Shown here: positions 1 to 64,000 of the stretch, piece after piece
Position numbering within the stretch: position 1 is the first letter of the stretch
How the letters are laid out: every line of letters begins with the position of its first letter
Origin: Sulfurimonas sp. hsl 1-7
GTDB taxonomy: Bacteria > Campylobacterota > Campylobacteria > Campylobacterales > Sulfurimonadaceae
Assembly: GCF_030577135.1 (NCBI RefSeq)
Contig: NZ_JAUIRR010000003.1
Location: 248,888 to 312,887 of the forward strand
DNA length: 64,000 nt
Direction of reading: 5' to 3'
Position numbers and translations under genes: made by a program
Notes under the pieces: model-generated
The model's input: only the letters and a program-made list of their open reading frames with translations
What the model was told of the DNA's origin: nothing
Databases searched by the model: none

Positions 1-1180
1 TTTGTTTCATTTTTACTGCAAGATCCGGGTCTGCTTTAATGTTTACAAGAGAGTTAAAACTAAACCCTTTATACTCCTTAGTTTTGTTATAGATAATATC
101 ATCAACAGAGATATTTTTAATATTTAACTCTAAACCTTTTGAGAACAGATCGATTATCACCTTCTCGATCTCTTTTGACGTTGTACGACCTGTTTTTACA
201 TTTTGGTCAGCCACTAATGTTTGCAGTTTATCAAACAACTCTTTATCAAGTTGTGAGAGTGCAAATTCATATTTAAACTCTTTAACTGCCAAGTCAAGTT
301 CAGAACCTTCTATAGTCATCTCTTTAAAGGCCGAAGTTCCAAAAAGTTTAGTTTTTTCCCCTTGATCATCAGAAGCAAACTTTCCACTGAAGTCATTTAC
401 GTTCATATACAGAGCATCATTTTTTTCATCTACAATAAATTTAAAGTTTTTCACACTTAGATCCGTATTGTAAGTTGCTTTAGATGTAAAATCTGAACTC
501 CCCTGAAAATTTTCCACGTTAAATACAAACTTATCTCTTTTATCTACAATGTTAAGATTGAGTTTTCCTATATGAAAAAGTGAACTTTGAGGTGCTATCA
601 ACCTCCCTTTTCCATCAAACTTTGTGTCGTTTAAAAAGAGTGTTAACGTAGTACCGTCTTCTGCTTTGAATGTTTGTTCAATATCCTTAATGTAACCGTC
701 AAATTGCTCACTTGATAGATGATAGTTCATATGGTAACTAAGACCTTTAGTCGCAAGAAAGCTATCAAGCTGTTTATAAAAATTTATATCGTTTTTTTTC
801 AAAGATTCCATCATTTTTTCAGAAAAATCTATAGGATAGATATCTAGTGCTATTGTGCTAAAAAAAGGAATATTACTGTGCTCGACATCTACACCGACTA
901 CTACACCGTTGATCAAAGAATCTACATAAGGGGGTATTTGGTTTGTAGCATATTGGTTTAAAAAGTCTATAAATTTTGCAGAATCTTGAAGTAAAAATTC
1001 GTAGTGTTTAGAGGTTGTAAGATAGGAACTTGTTTCTAGTGATTCTTTCACTTCTAAACCATGGTTCTTAAGTTCATTAACTCTTTCATCCATCGTAGAG
1101 CTGACATACTTATTTCCAATGATTGGTAAAGTGGCTAAAACACCAATAACTAATACGATGAGTATCGAAACTTTTTTCAT
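1..1180 (-). CDS. DUF945 (YdgA-like) family protein, 3' end outside window
   Basis: The minus frame is open from an ATG at 1180 to the window edge (about 393 codons), so the C-terminus is missing. The N-terminus is a short Lys-Lys start followed by one hydrophobic segment (roughly residues 4-22), a signal anchor that would place the rest in the periplasm. The remainder is soluble and rich in charged beta-strand-like stretches, as in the DUF945/YdgA family, whose function is poorly known. A -10 box lies at 1210-1215, and AAAGG sits about 9 nt before the ATG. The gene follows rpsI on the same strand but is separated from it by a terminator. The family call rests on overall pattern and length. 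Confidence 0.65.
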   Translation of the reverse strand, partial: MKKVSILIVLVIGVLATLPIIGNKYVSSTMDERVNELKNHGLEVKESLETSSYLTTSKHYEFLLQDSAKFIDFLNQYATNQIPPYVDSLINGVVVGVDVEHSNIPFFSTIALDIYPIDFSEKMMESLKKNDINFYKQLDSFLATKGLSYHMNYHLSSEQFDGYIKDIEQTFKAEDGTTLTLFLNDTKFDGKGRLIAPQSSLFHIGKLNLNIVDKRDKFVFNVENFQGSSDFTSKATYNTDLSVKNFKFIVDEKNDALYMNVNDFSGKFASDDQGEKTKLFGTSAFKEMTIEGSELDLAVKEFKYEFALSQLDKELFDKLQTLVADQNVKTGRTTSKEIEKVIIDLFSKGLELNIKNISVDDIIYNKTKEYKGFSFNSLVNIKADPDLAVKMKQ

Positions 1181-1209
1181 ATACTAAACCTTTATATTTT
1201 ATTGCGAGC

Positions 1210-1215
1210 ATTATA
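1210..1215 (-). promoter_or_regulatory. -10 box for the DUF945 gene
   Basis: The minus strand reads TATAAT here, about 30 nt before the ATG at 1180. No clear -35 is seen, which is usual for Campylobacterota sigma-70 promoters. Confidence 0.5.
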
Positions 1216-1282
1216 TACAAAAGTTTTTAAAGATAGTGAAAATTGAAAAAATGTGATTTATATTTTAGAAGAATAAAGAAAG

Positions 1283-1305
1283 TATCCAGAGAAAAACTCT
1301 GGATA
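1283..1305 (-). terminator. Terminator after rpsI
   Basis: Perfect 9-bp inverted repeat (TATCCAGAG / CTCTGGATA) with a 5-nt loop, 31 nt past the rpsI stop. On the minus strand it is followed by a T-rich run. Confidence 0.75.
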
Positions 1306-1336
1306 GATTGTAAGAAAAGTTTTCTCGAAAAAACGA

Positions 1337-1729
1337 TTAACGTTTTGAGAACTGACGAGAACGACGTGCTTTTCTTTTACCTGGCTTTTTACGTTCAACA
1401 ACACGTGAATCACGAGTCATCATACCTTCAGGTTTAAGGATAGCTTTTAACTCTGGGTTAAATTTTACTAATGCACGAGAAATACCGTGGCGAAGAGCGT
1501 CAGCTTGACCACCGAAACCACCACCTAAAGTAGTAGCAACGATATCTACAGCACCGTCTTGTTTAGTAATGTTTAATGGTTGTTTAACACGAAGTTTTTT
1601 CGCCTCAAGACCACCTAAAAACGCGTCTAAAGAAAGACCGTTTACAGTAATTTTACCGCTACCTGGAGTTAACCAAACTTTAGCGATTGAGCTTTTACGA
1701 CGACCAGTTGCATATATTTTATTTGCCAT
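1337..1729 (-). CDS. rpsI: 30S ribosomal protein S9
   Basis: Small-subunit ribosomal protein S9, 130 residues, the usual bacterial length. It has the N-terminal [15 protein letters not shown] segment, the central [19 protein letters not shown] stretch, and the basic C-terminal tail ending [11 protein letters not shown], whose final SKR reaches the ribosomal P site. It follows rplM on the same strand with a 10-bp gap, the widely conserved rplM-rpsI operon order. A hairpin terminator lies just downstream. Confidence 0.98.
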
Positions 1730-1739
1730 ATATCAATCC

Positions 1740-2162
1740 TTACTTAGCAATTTGTGCAGTGTGAGGATGTTGGTCACCTGCATATACTTTTAATTTTTTA
1801 AGCATTTTTGCACCAAGCTTAGTTTTAGGAAGCATACCACGAGTAGCTAATTTATATAGTTTCTCAGGGTTTTTCTCTAAAAGCTCAGTCATTTTAACAC
1901 TTTTTGTACTACCGAAGTAACCAGAGTGAGAGTGGTACTCTTTATTAGCGATTTTACCTAAACCGTTAAATTTTACTTTAGAAGCATTGATGATAACTAC
2001 GTAGTCACCACAGTCGATATTTGGAGTATAACATGGTTTGTTTTTACCACGAAGAGTTGTAGCTACTTCACTGATTAAACGACCGAATGTTTTACCCTCT
2101 GCGTCAATCAAAACCCATTTTTGATCGATTTGTTCAGCAGAAGCAATTTTAGTAAATTTCAT
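1740..2162 (-). CDS. rplM: 50S ribosomal protein L13
   Basis: Large-subunit ribosomal protein L13, first gene of the rplM-rpsI operon. From the chosen ATG at 2162 the protein is 140 residues and begins MKFTKIASAEQ, close to the normal family length. An in-frame ATG at 2177 would add MKGSR, but the GAAAGG ribosome binding site lies between the two ATGs and fits the inner one. Family landmarks are KWVLIDAEGKTFGRL near the N-terminus, the GDYVVIINA segment, and LYKLATRGMLPKTKLG. Confidence 0.97.
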   Translation of the reverse strand: MKFTKIASAEQIDQKWVLIDAEGKTFGRLISEVATTLRGKNKPCYTPNIDCGDYVVIINASKVKFNGLGKIANKEYHSHSGYFGSTKSVKMTELLEKNPEKLYKLATRGMLPKTKLGAKMLKKLKVYAGDQHPHTAQIAK

Positions 2163-2309
2163 TCTTGAACCTTTCAAGTTTATATTTTAAGTGGTGGAAG
2201 TATAGCTGGATAAACTTATATTCTACTTAATTTAAGGTTTTTATAAGATTTTAATGTTTGAGGCAAAAGTTTTGGATTTGGAATTTTACCATAAATGAAA
2301 CAAAATCAT

Positions 2310-2333
2310 CGTTATGTAATAAAAGATATAATG
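2310..2333 (+). promoter_or_regulatory. ModE-like operator upstream of the porin-mod operon
   Basis: The site reads CGTTAT, 12 nt, ATAATG. From memory, E. coli ModE operators have CGTTAT-N12-ATAACG geometry, so the spacing is exact with one mismatch. It overlaps the first -10 box (2327-2332), where a repressor would block RNA polymerase. No modE gene is in the window. Confidence 0.4.
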
Positions 2334-2360
2334 TTCATTTCAGTAGAACTTTTGTATAAT
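2327..2360 (+). promoter_or_regulatory. Two candidate -10 boxes before the porin gene
   Basis: TATAAT occurs at 2327-2332 and again at 2355-2360, 72 and 44 nt before the porin ATG. Either or both could drive the porin-TOBE-modBC operon; -35 elements are not evident. Confidence 0.45.
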
Positions 2361-2403
2361 TTGAAATCAATTTTGTTATTTAAAATTAAAGGAAAGTAAT
2401 ATT

Positions 2404-3852
2404 ATGTTAAAAAAGTACACTCTTTTATCGCTTACTTTTGGGCTTTTAACTACACCTGCACTTATGGCAGAGACTCAAAAATCTGCGATTAAAGCAAACG
2501 GTCAAGTAGTTTATCTTGATCAACAAAAGAATGTAGAAAATATCCAAGATATGTTCAAAGAGGGAAATTTCTACGGAAGATTAAGAAACAATAACTTCTA
2601 CTACCGTTACGACGATTCAGATAAAAACTCATATTTAGTTAATGCTATCGGTGCAAGTCTTATTTACAAAAGTGCCAACTACAACGGTTTCGATTTTACG
2701 GTTGGGGGCTATGCTTCTCGTGCATTTTTTAGCGAAAATGAAAGCAATATTAATACACTCGGACCGGCAAAAGACCTATTAAGCAGATTTAACTATGTAA
2801 ATACAGGCAGTAAAACTTTATACGCTTTTGCTCAGGCAAATATCGCTTACACAGTTTCAAAAACAAAACTTACAGTTGGTCGTCAGCTTGTTGAAACTTT
2901 CTATACAAAATCAAACGATACTAAAATGATCCCAAACAGTTTTGACGGTGTAGTTTTAGAATCACAAGATTTAAAAGATACAAAAATCAAACTTGCATAT
3001 TTAGCAAAACAAAAACTTCGTGACCATCAAACTTCACACTCTATTTTAATGTATGGAGATGCAAACCTCTCTTCTTATACAAGACCTGAATGGAATGGAA
3101 ATGATGACTCTGCTATGCATAAAGGGTTAACATATACGGCATTAAAGGCTGCAGACAAAAATACAGAGGCTCCTTTACTTGTAATAGATGGACAAAATAA
3201 TTCTGTAGAAAATCTACAAGTAAATTTTGCTGCGTATGCAGTACCTGAACTTTTATCACAAGCTATGGGTGAACTAAACTACAAAGTAAATCTAGACGGT
3301 TTTTCAATCACTCCGGGCGTAAGATACATACAACAGTTCGATAACGGTGCGGGTGCTGTAGGTGGAGCTGCACTTTCTGGAACTACAACGGGATATAAAG
3401 ATCCAAACTCACTAGATGCACAGATGATTGCAGCAAGAGTTGTAGCAAATGTTAGTGACTACAAAATTAATCTTGGGTATACGAATATCTTAGATAAAGC
3501 TGATCTTGTAACTCCATGGAGAGGGTTCCCTACAGCGGGTTATACTAGAAGTATGGGGATCTATAACTGGACTGCAAATACAAAAAGTTATAGAATTGAG
3601 CTTGTAAAAGGTGCGAACAAAACAGGTATCTATAAAGATGGATTTATCCAAACATCTGTATTATACATAGATGGTGATCAAGATAAATCCGGAAAAGACA
3701 GAGTCTATTACTATTTCGGGTATGTTAAAAACCTAGAATCGGCTCCTGAGTTCCAATACCGTGTTAGACTTGGTTACGGAGACTTTGTGGGGCCAAGCAG
3801 TGCAACATCTGACTATTTAGATTCAAGACTAGAGTTTAACTACACTTTTTAG
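2404..3852 (+). CDS. Opr-family outer-membrane porin
   Basis: 482 residues. A signal peptide of about 21 residues ends PALMAE. The mature part has alternating hydrophobic/polar beta-strand character, aromatic girdle residues, and a C-terminal phenylalanine (SRLEFNYTF), as expected for recognition by the outer-membrane assembly machinery. It resembles the OprD/Opr-type porins common in Campylobacterota. The start has AAAGGAAAG upstream. Only 10 bp separate it from the TOBE gene, so it is probably co-transcribed with modB and modC. That suggests, but does not prove, that it admits an oxyanion such as molybdate or tungstate. Confidence 0.8.
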   Translation: MLKKYTLLSLTFGLLTTPALMAETQKSAIKANGQVVYLDQQKNVENIQDMFKEGNFYGRLRNNNFYYRYDDSDKNSYLVNAIGASLIYKSANYNGFDFTVGGYASRAFFSENESNINTLGPAKDLLSRFNYVNTGSKTLYAFAQANIAYTVSKTKLTVGRQLVETFYTKSNDTKMIPNSFDGVVLESQDLKDTKIKLAYLAKQKLRDHQTSHSILMYGDANLSSYTRPEWNGNDDSAMHKGLTYTALKAADKNTEAPLLVIDGQNNSVENLQVNFAAYAVPELLSQAMGELNYKVNLDGFSITPGVRYIQQFDNGAGAVGGAALSGTTTGYKDPNSLDAQMIAARVVANVSDYKINLGYTNILDKADLVTPWRGFPTAGYTRSMGIYNWTANTKSYRIELVKGANKTGIYKDGFIQTSVLYIDGDQDKSGKDRVYYYFGYVKNLESAPEFQYRVRLGYGDFVGPSSATSDYLDSRLEFNYTF

Positions 3853-3862
3853 AGGAACAGTT

Positions 3863-4258
3863 ATGAGTGACTTCATCGCAACGATCATAGATATACAGTC
3901 GGTACAAAGTTTACACCTTGTGAACTTAACGTTTCAAGGGCATAACCTATCTATGATCTCTTTAGAGTTAGGCGATGAAGTAGAGATTGGAGCAGAGGTA
4001 AAACTCTGCGTCAAACCGTCAAACGTTACTTTAACTAAGCAGTGTACAGAAGAGATAAGTATCTCAAATCAGTTGCCGTCGCAGATCTCATCTATCGAAT
4101 TTGGAGAGATTTTAACAAGTGTTAAACTTAGTTTTTTTGACTACCAATTTGAGACTTTAATTACAACACACAAAGCAAAACAGATGAATTTACAAGAGGG
4201 AGAAGAGATTATTGCACTTATTAACGAGAGTGACCTCTCTATCTCATCGGTACTATAA
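3863..4258 (+). CDS. TOBE (molybdate-binding) domain protein
   Basis: 131-residue soluble protein without signal peptide, built as two related halves of about 65 residues, each with the beta-rich pattern of TOBE/Mop domains (GDEVEIGAEVKLCVKPSNVTL in the first, LQEGEEIIALINESDLSI in the second). Such proteins bind molybdate or tungstate in the cytoplasm. The C. jejuni mod locus is known to carry a gene of this kind. There is no helix-turn-helix, so it is not a complete ModE regulator. AGAGG precedes the ATG, and modB follows after 3 bp. Confidence 0.75.
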   Translation: MSDFIATIIDIQSVQSLHLVNLTFQGHNLSMISLELGDEVEIGAEVKLCVKPSNVTLTKQCTEEISISNQLPSQISSIEFGEILTSVKLSFFDYQFETLITTHKAKQMNLQEGEEIIALINESDLSISSVL

Positions 4259-4261
4259 AAT

Positions 4262-4954
4262 ATGAACTTACTATATGAGCTTGATCTAGAGCCGTTTATA
4301 CTCTCTTTTAAACTTGCAGCTATTACGACATTGGTACTTTTTTTGATCTCCTTACCGTTTGCCTGGTATCTTTCACAAACACGTTCAAAATTCAAACCTT
4401 TTTTAGAAAGTTTAACCGCTTTACCAATCGTACTGCCACCTTCAGTTTTAGGATTTTACATACTCGTAGCACTCTCACACAATTCACCTATCGGTACATT
4501 TTTTGAGGATGTTTTTGATATAAAACTTGTTTTTTCTTTTACCGGTCTAGTGGTTGCAAGTGCTTTTTACTCTCTGCCGTTTATGGTTCAGCCGCTTCAA
4601 GGGGGATTTGAGAGCCTTAATAAAAACATGATCGAAGCAAGCTATATAGCCGGAAAAAGTAAGACAGTAACTCTTTTACGTGTCGCTTTGCCAAACATCA
4701 AACCGGCACTTCTTACCGCTGTCATAGTAACCTTCGCCCATACCGTAGGGGAATTCGGTGTTGTACTTATGGTTGGGGGAAGTATTCCCGGTGAGACGAA
4801 AGTTGCATCTGTAGCTATCTATGAGATGGTAGAGGTTATGGATTATTCAATGGCACACGTCTATTCGGCAATTATGGTATTTATCAGTTTCTGTGTACTT
4901 TTAAGTGTCTATATTTTCAATCGCAGATATCAAAACAAGATCGGTATTCATTAA
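4262..4954 (+). CDS. modB: Molybdate/tungstate ABC transporter permease ModB
   Basis: 230 residues with five or six membrane segments, the normal ModB size. The cytoplasmic EAA-loop that docks on the ATPase is present (EASYIAGKSKTVTLLRVALP, about residues 124-143), followed by EFGVVLMVGGSIPGETK, a signature of ModB/CysT-type permeases. It overlaps modC by one base (TAATG), showing translational coupling. The usual partner, periplasmic ModA, is not beside it, so binding-protein identity and metal preference (Mo or W) are open. Confidence 0.88.
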   Translation: MNLLYELDLEPFILSFKLAAITTLVLFLISLPFAWYLSQTRSKFKPFLESLTALPIVLPPSVLGFYILVALSHNSPIGTFFEDVFDIKLVFSFTGLVVASAFYSLPFMVQPLQGGFESLNKNMIEASYIAGKSKTVTLLRVALPNIKPALLTAVIVTFAHTVGEFGVVLMVGGSIPGETKVASVAIYEMVEVMDYSMAHVYSAIMVFISFCVLLSVYIFNRRYQNKIGIH

Positions 4955-5805
4955 TGGTAAAAATAGATATAACAAAACAACTTCAAGGTGCTTCGGGAGA
5001 TATGAGCCTTGATGTAAACCTTCACATAAAACAGGGTGAGTTTATAGCCCTAAGCGGTAAAAGCGGAAGCGGAAAAACTACACTGCTTAGAATCCTTGCC
5101 GGTCTTGAAGAAGCAGAGGGAAATATTACAGTTGATGAGAATATCTGGCTCGATCGTAAAAACAATCTTGCCCCTCAGCAAAGAGAGATCGGATTTGTGT
5201 TTCAAGACTATGCCCTTTTTCCAAATATGACTGTAGAGGAAAATCTACTCTTTGTAAACAAAGACAAAGCCCTTGCAGAGCATCTTTTGGAAGTAACTGA
5301 ACTCACTGAACTTAAAAACAGGCTGCCACATAAACTCAGCGGCGGACAAAAACAGCGCGTTGCGCTTTGCCGCTCACTTATGAGCAGACCGAAGATTTTA
5401 CTTCTTGACGAGCCGCTCTCCGCACTTGATCCCGCTATGAGAACAAAACTGCAAAACGAGATACTCACACTCCATAAAGAGTTCAATATTACTACGATTA
5501 TGGTAAGCCACGATCCAAGTGAGATCTACCGTCTCTCCTCTCGTGTAATTGTTTTAAATGAGGGAAAAGTTATAAATGACGGCTCGCCAAAAGAGATACT
5601 CCTTAAAACTACAGGAAGTGCAAAGTTCTCTTTTGACGGGGAGCTTTTAGATATCATAAAAGTGGATGTTATAAATATTGCCATTATCTCGATCGGACAA
5701 CAGCTAGTAGAGGTGGTTGTAAGTGATGAGGAGATCAAAAATCTCACCATCGGTCAGGCGATCAACGTAAGTACAAAAGCGTTTACGCCGATTATTAAAG
5801 CCTAA
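4954..5805 (+). CDS. modC: Molybdate/tungstate ABC transporter ATP-binding protein ModC
   Basis: 283 residues. ATPase motifs are in order: Walker A (GKSGSGKTT, about residue 29), Q-loop (FVFQDYALFPNMT), signature LSGGQKQRVALCR, Walker B (ILLLDEPLSALDP) and the H-loop (MVSHDP). The last 70 or so residues form a TOBE-like domain, as in ModC, where oxyanion binding can regulate transport. It powers the ModB permease. The 3' end overlaps the convergent addA stop by 4 bp with no room for a separate terminator. Confidence 0.88.
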   Translation: MVKIDITKQLQGASGDMSLDVNLHIKQGEFIALSGKSGSGKTTLLRILAGLEEAEGNITVDENIWLDRKNNLAPQQREIGFVFQDYALFPNMTVEENLLFVNKDKALAEHLLEVTELTELKNRLPHKLSGGQKQRVALCRSLMSRPKILLLDEPLSALDPAMRTKLQNEILTLHKEFNITTIMVSHDPSEIYRLSSRVIVLNEGKVINDGSPKEILLKTTGSAKFSFDGELLDIIKVDVINIAIISIGQQLVEVVVSDEEIKNLTIGQAINVSTKAFTPIIKA

Positions 5806-8516
5806 ACTTTTTTAAGCTTGATTCCGTTACCTAAAAGGTAACACAGGTACCCTTCAGCTTTTTCGTTGGTGATCTCACTCACGGCTCTCATATACCCTTT
5901 GACCTGTTTTTTGTACTCATCTTCAAACTGTTCACCCGTTTTGTAGTCGATGATTACCCATGAGTTCTCTTTTTTCACAAGGAGATCGATGTAGCGGAGA
6001 TTGTTTTTGTACTTGAAAGCTTTTTCTTTGTGACACTTCCCATCAACCAGTTCTAAAAACTCTTTGTTTTGTACAAGTGCTCTTACTCTTCTTTCAATCT
6101 CGCTAAACTCACCCTCTTCCAGAGCAAATCCAAACTTGTTTGCACACATATCTAAAGCAGACGCTATTGAGACCTCATCAAAAGACTCCAACATCTCCAA
6201 AGTGTAATGCGTTGCAAGTCCAAAGTTGATGTTTGCCAGATCTTCCTCTTTTTCATCTTCTAAAGCTAGGATCTCCGCTTGTGTACCGTAGTAGAGATCT
6301 TTAAAATGAAATAACCCGTACTGCTTCTCTTTTTTCTTCTCTTTCACCTCGCAGCGAAGTTCACCGAAAGAGCCATCTTGCAACTCTAAAAGATCAAAGA
6401 GCGAATCTTTAGTTTTTTTCACGATAAAGAGGTTTTCACGTGCCCTTGTAAAAGCAACATAGAGGGCATTTAAACTATCCTCTTCGATCAGGGCTTTTTC
6501 ACGTGCAAGTGCTTCTGCATAATCAAGATCGATCTTGTCTCTGCCGCTTATTCTCAGATAGATACTCTGTAAGTTGATACCGTCATATTTGTAAATGATG
6601 CTATCACGCGAAGGGGGCGCTTTTTTAAGTCTGTCCATCACGATCACGTGCTCATACTCCAAACCTTTTGACTTGTGAATAGTAAGCACTCTCACACCGC
6701 TGATGTCACTTGCAGCAGCCGAGACATCCAAACGCTCATACTCAAACAGAAGCGCTTCTATATCTTGGTAGTTTTGCACGGCACTCATAAAACGAAGAAG
6801 GTGAAAATCGTTTTCAAAAAGTTGGTATTTGTCTATAACATTTTTAATAATATCCAAAAGTGTATTTCTGCTAAAATCAACTTTCTCGATCACCTCAAGC
6901 TCACGTCCAATCAAAGCAAAAAAGTTATGTCTGTAAAGCTCCTCTCCAAAATAGAGATACTTCAGGTACTCCAATACAGCTTTTACACTGCGCTGATTGA
7001 TAAGTTTTGTCGTCGTCTCGGTTACGACATCTATTCCATTACCGTCAAGAAGGTTTTTCACCGCCTCCCCATCACCATTTGTTGCACATAAAATTGCAAT
7101 CTCATCACGATCGGCACCTAACGACATGAGATGTTTTACCTGCTCAAGCACCTCATCTAAAACTTCATCATTGGTTTTGATCGAAACATAGCCACCCATA
7201 GCCTCAGCACGAACAAGCTGCGGGGTATAGTTTTTTATTTTTTCTAGAAAAGTATTGTTGACAAACTCCACAACCTCTTTTTGTGAGCGGTAGTTTACAC
7301 GGAGTTTGTCCACCTGAGTAGAGTTTTGTTTTGCCACCTCGCCAAAGAGTGCTGAAACTCCCCCGCGAAATCTATAGATAGACTGCTTCACATCCCCTAC
7401 AAAGAAAAAGCTTCCCTCTTCCGAGACACCGGTTCCCGATGTGATCTCATTAATAAGCGGTTTTAAGATCTCATACTGGATAATGCTGGTATCTTGAAAC
7501 TCATCTAAGAGCATATGCTCGATTGTGCTATCTAGTCTAAAGTATAAAAATTCACTGTCATCCAAGCGGTGGAGAATCTCATAGACCAACAGCGTTACAT
7601 CTGAGAAGCTCAATTCACTGTCATCTATATAGAGCGCTTTTTTCGATTTTTTATAGAGCTCTACCAGCTCGTTTAAAGCGTAAAAGAAGTTCTGCTCCTT
7701 CTGGCGAAAATACTCCTGTATAGCCTCTTGGATCACCTGCAGATTGCTATCCATCTCCGGAATATAACACTTTTTAAATACCCAGTACTCCAAAGTCTCC
7801 TGATACACCCAAGTGGTACTAATCAGTGCTTCAAAACTCTCAACATTCACCGCTTTTTGCAGAGTTGCCGAAGCCCCTTTACACCCTGCTACGATCTTTT
7901 GAATATTTGACAATGCTTCAAGTGCTTTTGCCTCATAACTCTTATCGAACGATTTTCTGTAAGAGAAGTTTGCTAGCTCCTCTTTTTTCTCGTAAAACTG
8001 GTTTAAAAGGGTAAAGATATCACTCACCCTTTTTTTCGATTCAAGAGAGAGATCGATCAAGATATTTCTTTTATTTGCAACACTTACTTCAGATAAAAAA
8101 CGGCTCATCAGTTTATGTTCATGTTGTGCAGAAGCGGTAGTAAAGTCCGGCATCAACGAAGCGTATAAAGAGAACTTACGAAGTATGTGAGTGAAAAAAC
8201 TATCAATCGTCATGATCTTAGTATTTGCATTTAAAAACTCTTTTAAAATCTGTGTTCGATGCTCTAAAAGATACTCTTTGGAAAAACCGGTAACTTTTGC
8301 GATCTCGGCAAGCTCCCCTCTCTTTTCAAGCTCTTCGAGAGTCTCCACAATACGCTCACTCATCTCCGATGCCGCTTTGTTTGTAAAGGTAAGTGCCAAG
8401 ATTTTAGAAGCCTCAGCCCCTTTGAAAAGCAAAGAGAGATAACGCACAACAAGCATAAAAGTCTTTCCGCTTCCCGCACTTGCTTCGTAGGCTAGGTTAT
8501 TGATAAAATTACTCAT
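5802..8516 (-). CDS. addA: AddA-type helicase-nuclease (RecB-like)
   Basis: 904-residue UvrD/Rep superfamily 1 helicase with a C-terminal PD-(D/E)XK nuclease, for end resection of double-strand breaks with AddB. Motifs in order: Walker A (ASAGSGKT, about residue 12), Walker B (LLDEFQDTS, about 337), motif III (GDVKQSIYRFRGG, about 379), motif IV (NYRSQKE), motif V (LTIHKSKGLEYE, about 615), motif VI (YVAFTRARENL), then the nuclease core (VIIDYKTGE, about 857). It is shorter than B. subtilis AddA, as is normal for the Helicobacter/Campylobacter group. It starts 2 bp after the addB stop. Confidence 0.9.
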   Translation of the reverse strand: MSNFINNLAYEASAGSGKTFMLVVRYLSLLFKGAEASKILALTFTNKAASEMSERIVETLEELEKRGELAEIAKVTGFSKEYLLEHRTQILKEFLNANTKIMTIDSFFTHILRKFSLYASLMPDFTTASAQHEHKLMSRFLSEVSVANKRNILIDLSLESKKRVSDIFTLLNQFYEKKEELANFSYRKSFDKSYEAKALEALSNIQKIVAGCKGASATLQKAVNVESFEALISTTWVYQETLEYWVFKKCYIPEMDSNLQVIQEAIQEYFRQKEQNFFYALNELVELYKKSKKALYIDDSELSFSDVTLLVYEILHRLDDSEFLYFRLDSTIEHMLLDEFQDTSIIQYEILKPLINEITSGTGVSEEGSFFFVGDVKQSIYRFRGGVSALFGEVAKQNSTQVDKLRVNYRSQKEVVEFVNNTFLEKIKNYTPQLVRAEAMGGYVSIKTNDEVLDEVLEQVKHLMSLGADRDEIAILCATNGDGEAVKNLLDGNGIDVVTETTTKLINQRSVKAVLEYLKYLYFGEELYRHNFFALIGRELEVIEKVDFSRNTLLDIIKNVIDKYQLFENDFHLLRFMSAVQNYQDIEALLFEYERLDVSAAASDISGVRVLTIHKSKGLEYEHVIVMDRLKKAPPSRDSIIYKYDGINLQSIYLRISGRDKIDLDYAEALAREKALIEEDSLNALYVAFTRARENLFIVKKTKDSLFDLLELQDGSFGELRCEVKEKKKEKQYGLFHFKDLYYGTQAEILALEDEKEEDLANINFGLATHYTLEMLESFDEVSIASALDMCANKFGFALEEGEFSEIERRVRALVQNKEFLELVDGKCHKEKAFKYKNNLRYIDLLVKKENSWVIIDYKTGEQFEDEYKKQVKGYMRAVSEITNEKAEGYLCYLLGNGIKLKKV

Positions 8517-8518
8517 CT

Positions 8519-10864
8519 CTACTCTCTATCACACAAAATTTTATACGCACAATATTGACACGCTTTTGGATCTTCACACTCTTTGACTTCTATATCTTCT
8601 ACCTGTAGCAGGTCTTGTATATGCGACTGTAGCAGTGCTATCTTCTGCTCTAAAAACAGTTCCTCTACTACTTTACCCTCTTTGAGATCGTAAAAGGCAC
8701 ACTGTTTTACACGTCCGAGTTTTGTTGCTAAAAGGTAGTAGAACTCCAGTTGGAAATCCGTTGCTTCGGTGACGTTGTTTTTATTGTAAAGTGTGTAGAA
8801 ACCTGTTTTATAGTCAAGTACGCTTACACCCTCTTCGCTCTGATCAACCCTGTCAAGCACACCGCTAAGGATAAGCCCGTCATATTCAAGCTCAAGCGGC
8901 TCCTCCGTTTTAAACACATATTGACCCTGTTTAAAACGTTCTATCTCCACTTCGCAGAACTTTCCTAGTATCCTTTTTTGCAGTGCGATCTGATAACGGA
9001 TAAACTCGCTGTCTTCACACACATTATCAAGCTCTTTTTCAAGGTCACGTTGCAACTCTTGAACATCTAAATAATGATCTTTTTTTGTGTAGAGATTGCA
9101 TAAAGCACGGTGTACGTGCTCTCCGATCTCATACTCCTCAGGAATATCTTTTGGGATCTTATGATCTTGGAGTTTGAGAATATAGTTTAGGTAAAACTTC
9201 TTCTTACACGTTAGGTAAGTTTTGAGTTTTGTATTTGAGAGTTTTTGCCCATGAAAACTATATGGCACTACAAATGGTTTTGACTCTGTAAATGGTGCTG
9301 TACGTTTACTAAAAAGAAGCTGTGCATAACTATGTTCATCGTAAAGCTTATTCTCTTTTATCCCCAACTGCTTTAAAAAACGGCTCGGATTTGTATCGCT
9401 TGCACTCACATAAGAGATAGCAACCTCTTTGGAATTGATAAGAAGCATATTGTAGTAGTGTTTTTGAAGGTTTTCCCGATCAGACATTGTTGGCAGTGAT
9501 GCCTTTTCTCTGATGTTAGTGTTTAAGAACATATCTTTGTCACTCTTTTTCGGAACATTCCCCTCGTTAAAGTCAACTATTACTACAGCATCAAAGGCAA
9601 CACCGCGGCTCTCTAGAACACCCATAACCGTTATTTTACCACCACGTACATCATCTATGGTTGTTTTGGCCAGGCGCTGCATAAAAAGGTTCAGAATCGA
9701 CTTTGAACCCATGTTTTTCATAAAAGGGAGCACCTTTAAAAAAGTGTAAAGCTCTTTGTCGTAGATCTTCAGCTCCGTCTTATCTGTTATAAACTCACGC
9801 AGCTTATAAAAACACTCCTCTAAGAGTGTAAAGTTGTCACGTGCCCCGTACATCTCTATAATTACGTCTGAGAGCTCTTTGCCGAATCTTTTACTTCTAT
9901 GTATATTCTCTTGTGAATCTTGCTCTAACGCTTTTATATTTGCATCTAAGAGGGTATATATCTTTGAATTTCTAAAAGATGTTCCCATTGCAAAGTTAAA
10001 GTTAGATTTTCGATCAAAGCTTTTTAGCAGCTCAGCTTTAGATTCGTTCGGAAGTATCACAGCTATCTTCTCAGGTTCATACCCCTTTTGTATAAAGTCG
10101 TACACCTTTTTTTGAATAAATGCGACCTGCAAGATATCTTCACTAAAACTCTCGCAAGAGATAGCATCGATCTTCTCAATCTTTGTTTGTGAAAGTATCT
10201 CTTGTGTAGAAATATTTAAAAGATACTCATACCCTATCTCAAGTTCAAAGCCAAACTCTGCAAACTGCTCTTGCATTTTTGTATTAAACGGTGTGGCAAA
10301 AAACTTTATCTTGAGTTTCGAGATCGTAGCAACTTGTTGTAGAAGTGAGATCTCAAAATTTGTAAGATATCCATCGAGATATATCGTTATACTCTCTTTA
10401 TCTTTTACGTATGCAGTGTTAAACTTGTAAAGCTTCGGTAAAAAGATCTTGTCTAACACCTTCTGCTCATCACACAAAAGCTCATAACGTCTGTAGAGCT
10501 CTTCTAAGATGGTGATATGTTCCTCATACTCTGCATACAAGTCGGCATCACGCAGTTTTTTGATGTCATAAAGCTCGGCACTCAGCTCTTCAAAAAATTT
10601 AAATATATAGGAGCTGTTTTTCGTAAATGTGAAGAAGTTACGCTCTATTTGGAGTTTTGAGAACTCCTGAAAGTCAGAAGCCTGCAGAAGCAGTAATATA
10701 CGACTGTCATCATCGATATACTTATATCCTTGAACGATACACAACTTTGAGATAAATTCACTCATCGTTATATAGTCAGGAAGAAAAAGTGTTTGATTTT
10801 TGTTTTTGAGTTGCTCGTGCCTAATAGCACGAGAAGAGGAGAAAACTACGGTACTATTATCCAT
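8519..10864 (-). CDS. addB: AddB-type nuclease subunit with Fe-S cluster motif
   Basis: 781 residues. The N-terminal half is a helicase-like fold lacking a proper Walker A (it begins VVFSSSRAIRHEQL), as expected of AddB, which does not act as a motor. The C-terminal part has a PD-(D/E)XK nuclease (GVLDRVDQ then VSVLDYKTGF, about residue 684). A cysteine in YLTCKKKFYL (about 551) plus the terminal CQYCAYKILC form the four-cysteine staple that holds a 4Fe-4S cluster in AddB nucleases. The ATG lies 2 bp after the FixH stop, so this repair gene sits at the end of the cbb3 oxidase operon. Confidence 0.87.
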   Translation of the reverse strand: MDNSTVVFSSSRAIRHEQLKNKNQTLFLPDYITMSEFISKLCIVQGYKYIDDDSRILLLLQASDFQEFSKLQIERNFFTFTKNSSYIFKFFEELSAELYDIKKLRDADLYAEYEEHITILEELYRRYELLCDEQKVLDKIFLPKLYKFNTAYVKDKESITIYLDGYLTNFEISLLQQVATISKLKIKFFATPFNTKMQEQFAEFGFELEIGYEYLLNISTQEILSQTKIEKIDAISCESFSEDILQVAFIQKKVYDFIQKGYEPEKIAVILPNESKAELLKSFDRKSNFNFAMGTSFRNSKIYTLLDANIKALEQDSQENIHRSKRFGKELSDVIIEMYGARDNFTLLEECFYKLREFITDKTELKIYDKELYTFLKVLPFMKNMGSKSILNLFMQRLAKTTIDDVRGGKITVMGVLESRGVAFDAVVIVDFNEGNVPKKSDKDMFLNTNIREKASLPTMSDRENLQKHYYNMLLINSKEVAISYVSASDTNPSRFLKQLGIKENKLYDEHSYAQLLFSKRTAPFTESKPFVVPYSFHGQKLSNTKLKTYLTCKKKFYLNYILKLQDHKIPKDIPEEYEIGEHVHRALCNLYTKKDHYLDVQELQRDLEKELDNVCEDSEFIRYQIALQKRILGKFCEVEIERFKQGQYVFKTEEPLELEYDGLILSGVLDRVDQSEEGVSVLDYKTGFYTLYNKNNVTEATDFQLEFYYLLATKLGRVKQCAFYDLKEGKVVEELFLEQKIALLQSHIQDLLQVEDIEVKECEDPKACQYCAYKILCDRE

Positions 10865-10866
10865 AG

Positions 10867-11376
10867 TTAAAATTCAAATACCTCTTTTATGCGAGTATCT
10901 GCTTTTAAGTTGTAAAATCTATAATCATCTCCAACTTGCACACGAGCGATGATGTTCCACACACCAACTTTTGGAAATGTAGCACCTTCAAACGTATAAA
11001 TACCCTCTTGTACTGTGAAAGTCTCTAAAAGCTGATTAAACTTTTCAGTCTCCGGACGACTAATATCTATAATAATCTCTGCGTTATCTATTAGCTTTCC
11101 ACTTTTATCTGTAACTTTGTATTTTATCTGCGGTTTATCAACACCAATACTTTCAGTTACATATTCAATATTGTATTTTTTATCAAAATTGATCTGTGCA
11201 TTGATAAACTCGTTTGCTCTTGCATCAGCTTCTTGATATTTGCTCATATATGCATTGCTTTCTTGAATATCAGCCTTGCTTGTAACCATAATAGTTGCTA
11301 CACACATTCCGAAAACTAGTGTAATCGAGCCGCCAAGTATATATGGCCAGATTTTACCGCTACTTAGTTTCGCCAT
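10867..11376 (-). CDS. FixH-family cytochrome oxidase accessory protein
   Basis: 169 residues with one N-terminal membrane segment (about 12-32) and a periplasmic domain of beta-sandwich character. The segment VTDKSGKLIDNAEIIIDISRP and the ending VGVWNIIARVQVGDDYRFY match the FixH (CcoH-like) family, which is linked to maturation of cbb3-type oxidase. It overlaps the 3' end of the preceding TPM-domain gene by 17 bp and lies 2 bp before addB. A role in oxidase assembly or copper supply is inferred from family and position. Confidence 0.75.
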   Translation of the reverse strand: MAKLSSGKIWPYILGGSITLVFGMCVATIMVTSKADIQESNAYMSKYQEADARANEFINAQINFDKKYNIEYVTESIGVDKPQIKYKVTDKSGKLIDNAEIIIDISRPETEKFNQLLETFTVQEGIYTFEGATFPKVGVWNIIARVQVGDDYRFYNLKADTRIKEVFEF

Positions 11377-12070
11377 TTTTCAGCCTTCTTAATTCTATTT
11401 TTTTTCTAATATATAGAACTATACCATACAAAACAAAACCGTAGAAAAACACTTTTACCCAGAACAATGTCTCTTGGTTTGCATCACCAGGATCATTCTC
11501 GAGTGTAACCCCTTTAGAAGTTGCAACTTGATGTGCAACATCAAGGTAACCATTATACATTGATGCCGCATACTTTCCTACTATCTGTTCATCTTTAGCT
11601 TTTCCGGCTAAAAGAGGTAAAATAGTTCCACCGTAATCTTTACGTAGCTTGTTAAAGTGCTCCCAGCTATCTGCATATACTATAGCTATTAAAAAAGCCT
11701 GTACAGCAGAGGAAACAGGGCTAAGCACCTGATCTCTATGAAAATACTTATATAAAGTGTTATCATTTACTTGTATATCAACCTGTGCATCCATCTCTGA
11801 AAACACCAAAAGTATTGTAGGTTCTTTAAATGTAGCAAGAAGTTCTTGTTCATACTTATACATATCTTGCTTATTCGGTAATTCTTTTAACATTACAAGT
11901 TTAAGTGCAATACCTGTTTTTGTGTAGAGTTCAGATCCTAGCAGTTCTATATCTTTTGTAAACGGTTCACGATGAACTATCTCATCTTTATATAAATATT
12001 CTGCAAAAAGTTGTGATTGAAATAAAATTGTGAGGACGAGGGCAAAAAGCCCTCTTGCTAAAATTCTCAA
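11360..12070 (-). CDS. TPM-domain membrane protein of the cbb3 cluster
   Basis: 236 residues: signal peptide (about 1-23, ending QLFAEY), a periplasmic TPM-like domain (LGSELYTKTGIALKLVML, then PTILLVFSEMDAQVDIQV) and one C-terminal membrane helix (about 207-225) with a basic tail. The start is TTG at 12070: an in-frame TAG lies just upstream, AGGA overlaps the preceding peptide's stop, and only this start retains the signal peptide. TPM domains occur in proteins for membrane-complex repair such as Psb32. A role in oxidase assembly or quality control is inferred from position. Confidence 0.65.
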   Translation of the reverse strand: MRILARGLFALVLTILFQSQLFAEYLYKDEIVHREPFTKDIELLGSELYTKTGIALKLVMLKELPNKQDMYKYEQELLATFKEPTILLVFSEMDAQVDIQVNDNTLYKYFHRDQVLSPVSSAVQAFLIAIVYADSWEHFNKLRKDYGGTILPLLAGKAKDEQIVGKYAASMYNGYLDVAHQVATSKGVTLENDPGDANQETLFWVKVFFYGFVLYGIVLYIRKKIELRRLKNGETK

Positions 12071-12079
12071 AGAATCTTC

Positions 12080-12169
12080 CTAGCCAATATATAAATGGTT
12101 AGGAGTTACAACAGCATAAAGTGTATAAGCAGCCATAATTACAAGGCTCCATGAAATTACTTTTTCCAT
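12080..12169 (-). CDS. 29-aa membrane peptide of the cbb3 cluster
   Basis: A 30-codon minus-strand ORF (29 residues) starting MEKVISWSLVIMAAYTLYAV and ending TPNHLYIG. Residues 4-22 form a single membrane helix. AAAGGGG lies 5 nt before the ATG, in the 15-bp gap after the DUF4006 stop, and the next gene begins 9 bp beyond the stop, so the ORF fills its slot in the operon exactly. I do not recognise the family. Size and place suggest a small cbb3 oxidase subunit or assembly factor, analogous to CcoQ or CcoS. Confidence 0.7.
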   Translation of the reverse strand: MEKVISWSLVIMAAYTLYAVVTPNHLYIG

Positions 12170-12184
12170 TTTCTACCCCTTTTC

Positions 12185-12424
12185 CTATTTTACTGGAACT
12201 GATACGACATGGTCTTCAGCTTTTGATGTAGTGTGACCTTCACCAAAACCTATACCAGAACCGATCTCAGTTTCATTTTGAATTTTGTAAAAGTTGTTAG
12301 AGTTTGCGTTTTGAACACTAATAGCATTTACCGTTAAAAACACTAAAATGCTAAGAAGTAGTACAGTTGCAATCAACATACCTGTTACACCGTCAAGAGC
12401 GAAAACACTTCTATTCTCATTCAT
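12185..12424 (-). CDS. DUF4006 family membrane protein
   Basis: 79 residues with one membrane helix (about 14-34) and a polar C-terminus. This matches DUF4006, a short family found beside ccoP in Campylobacterota. The ATG is 1 bp from the ccoP stop and the gene is followed by the 29-aa peptide ORF. It is probably an accessory of the cbb3 oxidase; no biochemical role is known to me. Confidence 0.75.
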   Translation of the reverse strand: MNENRSVFALDGVTGMLIATVLLLSILVFLTVNAISVQNANSNNFYKIQNETEIGSGIGFGEGHTTSKAEDHVVSVPVK

Positions 12425-12425
12425 G

Positions 12426-13373
12426 TTATTCTCCTTCTAAATCATCAGTATCAGGTAATCCTGCACTAATGTAAGCAGCTGCAGCTTCTCTTTGTTTGTC
12501 ATTTAATCTAGCAAATGATGGCATAGCACCGATAGCACCTTTTTTACCATGAGCTAAAACATTAACAACTAAAGCAGAATCAAATACAGCGATGTTTGGT
12601 CCCATATATTCAACACCTTTACCATCAGCACCGTGACACATTGCACAAGTACCAGCAAAAACGTCAGCACCTTCACCTTGCATACCGTTAGCTACATATT
12701 TTGAAACAGCTTCAATCTCTGCATCTGTAATGTTTGCATTAGTGTTAGCGTTAAATAAACCATCTCTGTTAGGCATCATAGAACCTTCACCAAGTAATCC
12801 AAATGCAGAACCGTTTTCGATTACATGCTTAACATTCTCAGCTGTGATTCTTTCGTGTAGGTTAGCAGCTTTACCGTCTAAACCTTTACCGTCTGCACCG
12901 TGACAAACTTTACACTCTGCAATAAATACAGATTCACCCATTTTGATAAGTTCATTCCCTTTAATATCTGCATATTTCTTTTCAAACTTATCTTGATGTA
13001 CTTTTACATCTTCATTGTACTCACCGATTTGAGAGTATGCATTTACTGGATAACCAGCTACAAAATACCACATACCCCAAATGATAGTTCCCATGAACAT
13101 AATAGCCCAACCCATTGGAACTGGGTTCTTATATTCACCGATATCATCCCAAGACTCTTCTGCTAGCTCACCTGTAGCAGTATCAGTTTGCATTTGGCGA
13201 ACATACTTAATAACAACAAATACTGTGATTATTACAAGTGCAACTGCACCAGCAGCAGCAAGCATGTTGACGATATCATCATTTAGTCCACCCTTAGAAC
13301 CACCAACAGATAGGTATGTTAGTAATAACATAAGAGCAGCAAAGATAATTCCCCCAAGCGTTAGCTTATTCAT
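12426..13373 (-). CDS. ccoP: cbb3-type cytochrome c oxidase subunit III (diheme)
   Basis: 315 residues. It carries electrons from the cytochrome c pool to CcoO and CcoN. Three hydrophobic segments lie at about 5-23, 36-57 and 90-107. Two c-type heme sites follow in the periplasmic part, CKVCH (about residue 154) and CAMCH (about 242), each followed by GADGKG, with likely axial methionines in GSMMPNRDG and IGAMPSF. Start is ATG with AGGAGAG upstream. It follows ccoQ in the standard order. Confidence 0.95.
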   Translation of the reverse strand: MNKLTLGGIIFAALMLLLTYLSVGGSKGGLNDDIVNMLAAAGAVALVIITVFVVIKYVRQMQTDTATGELAEESWDDIGEYKNPVPMGWAIMFMGTIIWGMWYFVAGYPVNAYSQIGEYNEDVKVHQDKFEKKYADIKGNELIKMGESVFIAECKVCHGADGKGLDGKAANLHERITAENVKHVIENGSAFGLLGEGSMMPNRDGLFNANTNANITDAEIEAVSKYVANGMQGEGADVFAGTCAMCHGADGKGVEYMGPNIAVFDSALVVNVLAHGKKGAIGAMPSFARLNDKQREAAAAYISAGLPDTDDLEGE

Positions 13374-13382
13374 ATATCTCTC

Positions 13383-13586
13383 CTATTTATCTTTTTTGTC
13401 AGATACAGATTTCACCGGAGTGTCATCTATATCATCATTAAGTGCCATATTGCCATACTCTTCATAGTCAACACCTGACTCATCTTTTTTGTTTTTATAC
13501 AAATGGTATATATATGCATATAAACCTACCGTTAAAAATACTGTCAAGAAGAAGTAAGCATACCCCTGAAGTGTATCAATATCCAC
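13383..13586 (-). CDS. ccoQ: cbb3-type cytochrome oxidase subunit CcoQ
   Basis: 67 residues: one membrane helix (about 8-27) followed by an acidic and lysine-rich cytoplasmic tail. CcoQ stabilises the oxidase core. The start is GTG at 13586 with AAAGGG upstream. The spacing to ccoO (10 bp) and ccoP (9 bp) fits an operon. Confidence 0.85.
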   Translation of the reverse strand: MDIDTLQGYAYFFLTVFLTVGLYAYIYHLYKNKKDESGVDYEEYGNMALNDDIDDTPVKSVSDKKDK

Positions 13587-13596
13587 ACTAAACCCT

Positions 13597-14286
13597 TTAT
13601 TTTAAACTATTTAAATATGCAATTAATGCAACGATCTCTGGAATTTCACCAGCTGCTACAGCTGCTTTAACTTTTGGATCTTTCATATCAGCTGCAATAA
13701 CTTTTGCTTCTTCTAAAGCCATCGCTTTTGCATCTGCTAAATCTTTCCCCATTTTAACAGTTACAGAACCGTCTTTAGTTGGAACTGCTTTGTTATAAGG
13801 AACAGAGAAAACTTTAGATACAGTAAGTTGTTCTGCATATGCAGTATCTATATCAGCTTTGTTTTCAAACATCCAAGGATAAGCCGGCATAATTGACTTA
13901 GGAACAACCTCTTCAGGGTTTTTCATATGGTGTTCATGCCAGTCAGTAGTTCTATAGTTACCAACACGCATTAAATCCGGACCAGTTCTTTTAGAACCCC
14001 AAAGGAATGGTCTGTCGTATGCATACTCACCACTTAAAGAGTAGTGACCGTAACGGTCAGTTTCAGCTTTAAAAGGACGAATAAGTTGTGAGTGACAAGC
14101 ATTACAACTATTCTTGATATACACGTGGCGTCCAGCTAATTCAAGAGTAGAATATGGAGCTGTACCAACTACAGGACGAGAAGCTTGTGCAAAGTTTGGA
14201 ACGATTTCGATTAAACCTGCAAAAGCGATTACAACAAATACACCTACCGCGAATAAGAACGGGTGTTTTTCTAACCAATGAAACAT
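13597..14286 (-). CDS. ccoO: cbb3-type cytochrome c oxidase subunit II (monoheme)
   Basis: 229 residues with one N-terminal membrane anchor (about 9-28) and one c-type heme site, CNACHSQLIRPF (about residue 60). Downstream GPDLMRVGNY and the methionine in SIMPAYPWMF match the CcoO fold and axial ligand. It accepts electrons from CcoP and passes them to CcoN. It lies 18 bp after ccoN in the standard order. Confidence 0.96.
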   Translation of the reverse strand: MFHWLEKHPFLFAVGVFVVIAFAGLIEIVPNFAQASRPVVGTAPYSTLELAGRHVYIKNSCNACHSQLIRPFKAETDRYGHYSLSGEYAYDRPFLWGSKRTGPDLMRVGNYRTTDWHEHHMKNPEEVVPKSIMPAYPWMFENKADIDTAYAEQLTVSKVFSVPYNKAVPTKDGSVTVKMGKDLADAKAMALEEAKVIAADMKDPKVKAAVAAGEIPEIVALIAYLNSLK

Positions 14287-14304
14287 AATATAATCCTCCC
14301 TCTC

Positions 14305-15783
14305 TTAAGCGCCCATAGGCGAAGCGTTTTTAAGCTCAGTCTCTTCAACTGGACGAGCAGACATAGTTTTGTAGATGTTATAAGCAAACATTACGAAACC
14401 TACTAAGTATAATAAACCACCAACACCACGAATAGTGTAGTATGGATGTAAAACAGTTACCGTATCAATAAACGAGTAAGCTAAGTTACCAAATTGATCG
14501 TGAGCACGCCACATCATACCTTGAGTGATACCTGCAATCCACATAGAAGTGAAGTATAAAACAACACCTAAAGTTTGGATCCAGAATTGTGCAGCCATTA
14601 ATTTTTTAGAATAGATTTCACGTTTAAATACACGTGGAGCCATATGATATAGCGCAGCCATAATCATAAATCCAACCCATCCAAGAACACCATCATGAAC
14701 GTGACCAACGATCCAGTCAGTGAAGTGTGCAATAGCATTAACAGATTTAATCGCTTGAATCGGACCTTCTAAAGTTGAGAACATATAGAATGTAGAACCA
14801 AGAACCATAAACTTAATTAGTGGAGACGCTGCAACTTGTTGCCACTCACCCTTCATTGTAAGAAGCATATTGATAGCAGAACCCCAAGATGGAAGAATTA
14901 GGATTACAGAGAAAATTGAACCCATAGTTTGCATCCAGTCTGGAACAGTTGAATATAATAAGTGGTGACCACCAGCCCATAAATATACGAACATTAAACC
15001 CCAGAAAGAAAGTAAAGAAAGTTTATAAGAATAAACCGCTTGACCAGATTCTTTTGGTAAGAAGTAGTAAATCATAGCAACGATAGGCACTGTGAAACCG
15101 AATGCAACCGCATTGTGACCATACCACCATTGTACTAACGCATCATTTGTACCAGCATACATAGATACTGAGTGATACCATGCACCGATTCCGTTAGATA
15201 CGAAATAAGTTGGAACTTCCATGTTATTAAATAGATAAAGCATAGCTATACCTAAGAAAGTAGCAATGTAGTACCAGATAGAGATATATAAACTCTTCTC
15301 ACGACGGATACCGATAAGACCGAAAATACTCATACCAAAAAGTACCCATACAACAACAACAGCGATATCAATCGGCCATTCGAATTCTGCATACTCTTTA
15401 GAAGTTGTTACACCAGCGAATAGTGATACAACAACAGCAACAACTACTAATAGGTATAACACGAAGTGAAGTTTACCAATAGCCATTAAGAATTTAGATT
15501 CTCCCATTGATACTTTAAGTACACGTTGACCAACATAATACCAAGTAGCAAAAATACCACTTAATGTAAAACCAAAAATAACTGCATCAGTGTGCAGTGG
15601 ACGAAGACGACTAAAGTTAGTGTATTCAGCTAAACCACTTCCTAAAATAGTATTAATACTAGGAAATGCAAGTTCAAATGCTAAAATTACACCGATGAGC
15701 ATCCCTACAAATCCTAAAAGAACTGTAGTAAGCATAAACATCTTTGCAACCGTGTAGTCGTACTCTAATGGACGATTCTCCAT
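14305..15783 (-). CDS. ccoN: cbb3-type cytochrome c oxidase catalytic subunit I
   Basis: 492 residues, about 12 membrane helices. This is the heme-copper core that reduces oxygen with high affinity and pumps protons. Visible ligands: heme b histidine in RPLHTDAVIFGF, CuB histidine in WWYGHNAVAF, the His-His pair in WAGGHHLLYSTVPDW, and HVHD in DWIVGHVHDGVLGW for the remaining heme and high-spin heme ligands. AGGAGG lies 6 nt before the ATG. It heads a run of ten genes reaching addA, and points to microaerobic respiration. Confidence 0.97.
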   Translation of the reverse strand: MENRPLEYDYTVAKMFMLTTVLLGFVGMLIGVILAFELAFPSINTILGSGLAEYTNFSRLRPLHTDAVIFGFTLSGIFATWYYVGQRVLKVSMGESKFLMAIGKLHFVLYLLVVVAVVVSLFAGVTTSKEYAEFEWPIDIAVVVVWVLFGMSIFGLIGIRREKSLYISIWYYIATFLGIAMLYLFNNMEVPTYFVSNGIGAWYHSVSMYAGTNDALVQWWYGHNAVAFGFTVPIVAMIYYFLPKESGQAVYSYKLSLLSFWGLMFVYLWAGGHHLLYSTVPDWMQTMGSIFSVILILPSWGSAINMLLTMKGEWQQVAASPLIKFMVLGSTFYMFSTLEGPIQAIKSVNAIAHFTDWIVGHVHDGVLGWVGFMIMAALYHMAPRVFKREIYSKKLMAAQFWIQTLGVVLYFTSMWIAGITQGMMWRAHDQFGNLAYSFIDTVTVLHPYYTIRGVGGLLYLVGFVMFAYNIYKTMSARPVEETELKNASPMGA

Positions 15784-15808
15784 ATATAGCCTCCTTAAGA
15801 TTCAAAGC

Positions 15809-15835
15809 AATTAAGCTTAATTTTAAAAAATTAAG
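15809..15835 (-). promoter_or_regulatory. Overlapping palindromes in the ccoN leader
   Basis: A perfect 14-bp palindrome (AATTAAGCTTAATT, 15809-15822) shares sequence with a second inverted repeat (CTTAATTTT, 2 nt, AAAATTAAG, 15816-15835). They lie 26-52 nt before the ccoN ATG and could be an operator or mutually exclusive leader hairpins. No FNR consensus is clear. Confidence 0.35.
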
Positions 15836-15968
15836 CCAATTAACACCTGTATATTAACAATACAAATGTTTAAATTATCTTAAACTTAACATTTTTGTAA
15901 CAATTTATTAACTTTTTGTTTACTTTAGAAATTTTAGAAATGGTTAAGGTATAATTAATCTTTTGGGG

Positions 15969-15999
15969 AAAGATAAGTTTTTTTAATAAACTTATCTTT
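15969..15999 (-). terminator. Inverted repeat over the carA stop codon
   Basis: Perfect 12-bp stem (AAAGATAAGTTT / AAACTTATCTTT) with a 7-nt loop. The carA TAA lies inside the stem. There is no strong T-tract after it on either strand, so the terminator call is tentative. Confidence 0.5.
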
Positions 16000-17128
16000 T
16001 AATGAGTGAAAGGAATTCAGAGAAGATGTATCTGCTCTCTTTTGGACCAGGACTTGATTCCGGGTGGTGCTGTACTGAAAAGATTGGTTCATCTTTATAT
16101 TTTAGCCCCTCGATTGTTCCATCAAAAAGGTTTGTATGTGTAACTTCTGCAATCTCTGTAATGTTATCCGGAACATTATAGTTATGGTTCTGTGCAGTAA
16201 TCTCAACAAAACCAGTTTTTTCATTTTTTACAGGATGGTTACCACCGTGGTGACCGAACTTTAATTTAAATGTATCGTATCCATGTGAAATAGAAAGAAG
16301 TTGATGTCCTAAACAGATACCGAACATTGGTACTTTAGCAGCGATCAGTTTTTTGATCTGCTCTTGCTCTTTTTTAAGTACTAACGGATCACCAGGACCG
16401 TTTGATAAAAATACACCGTCAATAAGCTTAGAGTTGTATTTTTCAATTAGGTCTTCTGCAATAAAGTCATTTGGAATAACTTCAACACCAATCCCTGCTG
16501 AAACAATCTCGTTTAAGATATTTCTTTTTACACCGAAATCGATTACTGCAATCTTTGCTTGTTGCTCTGGAGCATCATCATATTTGAACTCTCTTGCAGC
16601 ATAAGTACTTGTAGTGTGTTGATATGCTTCTTTTGTACTTACTTGTTCAATGTAGTTCACATCTTCGATACGAGGAGAGTTTGCTAGAACTTTTTTTAAC
16701 TCATCTTTATCGCTGATCTCAGTCGATGCAATCATCATCATAGCACCTTCAGCTCTTAACATCTTAGTTAAAAATCTTGTATCGATATCGCAGATTCCCA
16801 TAACATTGTGTTTTTCTAAGAAGTTAGACAGAGAGTCCTCAGCACGAAAGTTAGAGTATCTTGGCTGATACTTACGTACGATCATCCCTTTTGAATGTGC
16901 TTTTAAACTTTCCATATCTTGATCGTTTACACCAACGTTTCCGATCTCAGGCATTGTAAATGTTACAAATTGACCTGCATATGACGGATCAGACATAATC
17001 TCTTGATATCCAGTCATTGAAGTGTTGAATACTATTTCACCAACTTCTGTTTTTGAAGCACCGAAACTCTTCGCTTCAAGGTATGTTCCATTCTCAAGAT
17101 AGATATATACTTTTTTTAATTCTGCCAT
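15992..17128 (-). CDS. carA: Carbamoyl-phosphate synthase small subunit
   Basis: 378 residues. Glutaminase subunit: it releases ammonia from glutamine and channels it to CarB for carbamoyl phosphate, feeding arginine and pyrimidine synthesis. The N-terminal domain begins YIYLENGTYLEAKSFGA. The class I amidotransferase domain has the nucleophile in MFGICLGHQLLS, the KFGHHGGNHPV segment, and the His-Glu part of the triad in FSVQHHPESSPGP. carB is not in the window. It follows the DUF507 gene by 3 bp. Confidence 0.97.
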   Translation of the reverse strand: MAELKKVYIYLENGTYLEAKSFGASKTEVGEIVFNTSMTGYQEIMSDPSYAGQFVTFTMPEIGNVGVNDQDMESLKAHSKGMIVRKYQPRYSNFRAEDSLSNFLEKHNVMGICDIDTRFLTKMLRAEGAMMMIASTEISDKDELKKVLANSPRIEDVNYIEQVSTKEAYQHTTSTYAAREFKYDDAPEQQAKIAVIDFGVKRNILNEIVSAGIGVEVIPNDFIAEDLIEKYNSKLIDGVFLSNGPGDPLVLKKEQEQIKKLIAAKVPMFGICLGHQLLSISHGYDTFKLKFGHHGGNHPVKNEKTGFVEITAQNHNYNVPDNITEIAEVTHTNLFDGTIEGLKYKDEPIFSVQHHPESSPGPKESRYIFSEFLSLIKR

Positions 17129-17131
17129 TTT

Positions 17132-17683
17132 TTACTCCATACCTCTTTTTAAAAGTTCTTCTTTGTAAAGTTTTTCATATAAAATCTCAAACTCATCAGT
17201 CCCAGGGATAAACTTACGTTTATACGAACGGATCTTATCCATTACAGCATCTTGAATCTCTGAAGTATCTGCGATAAACGACGTAATTGAGTTATAAATT
17301 ATATTTTTGATACGATTTTCAGATACATCGAAGTGAATCAGATCCTCTTCGTACAGTTCGTCTAAAATCTTATGTGAGATATCTGAAAATCTTTCATCAT
17401 AATCTAAAATAACGTCAAACTGAGGAGCAAGTTTTTTCTTGATCATAAAGAAAAGTTGACGCTCATCAGCTAACATGAACTCGATCTCTTCCTCGTTAGC
17501 ATCAATCATCTCATTTACTTTTTCTTCAAGCGCCATCTCTTGTTTAACATTTGTTTCAAACACTTTTTGAGCTTCGTTTGCTACAGCTTCAAGCCCTTTA
17601 GTCATAGTCACAACACCACTTCTATTTAGATCAATTGCTATTTTATTCGATATATGGGGGATAGTTTTTAGTGATATTTTCAT
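17132..17683 (-). CDS. DUF507 family protein
   Basis: 183 residues, soluble, mostly alpha-helical and acidic. It has the DUF507 layout of two related halves (starting MKISLKTIPHISNKIAIDL; ending EILYEKLYKEELLKRGME). The family is common in Campylobacterota and Aquificota and has no assigned function. It is 3 bp upstream of carA and 61 bp downstream of the MotE-like gene on the same strand. Confidence 0.75.
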   Translation of the reverse strand: MKISLKTIPHISNKIAIDLNRSGVVTMTKGLEAVANEAQKVFETNVKQEMALEEKVNEMIDANEEEIEFMLADERQLFFMIKKKLAPQFDVILDYDERFSDISHKILDELYEEDLIHFDVSENRIKNIIYNSITSFIADTSEIQDAVMDKIRSYKRKFIPGTDEFEILYEKLYKEELLKRGME

Positions 17684-17744
17684 ATGAATGACCTACTTCT
17701 TTAATAAATTTAGCAATTTTACAATAAGTTAGGTAAAAATTTGA

Positions 17745-18254
17745 TTATTCGGCTAAAAGTTGTGTTAATTCCGAAGCTTTTTTTGCTTCCATTTTACTAA
17801 GTATTTTTCCAAGAATTTGAGGTTTTAAAGATTGCAAGATTTTTACAGCTTCACCCTTTTGCATATCTCCCAAAATATTGGCTGCAGCAGCGGGTTTCAT
17901 TTTTGCAAATGTTTGTGAAACTTTTCCGAGTTTTATCGATTTTAATTCAGCTAATGCTTTTTCATTACGGTCGAGCATTGTTTTAATACTCTTTTCTCTT
18001 TTTTTAATCTCATCAAGTCTATTATTAACTTCCTCTTCTTGTTGATTCAGTTTTGTTTCTTTCTCTTTTAATAATGCTTCTGTTGCAGTTTTGAGAGATT
18101 GTAATGCTTGTTTTTGTTCATCTATACGTTCAAGTTCAACAAGGAGTTCACTCTTTCTTTGTTTAAATATCTCTGTACATTCAAAAAGTCTGTCACTTGT
18201 TTCTAGTCCAAAAATAAATGTATAACAGATCGATAAAACTAATAAAAATCTCAC
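17745..18254 (-). CDS. MotE-like flagellar chaperone (PDP/MgtE-N-like)
   Basis: 169 residues: a secretion signal or anchor (about 1-16), a long coiled coil (about 30-115), and a C-terminal helical domain (FAKMKPAAAANILGDMQKGE, then LKPQILGKILSKMEAKKASEL) resembling MgtE-N and MotE proteins, periplasmic chaperones that help assemble the flagellar stator. The start is GTG, overlapping the fliJ TAG by one base (TAGTG). Coupling to a FliJ-like gene supports a motility role. Confidence 0.7.
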   Translation of the reverse strand: MRFLLVLSICYTFIFGLETSDRLFECTEIFKQRKSELLVELERIDEQKQALQSLKTATEALLKEKETKLNQQEEEVNNRLDEIKKREKSIKTMLDRNEKALAELKSIKLGKVSQTFAKMKPAAAANILGDMQKGEAVKILQSLKPQILGKILSKMEAKKASELTQLLAE

Positions 18255-18679
18255 TATGCTGACCTTTCTCTCTTCGTAAATGTCATGAGCGCCACCTCAT
18301 CTAACTCTTTGGCTTCTTTAATTTTCTCTTTTTTCTTGATCGCCTCTATCTCTTGAAGCTCCAGATATTGATACTTTTCATATTCTATCATATCACGTTT
18401 AAGTTGCTCTTTTGCTTCGGCTACTTCATGTGTAGCATATGCAACCCACTCTTCATTATGATGAATTACAGAACGACCGGAATCTAAAAGTGCTCTGTTT
18501 GAAAGAAAGTCGGCAATTATTCCATGTTGAGGGGGTTGAATCTCGTTGAGTGCGTTTAAAGAGTTTTGTAATGCTTCTTTGGCATTTTGAAGTGCGGCAT
18601 TTTTTGCTTGGAGAACACGTTCACTCTTTTGCATAATGTTTTTTTTCACATTGACTAAAGAGCTGTATCGTGTCCGCAT
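18254..18679 (-). CDS. fliJ: FliJ-like flagellar export protein
   Basis: 141 residues, almost wholly alpha-helical coiled coil with many Lys, Glu and Gln, no signal peptide. The N-terminus (RYSSLVNVKKNIMQKSER) fits the FliJ family, which helps deliver export substrates to the FlhA gate of the flagellar secretion apparatus. FliJ sequences diverge, so the call leans on size, helical pattern and coupling to the MotE-like gene. It begins 10 bp after the purA stop. Confidence 0.6.
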   Translation of the reverse strand: MRTRYSSLVNVKKNIMQKSERVLQAKNAALQNAKEALQNSLNALNEIQPPQHGIIADFLSNRALLDSGRSVIHHNEEWVAYATHEVAEAKEQLKRDMIEYEKYQYLELQEIEAIKKKEKIKEAKELDEVALMTFTKRERSA

Positions 18680-18689
18680 CGCAAATTCC

Positions 18690-19940
18690 TTATAAGATTA
18701 TTGTATCGTCTCTTTCCGGTGATGTTGATATTATACCAACTTTTGTTTTTGCTACCTCTTCGATAACTTTTACATATTCTTGTGCAGAAGCCGGAAGATC
18801 TTCAAACTTTCTAACACCTACAGAGTTTGTCCACCCTTTAAATGTTTTGTAGATAGGTGTAACGTTTTCTAGATCAACAGGTACATAGTCAATCTCTTTA
18901 CCATTGTATTCGTATGCTACACACACTTTTACTTCATCGAAACCGTCAAGAACGTCAAGTTTCATAAGTGCAAGTTCATCACAACCGTTTAAACGTGAAG
19001 CGTATCTAGTTGCAACTGCATCGAACCAACCACAACGTCTTGCACGACCTGTAGTTGTTCCGAACTCATGCCCTTGTTTACCAAGTCTAGCACCGTCTTC
19101 ACCTAAGTCTTCAGACGGGAACGGTCCGTTTCCTACACGTGTACAGTATGCTTTTACGATTCCTGTAACTTTACCGATATCTTTAGGGTTGATCCCTAAA
19201 CCTGTACAAGCACCTGCACTTACAGTTGAACTTGAAGTTACGTATGGGTATGTACCGTGATCGATATCAAGCATAGTACCTTGAGCACCCTCTAAAAGAA
19301 CTTTTTGATTATCTTCATCAAGCGCTTTCCATAACATCTGCGTTGTGTCTGTAATATACGGAGCAAGGTTCGCTTTAAAACCGTTTAGTTCAGCTAAAAG
19401 TTCCTCACGTGCCGGAGCATGAATATCCATAACATCAAAGATAGGTTTGTTTTGTGCAAAATAGTCTAAAATTTTTGTACATAATGCTTCAGGATCTAAA
19501 AGTTCACCTACACGGTGACCGATACGGTTGATCTTGTCAGAGTAAGACGGCCCGATCCCTTTTCCTGTAGTACCGATAGCTTTATCACCTTTAAGACGCT
19601 CTTTTGCTTGGTCGATTAAAGCATGGTAAGAAAGGTTTAAATGCGCTTTATCAGAGATAAAAAGACGTCCCTCTAAGTTTTCAAACTGTTCCATCTCTTT
19701 GATGATAGACTCAGGTGAAAGTACTACACCGTTTCCAACTACATTGATAGCTTTAGGGTTAAGTACACCAGACGGGATAAGGTGAAGTGCATATTTTACA
19801 CCGTCAACCCAGATAGTATGACCTGCATTGTGACCACCTTGGCTTCTACAAACCATATCGTATTCAAGAGCAAGTTTATCAACTATTTTCCCTTTACCTT
19901 CATCTCCCCATTGTATTCCTACAATTACATCAGCTTTCAT
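18690..19940 (-). CDS. purA: Adenylosuccinate synthetase
   Basis: 416 residues. It joins IMP and aspartate with GTP to make adenylosuccinate, the first committed step to AMP. Motifs: P-loop [18 protein letters not shown] (residues 5-22), [42 protein letters not shown], and [11 protein letters not shown]. It overlaps the end of hisZ by one base. Confidence 0.98.
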
Positions 19941-20794
19941 TATTTCCCTTTACTTAATTCTTCACAAATTGTATCTGTATAGATTGCAAAACCTACAGAA
20001 GTCAGATCTTCATTTTTATATCTTCCACCACGAGCATACACTTCGTTATTTACGATTGCTCTAAAAAACAGCTCATCATAATAAAGCATTTTTGCGTAAT
20101 ACATAGGTGCTAGCACTGTATGTGTATATTGCATATCTTTACAAAGTGCTTTCATCTTTTCAAGTTCCACTTTAATTGGCTCAGGAACGATTTCAATCAC
20201 TTCATCAATCTGCTCTACATGTTGTAAATATACTAGTTTATTTAACCACTCAATACCAAGCGATAAAAACTTATCAATATTGATATGTCTAAAATCATCG
20301 ATCGATAATTCGTCAAACATCCCATTGATTATTTTGGCAATTTTCATATTTGAGATCTGTACAAGCGGTTTTACTTCTAACTTTTCAAAAATCTCAGTTG
20401 CGATATTGAGGACCGAAGCAAGATTTCTCTCACCCATATACTCAACACCCACTTGATATTGCTCAGTAGTCGGGTATGTAAAAACCGGTTGAATATAAAA
20501 CCACTTCTTTTGAGTTGTGTTAGAGCCGAGTCTTTTCTCAATAATACGTACAACATCAATAGTTGAATCGGCACGAAGAGAAAGCGCATTATTCTTCTCA
20601 TCATTAAGACGAATTAACTCTCTTTCATCCGCGATCGATTGATGTTGATGATATGAAAAAACAGGTGTAACTATCTCTTCATACTCTTTTGCATCTAAAA
20701 CGTCACTCGCTACTTTCTCGATGTGACGTTTTATTTTTGCAGATTGACCAAAATAAAGTTTCGAACCGTTTGGTATTTCGTGTTCTAAAATCAT
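19940..20794 (-). CDS. hisZ: HisZ-like ATP phosphoribosyltransferase regulatory subunit
   Basis: 284 residues resembling the class II histidyl-tRNA synthetase catalytic core ([57 protein letters not shown]) but without a C-terminal anticodon-binding domain. That is the pattern of HisZ, which has no synthetase activity and instead activates the short form of HisG in histidine synthesis. It is coupled by one-base overlaps to purA (downstream) and the aminotransferase (upstream). hisG is not in the window. A true but truncated HisRS is less likely because the arginine motif is altered. Confidence 0.8.
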
Positions 20795-21906
20795 TACTTA
20801 CCTAGCTTAAATGTTACTTCGTTGAAAATTTTATTTGCCGTTCCATCGTATTTACGACGACCTAGTTTGTCAAGTGCAAGTTCTACTGCATTAACAACCC
20901 AGCTCATCTCGTAATCATTAATAAGCCCCATTTGGTTAATTCTAAAAATTTTACCTTTTAAATGATCCTGTCCGCCTGCAACGTTCACTTTATAATCATT
21001 TTTTAGGATATTTCTAATCTCATTAGCATTTTCATCATCTATAGTTGTCATAGACATTGCAGGTACTTTTGGATATATGTGTAAACCTAATGCTTGAAGT
21101 GCAGATTTTACAGCCTCTGCACGTACAGCTGTTCTTTCATATAATGTTTCAATGCCACCGTCAGCCTCAATAGTCTCTAAAACTTCAAGTAAACCTATAG
21201 TAAGTGTAGTAGCTGCAGTATAAGCAGTTGTATTTTGCTTTTGCTTTTTAATCTCACTTGCTAAATTCAGGTAATATCCACGTCCCGCACCGATTTTCTC
21301 GATTGCACCGTTTGAAAGACCTAAAATAGAAAGTCCCGGAGGAAGCATTAATGCTTTTTGGCTTCCCGCTAAAAGTGCATCAATATTCGTTACATCAATT
21401 TTCTCAACACCAACAGCAGTAATACCGTCAGCAATAATCATGATGTTTGGATTGATGGCTTTTACAGCAGCTGCCAACTCTTCAACAGGATGACGAAGTC
21501 CACCCGCAGATTCACTTATCTGTACGGCAATAGCATCGATATCTGAATTTTGCTTTACAGCTTCAACAACTGCATCAACACTTACAGGTGTATCCCACTC
21601 ATTTACGATTTCAACTTGTTTAAGCCCGTGAGCTACGGCAATTTTTCCAAAACGCTCACCAAACTTTCCAGAGTTTACATTGAGTAAAGTGTTATGGCAC
21701 AGATTGATAACTGCAGCTTCCATAGCACCCGTTCCACTCGATGAAAGCATAATAACTTCATCAGTATTAAATAGGTTAAAAAGATGTTTACGAGTTTTTT
21801 CAAAAATTGCTTCAAACTCAGGTGTACGGTGATGGATTGTCTCCTCAGCCATCGCATTTCTAACATTTTGTGGTACTGGAGTCGGTCCAGGTGTAAAAAG
21901 TAACAT
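20794..21906 (-). CDS. Class V PLP-dependent aminotransferase (alanine-glyoxylate type)
   Basis: 370 residues, cytoplasmic, fold-type I PLP enzyme. It begins with the family signature LLFTPGPTPVPQNVRNAM. SSSGTGAMEAAVINLC lies near the cofactor-binding region, ADGITAVGV holds the PLP-binding aspartate, and AGSQKALMLPPG contains the Schiff-base lysine. Homologues are annotated as alanine-glyoxylate or serine-pyruvate aminotransferase; substrate cannot be told from sequence. It leads the operon running through hisZ, purA, fliJ and motE. Confidence 0.85.
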   Translation of the reverse strand: MLLFTPGPTPVPQNVRNAMAEETIHHRTPEFEAIFEKTRKHLFNLFNTDEVIMLSSSGTGAMEAAVINLCHNTLLNVNSGKFGERFGKIAVAHGLKQVEIVNEWDTPVSVDAVVEAVKQNSDIDAIAVQISESAGGLRHPVEELAAAVKAINPNIMIIADGITAVGVEKIDVTNIDALLAGSQKALMLPPGLSILGLSNGAIEKIGAGRGYYLNLASEIKKQKQNTTAYTAATTLTIGLLEVLETIEADGGIETLYERTAVRAEAVKSALQALGLHIYPKVPAMSMTTIDDENANEIRNILKNDYKVNVAGGQDHLKGKIFRINQMGLINDYEMSWVVNAVELALDKLGRRKYDGTANKIFNEVTFKLGK

Positions 21907-21970
21907 ATATTTTCCTACATTTTAGTGTTTACAAATAAAACCTCGAATTATATCCAAATAAGTTTAAAAT

Positions 21971-21976
21971 TATAAT
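21971..21976 (+). promoter_or_regulatory. -10 box for uppP
   Basis: TATAAT in an A/T-rich run, 43 nt before the uppP ATG at 22020. No strong -35. Confidence 0.5.
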
Positions 21977-22019
21977 TAGAAAAAAGTTTTTGTATCTTTC
22001 CTATGATAGAATTACGCCT

Positions 22020-22787
22020 ATGGATATATTTCAATCAATAATAATGGGCATAATAGAGGGGTTTACGGAGTTTTTACCGATCTCTTCAACAGGGCATCTT
22101 ATAGTTGCAAGTGATCTGCTTGGAATCGATCAAACAAATGTTACTAAAGCATATGAAGTGATCATCCAATTTGCTGCAATTCTCGCAGTAGTTTTAAACT
22201 ACAAAGAGAAGTTCACAATCAAAAAAATCGACCTGTGGACAAAAGTATTTTTAGCATTTATTCCTATCGGAGCTGTAGGTTTTCTTTTCTCCCATCAAAT
22301 CAAAGAACTTTTTAGTGTAAATGTCGTAGCAACGATGTTTATTATCGGGGGAATTATCTTCTTAATCGTAGAAAAATTTTACATACCTCAGGAGCAGCAC
22401 CTTATCGACGACGTCGAAAAAGTCTCACTGAAAAAAGCGATGATTATTGGTATTGCTCAGGTATTTGCACTTATTCCCGGAACTAGCCGTGCGGGTTCCA
22501 CAATCATCGGTGCTTTACTTGTAGGTCTTAGCCGTAAAGCCTCTGCAGAGTTTAGTTTTTTACTTGCATTTCCTGTAATGAGTGCCGTTACTGCATACGA
22601 TCTGCTCAAACACTATCATGAGTTTTCATCGGCAAACTTGGAAGTTTTAGCTGTCGGATTTGTAGTTTCTTTTTTTGTAGCTTATCTTACAATCAAACTT
22701 TTTTTAAAATTTTTAGAGCGTTTTACCTTCGTAGCATTTGGAGTTTATAGAATCATTTTTGGAGTGATTTTACTACTTTGGAACTAA
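22020..22787 (+). CDS. uppP: Undecaprenyl-diphosphatase UppP/BacA
   Basis: 255 residues with about seven to eight membrane helices. It recycles undecaprenyl diphosphate for cell-wall synthesis. Both family signatures are clear: [20 protein letters not shown] near the N-terminus and [20 protein letters not shown] in the second half. An upstream in-frame TTG at 21990 would add ten residues, but [18 protein letters not shown] is the normal family start and the ATG at 22020 is chosen. There is no strong ribosome binding site. Confidence 0.95.
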
Positions 22788-22822
22788 TTTTGCTGATTCT
22801 CTAACATACATAGGAGGATCTT

Positions 22823-22915
22823 ATGCAAAGACTTAAAAAATGTAACGCTCGTTTACATTCATTATTAGAAAAAATAGAAAAATCTTTTCAAAAAGTAGGT
22901 TGCAGATTTTTATAA
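22823..22915 (+). CDS. 30-aa basic ORF with two cysteines
   Basis: A 31-codon ORF with an excellent ribosome binding site (AGGAGG, 5 nt, ATG). The product begins MQRLKKCNARLHSLLEKIEK and ends SFQKVGCRFL: basic, amphipathic, one probable helix, cysteines at residues 7 and 27. It follows uppP by 35 bp on the same strand and its last 6 bases overlap the convergent rdgB. I do not recognise it; the ribosome binding site is the main support. Confidence 0.5.
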   Translation: MQRLKKCNARLHSLLEKIEKSFQKVGCRFL

Positions 22916-23497
22916 ATTTTGCAACACTACCCTTGCTAATTTCAACGCTTTAGAACGATGCGACAACTCTTTTTTTATATTATCATCTAACTGACCTAAA
23001 GTTTTGTCAAACCCCTCAGGTATAAACATAGGATCATATCCAAAACCGCCGTCACCGATAGCTTCAGTTATTGCAGTTCCGTACATCCATCCGTGTACTG
23101 TTTTTTCTTTGTTTTTTGTCACAATTGCGATCGCAGCCGTATAGTGTGCAGGTGATGATGTTACACCTTTTGCTTTAATATCTTCGATCAGTTTATACAA
23201 ATTATCTTTGTCGTTTGCATCTTCGCCTGCATATCTTGCACTGTAGATACCCGGTGCCCCGTCAAGTACGTCTACGCTAATGCCGCTGTCATCTGCTATC
23301 ACCACTACATCTTCGTCACCCAGAGCTTCATATACCGCTCTTGCTTTGATCAATGCATTATCTTTAAAAGTATCTGCATCTTCAATGATCTCAAACGCTT
23401 CTATTAGATCTGTATAAGGAACAACCTCAAACTCTTTACATAACTCTTTTATCTCTCTGACTTTACCCTTGTTGGATGTTGCTAGTACTAGTTTCAA
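22910..23497 (-). CDS. rdgB: XTP/dITP diphosphatase (RdgB/HAM1)
   Basis: 195 residues. It hydrolyses non-canonical purine triphosphates (dITP, XTP) and so keeps hypoxanthine and xanthine out of DNA. Motifs: ATSNKGKVREIKELC at the N-terminus, IADDSGISVDVLDGAPGIYSARYAGE, GGFGYDPMFIPEG and SHRSKAL near the end. Full family length. Confidence 0.96.
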   Translation of the reverse strand: MKLVLATSNKGKVREIKELCKEFEVVPYTDLIEAFEIIEDADTFKDNALIKARAVYEALGDEDVVVIADDSGISVDVLDGAPGIYSARYAGEDANDKDNLYKLIEDIKAKGVTSSPAHYTAAIAIVTKNKEKTVHGWMYGTAITEAIGDGGFGYDPMFIPEGFDKTLGQLDDNIKKELSHRSKALKLARVVLQNL

Positions 23498-23540
23498 AAC
23501 TTTTCCTTATATTTATAAATAACTAATATAATTTCGGAAT

Positions 23541-23546
23541 TATACT
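23541..23546 (+). promoter_or_regulatory. -10 box for the MFS gene
   Basis: TATACT, 17 nt before the ATG at 23563, in the 65-bp gap between divergent rdgB and the MFS gene. It implies a very short leader. Confidence 0.4.
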
Positions 23547-23562
23547 ATAAAGAGGATTGATT

Positions 23563-24888
23563 ATGTTTAAAAAGGTTTTACCCCTTTCGTCGATTTTATT
23601 CCTTAGATTTTTAGGATTATTTCTAGTACTTCCCGTACTTTCTGTTTATGCACTCGACCTAGAAGGTGCTACTCCGTTTTTAGTGGGTGTTATCGTTGGG
23701 GGATACGCTTTAACACAAGCTATTTTCCAAGTACCGTTTGGTTCTATGAGTGATAAGATCGGAAGAAAACCGACTATCCTTTTTGGTCTGCTTATCTTTT
23801 TAATCGGTTCACTTATTTGTGCATATTCTGATGATATCTATATGTTGATGCTAGGGCGTTTTTTACAGGGTGCAGGTGCTATCGGTGCTGTTGTTACTGC
23901 TATGATTGCAGACCTTGTTGAAGAGAAAACTCGTGGCCATGCGATGGCTATCATGGGTGGATTCATCGCAATGAGTTTTGCCGCTGCTATGGCACTTGGA
24001 CCTGTTTTGGCATCAAGTTTCGGAATCGATACAATCTTCTTAATCACTGCTATTTTAGCGGTTATCTCTATTGTTATCCTTTTTACAAAGGTACCGACAC
24101 CGCCGAAGATCAAACATATCTACCATAAAGATGCAAAAACTGCAGATATTGTAAAAGATCCAAACCTTCTTGGTATGATCATTATCAATGCGATGCAAAA
24201 AGGTTTAATGACTGCTGCGTTTGTTATTATCCCTGTATTTCTAACAAAACCTGAATACGGTTTTAACTGGGAGAAAAGTGAACTTTGGATGGTTTATGTT
24301 CCGGCTATGATTGCAGGTATTTTAGCAATGGGACCGGCTGCTGTTTTTGGTGAGAAAAGAAATATTCCTAAACAGATCTTTATGGTAAGCATTGTGCTTT
24401 TTACGGCTTCATTTTTAATGATGGGTCTAACAACTTCAAGCTCTGTATTTGTAGCAGCTGTTATTATGTTCTTTATAGCATTTAATATGATGGAACCGTT
24501 GGTTCAATCTATGATCTCTAAATTTGCAAAAGTACACCAAAAAGGTGCAGCACTTGGGATCTCAAATTCGGCTGCGTATTTTATGACTTTCCTTGGTGGT
24601 ACGTTTGCAGGACTTTATTTAGATGTAAGTTCTCGTGAGACTCTTGGGATGACTATCGGGGCTATCGGTCTGGTATGGTTTCTTTTTACTATGATTAAAA
24701 TGAAAAACCCTATCAAATACTCTCACCTTATTACACCTGAAAATGAAGTGAACTTTGATAAACTGGAAAGTTTGGAGAGTGAACATATTGCTGAGTGGTT
24801 TATAAATGAAACGGAAAAAGTTGTAGTTATAAAATATCATCAAGAGCAACTAAGCGAAGATGATCTAAAAGCAAAGATTGCTCTTTAG
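23563..24888 (+). CDS. Major facilitator superfamily transporter
   Basis: 441 residues, about twelve membrane helices, with a C-terminal cytoplasmic extension of about 50 residues. The MFS loop 2-3 signature is present (GSMSDKIGRKPTILFG), followed by LGRFLQGAGAIGAV. It resembles drug/metabolite efflux carriers, but the substrate cannot be assigned. The ATG at 23563 has AGAGG 7 nt upstream and is preferred to the TTG at 23557. A shared terminator separates it from the chemoreceptor gene. Confidence 0.88.
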   Translation: MFKKVLPLSSILFLRFLGLFLVLPVLSVYALDLEGATPFLVGVIVGGYALTQAIFQVPFGSMSDKIGRKPTILFGLLIFLIGSLICAYSDDIYMLMLGRFLQGAGAIGAVVTAMIADLVEEKTRGHAMAIMGGFIAMSFAAAMALGPVLASSFGIDTIFLITAILAVISIVILFTKVPTPPKIKHIYHKDAKTADIVKDPNLLGMIIINAMQKGLMTAAFVIIPVFLTKPEYGFNWEKSELWMVYVPAMIAGILAMGPAAVFGEKRNIPKQIFMVSIVLFTASFLMMGLTTSSSVFVAAVIMFFIAFNMMEPLVQSMISKFAKVHQKGAALGISNSAAYFMTFLGGTFAGLYLDVSSRETLGMTIGAIGLVWFLFTMIKMKNPIKYSHLITPENEVNFDKLESLESEHIAEWFINETEKVVVIKYHQEQLSEDDLKAKIAL

Positions 24889-24899
24889 CAGTATTTGCT

Positions 24900-24920
24900 A
24901 ACAGAGCATTTTGCTCTGTT
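24900..24920. terminator. Bidirectional terminator between the MFS and chemoreceptor genes
   Basis: 8-bp perfect stem (AACAGAGC / GCTCTGTT) with an ATTTT loop in the gap between two convergent genes. Both strands gain a short T-rich end. Confidence 0.65.
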
Positions 24921-27049
24921 TATCCTCTATGTAATCTATCTAGAAGTTTAAATAACTCAGATGAAGCACCCTCCATCTCTTCAAATAGCTTTTTAACTTT
25001 TTCATTATCTACATTTTTATCTTTAAGTAGGTTCATAACCTCTTTAATATTTTCGTGAATTGCACGGTGCGGTTGCTCTATCTGAATAAAGTTTTGATTT
25101 TTTCCAAATGTATTTTTTCCCTCATTACCATACCATTTTCCTAAATTACACATAGTGTGATCTGTTATAGAATCTGAAGGTTTACGTTGAAATATAGCGT
25201 CGTAGCCGTTATTTTTCACAATGATATGATCAAGTTTCATTGAACTAAGCAGCAGCTCTTGTTCAACAATATTGTTTTCATCTTTAATAGTATTTGCATT
25301 CTCTATCAGTTTTGCTAAGATATCTCTAAACTGATCAAGTTTCTCCTGAGATGAATCTGCATAGCCTTGAATCTTCTCACTGTTCTCTTCCATAGTTACG
25401 GAGTTTTGTTTAAGTATATTGATATTTACTTCAACTTCTGCCGTTGCTTTTTGAGTACGTTCTGCAAGTTTTCTAACCTCGTCGGCTACCACTGCAAAAC
25501 CACGTCCATGCTCACCTGCACGAGCTGCTTCAATTGCTGCATTTAATGCCAAGAGGTTTGTTTGGTCTGAAATATCTTTAATAAGAGCCGTTACAGCTGA
25601 AATCTCTTGAACATTAGTCGTCAACTGCTCAGACGATTCCCTTGTATGACCGATCATCTCTGTAATGTTCGCAATTGTATCTATAACTTCATCGGTTGTT
25701 GATGTCACATCGGCAATTACTTTCGAGTTGTCATTATTAAGAGCATTTACCTCTTTAATTGCACCAATATTGTTTTGTAAACTTGTTCGTAAATTATTTG
25801 AGTTATCTACAGAGCCTTTGATCATTTTATGGGCTAAATCAACATTGAGTTGACTTTTATCCATAATATCTATAACCTCTTGCGCTTTATTATCAGCTTC
25901 TTTTGCTTTCATTTGCGCTTCTTCTGCCAGTTTCTCAACTTTGTCAATAAAAGCATTAAAACTTTGACTTGCATGTCCAAGTTCATCATTGCTGTTTACC
26001 GGTAAGCGTTTTGAAAAATCAGCATCACCTTGTGCCAATTCACTCGCTACAACATCTAAATGCTTTATAGGGTCTGTCACAGATCTTTTAATCACCATTA
26101 TTAAAAAGAGTAAAATTAAAATATCAATAACTAAGATAATATATACTTGTCTCAGTAAAGAATCTTTAGACTGCGAAATCACCTTATTTACATTTGCCAC
26201 ATTGTCACCAATTAAAGCGTATGCGACTGTATTTCCGGAAAAATCCTGAATCGGTTTTGAGATTACAAAGTAATTTTCAGTAATTGTAAATGCTTTATCT
26301 CCCGTAAAATCAACATTCTCCAGATCCAAAAGGTATGCAGGGTCAATATTTTTCTCATTGACAGCGAGTGTGTAGTTTCCAACTTTTTTTGCATTTTTTA
26401 AAGAGCTTGCAATTGAAAGGTACTCATTTTTCATCACGATTGCTATATCGTAACCATAATTTTTCTTTGCAGATCGTACAATAGAATTTAACCCCTGCAT
26501 AAACTCTACAGAACCTAAATATTTTTCACCGTTTATAATTGGAGACAATCCACGTAGTACAAGCCCTGCTCGCCCTAATTCTATAGCTACAAGAGGCTCT
26601 TTTTTTGCTTTAACACTTTTTATAGTCTCTCTAAAACCACTTAAATCATCACCGTACTTTTCAGGTTTCCATGAACGTAAAAAACTATGTAAATTTGCAT
26701 CATGCACATGCACTTTAATGTTTTTGTACTTTGTATTTTTTTTAAACTCTTTAGAAAAATCTTCTAAACCTTGAATCGCTATTGTTCTATCATTATTTTC
26801 TAAAGCTTTAATAACACTGTAGTTCTGAGAAATATTAATAGCATTGGTAATTCCAATATCTTTCTTTGTATCAAGTGCCTCATCAAAAAGGGTTGTTAAT
26901 GCCTTTGATTCATTACTGTATACATCTTTTTCTAAGTCTGCCATAGAATAAAAAACATTCACAATGATAATTATTGTTCCGATAAACATAGAAAGAATAA
27001 GAGGGATATGTATTTTTTTGCTGATTGACCATGATTTTATATTTATCAT
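24920..27049 (-). CDS. Methyl-accepting chemotaxis protein with C-terminal CZB domain
   Basis: 709 residues. Membrane helices at about 14-34 and 297-317 flank a periplasmic Cache-like sensor domain of about 260 residues. A HAMP linker follows (about 318-372), then the methyl-accepting signalling domain with the conserved tip [21 protein letters not shown] and [10 protein letters not shown]. The last 110 residues form a CZB (chemoreceptor zinc-binding) domain with its His-Cys-His-His set: H in [10 protein letters not shown] in MCNLGKWYG, and both histidines in [12 protein letters not shown] domains bind zinc and have been linked to oxidant sensing. The periplasmic ligand is unknown. Confidence 0.9.
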
Positions 27050-27168
27050 AATTAAATCTCCTTAGACGTTGCGTTAGTTTAATATTAAAGGATACTACGA
27101 TTTTGTAAAATGAGAATAAAAAGTGGAAGAAAGCAGAGGAGTTTTCCCCTACTTTTGTAGTCTAAATA

Positions 27169-27690
27169 TTATTTTTTATTAGGTACTACGTACATATTGT
27201 AATAGCGACCCTCGAACTTAGGTGGTTTTTCCATAGTTGCAATATCTTCAACCATTGGCCACACTTGTTCAAGAACCTCTTTGGCAGCTTCTGGGTGAGC
27301 CATTTCACGACCTTTTAGAAATACTCTAAATTTTACGTGATACCCTTTTTCTAAAAATTCTCTAGCATGTTTTACTTTATATGCTACATCATTGTCGGCA
27401 ATTTTTACAGAAAGCTTGATCTCTTTAACAACGATTTTCACTTGGTTTTTACGTTGTTCCTTGAGTTTTTTCTCTTCTTGGTATTTGAATTTACCATAAT
27501 CCATAATCTTAGCAACCGGTGGTTTTGCTTGAGGAGCGATTAGAACTAAATCTAATCCTAACTCATTTGCTTTTTCCATTGCTTCATCTGTAGAGATTAT
27601 CCCTAAAGATTCTCCACCATCTAAGTTACATCTTACCTCAGGAACACGAATATCGTCGTTCATTATGACACGGTCTGTCTTTTTATTCAA
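27169..27690 (-). CDS. infC: Translation initiation factor IF-3
   Basis: 173 residues. It binds the 30S subunit and checks initiator tRNA and start codon. Landmarks: [66 protein letters not shown]. The start is TTG at 27690, overlapping the thrS stop (TTGA) with GAGGT 6 nt upstream. An internal ATG would begin at MNDDIR, but the longer form matches the length of Campylobacterota IF-3. A non-ATG start is a known IF-3 trait in E. coli, where it supports autoregulation. No rpmI or rplT follows. Confidence 0.95.
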
Positions 27691-29495
27691 AAATTTACCT
27701 CATTAATTTTAGTTTGAATCAGTTGAAGGAACTCTTCCTCACTTAAACTGTACTGTTCTCTTGTACGTCTATCACGGATAGAAACAGTTCTATTTTCTAT
27801 CTCTTCATCCCCGATAACTACGATCATAGGTACACGCGTTTTTTCCGCTGTTCTGATTCTTTTGTTTAAAGAATCGTTCTTACCATATATCTCACTATCG
27901 GCATTTATGTCAATAAGTTTATCTGATAAAACCTTAGCATAATCTTTATGTGTTTCTGCTACAGGAACGATTGCAACTTGTGTCGGAGCAATAAACATTG
28001 GGAATTCACCCGCGTAATGTTCAGTTAAAATTCCGATGAAACGCTCGAATGAACCAAGAATAGCACGGTGAATCATAACCGGTTGGATCTTCTCGTTTCC
28101 TTCACCGTTGTACTCTAACTCAAAACGTGCCGGAAGGTTAAAGTCAAGTTGAACAGTACCACATTGCCATTCACGTCCGATCGCATCCGTGATCTTAATA
28201 TCGATCTTCGGACCGTAGAAAGCTCCGCCGCCCTCATCTATAGAATAAGGAAGAGAGTTTTTCTCCATTGCAGTTTTAAGTGCGTTTTCCGCAGTTTCCC
28301 AAACAGCGTCGTCACCAACAGCTTTTTCAGGTTTAGTTGAGATCATCATTTTGTAGTCAAAATCGAAAGTTGACATGATCTTATCTACAAAATCAACAAC
28401 TTCAATGATCTGCTCTTCGATCTGATCAGACGTACAGAAGATATGTGCATCATCTTGAGTGAACTCACGTACACGGAAAAGTCCGTGAAGCGCACCTGTC
28501 ATTTCGTGACGGTGAACTACACCATACTCGAAAAACTTCAGTGGAAGATCACGGTAAGAGTGTAAGTCCTCTTCATATACTTTAATATGACCAACACAGT
28601 TCATTGGTTTTACACCAAACTCGATCTCGTCGATGTTTGTGAAGTACATATTTTCACCGTAGTTTTGGTAGTGTCCAGATGTCATCCATAGATCACTTCT
28701 TAACATCTCCGGACCACGAACAGGCTCATACCCACGTTTACGGTGTGCTTTAAATAGTAAAGATTCTAATCTTGCACGAAGACGTCCACCAGCCGGTAGC
28801 CAGATCGGGAAACCTGCTCCAACTTCCTCACGGAATGTGAAAAGCTTCATCTCTGCACCAACTTTACGGTGGTCACGTTTCTCAGCTTCAGCCATCATAT
28901 CAAGATATGCTTTTAGCTCCTCTTTCGTTGCAAAAGCGATTCCGTAGATACGAGTTAACATCTCGTTTTTAGAATCTCCTCCAAGGTAAGCACCTGAGAT
29001 CTTTGTCAGTTTAAAGTTTCTGATAAGACCGATGTTTGGTAAGTGCGGACCACGACAAAGGTCTTCAAACTCACCTTGTTTATAGATAGAAACTTCATCG
29101 CTTGGGATCATATCAAGAACAGCTTGTTTTAAATGATCGTTTTCAAACTTCTTGCGAGCTTCCTCTTTTGTGATTGAATATTTTTCAATCTCATACTTTT
29201 TCTTTGCGAAAGAGAGCATTTGTTTCTCAATCTTTTTTAGATCACTTTCACCAATCTCTGCCGATGTTTTAAAGTCGTAGTAAAAACCCTCATTTACTGT
29301 TGGCCCTACATAAAACTCAGCATCAGGGTAGAGTGACTTGATAGCTTGCGCCATAAGGTGTGCTGTTGAATGACGAAGTACCTCTAAAGAATCCGCAGAG
29401 TTATCAAGATGAATCTGCTCACCCTCAAAACCTTTCTCTTTAGCAGTTTGCAAATCTATGATTTCGTCATTGTGTTTTATTGCTATTGCGTTCAA
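27687..29495 (-). CDS. thrS: Threonyl-tRNA synthetase
   Basis: 602 residues, class II synthetase. It has a short N-terminal TGS-like stretch, the editing domain with [14 protein letters not shown] and the [10 protein letters not shown] segment, the catalytic core ([63 protein letters not shown]), and an anticodon-binding domain. The zinc cysteine lies in MNCVGH. It is about 40 residues shorter than E. coli ThrRS, mainly at the N-terminus. Translationally coupled to infC. Confidence 0.97.
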
Positions 29496-29507
29496 TTTTT
29501 TCCCTTT

Positions 29508-31196
29508 CTAAAGTTCAGTTTTTAAAACAGCACCGTTTGCTGCATTTGATACTAACAGTTGGTATCTTTTTAGCCATTTAGATTTTACTTCATTTTTGTA
29601 CGGTTTGAAGTGAAGTCTTCTTTGCTCTAAAATTTCGTAATCTACATTTAATTGTAATTTATGCGTATCAACATCGATCTCGATCTCATCACCGTCTTCA
29701 ATTAAAGCGATTAAACCACCTTCAGCAGCTTCCGGAGAAACGTGACCGATCGAAGCACCACGAGTAGCACCTGAGAATCTTCCGTCAGTAATTAACGCAA
29801 CAGATTCACCAAGTCCCATACCCATAATAAGTGAAGTAGGTGCTAACATCTCTTGCATACCCGGTCCACCTTTTGGTCCTTCGTAACGGATAACTACAAC
29901 ATCACCCGCTTTTACTTTATGAGACATAATTCCAGTGATCGCTTCTGGTTGTGAGTTAAAACAGATAGCTTTTCCTTTGAACTGACGCATGCTTGGTGCA
30001 ATACCTGCAGTTTTAACAACAGCACCCTCTTCTGCCAAGTTACCAAAAAGGATAGAAAGACCACCCACTTGAGAGTAAGCGTTTTCATTTGTATGAATTA
30101 TCGAAGTATCTTTGATCTCCGCATCTTTAATTCTCTCACCTAAAGTCTCACCAGTTACAGTTGAATTGTCAAGGAATAAAAGATCATCACCGCGGCGACT
30201 TACCTCTTTCATAACTGCATTAACACCACCCGCTTTGTTAATATCATCCATATGTACAGTTGATAATGACGGTGAAATTTTTGCAATATGTGCTACTTTT
30301 TGGCTGATCTCGTTGATCTTAGTAATGTCAAAATCAACTTCAGCCTCTTTTGCGATCGCTAAAAGGTGAAGAACCGTATTTGAACTTCCACCCATCGCCA
30401 TATCTACAACAAATGCATTATGGATAGCTTTGTCATTTAATACATTTCTAAGGTTATACTTCGGATCATTAGCTTTAGCCATCTCAACAACACGTTTAGC
30501 CGCTTGTTTTACAAGTTCGATTCTCTCCGGAGTCATCGCTAAAATAGTTCCGTTACCCGGAAGTGCAATACCCATAGCTTCAGATAATGTGTTCATAGAG
30601 TTTGCAGTAAACATACCTGAACAACTACCACCTGAAGGACAAGCTTCACATTCGATCTCGTAAAGTTCTTCCTCAGTCATCTTACCGTCGTTAAATTTTC
30701 CAACTGCTTCAAATGCCGTTGCTAAGTCGATCGGAGTTCCATCTTTTTTATGTCCCGCTTTCATAGGTCCACCAGAAACAAATACTGTCGGAACGTTTAC
30801 ACGTAATGCACCCATGATCATACCCGGTACAATCTTGTCACAGTTAGGGATACAGATCATTGCATCTAACTTGTGAGCATTCATAACTGTCTCAATCGAG
30901 TCAGCAATTAGCTCACGAGACGGTAGTGAATAAAGCATACCGTCGTGCCCCATAGCGATACCATCATCAACACCGATGGTGTTAAATTCAAAAGGAACAC
31001 CACCAGCCTCACGTATAGCCTCTTTTACTATGCGGCCATACTCTTGTAGGAAGAAGTGTCCTGGAATAATATCTATAAAACTGTTTGCAACTCCGATAAA
31101 TGGTTTATCGAAATCTTCATCTTTTAAACCCGTTGCACGAAGCAGTGAACGGTGTGGAGCTTTATCAAACCCCTTTTTGATAGTATCACTTCTCAT
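29508..31196 (-). CDS. ilvD: Dihydroxy-acid dehydratase
   Basis: 562 residues. Fe-S enzyme that makes the 2-keto acid precursors of valine and isoleucine (and leucine, pantothenate). Cluster cysteines lie in [15 protein letters not shown] and in [20 protein letters not shown]. The C-terminal domain shows [11 protein letters not shown] and [20 protein letters not shown], family signatures. It is followed on the same strand by thrS after 12 bp. Confidence 0.97.
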
Positions 31197-31231
31197 AAAA
31201 AATCCCTATATATATAGTTTATCTAAATGGG

Positions 31232-31237
31232 ATTATA
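31232..31237 (-). promoter_or_regulatory. Extended -10 promoter for ilvD-thrS-infC
   Basis: The minus strand reads TGCTATAAT, an extended -10, 36 nt before the ilvD ATG. Confidence 0.6.
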
Positions 31238-31278
31238 GCATCTTTTTGCAATTTTTTTAAATTTTTTTATAAAAACTC

Positions 31279-31307
31279 TTTACAAACAAGAAAAAAAAAG
31301 ATATAAT
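31279..31307 (+). promoter_or_regulatory. Strong sigma-70 promoter of the tRNA cluster
   Basis: TTTACA (31279-31284), a 17-nt spacer, and TATAAT (31302-31307), 33 nt before the first tRNA. The near-consensus -35 is unusual in this genome's promoters and fits a heavily transcribed stable-RNA operon. Confidence 0.75.
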
Positions 31308-31340
31308 TCCGGCTCACTAACAAATAGTGACTACAAAATT

Positions 31341-31415
31341 GCGGGAATAGCTCAGTGGTAGAGCACAACCTTGCCAAGGTTGGGGTCGCGAGTTCGAACC
31401 TCGTTTCCCGCTCCA
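31341..31415 (+). tRNA. tRNA-Gly (GCC)
   Basis: Full cloverleaf with encoded CCA. Acceptor GCGGGAA pairs with TTCCCGC; anticodon loop TTGCCAA gives GCC; T-loop GTTCGAACC. First of five tRNAs. Confidence 0.97.
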
Positions 31416-31449
31416 TTTTAGATTGTTAAACTGTGAATGCACTCACGAT

Positions 31450-31536
31450 GCCCGGGTGGCGAAATTGGTAGACGCAGGGGACTTAAAATCCCCCGGTAGC
31501 AATACTGTGCCGGTTCGAGTCCGGCCCCGGGCACCA
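31450..31536 (+). tRNA. tRNA-Leu (TAA)
   Basis: Class II tRNA with long variable arm and encoded CCA. Acceptor GCCCGGG pairs with CCCGGGC; anticodon loop in GGGGACTTAAAATCCCC gives TAA. Confidence 0.96.
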
Positions 31537-31554
31537 TTGATGATAACTGAAACT

Positions 31555-31628
31555 GGTGCCATCGCCAAGTGGTAAGGCCGCAGCCTGCAAAGCTGCTATC
31601 CCCAGTTCGAGTCTGGGTGGCACCTCCA
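31555..31628 (+). tRNA. tRNA-Cys (GCA)
   Basis: Acceptor GGTGCCA pairs with TGGCACC, then T and CCA. The anticodon loop CTGCAAA gives GCA. Confidence 0.96.
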
Positions 31629-31657
31629 GTTAAATAATCAAACTTTCAAACATACGT

Positions 31658-31746
31658 GGATCTTTGGCTGAGTTGGTCGAAAGCACCGGTCTTGAAAACC
31701 GGCGAGGGTCATACCTCCCTGGGTTCGAATCCCAGAGGGTCCACCA
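31658..31746 (+). tRNA. tRNA-Ser (TGA)
   Basis: Class II tRNA with long variable arm. Acceptor GGATCTT pairs with AGGGTCC (two G-T pairs). The anticodon loop CTTGAAA gives TGA. Discriminator base A, then encoded CCA. Start was set by the 7-bp acceptor before TGGCTGAG. Confidence 0.93.
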
Positions 31747-31772
31747 TCACAAAAAAATTAAACTTTATACAT

Positions 31773-31847
31773 TCCGGATTAGCTCAGCGGTAGAGTAGGT
31801 GACTGTTAATCACTTGGCCACTGGTTCGAATCCAGTATCCGGAGCCA
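31773..31847 (+). tRNA. tRNA-Asn (GTT)
   Basis: Acceptor TCCGGAT pairs with ATCCGGA, then G and CCA. The anticodon loop CTGTTAA gives GTT. Last of the cluster; no clear terminator follows. Confidence 0.96.
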
Positions 31848-31952
31848 CTTCTTTTTAAACCCCTAAACACTTTACTTTTTACTAACTATTTTTACTTAAT
31901 GTGCCCATAAATTGCCTAATAAACTAATAATTATATATCTAAAAATCAGTAT

Positions 31953-34493
31953 TTATCCTCTGCTATCCATACGTTTTCGCCATAAATATTCACCCCACTT
32001 ACGAATTTCGATCATACTGAATATCCATAGTGCCAATAATCCGATCATTGTAAGTGACTCTTCATTGAGCGGCAGTGTATGAAAAAGATCTGAAAGTACA
32101 TAGATCGCGAATAACTGCAGTACAAATCCTATACCTATTCCATAAAATATATAGGGATTAATTTGTAGTGACTTTTTAATATTTTTTAAAAACGGCTCAT
32201 GCTCTTTAAGAGATTGCAATCCGTTGATCCATGTAGCAATAACAAAGGCGGTAAAAAGTGTGGAGATTGCGCTTTCTTCACCGTAGTGATCCAGCATCCA
32301 TATATAGATAAAGAGTGTACCTGCACTGATAATCAATGCTGCATAAAGGACACGTAATAGTTGTATTTTATCTAAAAATTGCTCGTGCAATTTAGTGGGT
32401 GCCCTATTCATCATATCTCCCTCCTCCTTCATAAAGGGGAAGGTTTTATCCAGCGCACTATCTGAAACAAGATTAATCCATAAAATTTGTACAGGATAAA
32501 GCGGTAAGGGCAATGCCATTAAGATAGCAGCAGTGATGAGAATAACTTCATCCAAACTTGTTGAAACGAGAAAATAGATCGCTTTTCGAATATTACTGGC
32601 AATGGTACGACCCTGCTTGATCGCATCGACAATGACAGAGAGATTATTATCAGCAAGTACCATTTTTGCGGTAGATTTTGCAGCGTCAGTACCACTTCCC
32701 ATTCCTATGCCCAAATCTGCTGCTTTTAGTGCAGGGACATCATTTGCACCATCCCCTGTTACAGCAACTATCTCTCCCTCTTTTTGCAATATCTTAACGA
32801 TGCGGTATTTATGTTCAGGAAGCACCCTCGCCCAGACAGTGACCTTTGGCACTATTTTCACTAATGCATCATCATCCATATCGTTGAGTTCTTTTCCGGT
32901 AACAACCAGATCGCCCTCTTTGTAGATATTGACAGATTTTGCAACAGCTGCGGCAGTCAGAGCATTGTCACCTGTGATCATCATCACTTTGATGCCGGCT
33001 TTTTGTGCCGTTTGAACAGCCTCTAAAACACCCTCTTTTGGAGGATCCAAAAAGCCAATCAGACCTACGATCTCAATTTCCCATTTAGCAATATCGTCTG
33101 TTGTGTGTTCCCCGATACCCAATGCAATAACTCTTAAACCATTAGATGCCAACTTATCGTGTTCTTTTTCAAGAACTTCAAAATCATCCTCATTAGTGGC
33201 AAACTGTTTGAGCGATTCAAAAGCACCTTTTACAAAGATCTTATGCTCTTTTTTGATCATGTTGGAACTTGCCATCAATCTATGCTTTGTATCAAAAGGA
33301 TAGAGATTGACACGCGGGTATTTTTCTCTAATGGTGTCATAATCTTTACCTACCCACAGAGCAAGAGCGGTATCTACAGGATCCCCCTCCCCCTCTATCG
33401 ATTCATTTGCAAGTGCTGAAACGGTTTGTGAAAAGGTCTCATGAAGATAGAAAACATCTTTTACCTCCAGTTTTCCCTGTGTAATAGTACCCGTCTTATC
33501 AGATGCGATAACCGTAGTACTTCCTAAAGTTTCAACAGAGGGCAGATGGCGGATATAGACTTTCCTTACACTAAGAGAGATCGCACCAATGGTAAGCACC
33601 AGCGTTACCACAATAGGCAAACCCTCCGGTACGGCAGAGACCAGTTCGGCAATGACGAGGTAGATAACCTCAATTAACGCTCTTCCTTGCCAAAGGGCAA
33701 TAATAGCAGTAAAGCCGATCATTGTAAGTAAAATAACCATATGTTTTTTAATAAAAACTTCGAGTGCTTTTGTCAAAGGTGTTTCTGGTGATTCTTCCTC
33801 TGCTTTGCCTGCAATAGATGCAAGATAAGTATTGTGAGCGGTAAAGATGACAAAACCTTCTGCTCTACCCTTAGTAACAGTTGTTCCGGAGAGTGCCATA
33901 TTATCAAGTTCATAGGGAAGTGTTTCTTGGGGTAATGTTAAGTTTGCATCTTTTTGTACAGGTACAGATTCCCCTGTCAAAATTGATTCATCAATCACCA
34001 GTCCGTTAGTATCAAAAAGACGTATATCTGCAGGCACAATATCGCCTTCAGACAAGATGACCACATCTCCCGGTACAAGCTCTGAAGATGAGATTGCAAA
34101 TATTTCATCCTCACGTTTAACCTGTGATTTACTTTCGGTCAGTTTTTGAAGTGCTTTGATCGATGAGAGCGCTTTGACTTCTTGCCAAAATCCAATCAAT
34201 GAATTGATCAGGATAATAAGAAATATAAGCAACCCTTCGTGTATATTTCCTAAAAAAAAAGAGAGTATGGCAGCAACTACGAGTACATACACTAAAGGAC
34301 TTTTAAACTGCGCTAAAAAAAGTGTAAATAGGTTATGTTTTTTTTCTGTAATCTCATTGAAGCCGTAGATAGAAAGATTTTTCTCTACAGCCGAATGACT
34401 TAACCCTTGTTTTGATGTTTCCATCTTTTGAGCCAACGACTCAACAGTTTCACAATGAGGATGCTCCGGAACTATCATACTCTTTTCCTGCAT
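31953..34493 (-). CDS. P2-type cation-transporting ATPase
   Basis: 846 residues. Catalytic parts in order: N-terminal cation-ATPase domain; actuator loop DESILTGESVPVQK; M4 motif AVPEGLPIVV; phosphorylation site SDKTGTITQG; nucleotide-binding KGAFESL; hinge MITGDNALTA and VTGDGANDVPALKAADLGIG. PEGLP fits Ca2+ or other P2-type pumps rather than heavy-metal pumps. M5 reads STSLDEV, keeping the acid but with serine at the usual asparagine. M6 reads NLVSDSALDKTFPF where the family usually has NLVTDGLPA. The ion is therefore uncertain (Ca2+, Na+ or H+). Confidence 0.85.
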   Translation of the reverse strand: MQEKSMIVPEHPHCETVESLAQKMETSKQGLSHSAVEKNLSIYGFNEITEKKHNLFTLFLAQFKSPLVYVLVVAAILSFFLGNIHEGLLIFLIILINSLIGFWQEVKALSSIKALQKLTESKSQVKREDEIFAISSSELVPGDVVILSEGDIVPADIRLFDTNGLVIDESILTGESVPVQKDANLTLPQETLPYELDNMALSGTTVTKGRAEGFVIFTAHNTYLASIAGKAEEESPETPLTKALEVFIKKHMVILLTMIGFTAIIALWQGRALIEVIYLVIAELVSAVPEGLPIVVTLVLTIGAISLSVRKVYIRHLPSVETLGSTTVIASDKTGTITQGKLEVKDVFYLHETFSQTVSALANESIEGEGDPVDTALALWVGKDYDTIREKYPRVNLYPFDTKHRLMASSNMIKKEHKIFVKGAFESLKQFATNEDDFEVLEKEHDKLASNGLRVIALGIGEHTTDDIAKWEIEIVGLIGFLDPPKEGVLEAVQTAQKAGIKVMMITGDNALTAAAVAKSVNIYKEGDLVVTGKELNDMDDDALVKIVPKVTVWARVLPEHKYRIVKILQKEGEIVAVTGDGANDVPALKAADLGIGMGSGTDAAKSTAKMVLADNNLSVIVDAIKQGRTIASNIRKAIYFLVSTSLDEVILITAAILMALPLPLYPVQILWINLVSDSALDKTFPFMKEEGDMMNRAPTKLHEQFLDKIQLLRVLYAALIISAGTLFIYIWMLDHYGEESAISTLFTAFVIATWINGLQSLKEHEPFLKNIKKSLQINPYIFYGIGIGFVLQLFAIYVLSDLFHTLPLNEESLTMIGLLALWIFSMIEIRKWGEYLWRKRMDSRG

Positions 34494-34681
34494 TTATAAT
34501 ATATTGTATATCTATCAGTGTAGCATATTTTCAGTGAAATTTATTGCTGGAATTTGTGAATCAAAGACGAGTAAAAATACAAACTATTATTTATTCAAAC
34601 TACATTAAGTATCTTCATATATAATTCAAAAACGTTAAGTAATACTTTACACTTTACAAAATAAATATATTAGGAGTTATT

Positions 34682-35194
34682 ATGCCTAGACAGATACCAT
34701 GGTGGATCGGTGGAATAGCTATGAGTTTGCTATTCTTTTTTAGTTTTTCAGAGATAGGTGCTGACCGCCCTATAGGCGCTTCAACGGGTATGGCCTACCT
34801 TTCAACTGTAGTTTTTGGACTCGATGCAGAGAATTACATCTATACCGCTGAGATAGAAAAATCGGGAGCTTGGGAAGGTGTTATGCTGATCGGTGTATTT
34901 TTCGGTGGACTATTTATGTCTGTGTTTGTTACAAAAACATTTCATATCAGCTATATACCGACACTTTGGAAAGAGCGAAAAAACAGCTCTGTAAAATCAC
35001 GTATGATTTGGAGCTTCATTGCCGGATTTTTACTTGTTTTCGGTGCTAGACTTGCGGGAGGATGCAACGCAGGACATATACTCTCAGGAGGGAGCCAGTT
35101 AGCCATAAGCGGCATTATCTTTGCGGTATTTGCACTTGGAACAGGTGTAATCACGGGGAGATTTTTTTATAAAAGAAAGGTTTGTAAAAAATGA
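34682..35194 (+). CDS. YeeE/YedE-family sulfur transporter, first half
   Basis: 170 residues, about four membrane helices. The family cysteine motif is intact: GARLAGGCNAGHILSGGSQL (about residues 120-139). In YeeE/TsuA proteins such cysteines relay thiosulfate across the membrane. AGGAG lies 5 nt before the ATG. Its 3' end overlaps the next gene by 4 bp, and together the two equal about one full-length YeeE, so the transporter is split into two coupled subunits. The substrate (thiosulfate or another reduced sulfur compound) is inferred. Confidence 0.8.
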   Translation: MPRQIPWWIGGIAMSLLFFFSFSEIGADRPIGASTGMAYLSTVVFGLDAENYIYTAEIEKSGAWEGVMLIGVFFGGLFMSVFVTKTFHISYIPTLWKERKNSSVKSRMIWSFIAGFLLVFGARLAGGCNAGHILSGGSQLAISGIIFAVFALGTGVITGRFFYKRKVCKK

Positions 35195-35790
35195 TAGATA
35201 GAGTTATAGAGATGTTTGAGATAGTGGCAAACGGCAACCACGGTTCCGTTTGGCTTGTGCTTTTTATAGGGTTTGTTTTCGGAGCTATTATTTTATACTC
35301 AAGGCTAGATAAGTTTGAGAAAATGGCCGGATTTATGATCTTTGAAGACACTTTGGTTCCACGTATGGCAATGACAACCGTAGCACTCTCTAGTGTCGGA
35401 TTTTACTTTTTGGTACAAAACGGTTACGCTACTTTCTCGATAAAACCGATTTTTCTTACGGGGCTTATTGTAGGTGCCATCATTTTTGGAATCGGTTTGG
35501 TAATTCTTGGAAAATGCCCTTCTGCTTTTTTTGTATCGGTATCGGAAGGAAGAGTTGATGCCTTTGTAGGAGTTCTCGGGGGTATGACAGGCGGAGCAGT
35601 TTTTACACTTCTTTATCCATCGATCAAAGAGTTTATGGGACCATACATGGGAGCACATCAGGTCATAGATTTTTTCTCAGACTACTCTTTTGTGATAGTA
35701 GCTATCTTTAGTACAGTTCTTTTACTTACTGCATACTTTTTACCTACCATAGAGTACAAAGACCCTGCAGATTTTAAAACAAAAGAGTAA
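35191..35790 (+). CDS. YeeE/YedE-family sulfur transporter, second half
   Basis: 199 residues, about five to six membrane helices. The second-half motif is GIGLVILGKCPSAFFVSVSE (about residues 102-121) followed by VLGGMTGGAVF, with one cysteine matching the relay site of the C-terminal half of YeeE. It overlaps the preceding half by 4 bp (ATGA). The two products would form the inverted-repeat transporter usually made as one chain. Confidence 0.78.
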   Translation: MIDRVIEMFEIVANGNHGSVWLVLFIGFVFGAIILYSRLDKFEKMAGFMIFEDTLVPRMAMTTVALSSVGFYFLVQNGYATFSIKPIFLTGLIVGAIIFGIGLVILGKCPSAFFVSVSEGRVDAFVGVLGGMTGGAVFTLLYPSIKEFMGPYMGAHQVIDFFSDYSFVIVAIFSTVLLLTAYFLPTIEYKDPADFKTKE

Positions 35791-35810
35791 TTACTCAGGC
35801 AACAATTTGT

Positions 35811-35816
35811 TATAAT
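35811..35816 (+). promoter_or_regulatory. -10 box for the 36-aa peptide gene
   Basis: TATAAT, 33 nt before the ATG at 35849. Confidence 0.5.
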
Positions 35817-35848
35817 GTCTTTATGTGATATATAAAAAAGGTGTTTTT

Positions 35849-35959
35849 ATGTTAACAAAAATAATTATAGCAGTTGTTGTACTCTTTGCGCTCGGAGGCT
35901 TAATCTATAAAGCCCTCAACCCCTCTCCATACAAGCATCCTATGCATAAAGTAGGATAA
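35849..35959 (+). CDS. 36-aa membrane peptide
   Basis: 37-codon ORF with AAGGTG 5 nt before the ATG and its own -10 box. The product starts MLTKIIIAVVVLFALGGLIY, one membrane helix (about 4-22), and ends in a polar tail with KHPMHKVG (two histidines and a methionine). I do not recognise a family. It lies 58 bp after the split sulfur transporter and 64 bp before the PAS-GGDEF gene. The His/Met tail could bind metal; that is speculation. Confidence 0.6.
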   Translation: MLTKIIIAVVVLFALGGLIYKALNPSPYKHPMHKVG

Positions 35960-35973
35960 CCGATAAGTTTTAC

Positions 35974-36018
35974 TTCCTAATTATTTTAGCTATAATGTTT
36001 TCTAATTATAATTAGGAA
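35974..36018 (+). promoter_or_regulatory. Inverted repeat around the promoter of the GGDEF gene
   Basis: 11-bp perfect arms (TTCCTAATTAT at 35974-35984, ATAATTAGGAA at 36008-36018) flank a -10 box (TATAAT, 35991-35996). The right arm also contains the AGGA ribosome binding site and a local palindrome. It looks like an operator. Confidence 0.45.
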
Positions 36019-36023
36019 ATAAA

Positions 36024-37001
36024 ATGATATATATTATTCTTGTTTTAGTTTTTTTAATCATTTTTATTTATCTAAGATTTCGTAAACAGCAGCAAAATCT
36101 TATTGAAGCGAAAGAAAAATATAAGTCTATTGTTGAAGATTTAGGGGAAAACTTTTTTGCATACCGCATGGATGCAGACTTTAATTTTGTCTACTTTAGT
36201 AAAAATATGGAGAATATACTCGGAACTCCTCCGGAAGATGTTCTTGGAAAAAATTTTGACAATATGTTAGAGTGGACCGGTGACTCCATAGAAATAGGTG
36301 CAAAAAGTCTCGATGCCTATTACCAAGGAAAACAAACCACTGATCTGACAATGATGTCATTTATTCACCCCATTAGCAAAGAGGAACGCTTTATAAGGGT
36401 AGCCGATCATGCTGTTCATGACAGTTCAGGCAATCTGTTATGGATAGAGGGGATCCTTGAAGATATTACAAGTAGAATAAATGCAGAAAAAGCACTCCAG
36501 CAAAAAAAACTTGAATTTGAAAAGCTTGCCACTACAGATATTTTAACAGATGTATACAACCGTTACTCCATCATGAAACAGATTGAAGAAGAGATCAATC
36601 GTATTAAACGTAAAGAGGAATTTTTATCCCTAATTATGTACGACTTTGACCATTTTAAAAATGTAAATGACAACTTTGGCCATGATGTAGGAGATTATGT
36701 ATTAAAAGAAACTACAAAAGTTATAAGTGGGGTAATTCGGGAAATCGACAAGATAGGTCGATACGGTGGCGAAGAGTTTCTTATTTTATTACCGTTTTCC
36801 AACTTATCTAATGCTCTGGAAGTTGCGGAAAGGATAAGAGATGCTGTTGCTTCTCATCATTTCAAAGATGTAGGACATATAACAATCAGCTTAGGGGTTG
36901 TTGAGTACAAGAAAGATGAATCTCGTAAAAGCTTATTGAAACGAGTTGATGAAAAAATGTATGAATCAAAACACTCTGGTCGCAACAAAATATCTTCATA
37001 A
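36024..37001 (+). CDS. Membrane-anchored PAS-GGDEF diguanylate cyclase
   Basis: 325 residues: one N-terminal membrane helix (1-18), a PAS domain (about 32-150), a short coiled coil, then GGDEF (about 165-325). The active site is intact (RYGGEEFLILLP), as are the metal-binding MYDFDHFKNVND and GHDVGDYVL segments. An inhibitory-site RxxD (REID) lies five residues before GGEEF, so the enzyme probably makes c-di-GMP and is product-inhibited. The PAS domain would set activity by an unknown signal. Confidence 0.9.
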   Translation: MIYIILVLVFLIIFIYLRFRKQQQNLIEAKEKYKSIVEDLGENFFAYRMDADFNFVYFSKNMENILGTPPEDVLGKNFDNMLEWTGDSIEIGAKSLDAYYQGKQTTDLTMMSFIHPISKEERFIRVADHAVHDSSGNLLWIEGILEDITSRINAEKALQQKKLEFEKLATTDILTDVYNRYSIMKQIEEEINRIKRKEEFLSLIMYDFDHFKNVNDNFGHDVGDYVLKETTKVISGVIREIDKIGRYGGEEFLILLPFSNLSNALEVAERIRDAVASHHFKDVGHITISLGVVEYKKDESRKSLLKRVDEKMYESKHSGRNKISS

Positions 37002-37023
37002 ATACTCTGTTGCGTAAAGACTA

Positions 37024-37164
37024 CTAATCTTTCTTTTTTTCAATACTCCATTTATTACCTTGATCACAAACAGACCACTTACTTTTTTTAGGCTTGTTTT
37101 TCTTCTTTTCAACACCCCATTTATTACTATCGTCACAAACAGACCATCTTCTTGTTCTAGCCAT
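37024..37164 (-). CDS. 46-aa basic protein with two copies of WSVCD-NKW motif
   Basis: 47-codon ORF with AGGA 6 nt before the ATG and an extended -10 box upstream. The product is two copies of one unit: RWSVCDDSNKWGVEKKK (residues 6-22) and KWSVCDQGNKWSIEKKK (29-45), joined by NKPKKS. Each unit has W-S-V-C-D, N-K-W, and a lysine run. No signal peptide or membrane segment. I do not recognise the family. Paired cysteines and tryptophans with basic tails could suit metal-linked nucleic-acid binding, but this is a guess. Two stop codons in tandem end it. Confidence 0.7.
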   Translation of the reverse strand: MARTRRWSVCDDSNKWGVEKKKNKPKKSKWSVCDQGNKWSIEKKKD

Positions 37165-37191
37165 CTTTTTCCTCGTATATTTTTTGCAGAA

Positions 37192-37197
37192 ATTATA
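37192..37197 (-). promoter_or_regulatory. Extended -10 promoter for the 46-aa gene
   Basis: The minus strand reads TGATATAAT, 28 nt before the ATG at 37164. It lies in the gap after slyD, so the small gene can be expressed on its own. Confidence 0.55.
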
Positions 37198-37259
37198 TCA
37201 CCAAAATAGGAATTTTAAGCATAAAAAATTCTGTGTTAAAAGAAGGGAGTTAAAATACT

Positions 37260-37718
37260 CTAGTGTTCATGTTCCATATTGAGTATCTCTTCTACTCCAG
37301 CATCTGAAAGGTGTTCCATCTCTAAAACTTCACCAGATACTCTTAAAGGGATTCCTGCAAGTTCATGGTTCGCATTCAGTGTTGCATATTCATCATCTAT
37401 ACTTTCAACAACGAAAACGACTGATTCATCTTCACCTTCAAGCTCCATTCCAACAGCAATCTCTTCTGGAAGATCCGTTAGTAACTCTTTTACCATTAAA
37501 GATTCGTTAAACTCACCAAAAGCGTCTGCAGGAGCGAGTAAAAGGTCAAAAGTATCACCAACTTTTTTCCCCTCTAATTCATCTTCCAGTTTTTGAAATA
37601 TCTGATTATAACCACCGTGAAGGTACATCACCTCATCACTCTCATCCAAGATGTTACCCTTCTCATCTGCTAACTTCAAAGAGATAGATACAAGTGTATT
37701 TTTTGTAATTTTTTCCAT
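37260..37718 (-). CDS. slyD: SlyD-like FKBP-type peptidyl-prolyl isomerase
   Basis: 152 residues, acidic. FKBP domain with an inserted IF chaperone flap, as in SlyD: VSISLKLADEKGNILDES, YLHGGYNQIFQKLEDELEGK, PADAFGEFNESLM, and NANHELAGIPL (the typical NHPLAG region, altered). The C-terminus ends MEHEH but lacks the long His-rich tail of E. coli SlyD. It speeds prolyl isomerisation and may help nickel handling. The ATG at 37718 has AAGAAG 6 nt upstream and is preferred to the GTG at 37724. Confidence 0.85.
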   Translation of the reverse strand: MEKITKNTLVSISLKLADEKGNILDESDEVMYLHGGYNQIFQKLEDELEGKKVGDTFDLLLAPADAFGEFNESLMVKELLTDLPEEIAVGMELEGEDESVVFVVESIDDEYATLNANHELAGIPLRVSGEVLEMEHLSDAGVEEILNMEHEH

Positions 37719-37869
37719 ATTCACTTCTTTATTTTTAATTTTCTTGATATTCTTGAAAGTTTACCACAAAGAAGTTTCATACCACTCTTTGCGCTTAATA
37801 GATCCTGCTTATTTGTCTAATTCATAAAAATCATAGTATTATTCCTTAGAAAATATATAGGAGGTTGAT

Positions 37870-39075
37870 GTGGTAGAGTTTAAAACCTTTCAAACTACCG
37901 GACATGATGATTTTGAGCTAAATATAAAAAGAGAGAGTAAGCTCACGTATCATATCTCGTATAGAACAGACAACAAACATAACGGCATCATATTTGTCAT
38001 TCCCGGATTTGGTGAAGATGCGAGCGTAGAGTATCAGAAAAATCTCTTAACACATATTGCGCAGGAGTATGGGCTACTTGCAGTTTTTGTAGAGTATCAT
38101 GCTATCTTTTCAAGACCTTCTAACGGTGCTATTATCAGTTTTGATGAAAGAGACGGAGCAAGACTCATAGATCTCATTCAAAAATACAATGTCATCTTAG
38201 ATGAAAACGATTTAAGTGTTAAGTCTATTCTTCTAGCATTAAATCGTTCGCTTCCCAAGGATAATGAAGAGATTATCAGCGCTACTCTTTATCCTGCTAA
38301 GAATGAATACCAGAACTTCGGTATCTTACAAGCTATAGACATCCTGAGTGTTTTATATGATTTAAAATCTTTAGGCTACGGCGAACTTATCGAAAAAGCA
38401 CCGATCATTGCTATGGGTAGCTCACATGGAGGATATATAGCAAACTTGTTAGCTAAACTAGCTCCAAACACGTTTGATTTTATCATAGACAACTCTTGCT
38501 ACGTAAAACCTCCTCTAAAGTATATTGTAGGCAAAGAACACGACATTACCAGATCTGAACTAAAGACTAAATATCCAAATTTCACATTATCGTCATATAC
38601 ATTCACTCATTGGACGAAAGATCCTCAATCTAAAAACCATTTTTCAGATTCTGCCTATGAGATAAGGGACTTAACAAACCCTTCACATCTGGATACTATG
38701 TTAAATAAATACAAATCAAAAACATCATATTTTTCGTATCATTCAAAATATGATCAATATATAGCACCTTATGATGATAAGTTAGAATATGTCAATCATC
38801 TTAAAGAGCATGATCGCCCTTACACATTTATGACAATTGAGAGTGAAGATCAAGTCGACGGTAAACTTATTAAAAACCTCGATCACGCAATGGGTGCATC
38901 CAATAAAGAGATCTTGAAAAACACTTTGCCTTCTATACTAAAAGAGGGAATAAATTCTGGTAAAACCGATCTATGTAACCAGTCGGTGATCTCTTACACA
39001 ACATCAGAGAATAACACCTATGAATTTAAATTTAATGAAGATAATATAAGCGCAAGGATTACACCTGCTTCTTAA
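37870..39075 (+). CDS. DUF2920 family alpha/beta-hydrolase-like protein
   Basis: 401 residues, no signal peptide. IIFVIPGFGEDAS and the nucleophile elbow MGSSHGGYIANLLAK (about 180-194) indicate an alpha/beta-hydrolase fold. It resembles DUF2920 proteins, which in Campylobacter occur in the flagellin glycosylation region. The start is GTG with a perfect AGGAGG 5 nt upstream. No glycosylation genes are nearby, so the substrate is open. The 3' end overlaps the convergent spherulin-like gene by 4 bp. Confidence 0.75.
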   Translation: MVEFKTFQTTGHDDFELNIKRESKLTYHISYRTDNKHNGIIFVIPGFGEDASVEYQKNLLTHIAQEYGLLAVFVEYHAIFSRPSNGAIISFDERDGARLIDLIQKYNVILDENDLSVKSILLALNRSLPKDNEEIISATLYPAKNEYQNFGILQAIDILSVLYDLKSLGYGELIEKAPIIAMGSSHGGYIANLLAKLAPNTFDFIIDNSCYVKPPLKYIVGKEHDITRSELKTKYPNFTLSSYTFTHWTKDPQSKNHFSDSAYEIRDLTNPSHLDTMLNKYKSKTSYFSYHSKYDQYIAPYDDKLEYVNHLKEHDRPYTFMTIESEDQVDGKLIKNLDHAMGASNKEILKNTLPSILKEGINSGKTDLCNQSVISYTTSENNTYEFKFNEDNISARITPAS

Positions 39076-39869
39076 TTTTTACACCCTTTTGAGATCAACA
39101 CAGCGAGCTCGTTGACATAACTCGATAAAGAGTCCCATCGATCATCGGTAATTCCATGATCTGTTGCATAAACATACTCAAAATTATGTTCAAGAGCATA
39201 GCTACACACTTTTTGTACCATATTCTCTTGATCTGAGCTATAAAGCAATAGTGCTTTTTTTGTATATTCAGTGGGTTGGTGGAGATTTGTTGTTTCTACA
39301 ACCTTTGTATATGTAGTTTCACGTATAACAACCACAGATGCGATATCTCCTTCCATATACACACTGTCTACACTTGTTCCCGGATTTAAAATATTAAATT
39401 TCATCCCTTTACTCTGGGCGTATTGTGTAATATTTTTATAATATTCAAAATCTTTTTCATCGTTTGAAGCCTCATCGAAAAAGAACCCTTTTAGACCATA
39501 GGGCTTGTAAAACTCTACCCATGCATCTATATTTTGTTTTACCTCATCTATAGGGCGCTGGGAATACTGCGTATACACATAGCCGACTATATCTATCCCT
39601 GCATTGTGCAAAGATTCAATCCCATTTATATAACTTGTACTAGGTTGTGTAAAATCTCCGTTAGATTGGTTTACTATGGCTACTATTTCAAGATTGTTCG
39701 TATTGTTTTTCAGTGCTATTAAACGTTCCCAACTATCGTTGGATGAGGGGTAAGAGTATAACGGAACCAACATCTTTTTGACACTAACTTCCATTGTACT
39801 CTCCTCTTTACAGCTGCTTAATACTAAACTCATTACAAAAGCAAGAACAAATATCTTCAATCTATGCAT
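39072..39869 (-). CDS. Spherulation-specific family 4 lipoprotein
   Basis: 265 residues. A lipoprotein signal peptide ends LSSC (lipobox, Cys about 20). The mature part has the Spherulin4 pattern: MLVPLYSYPSSNDSWERL, VAIVNQSNGDF, YINGIESLHNAGIDIVGYVYTQYSQR, and GLKGFFFDEASND, where acids at a TIM-barrel strand end suggest a glycoside-hydrolase-like site. In other bacteria relatives occur with exopolysaccharide loci. The function here is unknown. Confidence 0.75.
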   Translation of the reverse strand: MHRLKIFVLAFVMSLVLSSCKEESTMEVSVKKMLVPLYSYPSSNDSWERLIALKNNTNNLEIVAIVNQSNGDFTQPSTSYINGIESLHNAGIDIVGYVYTQYSQRPIDEVKQNIDAWVEFYKPYGLKGFFFDEASNDEKDFEYYKNITQYAQSKGMKFNILNPGTSVDSVYMEGDIASVVVIRETTYTKVVETTNLHQPTEYTKKALLLYSSDQENMVQKVCSYALEHNFEYVYATDHGITDDRWDSLSSYVNELAVLISKGCKN

Positions 39870-39895
39870 GATAAACCCTTTTCATCTTGCTACAC

Positions 39896-40387
39896 TTATT
39901 TATAAAGTGCAATATCTTCTCTTTTCGGATATACAAAATCTATAAGCTCACAATTGTTCTTTGCAAGCCTGTCTTCATTGCACTTCAAAACAACATACGC
40001 CGATGTAGGGATATTACTTATGTATTGATCGCTGATATGGTTGCTAAGTTCGGTAAGTTCGGGATTATGTGAGACAATAGCGATCGAATCATACTGTTTG
40101 AGTTGTTTGTTGATAAAGGCTAAAAGTTTCTCGCTCGAAGTTGCATAGAGTTCATCATAAAAATCCACTTCGGTTTGTAACTTTTCATTAAAGATTTCAG
40201 CCGTTTTTTTAGCTCTTTTAGCGGAACTTGCAAATATTTTCTCGATCGCTATACCTTGTTTTTTGAGATGGCATGCCATTACGGGAGCATCCCGTTTTCC
40301 CCTCTTGTTAAGCGGTCTGTCAAAATCAGCCAATAACAGGTCTTTCCAACTTGACTTTGCATGTCGGATCAAAATAACTGTTTTCAT
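39896..40387 (-). CDS. sixA: SixA-type histidine phosphatase
   Basis: 163 residues. Histidine phosphatase with the catalytic LIRHAKSSW at the N-terminus, DFDRPLNKRGKRDA, and the second histidine in IAIVSHNPELTEL. SixA of E. coli removes phosphate from phosphohistidine proteins such as those of the nitrogen PTS. The target here is unknown. It lies 6 bp after a 74-aa hypothetical gene on the same strand. Confidence 0.85.
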   Translation of the reverse strand: MKTVILIRHAKSSWKDLLLADFDRPLNKRGKRDAPVMACHLKKQGIAIEKIFASSAKRAKKTAEIFNEKLQTEVDFYDELYATSSEKLLAFINKQLKQYDSIAIVSHNPELTELSNHISDQYISNIPTSAYVVLKCNEDRLAKNNCELIDFVYPKREDIALYK

Positions 40388-40393
40388 GGCTAT

Positions 40394-40618
40394 CTACCTT
40401 TGTATAACTTGTACCTGCATTACAAGTTTATCCATCCCGTAGGGGTCAACGACGTTAAAGTAGATATTGCCATTGTTGAGTATAGCCGTACCGACCCCCT
40501 CCTCTATGGTCTCTTCTCCATTATAGTAATCTTTATTTTTATACCTTATCTCATACTGCTGTCCATCGACAATATTTAGGTTATGCAGCTCTGCTTGTGT
40601 ATTTGGTGTAAAAGCCAT
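40394..40618 (-). CDS. Hypothetical 74-aa protein
   Basis: 74 residues, acidic, soluble, beta-rich; starts MAFTPNTQAELHNLNIVDGQ and has RYKNKDYYNGEETIEEGVGT. I do not recognise a family. AGGAG lies 9 nt before the ATG. It sits between the CHASE histidine kinase (29-bp gap) and sixA (6-bp gap), all on the minus strand, so the three may form an operon in phosphorelay signalling. Confidence 0.6.
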   Translation of the reverse strand: MAFTPNTQAELHNLNIVDGQQYEIRYKNKDYYNGEETIEEGVGTAILNNGNIYFNVVDPYGMDKLVMQVQVIQR

Positions 40619-40647
40619 TATACTATTCTCCTTAGTTTATAGATTTT

Positions 40648-42432
40648 CTAATTATCAATTTCATCAAGTCCGGAAGGAAACTCTATGCTGAACTTTGCTC
40701 CACGCTGAGTATTTGTCACATACAGCTTTCCGTTACAATGCTCTTCAACAATCGTCTTGGACATATAGAGACCTAGTCCCGTACCGTTATTATCCTGCTT
40801 TGTACTAAAATAAGGCTCAAATATATTTTTGATTATTTTCTCGGGAATGCCACCTGCATTGTCTTCGATACTTATTATCACGTTATCTTCAAACATATGC
40901 CAAGATATCCATATTTTAAAATTTTTATCTTTTTTCTCAGACAAAGCATCCTCTGCATTTTTAAGAATGTTTAATATCACCTGTTTAATCTCATTGACAT
41001 AGGTATATATACTAATATTTTCCTCACTGTCATATATCACCTCTATCTCTTTTGATTCAAAAGAGGAACCGATAATTTGAAGCGTTTCATCAACAACCTG
41101 ATATGCTGTTGCTAACTGCTTCTTCTTTTTGTCCTTAAAAAAATCTCTAAAATCATCGATCGTAGTGGAGAGATGTTGTGATAAATTATCTATAGATTCA
41201 AGCTGCTCGGCAAAAAATTTCTTCTCGTAATTATCCATAGCTACATCTATAGACATAGTTCCTGCAATGGTTGAGATCGACGATAAAGGTTGACGCCATT
41301 GATGTGCGATCATACTTATCATCTCACCCATTTGAGCCATTCTGGACTGATGCAGCATATATGATGTTTGTTCTTTCGTTCTTTGAGTTTGAGCTTTCAA
41401 GTTTTTTAAACTCTTAAAAAGTGCCAAAATAATCAATAATAATAAGAAGTTTGCTATCAATCCCACTAATGTTATAACCAGAGGATATGGACTTGTTGTG
41501 GCATCATCAAACTCTTTTGTACTGACAAAATACACATTCCAGGTCAGGTTGTTTACTTGAAACTTTTTTACCACACTATGTTGTGCTTTTTCGGCATACG
41601 GAGTAAATGAATCAAATAACAGATGTTCGTCCGATATATCATCACTGTCATAAATCTTGATCTCTAAAGCAGATCTATGCATATCTAACGTACTTATGAG
41701 ATCATTCATACGAAAAGGGCTGTAAACAAAACCTTTAAGCAGCTTTCTTCGCTCCTCAATATTACCCGGCTTACTCCCTTTTTTATAAAGAGGCAAATAC
41801 ATAAGCATACCTGCTTGTACATCGGTGTCTATCTCTTGAACCAATGTTACTTTTTTGCTAATTGCAGGCAATCCTGTATCTCTTGCTATCTCCATCGCCG
41901 CTCTTCTAGTCGGTTCTGAAAACATATCGTACCCTATAGCCTCTTGGTTTCTTTTATCTAAAGGTTCAAGATACAAAATAGCACTATAAAGATCTCTCTG
42001 CCCTTTTGGTTTTAGTGAGAATGATTGAAATCCATCCTTTTGCATCTTTTTTTCTATAGGTAATACTTCATCCGGTTTAAGCATCACGGCATAACCGATA
42101 CCCTGCATCCCGTAATTACGTTTTTTTATCGCCAATGCATCTATAAAGTCATGCCACTCTTTGGCAGATACCTTATTACTTCCCTGAAAAAAACCTATTC
42201 CGCTGTGAAGTATATTTTCATAAAGGTAGATCTTGTCTTGTAAATGTTCCAAACTCTCTGCTATTCTCCTCTCAAACCTCTCTTCTGCAAGAGTGTCATA
42301 ATAGCTTTTTGAATAGAGCCATATCACTACAGAGAGTGCTAAAGAGAGTAAAAATACAAGGAAAACACTTAAACCGCTATATGTAATATATCTGTTTAGA
42401 AGTTTAAACAGAAACTTTATACATTGAAACAT
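40648..42432 (-). CDS. CHASE-domain sensor histidine kinase
   Basis: 594 residues. Membrane helices at about 16-40 and 285-312 flank a periplasmic CHASE domain (YENILHSGIGFFQGSNKVSA; GIGYAVMLKPDE). A cytoplasmic linker leads to the kinase: H-box MIAHQWRQPLSS, N-box NILKNAEDAL, G1 SIEDNAGGIPEKI, and G2 GTGLGLYMSKTIVEEH. HQWRQPL is typical of Campylobacterota kinases. The ATG at 42432 has AAGGTGA upstream; the GTG at 42441 overlaps that site and is less likely. A divergent regulator at 42562 is a plausible partner. Confidence 0.88.
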   Translation of the reverse strand: MFQCIKFLFKLLNRYITYSGLSVFLVFLLSLALSVVIWLYSKSYYDTLAEERFERRIAESLEHLQDKIYLYENILHSGIGFFQGSNKVSAKEWHDFIDALAIKKRNYGMQGIGYAVMLKPDEVLPIEKKMQKDGFQSFSLKPKGQRDLYSAILYLEPLDKRNQEAIGYDMFSEPTRRAAMEIARDTGLPAISKKVTLVQEIDTDVQAGMLMYLPLYKKGSKPGNIEERRKLLKGFVYSPFRMNDLISTLDMHRSALEIKIYDSDDISDEHLLFDSFTPYAEKAQHSVVKKFQVNNLTWNVYFVSTKEFDDATTSPYPLVITLVGLIANFLLLLIILALFKSLKNLKAQTQRTKEQTSYMLHQSRMAQMGEMISMIAHQWRQPLSSISTIAGTMSIDVAMDNYEKKFFAEQLESIDNLSQHLSTTIDDFRDFFKDKKKKQLATAYQVVDETLQIIGSSFESKEIEVIYDSEENISIYTYVNEIKQVILNILKNAEDALSEKKDKNFKIWISWHMFEDNVIISIEDNAGGIPEKIIKNIFEPYFSTKQDNNGTGLGLYMSKTIVEEHCNGKLYVTNTQRGAKFSIEFPSGLDEIDN

Positions 42433-42561
42433 AGAAATCACCTTGAATATTAACTACAAAGATTCTAACATAATAATGCACAATACTGAAAATATAAAAA
42501 ATATTTATAATAAAAAACTCATTTAAGAATTCTATGAAGATAAAAAAAGTATGATTATCCC

Positions 42562-44067
42562 ATGAAAGAAGAACTTTTAGCAATTAAAAAACTGGCCGGT
42601 GATATAAGTTTACTTTATGTTGAGGACAATGCAGGTCTTCGTCATAATATGGAAAAACTGCTTGGAAGAGTTTTTGACAACATCATATTAGCCGAAGATG
42701 GCGAAGAGGGTTATAAAAAATTTTTGGAATATCAACCTAAAATTCTTATAACAGATATTAATATGCCTAAGATGAACGGCTTTAAGCTTATAAAAAAAGT
42801 GATGTCGGCTGATCCTGATTGCAAAGTTATTATCTTATCAGCCTACGATGAGAAAGAGTATCTTCACTTAGCTATCAATCTCAGGGTATTTCGTTACCTG
42901 CAAAAACCCGCAAAAGTTCCCGAACTGCTAAACGGTATATACTCTTCACTCAAAGCTATTCACGATACAGAAAACAGATGTCTTTTTGCCAACCAGCTTA
43001 GTACCATTTTAAACTACCAAAACAACATAGTTTTAATGATGCACGAAGCAGAATTTATACTTTGTAACCAGCGTTTTTCTGAATTTTTCGGTGTTGAGGA
43101 TCTTGAAGATTTTGAAAAAAAATATCCGGATATAACTGATCTTTTCCAAGAGCATAAAGAGTTTTTATATTCCACTCCGACAGAAAAATGGTACGATGTA
43201 GTTAAAGAAAATCCGGGAAAACTTTTTCACACAAAAATAAAAAACCATGAAAATGAAAACCGACATCTCATACTCAAAGCAAGAGCAATACCTGAAAAGG
43301 AGGGGCATTTTGTTCTCTCTTTTGATGATGTAACCGAGCTGAATCTCATGTCTCTTTTTGACAGTGATGCAGTGAGAAAAGATAACATTGCAAAAGATAC
43401 GGAATCTATTTTATCTTTAATGCGTGTCGTTCAAAACAACTCTTCAGAACTTAAAATTCACAATTTTTACAAAGGTCTGACTATTGTCAACTCTGCAGTA
43501 ATATCCAAAATAACAGACGATGAAGTGGTACTTAAAATGCCCTATCCACAACTTAAAATCATACAATTATCAAAATATCTGACTATATCTTCTGAGGTGT
43601 TTCCAAAAAGTGTCATATGCCGTGATATTAAGCAGGTTGATATGGACAGCCAATCTGTCACTATAGGGAAGATGAGTTTTGCGCTTCAAGAAGTAGCAGA
43701 TAGACAATATATCCGTCTAGAGCCTGAAGAGAACCATAGCTGTACGCTCTTTTATAAAAACATCAAATTTGAAGGAAAAACCAGGATTGTAGATATTTCG
43801 GAAGTCTCCGTAAAAATTGCGATCGATGCTCTACCTGCTGGTCTTATAGTGGGAACAGATCTTAAACTCTCGTTTAACCTCAATCTTAACGGCAGACTCA
43901 TCTCCATAACAACAGATTCAAATGTTTACAGAATTGATGAAAATGGGAAAAACTATTATCTTATAACAATGTATGAGCTCACTAAGCACAATCTCCATCA
44001 ACTCAAAGACTATCTTGCCAGCAGGCAAATGGCTCTTATACGTGAGTTTAAACACTTAGGCGTATAG
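42562..44067 (+). CDS. REC-PAS-PilZ response regulator
   Basis: 501 residues. The receiver domain (about 16-130) has the phospho-acceptor in LITDINMPKMNG. A PAS-like region follows (about 150-265), and the C-terminus is a PilZ domain (about 385-490). The PilZ RxxxR motif is present (RQYIR), and VDISEVSVKI matches DxSxxG except that the glycine is serine. It probably links phosphorelay to c-di-GMP and acts without DNA binding. It is divergent from the CHASE kinase and its 3' end overlaps the convergent mutarotase by 20 bp. Confidence 0.8.
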   Translation: MKEELLAIKKLAGDISLLYVEDNAGLRHNMEKLLGRVFDNIILAEDGEEGYKKFLEYQPKILITDINMPKMNGFKLIKKVMSADPDCKVIILSAYDEKEYLHLAINLRVFRYLQKPAKVPELLNGIYSSLKAIHDTENRCLFANQLSTILNYQNNIVLMMHEAEFILCNQRFSEFFGVEDLEDFEKKYPDITDLFQEHKEFLYSTPTEKWYDVVKENPGKLFHTKIKNHENENRHLILKARAIPEKEGHFVLSFDDVTELNLMSLFDSDAVRKDNIAKDTESILSLMRVVQNNSSELKIHNFYKGLTIVNSAVISKITDDEVVLKMPYPQLKIIQLSKYLTISSEVFPKSVICRDIKQVDMDSQSVTIGKMSFALQEVADRQYIRLEPEENHSCTLFYKNIKFEGKTRIVDISEVSVKIAIDALPAGLIVGTDLKLSFNLNLNGRLISITTDSNVYRIDENGKNYYLITMYELTKHNLHQLKDYLASRQMALIREFKHLGV

Positions 44068-44872
44068 TATGTGTCGTATTTGGTAAAAGCTCGCGCTTAT
44101 CCTCATACGCATTTGCACTCTCTATACACACAAACTCTTTATAGGCATCCGGTTTCATACCGCTCATTCGTGCAGATTTATCGATCCACGGATTCCAGAC
44201 AACGACACTTTTAGAACCGCTGTTTTTAAGCTCTATATCGCGGTTGGCATCTTTTAAAACGATTGCATCTTCAACACCCTGATAGACGCGATCCACCTCT
44301 TGAGAAAATCCTATCTCACCCTCTTGTGTATGATGTTGCAGAGTAAGAGCATCAAGATAGTTTTTACCCTCTAAGCCCGTTATCCTCACATCTTCGATCG
44401 CCGATACATTAAAATATGTATGAAGCGCTTGAGTGATTGTAAAAGGAACATTGTCACGGTTTGTAGTTTTTAACTCCATCTCAAGTGTCTTTCCAATTCT
44501 AATCGTAAGCTCTACTAAAAATTTATAATCCCATAACTCTCTACTCTCTTTTGAATCTTCCAAAGAGAATCTAAGCTGTGTAGTATCTTCATCAAGCTCT
44601 TGAATCTCATCTAGTTGCCACATTGCAGTTCTGGCAAATCCGTGCTGCGGGAGTTCTGGATTGTTATTTCCAAATGAGGGCCAGCAGATCGGTACCCCTC
44701 CACGAATAGCAGTTCCCAACTCAAACTTGCTTGCATCACTCAGCCACAGTAAAGGTATCTCACCGCTGCGCTCATAGTGAAAAAGATGCGCACCCTGCAA
44801 AGCTATCTTGGCACTTGCAGCTTTGTTGCTTATCTCAACATATTCAAACCCGTTTGAAAGCTTATTTACCAT
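44048..44872 (-). CDS. D-hexose-6-phosphate mutarotase (YeaD-like)
   Basis: 274 residues, galactose-mutarotase-like beta-sandwich. It interconverts anomers of hexose 6-phosphates. Landmarks are GAHLFHYERSGEIPLLWLSD, GGVPICWPSFGNN, HGFARTAMWQL with the catalytic histidine, ALHTYFNVS, VVWNPWIDKSARMSGM, and FVCIESANAY with the catalytic glutamate. It lies 3 bp after the YqfO-like gene on the same strand. Confidence 0.9.
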   Translation of the reverse strand: MVNKLSNGFEYVEISNKAASAKIALQGAHLFHYERSGEIPLLWLSDASKFELGTAIRGGVPICWPSFGNNNPELPQHGFARTAMWQLDEIQELDEDTTQLRFSLEDSKESRELWDYKFLVELTIRIGKTLEMELKTTNRDNVPFTITQALHTYFNVSAIEDVRITGLEGKNYLDALTLQHHTQEGEIGFSQEVDRVYQGVEDAIVLKDANRDIELKNSGSKSVVVWNPWIDKSARMSGMKPDAYKEFVCIESANAYEDKRELLPNTTHTIRLSV

Positions 44873-44875
44873 CTT

Positions 44876-45187
44876 TTAAAACTCCACCATCTTAAAAACT
44901 TCGTACGCTACCTCTTCGTAAGGGTGTACCTCTTTGAGAGTTTTTACAGCTTCTTTGATCAGCTCATCTTTGCAGATCATCTCCACTTTATACTCAGGCA
45001 GTACTTCTAGTTTATCAAGCTCACCTATGGCAGGATTTGCCTTGTCTATCGGTTTAAACTGTCCCTGTCCCAAACTCTCCCAAGAACAACACTCATAGTT
45101 CTCGTATCTTCCGACACCGAGAGCAAAAAGAGCCTCTTTTACCCTCTCTTTATCAGCTTCTGGGACGAAAAAGTTAAGCTTGTACAT
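44876..45187 (-). CDS. YqfO/NIF3-like domain protein
   Basis: 103 residues. It matches the CutA-like domain found inserted in NIF3/YqfO proteins, here as a stand-alone protein: YKLNFFVPEADKERVKEALF, GVGRYENYECCSW, GELDKLEVLPEYKVEMIC and the final VHPYEEVAYEVFKM. HPYEEVAYEVF is the clearest signature. Function is unknown. It overlaps the preceding small gene by one base. Confidence 0.8.
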   Translation of the reverse strand: MYKLNFFVPEADKERVKEALFALGVGRYENYECCSWESLGQGQFKPIDKANPAIGELDKLEVLPEYKVEMICKDELIKEAVKTLKEVHPYEEVAYEVFKMVEF

Positions 45188-45429
45188 TATTTTTTCTTGT
45201 TTAGTCTTGCTTTATAAGCAGCAGGTGAAGCGTATTTTCCTGTTTTATCGTTTGGACCTGAATCTTTTTCATCTACTGCTTTTAGTTTAGGTTGGTACTG
45301 TGTCGGTCTTGTTTTTGTCACCGTACCGTCTAGCTCTATCTTCTCGATTAGCCCCGCTTTTAAACTGTTTAGTATTGTCATAACGATTTCAACATTTTGT
45401 TCATCTACGCTCAGTTTTATCTCTTTCAT
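45187..45429 (-). CDS. Hypothetical 80-aa protein
   Basis: 80 residues, basic at the C-terminus, no signal or membrane segment. Starts MKEIKLSVDEQNVEIVMTIL and ends AAYKARLNKKK. I do not recognise a family. It overlaps the YqfO-like gene by one base (TAATG-type coupling) and is the first of three coupled minus-strand genes ending with the mutarotase. Confidence 0.6.
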   Translation of the reverse strand: MKEIKLSVDEQNVEIVMTILNSLKAGLIEKIELDGTVTKTRPTQYQPKLKAVDEKDSGPNDKTGKYASPAAYKARLNKKK

Positions 45430-45525
45430 TCTCTGCTAACTCTCCGTTTGAGATTTTCAATATAGTATTTTACCATCTCTTAGCGGCATAATACTTGCAA
45501 CTCCGTAAAATAAAAAGAGAATGCA

Positions 45526-45906
45526 ATGAAAGACGAGCTACATATAAACATACCCCTTATGGATGAAAAACACGATGAGTTTTTACAAATACTTTCTCTT
45601 ATAAAGTCTTGTACATCAAAGCAGTTCCTACCTTTGTTTGCAGAGCTTATAGAACATACCAGGGAGCATTTTAGTTTTGAAGAGAAACTGATGGACAAGT
45701 ATGAATTTTACGCAAAGACGGAGCACAAAGAGGAGCATAAAAACCTGCTCAGCGAGATGGAGTACTTTTATGCACAGGCGCAAAAAATGCCTATGTTTGG
45801 GAAAGCTTACATCAATGACTACGCCTACGACAAATTTAAGCGCCACGTCATAAATATCGATTCTCAATTTGCAATGTTTTTAAAAGAGCAAAATATAGAG
45901 TTATAA
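45526..45906 (+). CDS. Bacteriohemerythrin
   Basis: 126 residues, four-helix bundle with the di-iron ligand set: MDEKHDEF (about residue 15), HTREHFSFEEKLM (about 45-57), TEHKEEHKNLL (about 66-76), and HVINIDSQF (about 106-114). It binds oxygen reversibly and may serve as an oxygen store, sensor or delivery protein for oxidases. Its last 6 bases overlap the convergent ABC exporter. Confidence 0.9.
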   Translation: MKDELHINIPLMDEKHDEFLQILSLIKSCTSKQFLPLFAELIEHTREHFSFEEKLMDKYEFYAKTEHKEEHKNLLSEMEYFYAQAQKMPMFGKAYINDYAYDKFKRHVINIDSQFAMFLKEQNIEL

Positions 45907-47679
45907 CAACTGTCTTTTTATAAACTCCATATAGTGCCCCTCCTCCTCTTCAAGTGCCTCGTGAGTCCCCTGCTGTACGATTTTTCCATTTTCAAGGACA
46001 TAGATCATATCGGCATTTTTAACGGTGCTTAGACGATGGGCGATCGTAATCACCGTTTTATCTTTTAAAAGAGGTGTAAGTGTCGCATAGAGTTTTGCTT
46101 CTGTGTGTACATCGAGTGCAGAGGTGGATTCATCGAAGATCACCACACTCGGATCGGCTATGATCATACGGGCAATGCTTAGACGCTGACGCTGTCCACC
46201 TGAGAGACGGATACCGTGATGCCCTACAATAGTTTCCAGCCCCTTTGGCATCCCTTTTAACATCTCGCTTAATTGTGCGATCTCAAGGGCTTTAAATATT
46301 TGCTCATCACTAATACTCTCATCCCCCATCGTAATATTAAAACGTAAGCTGGCATTAAAAAGTATAGGCATCTGCAACACTAAAAATATCTTCTCTCGAA
46401 GTGAGTGCTTGTCAATATCTTCGATCTCTATGCCGTTACACTGATAACTGCCGCTCTCTTTTTCGTAAAAACCGGAGATGATCTGTGCAAGCGTTGTTTT
46501 TCCGCTGCCGCTTGCACCAATAAGGGCTACTTTTGCACCGCTTGGGATCTCTAAAGAGATATCTTCAAGCACCCTTTTCTCTTTATTGTAAGAGAAATTC
46601 ACATGGGAGAGTTTTAGAGCAATTTTCTGTGTGTTTAGTTGCTCTGCTCCGCTAGCTTCCGTTTTTAAACCAAGGACACGGTTGAGTCGTTTGATAGCCG
46701 CAGTTGCCGAAGAGTATGAGTACTGCATAGAAAGGATATCCTGCACCGGTGTCATAATAAACCAGATGTAGCCAAACATCGCAAACATCATCCCGATGCT
46801 CAGATCACTATACGCCACGAGTAAAAGTCCGCTTGCCCGCAAAAGCTCAAAAAAGATAAGAAAAATAGTATAGGAGAGTTTCTCAAAAGCTACACTTTTA
46901 TAGCCGTACTCGTTGGAAGTTTTCTGAATATCCTCCGCTTGTGTTATAGCTTTTGAAAAAAAGTAGTTCTCTTTGTTACTCGCTTTGATCTGTCCAAACA
47001 GCTCTAAAGACTCCCCGATATCCTCCTGAAAACGCTCAATAGATTCGTTCTCCTCTTTTTTGAGCACACCCACACGTTTGACCATCTTTTTGGAGATAAA
47101 CATAATCAAGGGCTGAATCAAGAGTATCAAAAGTCCAAGAACAGGATCGATCGCTATCATCACAATCCCCACCGCTATCATTGTCAAAACCGAAGCGACA
47201 AAACGGCTGGCACTTGTCATAATGAAACTATCTAACGTATTTACATCGGTGATGAGATTTGCGGTAATAGCGCCGCTTCCAATCGTTTCGTACTCGTTCA
47301 TAGAGGTGATTTTTAGATGCTCGATCACCTTTTTTCGCACTTCAAACGTGACATATTTTGCAATCTTGGTAAAGATTTTTGTGATCACAACCGTAAAGAT
47401 GAAATAGATAAAGCGTAAAAATACCACCGCAAAAGTTACAAGTGCTATGTAATAAAAAGCATTTCCACTTCCAAAAAGCTGATCGATTGTCGAAACTATC
47501 TGAGCCGGTTTATCCAAGAGCACCTCATCGACCATAACAGGGAGCATCAAAGGGATAGGGACACTTATAAGTATCGTTATAAAAGTGATTATCTGTCCCC
47601 AGACAAGGGCTCTTTTTTTCTGTAAAACCAGTTTAAAAAGATACTTTAAAGAGATTGGTTCTTTCTCCATATTATTCAT
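45901..47679 (-). CDS. ABC exporter, fused permease-ATPase
   Basis: 592 residues: six-helix membrane domain (about 20-330) and ATPase domain (about 350-592). Walker A is GASGSGKTTLAQI, the signature is LSGGQRQRLSIAR, Walker B is SVVIFDESTSALD, and the H-loop is TIAHRLST. It is MsbA/multidrug type; substrate unknown. It is the last gene of the efflux operon, overlapping the MacB-like permease by 8 bp, which suggests a linked substrate or a shared stress response. Confidence 0.88.
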   Translation of the reverse strand: MNNMEKEPISLKYLFKLVLQKKRALVWGQIITFITILISVPIPLMLPVMVDEVLLDKPAQIVSTIDQLFGSGNAFYYIALVTFAVVFLRFIYFIFTVVITKIFTKIAKYVTFEVRKKVIEHLKITSMNEYETIGSGAITANLITDVNTLDSFIMTSASRFVASVLTMIAVGIVMIAIDPVLGLLILLIQPLIMFISKKMVKRVGVLKKEENESIERFQEDIGESLELFGQIKASNKENYFFSKAITQAEDIQKTSNEYGYKSVAFEKLSYTIFLIFFELLRASGLLLVAYSDLSIGMMFAMFGYIWFIMTPVQDILSMQYSYSSATAAIKRLNRVLGLKTEASGAEQLNTQKIALKLSHVNFSYNKEKRVLEDISLEIPSGAKVALIGASGSGKTTLAQIISGFYEKESGSYQCNGIEIEDIDKHSLREKIFLVLQMPILFNASLRFNITMGDESISDEQIFKALEIAQLSEMLKGMPKGLETIVGHHGIRLSGGQRQRLSIARMIIADPSVVIFDESTSALDVHTEAKLYATLTPLLKDKTVITIAHRLSTVKNADMIYVLENGKIVQQGTHEALEEEEGHYMEFIKRQLL

Positions 47680-48886
47680 GCCTTAGTGCATCTATAGGAT
47701 TCATTTTTGCCGCTTTTTTTGCAGGGAAATATCCAAAGAAAATCCCTACAAACATAGAGAATATAAAAGCTACCACTATCACCGTCGTATTGATAATAAA
47801 CGGTATATCAAAGTAGTTTGTAGCCCCAAATGCGATCGCTAAACCTATAATAATCCCTATTATTCCACCCAGAGATGAAAGTACGATCGACTCTACCAAG
47901 AACTGCAATAACACTTCTCTCTCCATCGCACCTATGGCCAGACGAATACCAATCTCGCGGGTACGCTCGGTAACGGAAACCAGCATAATATTCATAATCC
48001 CGATACCACCTACAAGTAAACTAATAGCAGCGACCGAGCCAAGCAGGTAGGTTAACATTTTCGTCGTAGATGTCATGGTCTGTATGATATCACGCATATC
48101 ATGTACATGAAAATCATCATCCATCCCTTTACGGATACGTCTGATCTCACGCGTAATGAGTGTGACCTCTTTTTTTGCTTCTTCTATATTTGCATCTTTT
48201 TTAAATGAAAGTAAAATTGCACTGATATCTCTGCTCCCGCTTATACGGCGCTGAAACATCCTGATCGGAACTGCTATAAAATCGTCTTGATCCATCCCCC
48301 GCATACCCGCAGCCCCTTTAGACTCCAAGGTACCTATCACCTGACATGAAAATTTTTCCAAACGTATATTTTTATTGATCGGGTTTTGTTGTCCAAACAA
48401 CTCCTCTTGAACCGTATGTCCTATTACACACACGGCTTTTCCGCTGCTTAGCTCCTGCTCTGTAAATGTTCTTCCTTTATCTATGGTCCAGTCACGAATG
48501 GTAAAATAGTCGTTGTTTGTACCGTATACCGCCGTCGTATGGTTTTCATTTCCGTAAACGGCTGTTAAACTTGCGGCAGTTGAAGGAGCAACCGCACTGA
48601 TGTAGGTTGTCTCCCTTTGGAGCACAGCAATATCATCTATATTAAAAGGTTTTGTAGTAATCCCTGCAGATGCCGGACCTCTTCGTTCAGCTCCCGGAGT
48701 CAATGTCAACATATTGCTTCCGAGTTTAGAGATGTTTTGCGTAATATGTGCAGTTGTCCCATCCCCTAAAATCACCATGGCAATAACCGAAGCAACACCG
48801 ATCACGATTCCAAGCACCGTTAAGAATGAGCGCAGTAAATTTCTTCTGATCTCTTTTATGGCAAGCAATAAGGCATTAATGAACAT
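47672..48886 (-). CDS. MacB-like ABC permease
   Basis: 404 residues. Four membrane helices (about 18-40 and three at 275-395) with a large periplasmic domain, the MacB/FtsX layout. Signatures: LLSFLTVLGIVIGV-like N-terminus (RSFLTVLGIVIGVASVIAM), GIGIMNIMLVSVTERTREIG, and the C-terminal AAKMNPIDALRHE. Here the ATPase is encoded separately upstream with an 11-bp overlap. Confidence 0.9.
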   Translation of the reverse strand: MFINALLLAIKEIRRNLLRSFLTVLGIVIGVASVIAMVILGDGTTAHITQNISKLGSNMLTLTPGAERRGPASAGITTKPFNIDDIAVLQRETTYISAVAPSTAASLTAVYGNENHTTAVYGTNNDYFTIRDWTIDKGRTFTEQELSSGKAVCVIGHTVQEELFGQQNPINKNIRLEKFSCQVIGTLESKGAAGMRGMDQDDFIAVPIRMFQRRISGSRDISAILLSFKKDANIEEAKKEVTLITREIRRIRKGMDDDFHVHDMRDIIQTMTSTTKMLTYLLGSVAAISLLVGGIGIMNIMLVSVTERTREIGIRLAIGAMEREVLLQFLVESIVLSSLGGIIGIIIGLAIAFGATNYFDIPFIINTTVIVVAFIFSMFVGIFFGYFPAKKAAKMNPIDALRHE

Positions 48887-49598
48887 CTCTACCCTTTCCG
48901 TTTAACTCTATGTTTTCGATCAAACCATCTTTAAAATGGATAATTCTCTGTGCAAAACTTGCCATATCCTCTTCATGCGTAACCATGATAACGGTAATCC
49001 CCTGCTCTTTATTAAACTTTTGCAGCAGCTCCATTATCTCTATACTTCTTGCCGTATCCAAGTTCCCCGTCGGCTCATCGGCTAAAAGTATTTTAGGGTT
49101 TGTCACTATCGCTCTTGCAATCGCTACACGTTGCTGCTGTCCACCTGAGAGCTCTCCTGGAGTATGATCCCATACCTGCGCTATGCCCACTTTTTCCAAC
49201 GCCTCTAAAGCCATCTTTTTACGCTCTTGGGGTTTGATCCCTTTATAGATCAGAGGGAGTTCAACATTTTCCAGAGCTGTCGTTTTTGCCAAAAGATTAA
49301 ACCCTTGAAAAACAAATCCCAGATAATAGCGTCTTAAAAGAGCGAGCTGGTCTTTATCTAAACTTCCGACATCGGCACCCTCAAACAGATACTCTCCGCT
49401 GCTTGGAACATCTAAAGAACCTATAATGTTCATCATAGTCGATTTTCCCGAACCGCTCGGTCCCATGATGGCTACAAACTCCCCTTTCTCAATCGCTAAG
49501 TCAATCCCTTTGAGTGCATATGCAGTAGCTTCTCCGCTACCGTACACTTTTTTAACTTTTCTAAACTCAATCAATGGGGAATTTTTTTTCTCGGACAT
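48876..49598 (-). CDS. MacB-like ABC transporter ATP-binding protein
   Basis: 240 residues, LolD/MacB-type ATPase. Walker A GPSGSGKSTMMNIIGSLD, Q-loop FVFQGFNLL, signature LSGGQQQRVAIARA, Walker B ILLADEPTGNLD, H-loop MVTHEED. It drives the MacB-like permease, a mechanotransmission pump acting with MacA and TolC. It starts 2 bp after the MacA-like stop. Confidence 0.9.
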   Translation of the reverse strand: MSEKKNSPLIEFRKVKKVYGSGEATAYALKGIDLAIEKGEFVAIMGPSGSGKSTMMNIIGSLDVPSSGEYLFEGADVGSLDKDQLALLRRYYLGFVFQGFNLLAKTTALENVELPLIYKGIKPQERKKMALEALEKVGIAQVWDHTPGELSGGQQQRVAIARAIVTNPKILLADEPTGNLDTARSIEIMELLQKFNKEQGITVIMVTHEEDMASFAQRIIHFKDGLIENIELNGKGRDVH

Positions 49599-49600
49599 AA

Positions 49601-50770
49601 CTATTTACTACCTATGATCACTTGTGTATCTTTTGCCAATCCGCTTTTAACAATTGTATAGACACCGTCACTTTCCCCTAACACTACATCTTGTGCTTTA
49701 GGTTTACCGTTTTCTAAACTCCAAACTCTCTCCCCCTGAGTATTTTCCATAGTTTCCGATTTTGGAGCATATCTTAGTGCCGCATTAGGGATAGTAAGTA
49801 CCTGTTTAAACTCCTGCGTTTTTATCTGTGCAGTTGCCGTCATCCCCGGTCGTAAAAGCAGATTGTCATTATTTACCGCCACAATCGCATTGTACGTTAC
49901 AACCCCGTCAACTATCTCCGAGTTAAACTGCACTTTGGTGATCGTTCCGCTAAAAGTTTTTTTCGGGTAGGCATCAACGCTAAACGTCACGCTCTGCCCT
50001 TTTTGTACCTGGCCGATATCTGCTTCATCGACACTTACAGAAAGCTCCATCTTTGCCAGATTTTCTGCGATCGTAAAAAGTACCGGAACCTGCATAGAGG
50101 CAACAACGCTTTGTCCAACATCTATGCTGCGATCCAAGATAATCCCCTCAAGCGGCGAGTGTACAACCGCTTTACGCAGATCATCCTCATTAGACTGCAG
50201 GTTTGCTTCAGCTTGTAATACCAGCGCTTTTTTCCCGGTATAACTTGCACTTGCAAGATCATAGGTAGTTTTTGTCGCATCCATCTCTTTGCTTGAAGGG
50301 TAGTTACCGCCCGTTGATTTAAATAATGATTGTGCACGCTCATACTCCACTTTTGCATTATGAAGTGAAACTTTTGTGTTTTCAAGATCTGCTTTTGCAA
50401 CAGCTAATGCCGCTTTTGAGTTTCTCACCTTTGATTCTAGTTTAGTAGTATCGATTTTGGCTAGAACCTCCCCTTTTTTTACATGATCGTTAAAGTCAAC
50501 ATACACTTCTGTAATCGTTCCTGAAACCTCAATACCCACATCAACGGTATTTGTAGGTTCCAAGTTCCCTGTTGCCGAAACGGTAATCACAATATCTCTA
50601 GATTTTGCTGCTTCTGTTTTATACTCGACCCGTTTTTTTTCAGGCATAAATTTCATCCCCGCAACAGCCCCGATAACAACTATTAGACCTAACCATATAA
50701 GCCAGCGTTTCCATTGCGATTTTTTTGTTTTATGCACACCTATAGTCTCTTCTAATGACTGCTCTTTCAT
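49601..50770 (-). CDS. MacA-like periplasmic adaptor
   Basis: 389 residues. One N-terminal membrane anchor (about 23-42), then lipoyl, coiled-coil hairpin and beta-barrel domains: VSATGNLEPTNTVDVGIEVS, VKKGEVLAKIDTTKLESKVR, a long helical hairpin (about 115-190), SPLEGIILDRSIDVGQSV, and LLRPGMTATAQIKT. It joins the ABC pump to the outer-membrane channel. Overlaps the end of the TolC-like gene by 4 bp. Confidence 0.9.
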   Translation of the reverse strand: MKEQSLEETIGVHKTKKSQWKRWLIWLGLIVVIGAVAGMKFMPEKKRVEYKTEAAKSRDIVITVSATGNLEPTNTVDVGIEVSGTITEVYVDFNDHVKKGEVLAKIDTTKLESKVRNSKAALAVAKADLENTKVSLHNAKVEYERAQSLFKSTGGNYPSSKEMDATKTTYDLASASYTGKKALVLQAEANLQSNEDDLRKAVVHSPLEGIILDRSIDVGQSVVASMQVPVLFTIAENLAKMELSVSVDEADIGQVQKGQSVTFSVDAYPKKTFSGTITKVQFNSEIVDGVVTYNAIVAVNNDNLLLRPGMTATAQIKTQEFKQVLTIPNAALRYAPKSETMENTQGERVWSLENGKPKAQDVVLGESDGVYTIVKSGLAKDTQVIIGSK

Positions 50771-51987
50771 AATTGTTCCTTTGTATCTCTTAGTGCAAAA
50801 TGTAATGTAGCAAGGGAGAGTTGTATATTTATTTTGTTTATCTCTATCTCCAGTTTTGCAGAGTTGATAGAGTTTTCTAAAATCTGCACGTCGTATCCTG
50901 TTTTATACCCTGTTTCAAAAGCTTTTTGCGTGATCTTTTTCAACTTCGTATAGAGTTCTAAGTTCTCTTGTAAAATTTTGTTTACATCTTGATAGCGCTT
51001 GATGCTTAGAAGTGTTTTTTTATACTCCAGAAGCTCTTCTCTTTGGGTATCGTTTGTTTGTGCTTTTTGCTCTAAAAAAGAAGCATACATCTCCTCTTTT
51101 GCTGCAAAAGTGTTGTAATCAAGCGGAATATTGAGCACTAAGCCTGCACTGTAGAGTGTACCGTTTTGATTTAAAACAACGGCACCGCTGTCATAACTTG
51201 TGTAGGTCGCTTGTGCATTGAATTTTAAAGAAGGAAGATACTCAGCCATCCCTTTTCTATAGCTGTCGTAAGTAACACTGTTTTGTTGTTTTGCCATGGC
51301 AATATTATAGTTGTTTTTGGTATAAGTTTCCTCATCGATCAATGAAAATGTTGGCAAAGAGATGGAGTCTGCCGCTGCTTCCGTGTATTTTTGCAATTCC
51401 AACTGCTCATTTGCAAGTGTCTCCTGCAAAAGTACGTAGTTTGTCTGTTCAGTGTTTTTCTCCATCAAGGCATCATTTAAAAGGGTGATGTCGATATCGC
51501 CAAGTTCGTACTGTGTCTGTTTTAAAAAGAGTGTAATCTTTTTGTTTTCGATCAAATACCCACTCTGTTTGAGCTGAAGTTCATACTTTTTAATGCGTAA
51601 TGCCGATAGGATGATCTCTTTTTGGTAGTTTTTATGCTGCTGCTCTAGTGAAAGGGCATCGTAATTGTACTTGTCATTAGCATACTTGATCGTATAGTAG
51701 ATCCCGCCCGAGCGAAAAAGGTTTTGTGAAAATGAAGCCGAGAGTTGTGAAAGTCCGCTTCTTGTGTTTGTTTTATCTGAGTACTGCTGTGTATGTGAAG
51801 CGGAGAGATTAAGAGGTGAGAGCCATTCGTAACGCTGTACCTCTGCTCCCGCTTCTATGCTTTTTTGCTTTTGTTTTAAAATACTGTTTTTATCTTCCGT
51901 CAATGCTACATCTTCGGCATTAGCAAGAGTAAAAAAGCTGCTCACACCAAAAAATAAAACAACAAATAATGATGGTTTGACACTCAT
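50767..51987 (-). CDS. TolC-family outer-membrane efflux protein
   Basis: 406 residues with a signal peptide of about 24 residues (ending TLANAED). Long helical segments and repeated patterns near YEL and SLATLHFALRD match the outer-membrane efflux protein family, forming the channel for MacA-MacB. Starts directly at the kinase stop (TAGATG). Confidence 0.85.
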   Translation of the reverse strand: MSVKPSLFVVLFFGVSSFFTLANAEDVALTEDKNSILKQKQKSIEAGAEVQRYEWLSPLNLSASHTQQYSDKTNTRSGLSQLSASFSQNLFRSGGIYYTIKYANDKYNYDALSLEQQHKNYQKEIILSALRIKKYELQLKQSGYLIENKKITLFLKQTQYELGDIDITLLNDALMEKNTEQTNYVLLQETLANEQLELQKYTEAAADSISLPTFSLIDEETYTKNNYNIAMAKQQNSVTYDSYRKGMAEYLPSLKFNAQATYTSYDSGAVVLNQNGTLYSAGLVLNIPLDYNTFAAKEEMYASFLEQKAQTNDTQREELLEYKKTLLSIKRYQDVNKILQENLELYTKLKKITQKAFETGYKTGYDVQILENSINSAKLEIEINKINIQLSLATLHFALRDTKEQL

Positions 51988-53211
51988 CTATTTCTCACTT
52001 TTTTCAATTTTAAAATAGTTCATATTATTCTCATAAAAGTATTGTAACCTATATCCCTGTTTATTCAAGAGGTCATTGACTATATAAAGTCCCAAGCCCA
52101 AGCCCTCTTGGGATGTTTCAAATCCATCCCCTTTAATAAATGCCTGGGTATAGTGTTCAAGGGGATGCTTTAAGATCTCCCCTTCACTACTAAAACAGAT
52201 ACTCCCCTCTTTGTATGAGATAAAACTATTTTTACCGTGCTTCAAAGAGTTGTCGATCAAATTTTTAAATACAATACTCATCATATCAAAATCACAATCT
52301 ATTTTTTGTAAATCGACATCATTTGATAAATTTTTTTCAATATAGAGCATATCTTTTGCATGATCAATCAACTCAATAATAGGGTACGACCTCATCTTAA
52401 GCTCATAGTTGCTCGAAGAGAACTTCTCTACACTTGCCAGCTCTTTTACCAACATCTCAAGGCGCTCAAAGATATTGTTTAATATCCTTTTATTTTTTAT
52501 ATCCGCCATCGCAGCTATCAACTTCCCTTTTGCGATAGGGGTGTTTAACTCATGCATAATATTTCGTAAAAAAAGTTTGCGGGAGTTTTCCATATTGTGC
52601 AGTTTCTGTACACTTTGATAAAACTCCTGATAGAGTATGGAGATCTCGTCTTTTTTTTCAATCTCCAGTTTTTTAATCATCTTCCCCTCTCCATACGCTT
52701 TGATCTGCTCACGCATCATCTGAATAGGGGAGATGCTTTTTCTCACAAAATTATAAAGTATACTCAGCAGTAACATCAATAAAACCATAACGGTAGTTAC
52801 AATCGGAAAATGTTTACTACCCTCCTCTTTATCTTGAAACAGAAACTCTACACCATTCCGTTTGTACAGAATATATTCCCTCTCTTTATATGAAAGAGGG
52901 ATCATAGGGGGTAAAAACTCGGGAGTTATGTTTGGCGGGTGTCTTTGTATCGCATTGGCCATCACCTGTGAACGCATTGGTTCCTCAACAACCTCAAGCC
53001 CTTGTGAGAGTGCTAGTTTATGTAGGGTTTGTGTCTGAGTTTTCCACTCATCTACCGAGAGTGCTTTGGCAATATTGGAGAGTCGATCGAAAAGATCGTG
53101 TCTTTGTCGCTCCGATTCAAAATGAAATGTAAACGAGGCGATCAACAAGAGTGCCAAAAAAGCAATTGCGAAGATCATATTTATTTTAAAAAGTATAGAG
53201 TGTCTTTGCAT
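51988..53211 (-). CDS. Sensor histidine kinase, ArsS-like
   Basis: 407 residues. Membrane helices at about 9-27 and 143-163 flank a periplasmic sensor domain of about 115 residues. HAMP-like region, then H-box FLRNIMHELNTPIAKGKL, N-box FKNLIDNSLKHGK, and G-box EGLGLGLYIVNDLL. The HELNTPIAKGK form is typical of Campylobacterota ArsS-type kinases. It sits directly after its regulator (TAGATG) and heads the efflux genes, so it probably controls them. Confidence 0.9.
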   Translation of the reverse strand: MQRHSILFKINMIFAIAFLALLLIASFTFHFESERQRHDLFDRLSNIAKALSVDEWKTQTQTLHKLALSQGLEVVEEPMRSQVMANAIQRHPPNITPEFLPPMIPLSYKEREYILYKRNGVEFLFQDKEEGSKHFPIVTTVMVLLMLLLSILYNFVRKSISPIQMMREQIKAYGEGKMIKKLEIEKKDEISILYQEFYQSVQKLHNMENSRKLFLRNIMHELNTPIAKGKLIAAMADIKNKRILNNIFERLEMLVKELASVEKFSSSNYELKMRSYPIIELIDHAKDMLYIEKNLSNDVDLQKIDCDFDMMSIVFKNLIDNSLKHGKNSFISYKEGSICFSSEGEILKHPLEHYTQAFIKGDGFETSQEGLGLGLYIVNDLLNKQGYRLQYFYENNMNYFKIEKSEK

Positions 53212-53883
53212 CTAATCTCCGATATACTGATACCCGACACCGCGTATCGACTTTATAAACTTTGGTTGTTTCACATCATCGCCAATCTTTTGACGAACCC
53301 TTCCGATGATCACGTTTATACTATGATCACTGCTTTCCCACTGAATTGCATTTACGCTGTTGACAATGAACTCTCTGCTTACCACCATATCTTTGTGTCT
53401 TATCAAGAGTGTAAACAGCTCATACTCTGCCATGGTAAGGTCAAGCAAAACCTCATCTTGATATATTTGAAACTTTTGTTCATCAATACGAAAAGATGAT
53501 TCTGTAGAAGCAAAAATATTTTTTGCACGTTTTATATGGGTTTTCATCCTTGCAACTAACTCTCTTGGATCGTAAGGTTTTGCTACATAATCATCGGCTC
53601 CTGCGTCAAAACCCGTCACTTTATCATCTACGTCAGCTCGAGCTGTCGAGATGATTACAGGCAAAAGAGGATGGGCCTGTTTGATCTTTTCACATAACTC
53701 CAGACCATCCATCTCAGGCAAAGAGAGGTCTAAAAGTACAAGGTCAAAATGTTGCGTTGAGAGTTTATCCATGGCAGATAAAGGGGATGTCAAACTAAAA
53801 AGGTTAAAACCGTTTTTACCCAAGTACTGCTCTAGCAGTTGGATCATCTCCTCATCATCTTCTATCATCAATATCTCAGCCAT
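53212..53883 (-). CDS. OmpR-family response regulator
   Basis: 223 residues. Receiver with acidic pocket MIEDDEEM, phospho-acceptor in LVLLDLSLPEMDG (about residue 52), and the lysine in YVAKPYDPREL. The C-terminal winged helix carries LTMAEYELFTLLIRHKDMVVSRE and VIIGRVRQKIGDD. First gene of the operon with its kinase and the TolC-MacAB-ABC exporter genes. The palindrome at 54016-54032 between it and the divergent EF-hand gene is a candidate binding site. Confidence 0.93.
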   Translation of the reverse strand: MAEILMIEDDEEMIQLLEQYLGKNGFNLFSLTSPLSAMDKLSTQHFDLVLLDLSLPEMDGLELCEKIKQAHPLLPVIISTARADVDDKVTGFDAGADDYVAKPYDPRELVARMKTHIKRAKNIFASTESSFRIDEQKFQIYQDEVLLDLTMAEYELFTLLIRHKDMVVSREFIVNSVNAIQWESSDHSINVIIGRVRQKIGDDVKQPKFIKSIRGVGYQYIGD

Positions 53884-54015
53884 TATTTTCCTACATCTGT
53901 TTTATAGAAAGCATTTTATCTTATCTGCCATTATCAAAAACAACTCGTTTACTTTTGTTGATATTTCATAGGGCTAAAAAGAGCTGTTTTGGTTCATAAC
54001 GTGCTTGTCACTCAC

Positions 54016-54032
54016 ACGATCAATTTGATCGT
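54016..54032. promoter_or_regulatory. 17-bp palindrome between the regulator and EF-hand genes
   Basis: ACGATCAA, one base, TTGATCGT: perfect 8-bp arms, 24 nt before the EF-hand ATG and about 130 nt before the response regulator. GC-richer than its surroundings. Candidate operator or short leader hairpin. Confidence 0.45.
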
Positions 54033-54055
54033 AAATTTACCATAAAGGATATCTC

Positions 54056-54766
54056 ATGAATGTAACTAATTCTAATCAGATGCAGAGTTATACACAACAG
54101 ATGCAGATGCGACCACCAAACGCAGATGAGATCTTTAGCAAAATTATGCAGGCTGTAGATAGTAACGAAGACGGCTCTATTAGTTCAGATGAGCTAAGTG
54201 TTCTAAATGAAGAGCAACAAGCACGTCTAACACAAGCAGATAGTGACGGAAACGGTCTGATCTCAGAAGATGAACTCTTAAGTCAGATTGCTGATCATAT
54301 TGCTTCAAAAGAACAGATGAAACAAGGTAAACCGGGTGGCATGGAGATGCCGAGTGTCGAAGAGTTACTCACTCAGATTATGCAAGATAGTGATACCGAT
54401 GGCGACGGTGTTATCAGTGCTGAGGAGGTAAGTGCTCTTGATGAAAGACAACAAGAAAAACTTGCTCAAGCGGACACAGACGGCGATGGTATTATAACGC
54501 AAGAGGAGCTTTCAACACAAATCAGTGCAGATATGCAGTCTCGCGCAGATATGCCACCACCACCTCCGCCTCCATCACAAGAGATGACAATGAACAGTTT
54601 TAAAGATATGCTTGTCTCTGCCGTAGAATCAGATTCAGATGAGGATGATACTACCGATACAGCTTCACAAATCCAAGATTTTCTTATGAATCTGGGACTC
54701 AGTGAAACAGAGAGTAATAACATTCTATCTTTACTTGAGAACAAACGATTTGATGTTACTGCATAA
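54056..54766 (+). CDS. EF-hand calcium-binding protein
   Basis: 236 residues, acidic, no signal peptide. Four EF-hand loops in two pairs: DSNEDGSISSDE (about 35-46), DSDGNGLISEDE (about 61-72), DTDGDGVISAEE (about 113-124), DTDGDGIITQEE (about 139-150). A run of seven prolines follows (about 166-172), then an acidic helical C-terminus. The protein is rich in Met and Gln. AAAGGA precedes the ATG. It is divergent from the two-component efflux operon. It may buffer or sense Ca2+; export without a classical signal is possible. Confidence 0.85.
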   Translation: MNVTNSNQMQSYTQQMQMRPPNADEIFSKIMQAVDSNEDGSISSDELSVLNEEQQARLTQADSDGNGLISEDELLSQIADHIASKEQMKQGKPGGMEMPSVEELLTQIMQDSDTDGDGVISAEEVSALDERQQEKLAQADTDGDGIITQEELSTQISADMQSRADMPPPPPPPSQEMTMNSFKDMLVSAVESDSDEDDTTDTASQIQDFLMNLGLSETESNNILSLLENKRFDVTA

Positions 54767-54771
54767 ATCTT

Positions 54772-54797
54772 TAGGAGGTCTTTTTACAGACTTCCTA
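54772..54797. terminator. Hairpin between EF-hand and repeat-protein genes
   Basis: 10-bp stem (TAGGAGGTCT / AGACTTCCTA, one G-T pair) with a 6-nt loop in the 33-bp gap between convergent genes. No long T-tract. Confidence 0.5.
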
Positions 54798-54799
54798 TA

Positions 54800-56788
54800 T
54801 TAAGAACGTACTAATCTTCCTAAACTGTAGTATCTTTTTGTAAGTCTGCCTCTAGAATCCCAGTATTTCCAGTAGCCGTCTTTTTTACCGTAAGAGTATT
54901 TACCCTCTTCTACTTTTTTACCACGGTACCAACGTTGATAGAGTCCACTACGTTTGCCGTAGCTATATGTTTCTAAGTTCTTTAATTTCCCGGTAGAAGA
55001 ATCATAATATTTTTGCACACCGTCTGGTTGATTGTTAGAGTAATTTTTTTCATGGACTAATACCCCTTTATAGTTCCAGCTTTTAAATACACCGTCTTTA
55101 TCACCGTTTTTATAGTTTTCTTCACGAGTTTGTCGTCCCGAAGAGTAATCATAAGATTTTTGTACACCGTGTTTCTTGCCCATAGAGTAGTTATTTTCGT
55201 ATCTCAGCAGACCTTTACTGCTCCAGCTTTTAAATACACCGTCCTTTTTACCATCTTTATAATTTTCTTCCGAAGATGCACTTCCGTCACGGTTATATCT
55301 TTTAAAAACGCCGTCTTTTTTCCCATTTTTATAATGCTCTTCACGCTCTAAATAGCCGTCATAATAACTCCAAACTTTAAATGCACCATCTTTTTGTCCA
55401 TTTTTATAGTTCTCTTCACGATAAGACTTGCCATTTCTGTACTTTTTGAAAACACCGTCTTTTAAACCATTTTTATAATGCTCTTCATTTTCCAGTTCTC
55501 CTTTAGAGTTCCAGCCTTTAAAGGCACCATCTTTTTTATCAGCTTTATAGTGTTCTTCTTTTACAAGCTTTCCAGTATAAGTGCTATAGTATTTAAAGGC
55601 ACCGTCTTTTTGACCCTCTTTATAGTTCTCTTCAAGATTAAGTTTGCCGTTATATTCAAAGACTTTAAAAACACCATCTTTTCTATCCAGTTTATAATTT
55701 TCTTCAGATATTAATACACCCTCTTGAGTCCATCTCTTAAAAACACCGTCTTTTAGGTCATTGTTATAATGAGCTTCAAGCTTAGGTTTACCGTCTGCAT
55801 ACCACTCAAGTTGTGCACCGTCTTTGACCTTGTCTGTCATGTATGAAACATAACTTTTATACTCTATAGAAGTTTTCGCACCGTTTGATTCCGTAACTGT
55901 ATATGTATAGTGCATAAAAAATGCAAAATAGATAGCAGGTATAGCCGCAGCTAAGAACACACCTACACCTATTGCAATTTTTTTCTTTGTCCCTGGCGAC
56001 ATCGGAGGCTTATTTGCTTTTTCCTGCTTGATCTTCTCTTTTATCTCTATCTGCTGCGCCTCTACGTTTTCAAGAGCTTCTGCCTCAGGAGAACCTTTTA
56101 CAATAGGCATACCATGCGCATTTTTCGCTACACAATACATGTTACCAAGCGGTTTAGTCCCTACAAAACCGTTAATGATAAACACAATAATAGGACCGAC
56201 AAAAGGGATGAAGTTAAGCAGCCACATCCAACCAGAGAGATTTGCATCGTGAAAACGTTTAATAGAAGTTACTAAACTCACCCAGAACATTACAAACCAT
56301 GAGATAGTAAATATTACCGAGATAACCATCCCCAGACCTATTTTATTATCTACACGGCGTGAGACCTCAGAAGCGGCATCTCCATTGAGTACATTTGTAG
56401 CCATATCCGCCATACCTTTAATGACAAAGAAGTACTCCATCATCCACAATGCTATACTTAAAGCGATCAGTGATACAAATACTTTCCACCACTGTGCACG
56501 TGTATAACACCCTTTCGCTGAAAAAAGTCCCCCCGGTTTAGATAACACATACTCAGTAGCCGGACCGTTTGAGATATGAACATTCTCTACCTTTGGAGTT
56601 GTTGCATTTAGCAGATATACATCTTGTGCACTCTCTCCGTCTTCACTTAAAAAGTCTACCTCTTGCCCCTGATTTAATGCTCCGTCACCGCTAACATCCT
56701 CTTTTGTAAACGTATAACGCTTACCGTCCTCACCGCTGATTACCCCCTGCAGCTTCTCTGCATCGTAAAATAATATGTTTCCCTTCAT
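54800..56788 (-). CDS. Cold-shock-like, DUF805 and YwqK-repeat membrane protein
   Basis: 662 residues in three parts. First, an N-terminal OB/cold-shock-like domain (MKGNILFYDAEKLQGVISGE, then KRYTFTKEDV). Second, a DUF805 membrane domain with helices at about 104-126, 155-177 and 187-208 (FHDANLSGWMWLLNFIPFVG), then a coiled linker and another helix (about 272-292). Third, about fourteen YwqK/MORN-type repeats of 22-25 residues (KDGVFKxW then EENYKNGK) filling residues 315-655. The repeats probably lie outside the cytoplasm. Its function is unknown; MORN-type repeats often bind lipid or protein. Confidence 0.8.
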   Translation of the reverse strand: MKGNILFYDAEKLQGVISGEDGKRYTFTKEDVSGDGALNQGQEVDFLSEDGESAQDVYLLNATTPKVENVHISNGPATEYVLSKPGGLFSAKGCYTRAQWWKVFVSLIALSIALWMMEYFFVIKGMADMATNVLNGDAASEVSRRVDNKIGLGMVISVIFTISWFVMFWVSLVTSIKRFHDANLSGWMWLLNFIPFVGPIIVFIINGFVGTKPLGNMYCVAKNAHGMPIVKGSPEAEALENVEAQQIEIKEKIKQEKANKPPMSPGTKKKIAIGVGVFLAAAIPAIYFAFFMHYTYTVTESNGAKTSIEYKSYVSYMTDKVKDGAQLEWYADGKPKLEAHYNNDLKDGVFKRWTQEGVLISEENYKLDRKDGVFKVFEYNGKLNLEENYKEGQKDGAFKYYSTYTGKLVKEEHYKADKKDGAFKGWNSKGELENEEHYKNGLKDGVFKKYRNGKSYREENYKNGQKDGAFKVWSYYDGYLEREEHYKNGKKDGVFKRYNRDGSASSEENYKDGKKDGVFKSWSSKGLLRYENNYSMGKKHGVQKSYDYSSGRQTREENYKNGDKDGVFKSWNYKGVLVHEKNYSNNQPDGVQKYYDSSTGKLKNLETYSYGKRSGLYQRWYRGKKVEEGKYSYGKKDGYWKYWDSRGRLTKRYYSLGRLVRS
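54830..55850 (-). repeat. Coding tandem repeat, about 14 units of 66-75 bp
   Basis: Diverged direct repeats inside the gene at 54800-56788, each encoding KDG(V/A)FK followed by EE(N/H)YK. Unit length changes in whole codons, so the reading frame is kept. Confidence 0.8.
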
Positions 56789-56915
56789 ATTTTCCCTATG
56801 TATAAAATAAAATTATGATAATTTACAAAAAAAAGCCATAGACTTACCCCTGATTATTGAAAAACTTTTTATAAAAAATTATTATGTTACTTTTATTAAC
56901 TTTTTTTTCGTCCGC

Positions 56916-59081
56916 CTATGAAGCTTTAACGATAAGTCCTTCATTAAGGGCTTGTTTACTATACAACTCATGTTCCACACGAACAACTGTATCTTCAATA
57001 TTCTCTTTCTCTTTATAAAATGTTGTAGCATAATTTGACGCTGTTTTAATCGATGCCTGTAACTTGCCAATGATTGTCTCTAAATCATCTTCAGATACGT
57101 TTTTCAAAACCAGTGCATACTTTTTCTTATCCCATTTAATGATCATGTCATCATCTCTTAACGATTTTTGGAGTGCTTTTGCAACTTTTACAACCATAGT
57201 ATCATCTACCTCTACACCGCAGAGTTCTAACATAACAAAAGCAAAATTGGTATCTGTTTTTCTCTGATACTTCACTACCAGATTCATCTTCTCGTAGAAA
57301 TAACTTCTATTATATAGACCCGTTAAACGATCCGTTACTTTTAACTTCTCATAGTTCTCTATGTAACGCTTTCTCTTATCCTTTTTCATACGGGAATTAT
57401 CTGCGATAATAAACCCCTCAACAACACCGAAAAGCCCTTCATTAACACTAAAGTCAAAAAAGCGCACAGCCCCCTCTTCATAAAGCTCCGTGTATTGTTT
57501 AAAGAGTGTAGGGACAGATGTATTTAACTCTTTAAGATACTTTTTCAGTACTGTAAAACCATCTTTATATGAGAGTTCATTAAAAAGTTTGTCGAACTCT
57601 TTTTTGTCCTCTTCACTCATTTCATAAGGAGTTTTTGCCTGCATCATATGGCTTGTACATGCAAAATGTTTTGAGTAAAAATACACCAAGGCCGCTACCG
57701 CTTTTTTTGGAGTATCTGCATTGATCGTTACCGTACCGTAAGTGTGTTTTATCTTCGGATTATATGCCAGATAGGCTCCAACCCCCTGCCAGAGATTATC
57801 GAGCGCTCTCGTACTCCAATATTTAGGCTGCACAAAACTGCGTCCAAGCTCTACGGAGTTCCCGCAGTACTCTTTAAAATCCTCACTGAATGTACAAAGA
57901 TTGTAGGTATAAAGTCCTGCACGCCCTTTGTCTTTAATGATATCTTCACACTCGCCGATTCTATACGCTCCCACAATCTCCAGCTCATCGTTATCCCAAA
58001 GGATCAGATGCTTATAGTACTCATCGTAAAGGTCATTATCGTGTGCCTGACCCGTTCCCCCGCCGATCGCACGAAACGAGATCTCACGCACGCGCCCGAG
58101 TTCACGCAGAAGAAACGGAGAGTGTTTTGCATCTGCTAAGATAATCGACTTCCCATCAGCCGTATCTCCCAGATACTCTGCTCTTTGCACCTCCTCTTTG
58201 AGCATCTTTTTATTTTTCGGAGCTCCGATTGTGATCTCCGTTTTTAAGATATCCCCTTTGTTGCTCTCTAGAGTGTAGAGGTGTTGGTAAAACATCTTGA
58301 TATACTCATCGGTTGTCACCTCTTTATTTGTAAACGATTCGGGCGGAATAACTTTTCCGATCGTAAAACAAAGCGGTTTTTGTTTTGCAGCATTGACAAA
58401 CTCTCTCATGAGTAGCAGAGCCGAAATTTTATTCGGTAAAAGGAGTGAAACAAGATAAAAAGGGAGTGAATTGCTCCCTTTGATTTTGATCGGAAGTATC
58501 GGTGTTTTTGTTTTTTGCGCAATTTTAAAAAAGCTTGCTTTCCAAGTATCATCTTTAAGCCCTTTTACAAATGAAAAACGGTTCACATATCCCGCAGGAA
58601 AAATGATCACGGCCTCCTCATTCTCTAGCGCTTCGTTAATAGCTTTTAAGCTCCCTTTTGTAATCCCGCCTGTAACATCAACCGGAATCCCCCAGCCAAA
58701 CCCTTTTGAGATCTCATACATCATGGAATTAATAAGCAGTTTTACCGTTTTGTTCTCTCTTGCATTTGCAATCAGCTGTACCAGTGAGAAAGAGTCTTGC
58801 ATCCCTGTTGGATGGTTTGCAATAACTATAAGCCTCCCCGTTGCAGGGATGTTTTTTAACTCTTGGGGTTTTGCAGTGTAAGTTATATCAAGCCCATCTA
58901 ACAAATTGTCTGTAAAATCCAAACCCTTTAAATGCTCTTTGCCTCTATCGATCTCGTTTAAACGCTCTTCGCAAAACAGTTTTTGCAAAGAGCTTATAGT
59001 TAATTTTCTTCCCCAAACAGGTAACTTTTTCATCTGTTTTGAAAGGTTTGCATCCACTAACCCTTTTACATCCATTATCAT
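56916..59081 (-). CDS. OlsF-like bifunctional acyltransferase with degenerate GGDEF domain
   Basis: 721 residues in three parts. (1) PlsC-type acyltransferase, about 60-260, with NHPTGMQD (His90, Asp96; HX5D spacing) and IIFPAGYVNR. (2) GNAT N-acyltransferase of the OlsB/hemolysin-like type, about 320-560, with LRELGRVREISFRAIGGGTG and LGRSFVQPKYWSTRALDNLW. These two together resemble OlsF, which makes ornithine lipid. (3) GGDEF-derived domain, about 580-695: DRLTGLYNRSYFYEKM is kept, but the GGDEF loop is DKKKY, so it cannot be a cyclase. An I-site RxxD (RDDD) remains five residues before that loop. Couples by ATGA to the MMPL gene. Confidence 0.75.
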   Translation of the reverse strand: MIMDVKGLVDANLSKQMKKLPVWGRKLTISSLQKLFCEERLNEIDRGKEHLKGLDFTDNLLDGLDITYTAKPQELKNIPATGRLIVIANHPTGMQDSFSLVQLIANARENKTVKLLINSMMYEISKGFGWGIPVDVTGGITKGSLKAINEALENEEAVIIFPAGYVNRFSFVKGLKDDTWKASFFKIAQKTKTPILPIKIKGSNSLPFYLVSLLLPNKISALLLMREFVNAAKQKPLCFTIGKVIPPESFTNKEVTTDEYIKMFYQHLYTLESNKGDILKTEITIGAPKNKKMLKEEVQRAEYLGDTADGKSIILADAKHSPFLLRELGRVREISFRAIGGGTGQAHDNDLYDEYYKHLILWDNDELEIVGAYRIGECEDIIKDKGRAGLYTYNLCTFSEDFKEYCGNSVELGRSFVQPKYWSTRALDNLWQGVGAYLAYNPKIKHTYGTVTINADTPKKAVAALVYFYSKHFACTSHMMQAKTPYEMSEEDKKEFDKLFNELSYKDGFTVLKKYLKELNTSVPTLFKQYTELYEEGAVRFFDFSVNEGLFGVVEGFIIADNSRMKKDKRKRYIENYEKLKVTDRLTGLYNRSYFYEKMNLVVKYQRKTDTNFAFVMLELCGVEVDDTMVVKVAKALQKSLRDDDMIIKWDKKKYALVLKNVSEDDLETIIGKLQASIKTASNYATTFYKEKENIEDTVVRVEHELYSKQALNEGLIVKAS

Positions 59082-61384
59082 TGCTTTACCTCACATAAAA
59101 AACTTCTTTTTTTCCCGTCGTATCTGCTTAAAATTGCCGGCAGCATCACAAGATCTACAACCACTGCGATCACAAGAGCAATTGCCGTGATGATCCCGAA
59201 ATTCACATTTGGCATAAACTGCGAAAGGCTGAAAATAGCAAACGCCAAACTCAGCACTATCGTCGTAAACACGATTGCCAAACCGGCAAACTCGATCGTA
59301 TATGCAAGAGCACCTAGAAAATCCAGCCCTTTTTCGCGCGCCTCTTTATACTTTATAAGAAAGTGGATAGTATCATCCACCGCAACACCGATGATGATGG
59401 CGCCAGATATTGCCACACCTATATCTATGCTCATCCCAAGCCAGCCCATCACTCCGATAACAAGTATGATTGGTAAGACATTAGGGATGATAAACAGTGG
59501 AATCATACGGATATTTCTAAAGATAAGAAGCATTACAAACGAAACAACTACAATAGCTAAAACGATAGACTCCACAAGCGTATCGGTCACATCATGCTGC
59601 ATATGGGCAAACATCGCCGTCTGCCCGTTTACCTCTGCAGAGTATGGTGTGTTTTTCCACCACTCCTCTACCCAGGAGATCATCTCCAAGTCAAGCGAGG
59701 TGTCCACCACGTTTAAAGAAGCAGTCACACGCAGACGCTGCTCATCTACATCCATTTTATCGTTAATCTCCATCCCTTGCGGCAATGAGAGTGAATACAA
59801 AAGAAGATACTGTGCGATCAGGTTTTGATCGTTTGGAATCTGTTTACTCCCCTGCATCACATCATTAAACTTCTTTACCACATCAACCAGTGAAGAGATG
59901 TGTCTTACATCTGCGTATCTTGTTTGAAACTCATTTGAAAACTGCTCAACTTTTTTCATAAATGCAGGGTCTTTTATCCCGTCTTTCTTTTTAGAATCTA
60001 CCACTATCTCATATGCCATAGGACCTGTAAGCTTCTCTTCTATAAAATGGATCGTTTGTTTGAAAACCACATCGTCACGTAAATATCTGATCGTATTTGA
60101 ATCGACTCTCAGCTGAGATATTCCAACACCGATAAGGACAAATATAAAAAGAGTAATCGTTAAGATCTGCAGATCGTATCTACGGATAAATCTCGCATAG
60201 TTTTGGGCAAAACTTCCCAGTTTTTTCTCTTTTTTCGTAACCTTTTTCACTTTTACTTTCGGATTGATAATAGCTAGAACTGCAGGGACGAAAAATATCG
60301 TAATCACAAACGCTAAAAGTGCGGCATTTGCAGTCGCTATCCCTAAAGTTTTTATGGGAACAATCTCGGAGATTGCCAAAGAGCCAAACCCTATGGCTGT
60401 TGTGATTGACGTTAAAAAAGTTGGTAAAAAGTTTTTCTCCAAAGTATAAAATATCGCCTCTTCATTGTCTAGCTTTTGACGTCGCCCCAGTAAATAGATC
60501 CAGTAAAGGTGCATCGCATCGGCTATCCCTATTGCGATGATAAATATAGGCATATTTGCTGTAAAGTTATTGAGTTTAAACCCGAGCAGTATCTGGATAG
60601 AGAGCACCGTCACAAATGTAAAAATAACAACCGCTATGCTTAAAAGTACCCCAGAGATACGTTTAAATATAACCCATAAAAGGAGCATCGCTATCAGTAT
60701 CGCTAAAGGGGTGTATGTTGTCGCATCGTGTTTACCGAGTGAACTAAATGTGGCATTGAGCGGTGGGCCTCCTGCCAATCGGAAATGAAAACCTGTTTTT
60801 TCACTCTCCTCTTTCACATAGCCGTTTACTAAGTCGTAGATGATCTTTGAAGAGCCAAAATACTGGCTTGCTTTAGGTGTCAGGCGCCCTACGATCATAG
60901 TTGTCGTAGCATCACCGTTTATCAGTTTACCTAGCAGCATATCCTCTTTAAGTGCAACATCCTTTTTCTCTTGGAGCTGCTGCAAAGACAGGAGATCGAG
61001 ATCTTCTATAAAGTTCTCGATCACAATCTCGTCTGGATACTCGTCATCTTTATGGATATACTGGTAGTTTGTAAGCGAATCTACACGGGCAATAAAACGG
61101 GTCTCCCAGAGCATCTGTGTCAGTCGCTCGATCGAAGCCAGAGCCTTTTTATTAAAGACACCCTTTTCATCTTCCAAAATAATTACTATAGAGTCATCAT
61201 TTCCAAAAACTGAGCGGAACTTGTCAAACTTCGCCAAGGCTTCGGAGTCTTTTCCAAACCAAATACGGTACGAGCCGTCAAACTGTACGTTTTTAAGCTG
61301 ATAGCCGAGTATAATCGTTAAAAGAGGTATGAGAACAACAATCCACCAACGGAACCTGATAATATTTTCAACAAAGCGCTTCAT
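59078..61384 (-). CDS. MMPL/RND-family lipid-type exporter
   Basis: 768 residues, about twelve membrane helices in two halves, each half with a large periplasmic loop, the MMPL/HpnN layout. AIGIADAMHLYWIYLLGRR in the first half and GVAVDDTIHFLIKYKEARE in the second are the matching cores with the proton-relay acids. Relatives move lipids or hydrophobic compounds (MmpL in mycobacteria, HpnN for hopanoids). It adjoins the beta-barrel gene (TAGATG) and overlaps the acyltransferase by 4 bp, so export of that enzyme's product is a reasonable inference. Confidence 0.85.
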   Translation of the reverse strand: MKRFVENIIRFRWWIVVLIPLLTIILGYQLKNVQFDGSYRIWFGKDSEALAKFDKFRSVFGNDDSIVIILEDEKGVFNKKALASIERLTQMLWETRFIARVDSLTNYQYIHKDDEYPDEIVIENFIEDLDLLSLQQLQEKKDVALKEDMLLGKLINGDATTTMIVGRLTPKASQYFGSSKIIYDLVNGYVKEESEKTGFHFRLAGGPPLNATFSSLGKHDATTYTPLAILIAMLLLWVIFKRISGVLLSIAVVIFTFVTVLSIQILLGFKLNNFTANMPIFIIAIGIADAMHLYWIYLLGRRQKLDNEEAIFYTLEKNFLPTFLTSITTAIGFGSLAISEIVPIKTLGIATANAALLAFVITIFFVPAVLAIINPKVKVKKVTKKEKKLGSFAQNYARFIRRYDLQILTITLFIFVLIGVGISQLRVDSNTIRYLRDDVVFKQTIHFIEEKLTGPMAYEIVVDSKKKDGIKDPAFMKKVEQFSNEFQTRYADVRHISSLVDVVKKFNDVMQGSKQIPNDQNLIAQYLLLYSLSLPQGMEINDKMDVDEQRLRVTASLNVVDTSLDLEMISWVEEWWKNTPYSAEVNGQTAMFAHMQHDVTDTLVESIVLAIVVVSFVMLLIFRNIRMIPLFIIPNVLPIILVIGVMGWLGMSIDIGVAISGAIIIGVAVDDTIHFLIKYKEAREKGLDFLGALAYTIEFAGLAIVFTTIVLSLAFAIFSLSQFMPNVNFGIITAIALVIAVVVDLVMLPAILSRYDGKKRSFLCEVKQ

Positions 61385-62965
61385 CTAAAAATAGTACCCC
61401 GCTTTTACGCTCATACGCTTTTGTTTCCCCATACGCTTGAGTGCTGTCTCATAAGTGTCTGAAGGTTCACTCTGACGGTAGTCAAGATGGAGTTTAAAAA
61501 TATCGTTGATTCTACTTTCGTATTTTATGTAATACACCTGCTCATCATACTCTAAGTCAAAGATAGCCCCGCCTACAATGCTCGCATCGTTTCCTTCGTT
61601 AAAACTGTATCTTGCACCGATAAAAAGATCGTTTTGAAACACCTCGAAAAGCTCTATATCCGTGTAGATATCACTCTGTAAAGCACCGTATCTGTAGTAC
61701 TCTGCTAAAACCCCGAGATCTGCCTCTTTATAAACCTGTGTAAAAGTGTGCTCGACACCTAGTCCTAAATGGTAATAATCAGAGATCAGCTCCTGATCCA
61801 ATACATCTGCATACACAGCTTCAAGTTTATACAAAGTAGAGTCAACCACAAGTGTGTTGTATGTTATAAATTTATTCACATAATAAGCATTCTCATACAC
61901 CTTATACTCAGGTGCTACGGGAACATTGTAAAAGCGCTGAGAATCATACCCGTGCTCAAAAATGATCGAATAATCTAAAGCATACTCACCATCGCCGCTT
62001 CCTGAATATTTTAAGTAGATACTCGGGCTGTTTTGAGACTTTGTAGTTTGCAGATCACTCTCATACGTAATCAGCTGGTTTGTAAAAGGATAATAGACAT
62101 ACGGATATGCCGGCATCTTTCTATTCTCTTCGTAGAACTTTACGATCGCAGAGATCTCGGCATCATCGCTGTAGTATGTATATGCCATATTCCACGAACC
62201 CATTTTGTCGTTTTCGGTCGGATCAGAGCGGAAATCTCTGAGGTTAAAGACGTCCGTAATATTTTTTACCTCTAACGCACCCCAGAATCTGATATTCTTC
62301 CCGAAAAAGAGTTGTGAATTTTCAAAATCATATGTACCGTACAACTCTTTTACACGGAGATAGCTTCTGTCGTTATGTGCAGCACTTGCTTTTAGATCAT
62401 AATAATCTTGTTGTCCGCGCAGTTTCATAAACGCCTTGAAACTCTCTTTATTGTATGCCGCTTCAAGCTCTGCCGAAGCGGTATAGTTATTTGCATGTTT
62501 CCCTGAAGGATGTGAGATGTATGTTTGCGCCGCTAAATTCACATGCCCCTGAAACGTCACGTCTTCTAAAAATGAACCTTCCTCGAGTTCTAGCAGCTCT
62601 TGGTCTTCATCCTCTTTCGTAGCGTTTAGTTCTATCTCTGTTTCTTGCTTCTCTTCAACGACGGCTATAGATTTTTTCGGTGCAAAACGGTACTTGTAAG
62701 TTGTTACGATCATAGATTGTTTGTACTTTTTTTGAAACGCTTTATGCTCTTTTTTCGCCTCTCCATACTTTTCAAAACAGCCACATCTCACCGCATTTAC
62801 GTGAGAAAATTCAAACAGCTTACAAGTGTTAGGATATTTATCTGCTTCAAACTCATAAGAGTTTTCTTGCGGTATGTAACTCAGAAGCTGCACCGAATAA
62901 CAGGTCTCTTTATCTTTTGCAACCAAGGCAGTGATGATCAATAAAAATAGAACTAAACTACGCAT
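61385..62965 (-). CDS. Outer-membrane beta-barrel protein with SPOR-like N-terminus
   Basis: 526 residues. Signal peptide (about 1-17), then about 80 residues with four cysteines (CYSVQLLSY; NTCKLF; RCGCFEKYGEAK) in a SPOR-like pattern, an acidic linker, and a C-terminal barrel of about 400 residues with many Tyr/Asp strands ending in KAGYYF (terminal Phe). ATG at 62965 has AAGAG 5 nt upstream and is preferred to the TTG at 62968. By position it matches the DUF1302-type barrel that often accompanies MMPL and LolA-like genes, but I cannot confirm the family. Confidence 0.65.
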   Translation of the reverse strand: MRSLVLFLLIITALVAKDKETCYSVQLLSYIPQENSYEFEADKYPNTCKLFEFSHVNAVRCGCFEKYGEAKKEHKAFQKKYKQSMIVTTYKYRFAPKKSIAVVEEKQETEIELNATKEDEDQELLELEEGSFLEDVTFQGHVNLAAQTYISHPSGKHANNYTASAELEAAYNKESFKAFMKLRGQQDYYDLKASAAHNDRSYLRVKELYGTYDFENSQLFFGKNIRFWGALEVKNITDVFNLRDFRSDPTENDKMGSWNMAYTYYSDDAEISAIVKFYEENRKMPAYPYVYYPFTNQLITYESDLQTTKSQNSPSIYLKYSGSGDGEYALDYSIIFEHGYDSQRFYNVPVAPEYKVYENAYYVNKFITYNTLVVDSTLYKLEAVYADVLDQELISDYYHLGLGVEHTFTQVYKEADLGVLAEYYRYGALQSDIYTDIELFEVFQNDLFIGARYSFNEGNDASIVGGAIFDLEYDEQVYYIKYESRINDIFKLHLDYRQSEPSDTYETALKRMGKQKRMSVKAGYYF

Positions 62966-62973
62966 CAAAACTC

Positions 62974-63735
62974 TTAAAGGCGGTTGTTCTTAAGAACGCG
63001 TTTATGAAAATCTTTGGGTTTAAGTCCTGTTTTTATCTTCTCATTTTTCCAAACTAACAGTGTCTTTTTATCGTTTTGGTGGTTGATCATAGTCATTTTG
63101 CCGACTCTCCACACACCCGATATCTTTTTATAGTTTTCAAAAAGTGCAGTTTTTAAAAGCTCATGCTTTCGATCGTAATAGTCAACTTTTTTGATAAGAA
63201 ACGTTTTTGGATCAACCCATGAGACCTGCTTTGTATAGCCTGAGTATTTACTTTTAGGTTTTCTCTGCACCTCATACATCTTTTTCCCATTAAGTGTAAC
63301 GAGCTTTGCGTCGCCTTTGAAGATAAACTTATCGATACTAAAAGAGCTTAAGTCCTCATAGGAAAATTCACTCCCCATAAATGAGCCCGATTTACTCTTG
63401 GATGCTATACGTTTCACACGTTTAAGGGCCGGGAGATAGAGCCATTGATCGTCATCTTTATTTACGTGTTCATAGTTTAAAAACTTTGTCCCTTTGACAT
63501 CGGCAGGTGAAAGGAAAGTCATTAAAGACTTGTCCCCTGAATCGTTTTCTAGTACAATCATCTTCATTTTTCGCTCACGCTTTTGAGCACTTGCATTGAT
63601 CAAAGTCATCGTCATTTCAGAAGATGAATCTTTAAATCCACTCATTGCAGCTTCACTCTTTTTTGCCACATCTAAGTTGCTTATTGCCCATAAATTGATC
63701 GACAACATACCTAAAACCATCAGTTTTTTCACCAT
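62974..63735 (-). CDS. LolA-like outer-membrane lipoprotein-sorting protein
   Basis: 253 residues with a signal peptide (about 1-17, ending NLWA). The mature part matches the LolA-like family (COG2834): FKDSSSEMTMTLINASAQKR, SLMTFLSPADVKGTKFL, WLYLPALKRVKRI, GSFMGSEFSYEDLSSF, and VSWVDPKTFLIKKVDYYD. Such proteins carry hydrophobic cargo across the periplasm and commonly sit next to MMPL exporters. The ATG at 63735 is preferred; the ATG at 63744 touches the GGGGG ribosome binding site. First gene of the four-gene lipid block. Confidence 0.85.
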   Translation of the reverse strand: MVKKLMVLGMLSINLWAISNLDVAKKSEAAMSGFKDSSSEMTMTLINASAQKRERKMKMIVLENDSGDKSLMTFLSPADVKGTKFLNYEHVNKDDDQWLYLPALKRVKRIASKSKSGSFMGSEFSYEDLSSFSIDKFIFKGDAKLVTLNGKKMYEVQRKPKSKYSGYTKQVSWVDPKTFLIKKVDYYDRKHELLKTALFENYKKISGVWRVGKMTMINHQNDKKTLLVWKNEKIKTGLKPKDFHKRVLKNNRL

Positions 63736-63803
63736 AAAAAACATCCCCCATTAAAAAGTGAGTCAATGGTATCATCATGAAAATTGGATGAAACTTAATT
63801 AGT

Positions 63804-63901
63804 GTCAAAAATTAGAAAAAATTATGATAACTTTGTGATATGTTTCTTTTTTGACATTATTTTTTCTTATAAGATAACCCTCAATAATGTTTCTTATAAG
63901 A
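63804..63901. repeat. Repeats upstream of the LolA-like gene
   Basis: Two kinds of repeat. TGTCAAAAA (63804-63812) and TTTTTGACA (63848-63856) are inverted, each containing a TTGACA -35-like hexamer facing outward or inward. TTTCTTATAAGA occurs twice as a direct repeat (63863-63874 and 63890-63901, 27 bp apart), each with a TCTTATAAGA palindrome. They look like regulator sites. Confidence 0.45.
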
Positions 63902-63926
63902 GTTCCTTGATAAAGATTTTATATTT

Positions 63927-63945
63927 GATAGTAATTATCATTATA
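63927..63945 (+). promoter_or_regulatory. Fur-box-like site over a promoter
   Basis: The 19 bases match 15 of 19 positions of the classical Fur box. A TATAAT (63942-63947) overlaps its right end and points to a plus-strand gene beyond the window. Fur bound here would block it. Confidence 0.5.
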
Positions 63946-63974
63946 ATATATATTAAAGGTATAAATAGCTAGTA

Positions 63975-63995
63975 TTTTGATATTTATTATCAAAA
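63975..63995 (+). repeat. Inverted repeat at the right edge
   Basis: TTTTGATA, 5 nt, TATCAAAA: perfect 8-bp arms, downstream of the Fur-like promoter. Leader hairpin or second operator. Confidence 0.35.
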
Positions 63996-64000
63996 CAGTA

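Follow-up and report, generated by a model that had tools for sequence, protein, structure and literature searches.

A short open reading frame (ORF) on the minus strand of Sulfurimonas sp. hsl 1-7 raises two questions: whether so small a frame is a gene at all, and what its product might do in the cell. The frame lies in a window of 64,000 nucleotides (the whole stretch of DNA analysed here), between a convergent gene for a GGDEF protein (36024-37001, plus strand) and a gene for an FKBP-type protein (37260-37724, minus strand). Its features are collected in Table 1. The first-pass annotation described a short gene for 46 amino acids with a ribosome binding site and an extended -10 promoter, and all three are present, with an ATG start and an AGGA placed before it. 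The tandem stops that it also listed (TAG TAG, 37021-37026) occur in the window, while the two relatives described below have a single TAA followed by a sense codon in the three-genome alignment.

Table 1. Features of the small gene and its surroundings, in window positions.
Feature	Position	Strand	Basis
CDS, 46-aa protein	37024..37164	-	ATG start, TAG stop; length and frame same in G031 and G082; conservation frame-specific
Ribosome binding site AGGA	37170..37173	-	read in sequence; CGAGG kept in all three genomes
28-bp promoter block	37190..37217	-	identical in G000, G031 and G082; holds the extended -10
Extended -10 TGATATAAT	37192..37200	-	TG at 37199-37200, TATAAT at 37192-37197
Unit 1, residues 5-23 (RRWSVCDDSNKWGVEKKKN)	37096..37152	-	self-match at shift 23; 12/19 identical to unit 2
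Unit 2, residues 28-46 (SKWSVCDQGNKWSIEKKKD)	37027..37083	-	self-match; predicted hairpin, strands 29-34 and 37-42 (AlphaFold2 single-sequence model)
69-nt direct repeat, copy A	37030..37098	-	nucleotide repeat comparison
69-nt direct repeat, copy B	37099..37167	-	78% identity to copy A
Long hairpin, 14-bp stem	36981..37014		RNA fold of 36960-37186; lies where the two genes converge and reaches into the 3′ end of the GGDEF gene

The search for homologues that the first-pass annotation had proposed returned two, in genomes G031 and G082, and both keep the Trp, Cys, Asp/Glu and Lys of the repeated unit. A tblastn-like search of 149 related genomes (E up to 1) matched 13 genomes, three of them real: the window genome itself (G000), G031 (76% identity, E 4.8e-20) and G082 (62% identity, E 1.5e-13), with proteins of equal length. 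A profile of the three sequences matched 24 of the 135 genomes of the genus at E up to 0.5, where only these three were convincing, and 11 of the 397 genomes of the phylum at E up to 0.01, where the other eight were judged to be chance. The holders are thus 3/135 in the genus and the same 3/397 in the phylum, all within the genus. The unit was also written as a degenerate DNA pattern, to which every unit except unit 1 of G082 conforms exactly; this pattern found matches in three of the 135 genus genomes at up to two mismatches. Peptide patterns, tblastn and the unit DNA pattern found no relative in a collection of viral contigs or in one of contigs from species genomes; the latter did not return G031 or G082 either, and so may lack the lineage or omit near records. 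Phage records, plasmid records and PDB sequences held no match, Pfam, NCBIfam and PHROGs gave no family above chance, and no PADLOC family was matched with E allowed up to 10. For these five protein resources (Pfam, NCBIfam, PHROGs, PADLOC, PDB), the earlier statement that no known family shows the pattern holds, and a literature search found no paper on the protein and none matched by the unit string. The best of the weak Pfam matches, PF02013 (CBM_10), covers 12 aligned residues at chance level (E 0.12, 13.4 bits where the gathering cut-off is 23) and is matched by only one of the three members.

The remaining weak matches were rejected as relatives. A second match in the window genome (E 0.012) lies inside an ABC-transporter ATPase gene (L002, 1215-1949, minus strand), out of that gene's frame. 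For L002, L005-L012, L015, L016, L018, L020, L021, L023, L025-L030, L033, L037 and L072-L075, the translations are broken by stops, out of another gene's frame, partial, or without the unit, while L013, L014, L017, L019, L022, L024, L031, L032, L034, L035, L036 and L076-L078 were set aside by score and length alone. The best of the weak matches to a profile of the six units (L023 in G077, 17.3 bits) is an intergenic, 24-residue frame that has no start codon, and its best promoter match has nine mismatches, a level common in random stretches. One of the weak matches, L012 of G106, contains a tandem array at 1501-1596 that repeats SKWNIARSG in the reported frame and is unrelated to the small protein.

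The alignment of the three genomes bears on whether the frame is translated. In a test that redistributes the observed substitutions randomly over bases of like kind (2000 placements), the annotated frame retains its amino acids better than 98.9-100% of the placements in all six comparisons, with p = 0.008 and 0.0045 for the two directions of window against G031 and 0/2000 in the four others. The other five frames are weaker, and those that reach weak significance (p 0.03-0.05 in some comparisons) are two antisense frames: frame -1, with p 0.031-0.0375 in the comparisons of G031 with G082 and 0.033 in one direction of window against G031, and frame -0, with p 0.03-0.05 in three comparisons. 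Counting nonsynonymous changes by themselves gives no significance between window and G031 (p 0.129 and 0.0725), and all of these selection tests rest on three sequences, which are few for such tests. Over 45 codons, the NG86 estimates of dN/dS by pair are 0.109/0.455, 0.281/0.549 and 0.215/2.22, giving 0.24, 0.51 and 0.10, with synonymous change saturated in the third pair (dS 2.2).

A small regulatory RNA, in which the frame is open by chance, would fit a promoter that is better conserved than the coding part and the stable fold of the RNA from 36960 to 37186, which exceeds that of shuffles (z -4.0 for the whole stretch). This origin is very unlikely given the frame-specific conservation of the amino acids, dN/dS values that stay under 1 for every pair, the lack of any frame-breaking indel across the three genomes and the lack of an Rfam match at the locus. 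The strongest helix of the fold lies behind the small gene rather than within its coding part, and the long hairpin there is probably, on the folding model, the shared transcription end of the small gene and the GGDEF gene; no terminator at the locus reached consensus in a terminator scan. Taken on the sequence comparisons, the ORF is almost certainly a genuine small protein gene and not a chance frame.

The promoter has changed less than the coding part. The three-genome alignment holds a single invariant run of 28 columns, the next longest being 10, while in the coding part the three sequences are identical at 30/45 first, 33/45 second and 26/45 third codon positions. A 24-base core of the promoter has one site in its own genome at up to three mismatches, and at the same threshold it occurs in four of the 135 genus genomes, namely the three holders with no mismatch and G004 with three; there is no related ORF behind the G004 site. 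The -10 box of the small gene is itself ordinary, since one study describes the housekeeping promoter of Campylobacter jejuni as an A/T-rich stretch followed by the extended -10 TGxTATAAT (PMC3656092). The identity of the stretch before the -10 in G082, where the gene sits at another place, suggests either constraint on this stretch or a block that moved jointly with the gene.

The surroundings of the gene differ among the holders. In G031 both the GGDEF and the FKBP-type neighbours are present, along with an extra gene, which we take to be YitT-like, that separates the FKBP-type gene from the small gene. In G082, where neither neighbour is kept, the small gene lies directly behind a tRNA-Ser, and a different contig carries the FKBP-type gene. 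No functional link can therefore be drawn from these neighbours, and the different place in G082 implies that the small gene and its own promoter move, or are retained, together as one unit and without partner genes. The FKBP-type gene is found, as homologues with E up to 1e-10, in only 44/135 genus genomes, and its neighbours differ. A tree of this single short protein, covering 23 of the 30 fetched loci, groups G000, G031 and G082 with G028 and G089 (support 83/89). On this tree a single origin of the small gene is neither shown nor ruled out, with two changes needed and 62/500 shuffles as low. A further small ORF of the window (35825-35959, plus strand), of 44 amino acids with one hydrophobic segment, lies between transporter-like genes and the GGDEF gene and is also present in G031 (L003:293-427).

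Rarity, a solitary position and movement between genomes, in one case to a site behind a tRNA, would suit a small component of an anti-phage or toxin-antitoxin system that a few strains retain. We regard this as unlikely, as no PADLOC profile is matched, no phage or plasmid relative was found, and neither the ORFs listed for L003 and L004 nor the genes around it in the window include an adjoining defence or mobile gene.

A closer look at the protein shows that the repeat described by the first-pass annotation is real, although not exact. The best self-match of the window protein, at a shift of 23 residues, has a BLOSUM62 score of 82, where the maximum among 3000 shuffles of its own residues is 49 (0/3000 reach 82). 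The two relatives, tested in the same way against shuffles of their own residues, score 74 and 64, again with 0/3000 shuffles as high. The repeat period is 23 residues, and the two units agree at 12/19 residues in the window protein and at 8/19 in both G031 and G082, so that "exact" overstates the likeness. The 46-residue protein probably arose by tandem duplication of a unit of 23 codons. Elsewhere in the window, a 662-aa ORF (54800-56788, minus strand) carries many E-x-H/N-Y-K-x-G-x-K-D-G-x-F-K repeats, presumably MORN-like, behind a membrane part and a short N-terminal stretch.

Across the six units of the three proteins, Trp3, Cys6, Lys17 and Lys18 are kept throughout, along with Ser/Thr at position 4, Val/Ile at positions 5 and 14 and an acidic residue at position 7. 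The earlier claim of conserved Trp, Cys, Asp and Lys therefore stands for the first Trp, Cys and Lys, while the Asp may be Glu and the second Trp (Trp12) is present in five of six units, G082 unit 1 having Ala there. The alternation of W-S-V-C-D, a turn and K-W-x-V/I fits a hairpin. Each unit would most likely form a small β-hairpin, in which a polar turn joins a W-[ST]-[VI]-C-[DE] strand to a [KQ]-W-x-[VI] strand, and a lysine-rich linker or tail would come after it. A single-sequence AlphaFold2 model, made with no alignment and of low confidence (mean pLDDT 60.4, pTM 0.32), places a strand at residues 8-10 in addition to the two in unit 2 (Table 1); residues 31-40 are modelled best (pLDDT 73), and the first hairpin is hardly formed.

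The three proteins are strongly basic, with a computed pI of 10.0-10.3 and a computed charge of +8.5 to +9.5 at pH 7, and hydrophilic, with GRAVY values of -1.35 to -1.74; no membrane or signal segment is therefore expected. Their charge makes binding to nucleic acid plausible, while one Cys per unit and no His make it unlikely that a single chain holds a metal site of the classical kind. We tentatively suggest that the small protein acts by binding nucleic acid or the ribosome, a function that we consider quite possible given the charge, the conserved aromatic and Cys positions and the absence of a membrane or signal segment; as to a ligand, no solved structure or family relative was found in Pfam, NCBIfam, PHROGs, PADLOC or the PDB. 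The two Trp/Cys hairpins may come together as one small sheet or a dimer, and the lysine-rich linker and tail could hold the protein to RNA, DNA or the ribosome, with the Cys pair perhaps locking or switching it by oxidation.

The same charge, together with the Trp content, would also suit a secreted cationic antimicrobial or bacteriocin-like peptide, with Trp, Lys, a possible disulfide and no leader, and the patchy occurrence (3/135 genomes) and the other genomic place in G082 would agree with such a role. It is nevertheless quite improbable for a strongly hydrophilic protein with no leader or signal segment, encoded by a solitary gene that no transporter or immunity gene adjoins (L001, L003, L004). 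The Cys residues raise a further alternative, a redox or thiol protein whose two Cys pair in an intrachain or interchain disulfide and which acts as a sensor of oxidation, as a buffer against it or, when dimeric, as a binder of metal. That Cys is kept in 6/6 units while the turn residues vary freely speaks for this thiol function, whereas the absence of His and of CxxC, the spacing of the two Cys per chain by 23 residues and the lack of likeness to a known thiol protein in Pfam, NCBIfam, PHROGs and PDB searches leave it rather unlikely. It is also compatible with binding to nucleic acid or the ribosome and does not exclude it. Taken as a whole, the best explanation is a real, taxonomically restricted gene for a basic, soluble protein of two hairpins that binds through its lysine-rich parts, an account that we favor while placing it somewhat short of probable.

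In size and charge, the small protein presumably resembles the small basic ribosome-associated proteins bS22 (SRA) and bTHX, with no sequence match to them in any search. We know of no Trp/Cys repeat in either. As to the kind of gene, two sources describe taxonomically restricted (orphan) small-protein genes as a class in bacteria (PMC1824705, PMC10003748), and a census of C. jejuni small proteins also records small ORFs that are specific to a species or strain (PMC11955535). The gene described here is coding and conserved in more than one species, with no relative outside its lineage in the collections searched. Like the orphan genes as these sources present them, it is short, has a soluble product and its own promoter, and has relatives in only a few near genomes; it would be transcribed separately. 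It stands apart from typical members in its internal two-unit repeat and unusually strict promoter block, without being an exception to the class. The protein family is thus new and very narrow, while the gene kind, a taxonomically restricted gene, is ordinary. A bolder combination of these traits, a recently born fold of fewer than about 50 residues built from a duplicated 23-residue Trp/Cys hairpin unit, acting as a redox-switched binder of nucleic acid or the ribosome in a few species, under promoter constraint stricter than that on the coding sequence, would be a long shot.

By itself this small-protein family settles no long-standing question. It is a verified addition to the lineage-restricted small proteins that often escape genome annotation, and it catches a two-unit repeat after divergence of its units (8 to 12 of 19 residues alike). 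It could be a compact case of a new small protein forming by tandem duplication.
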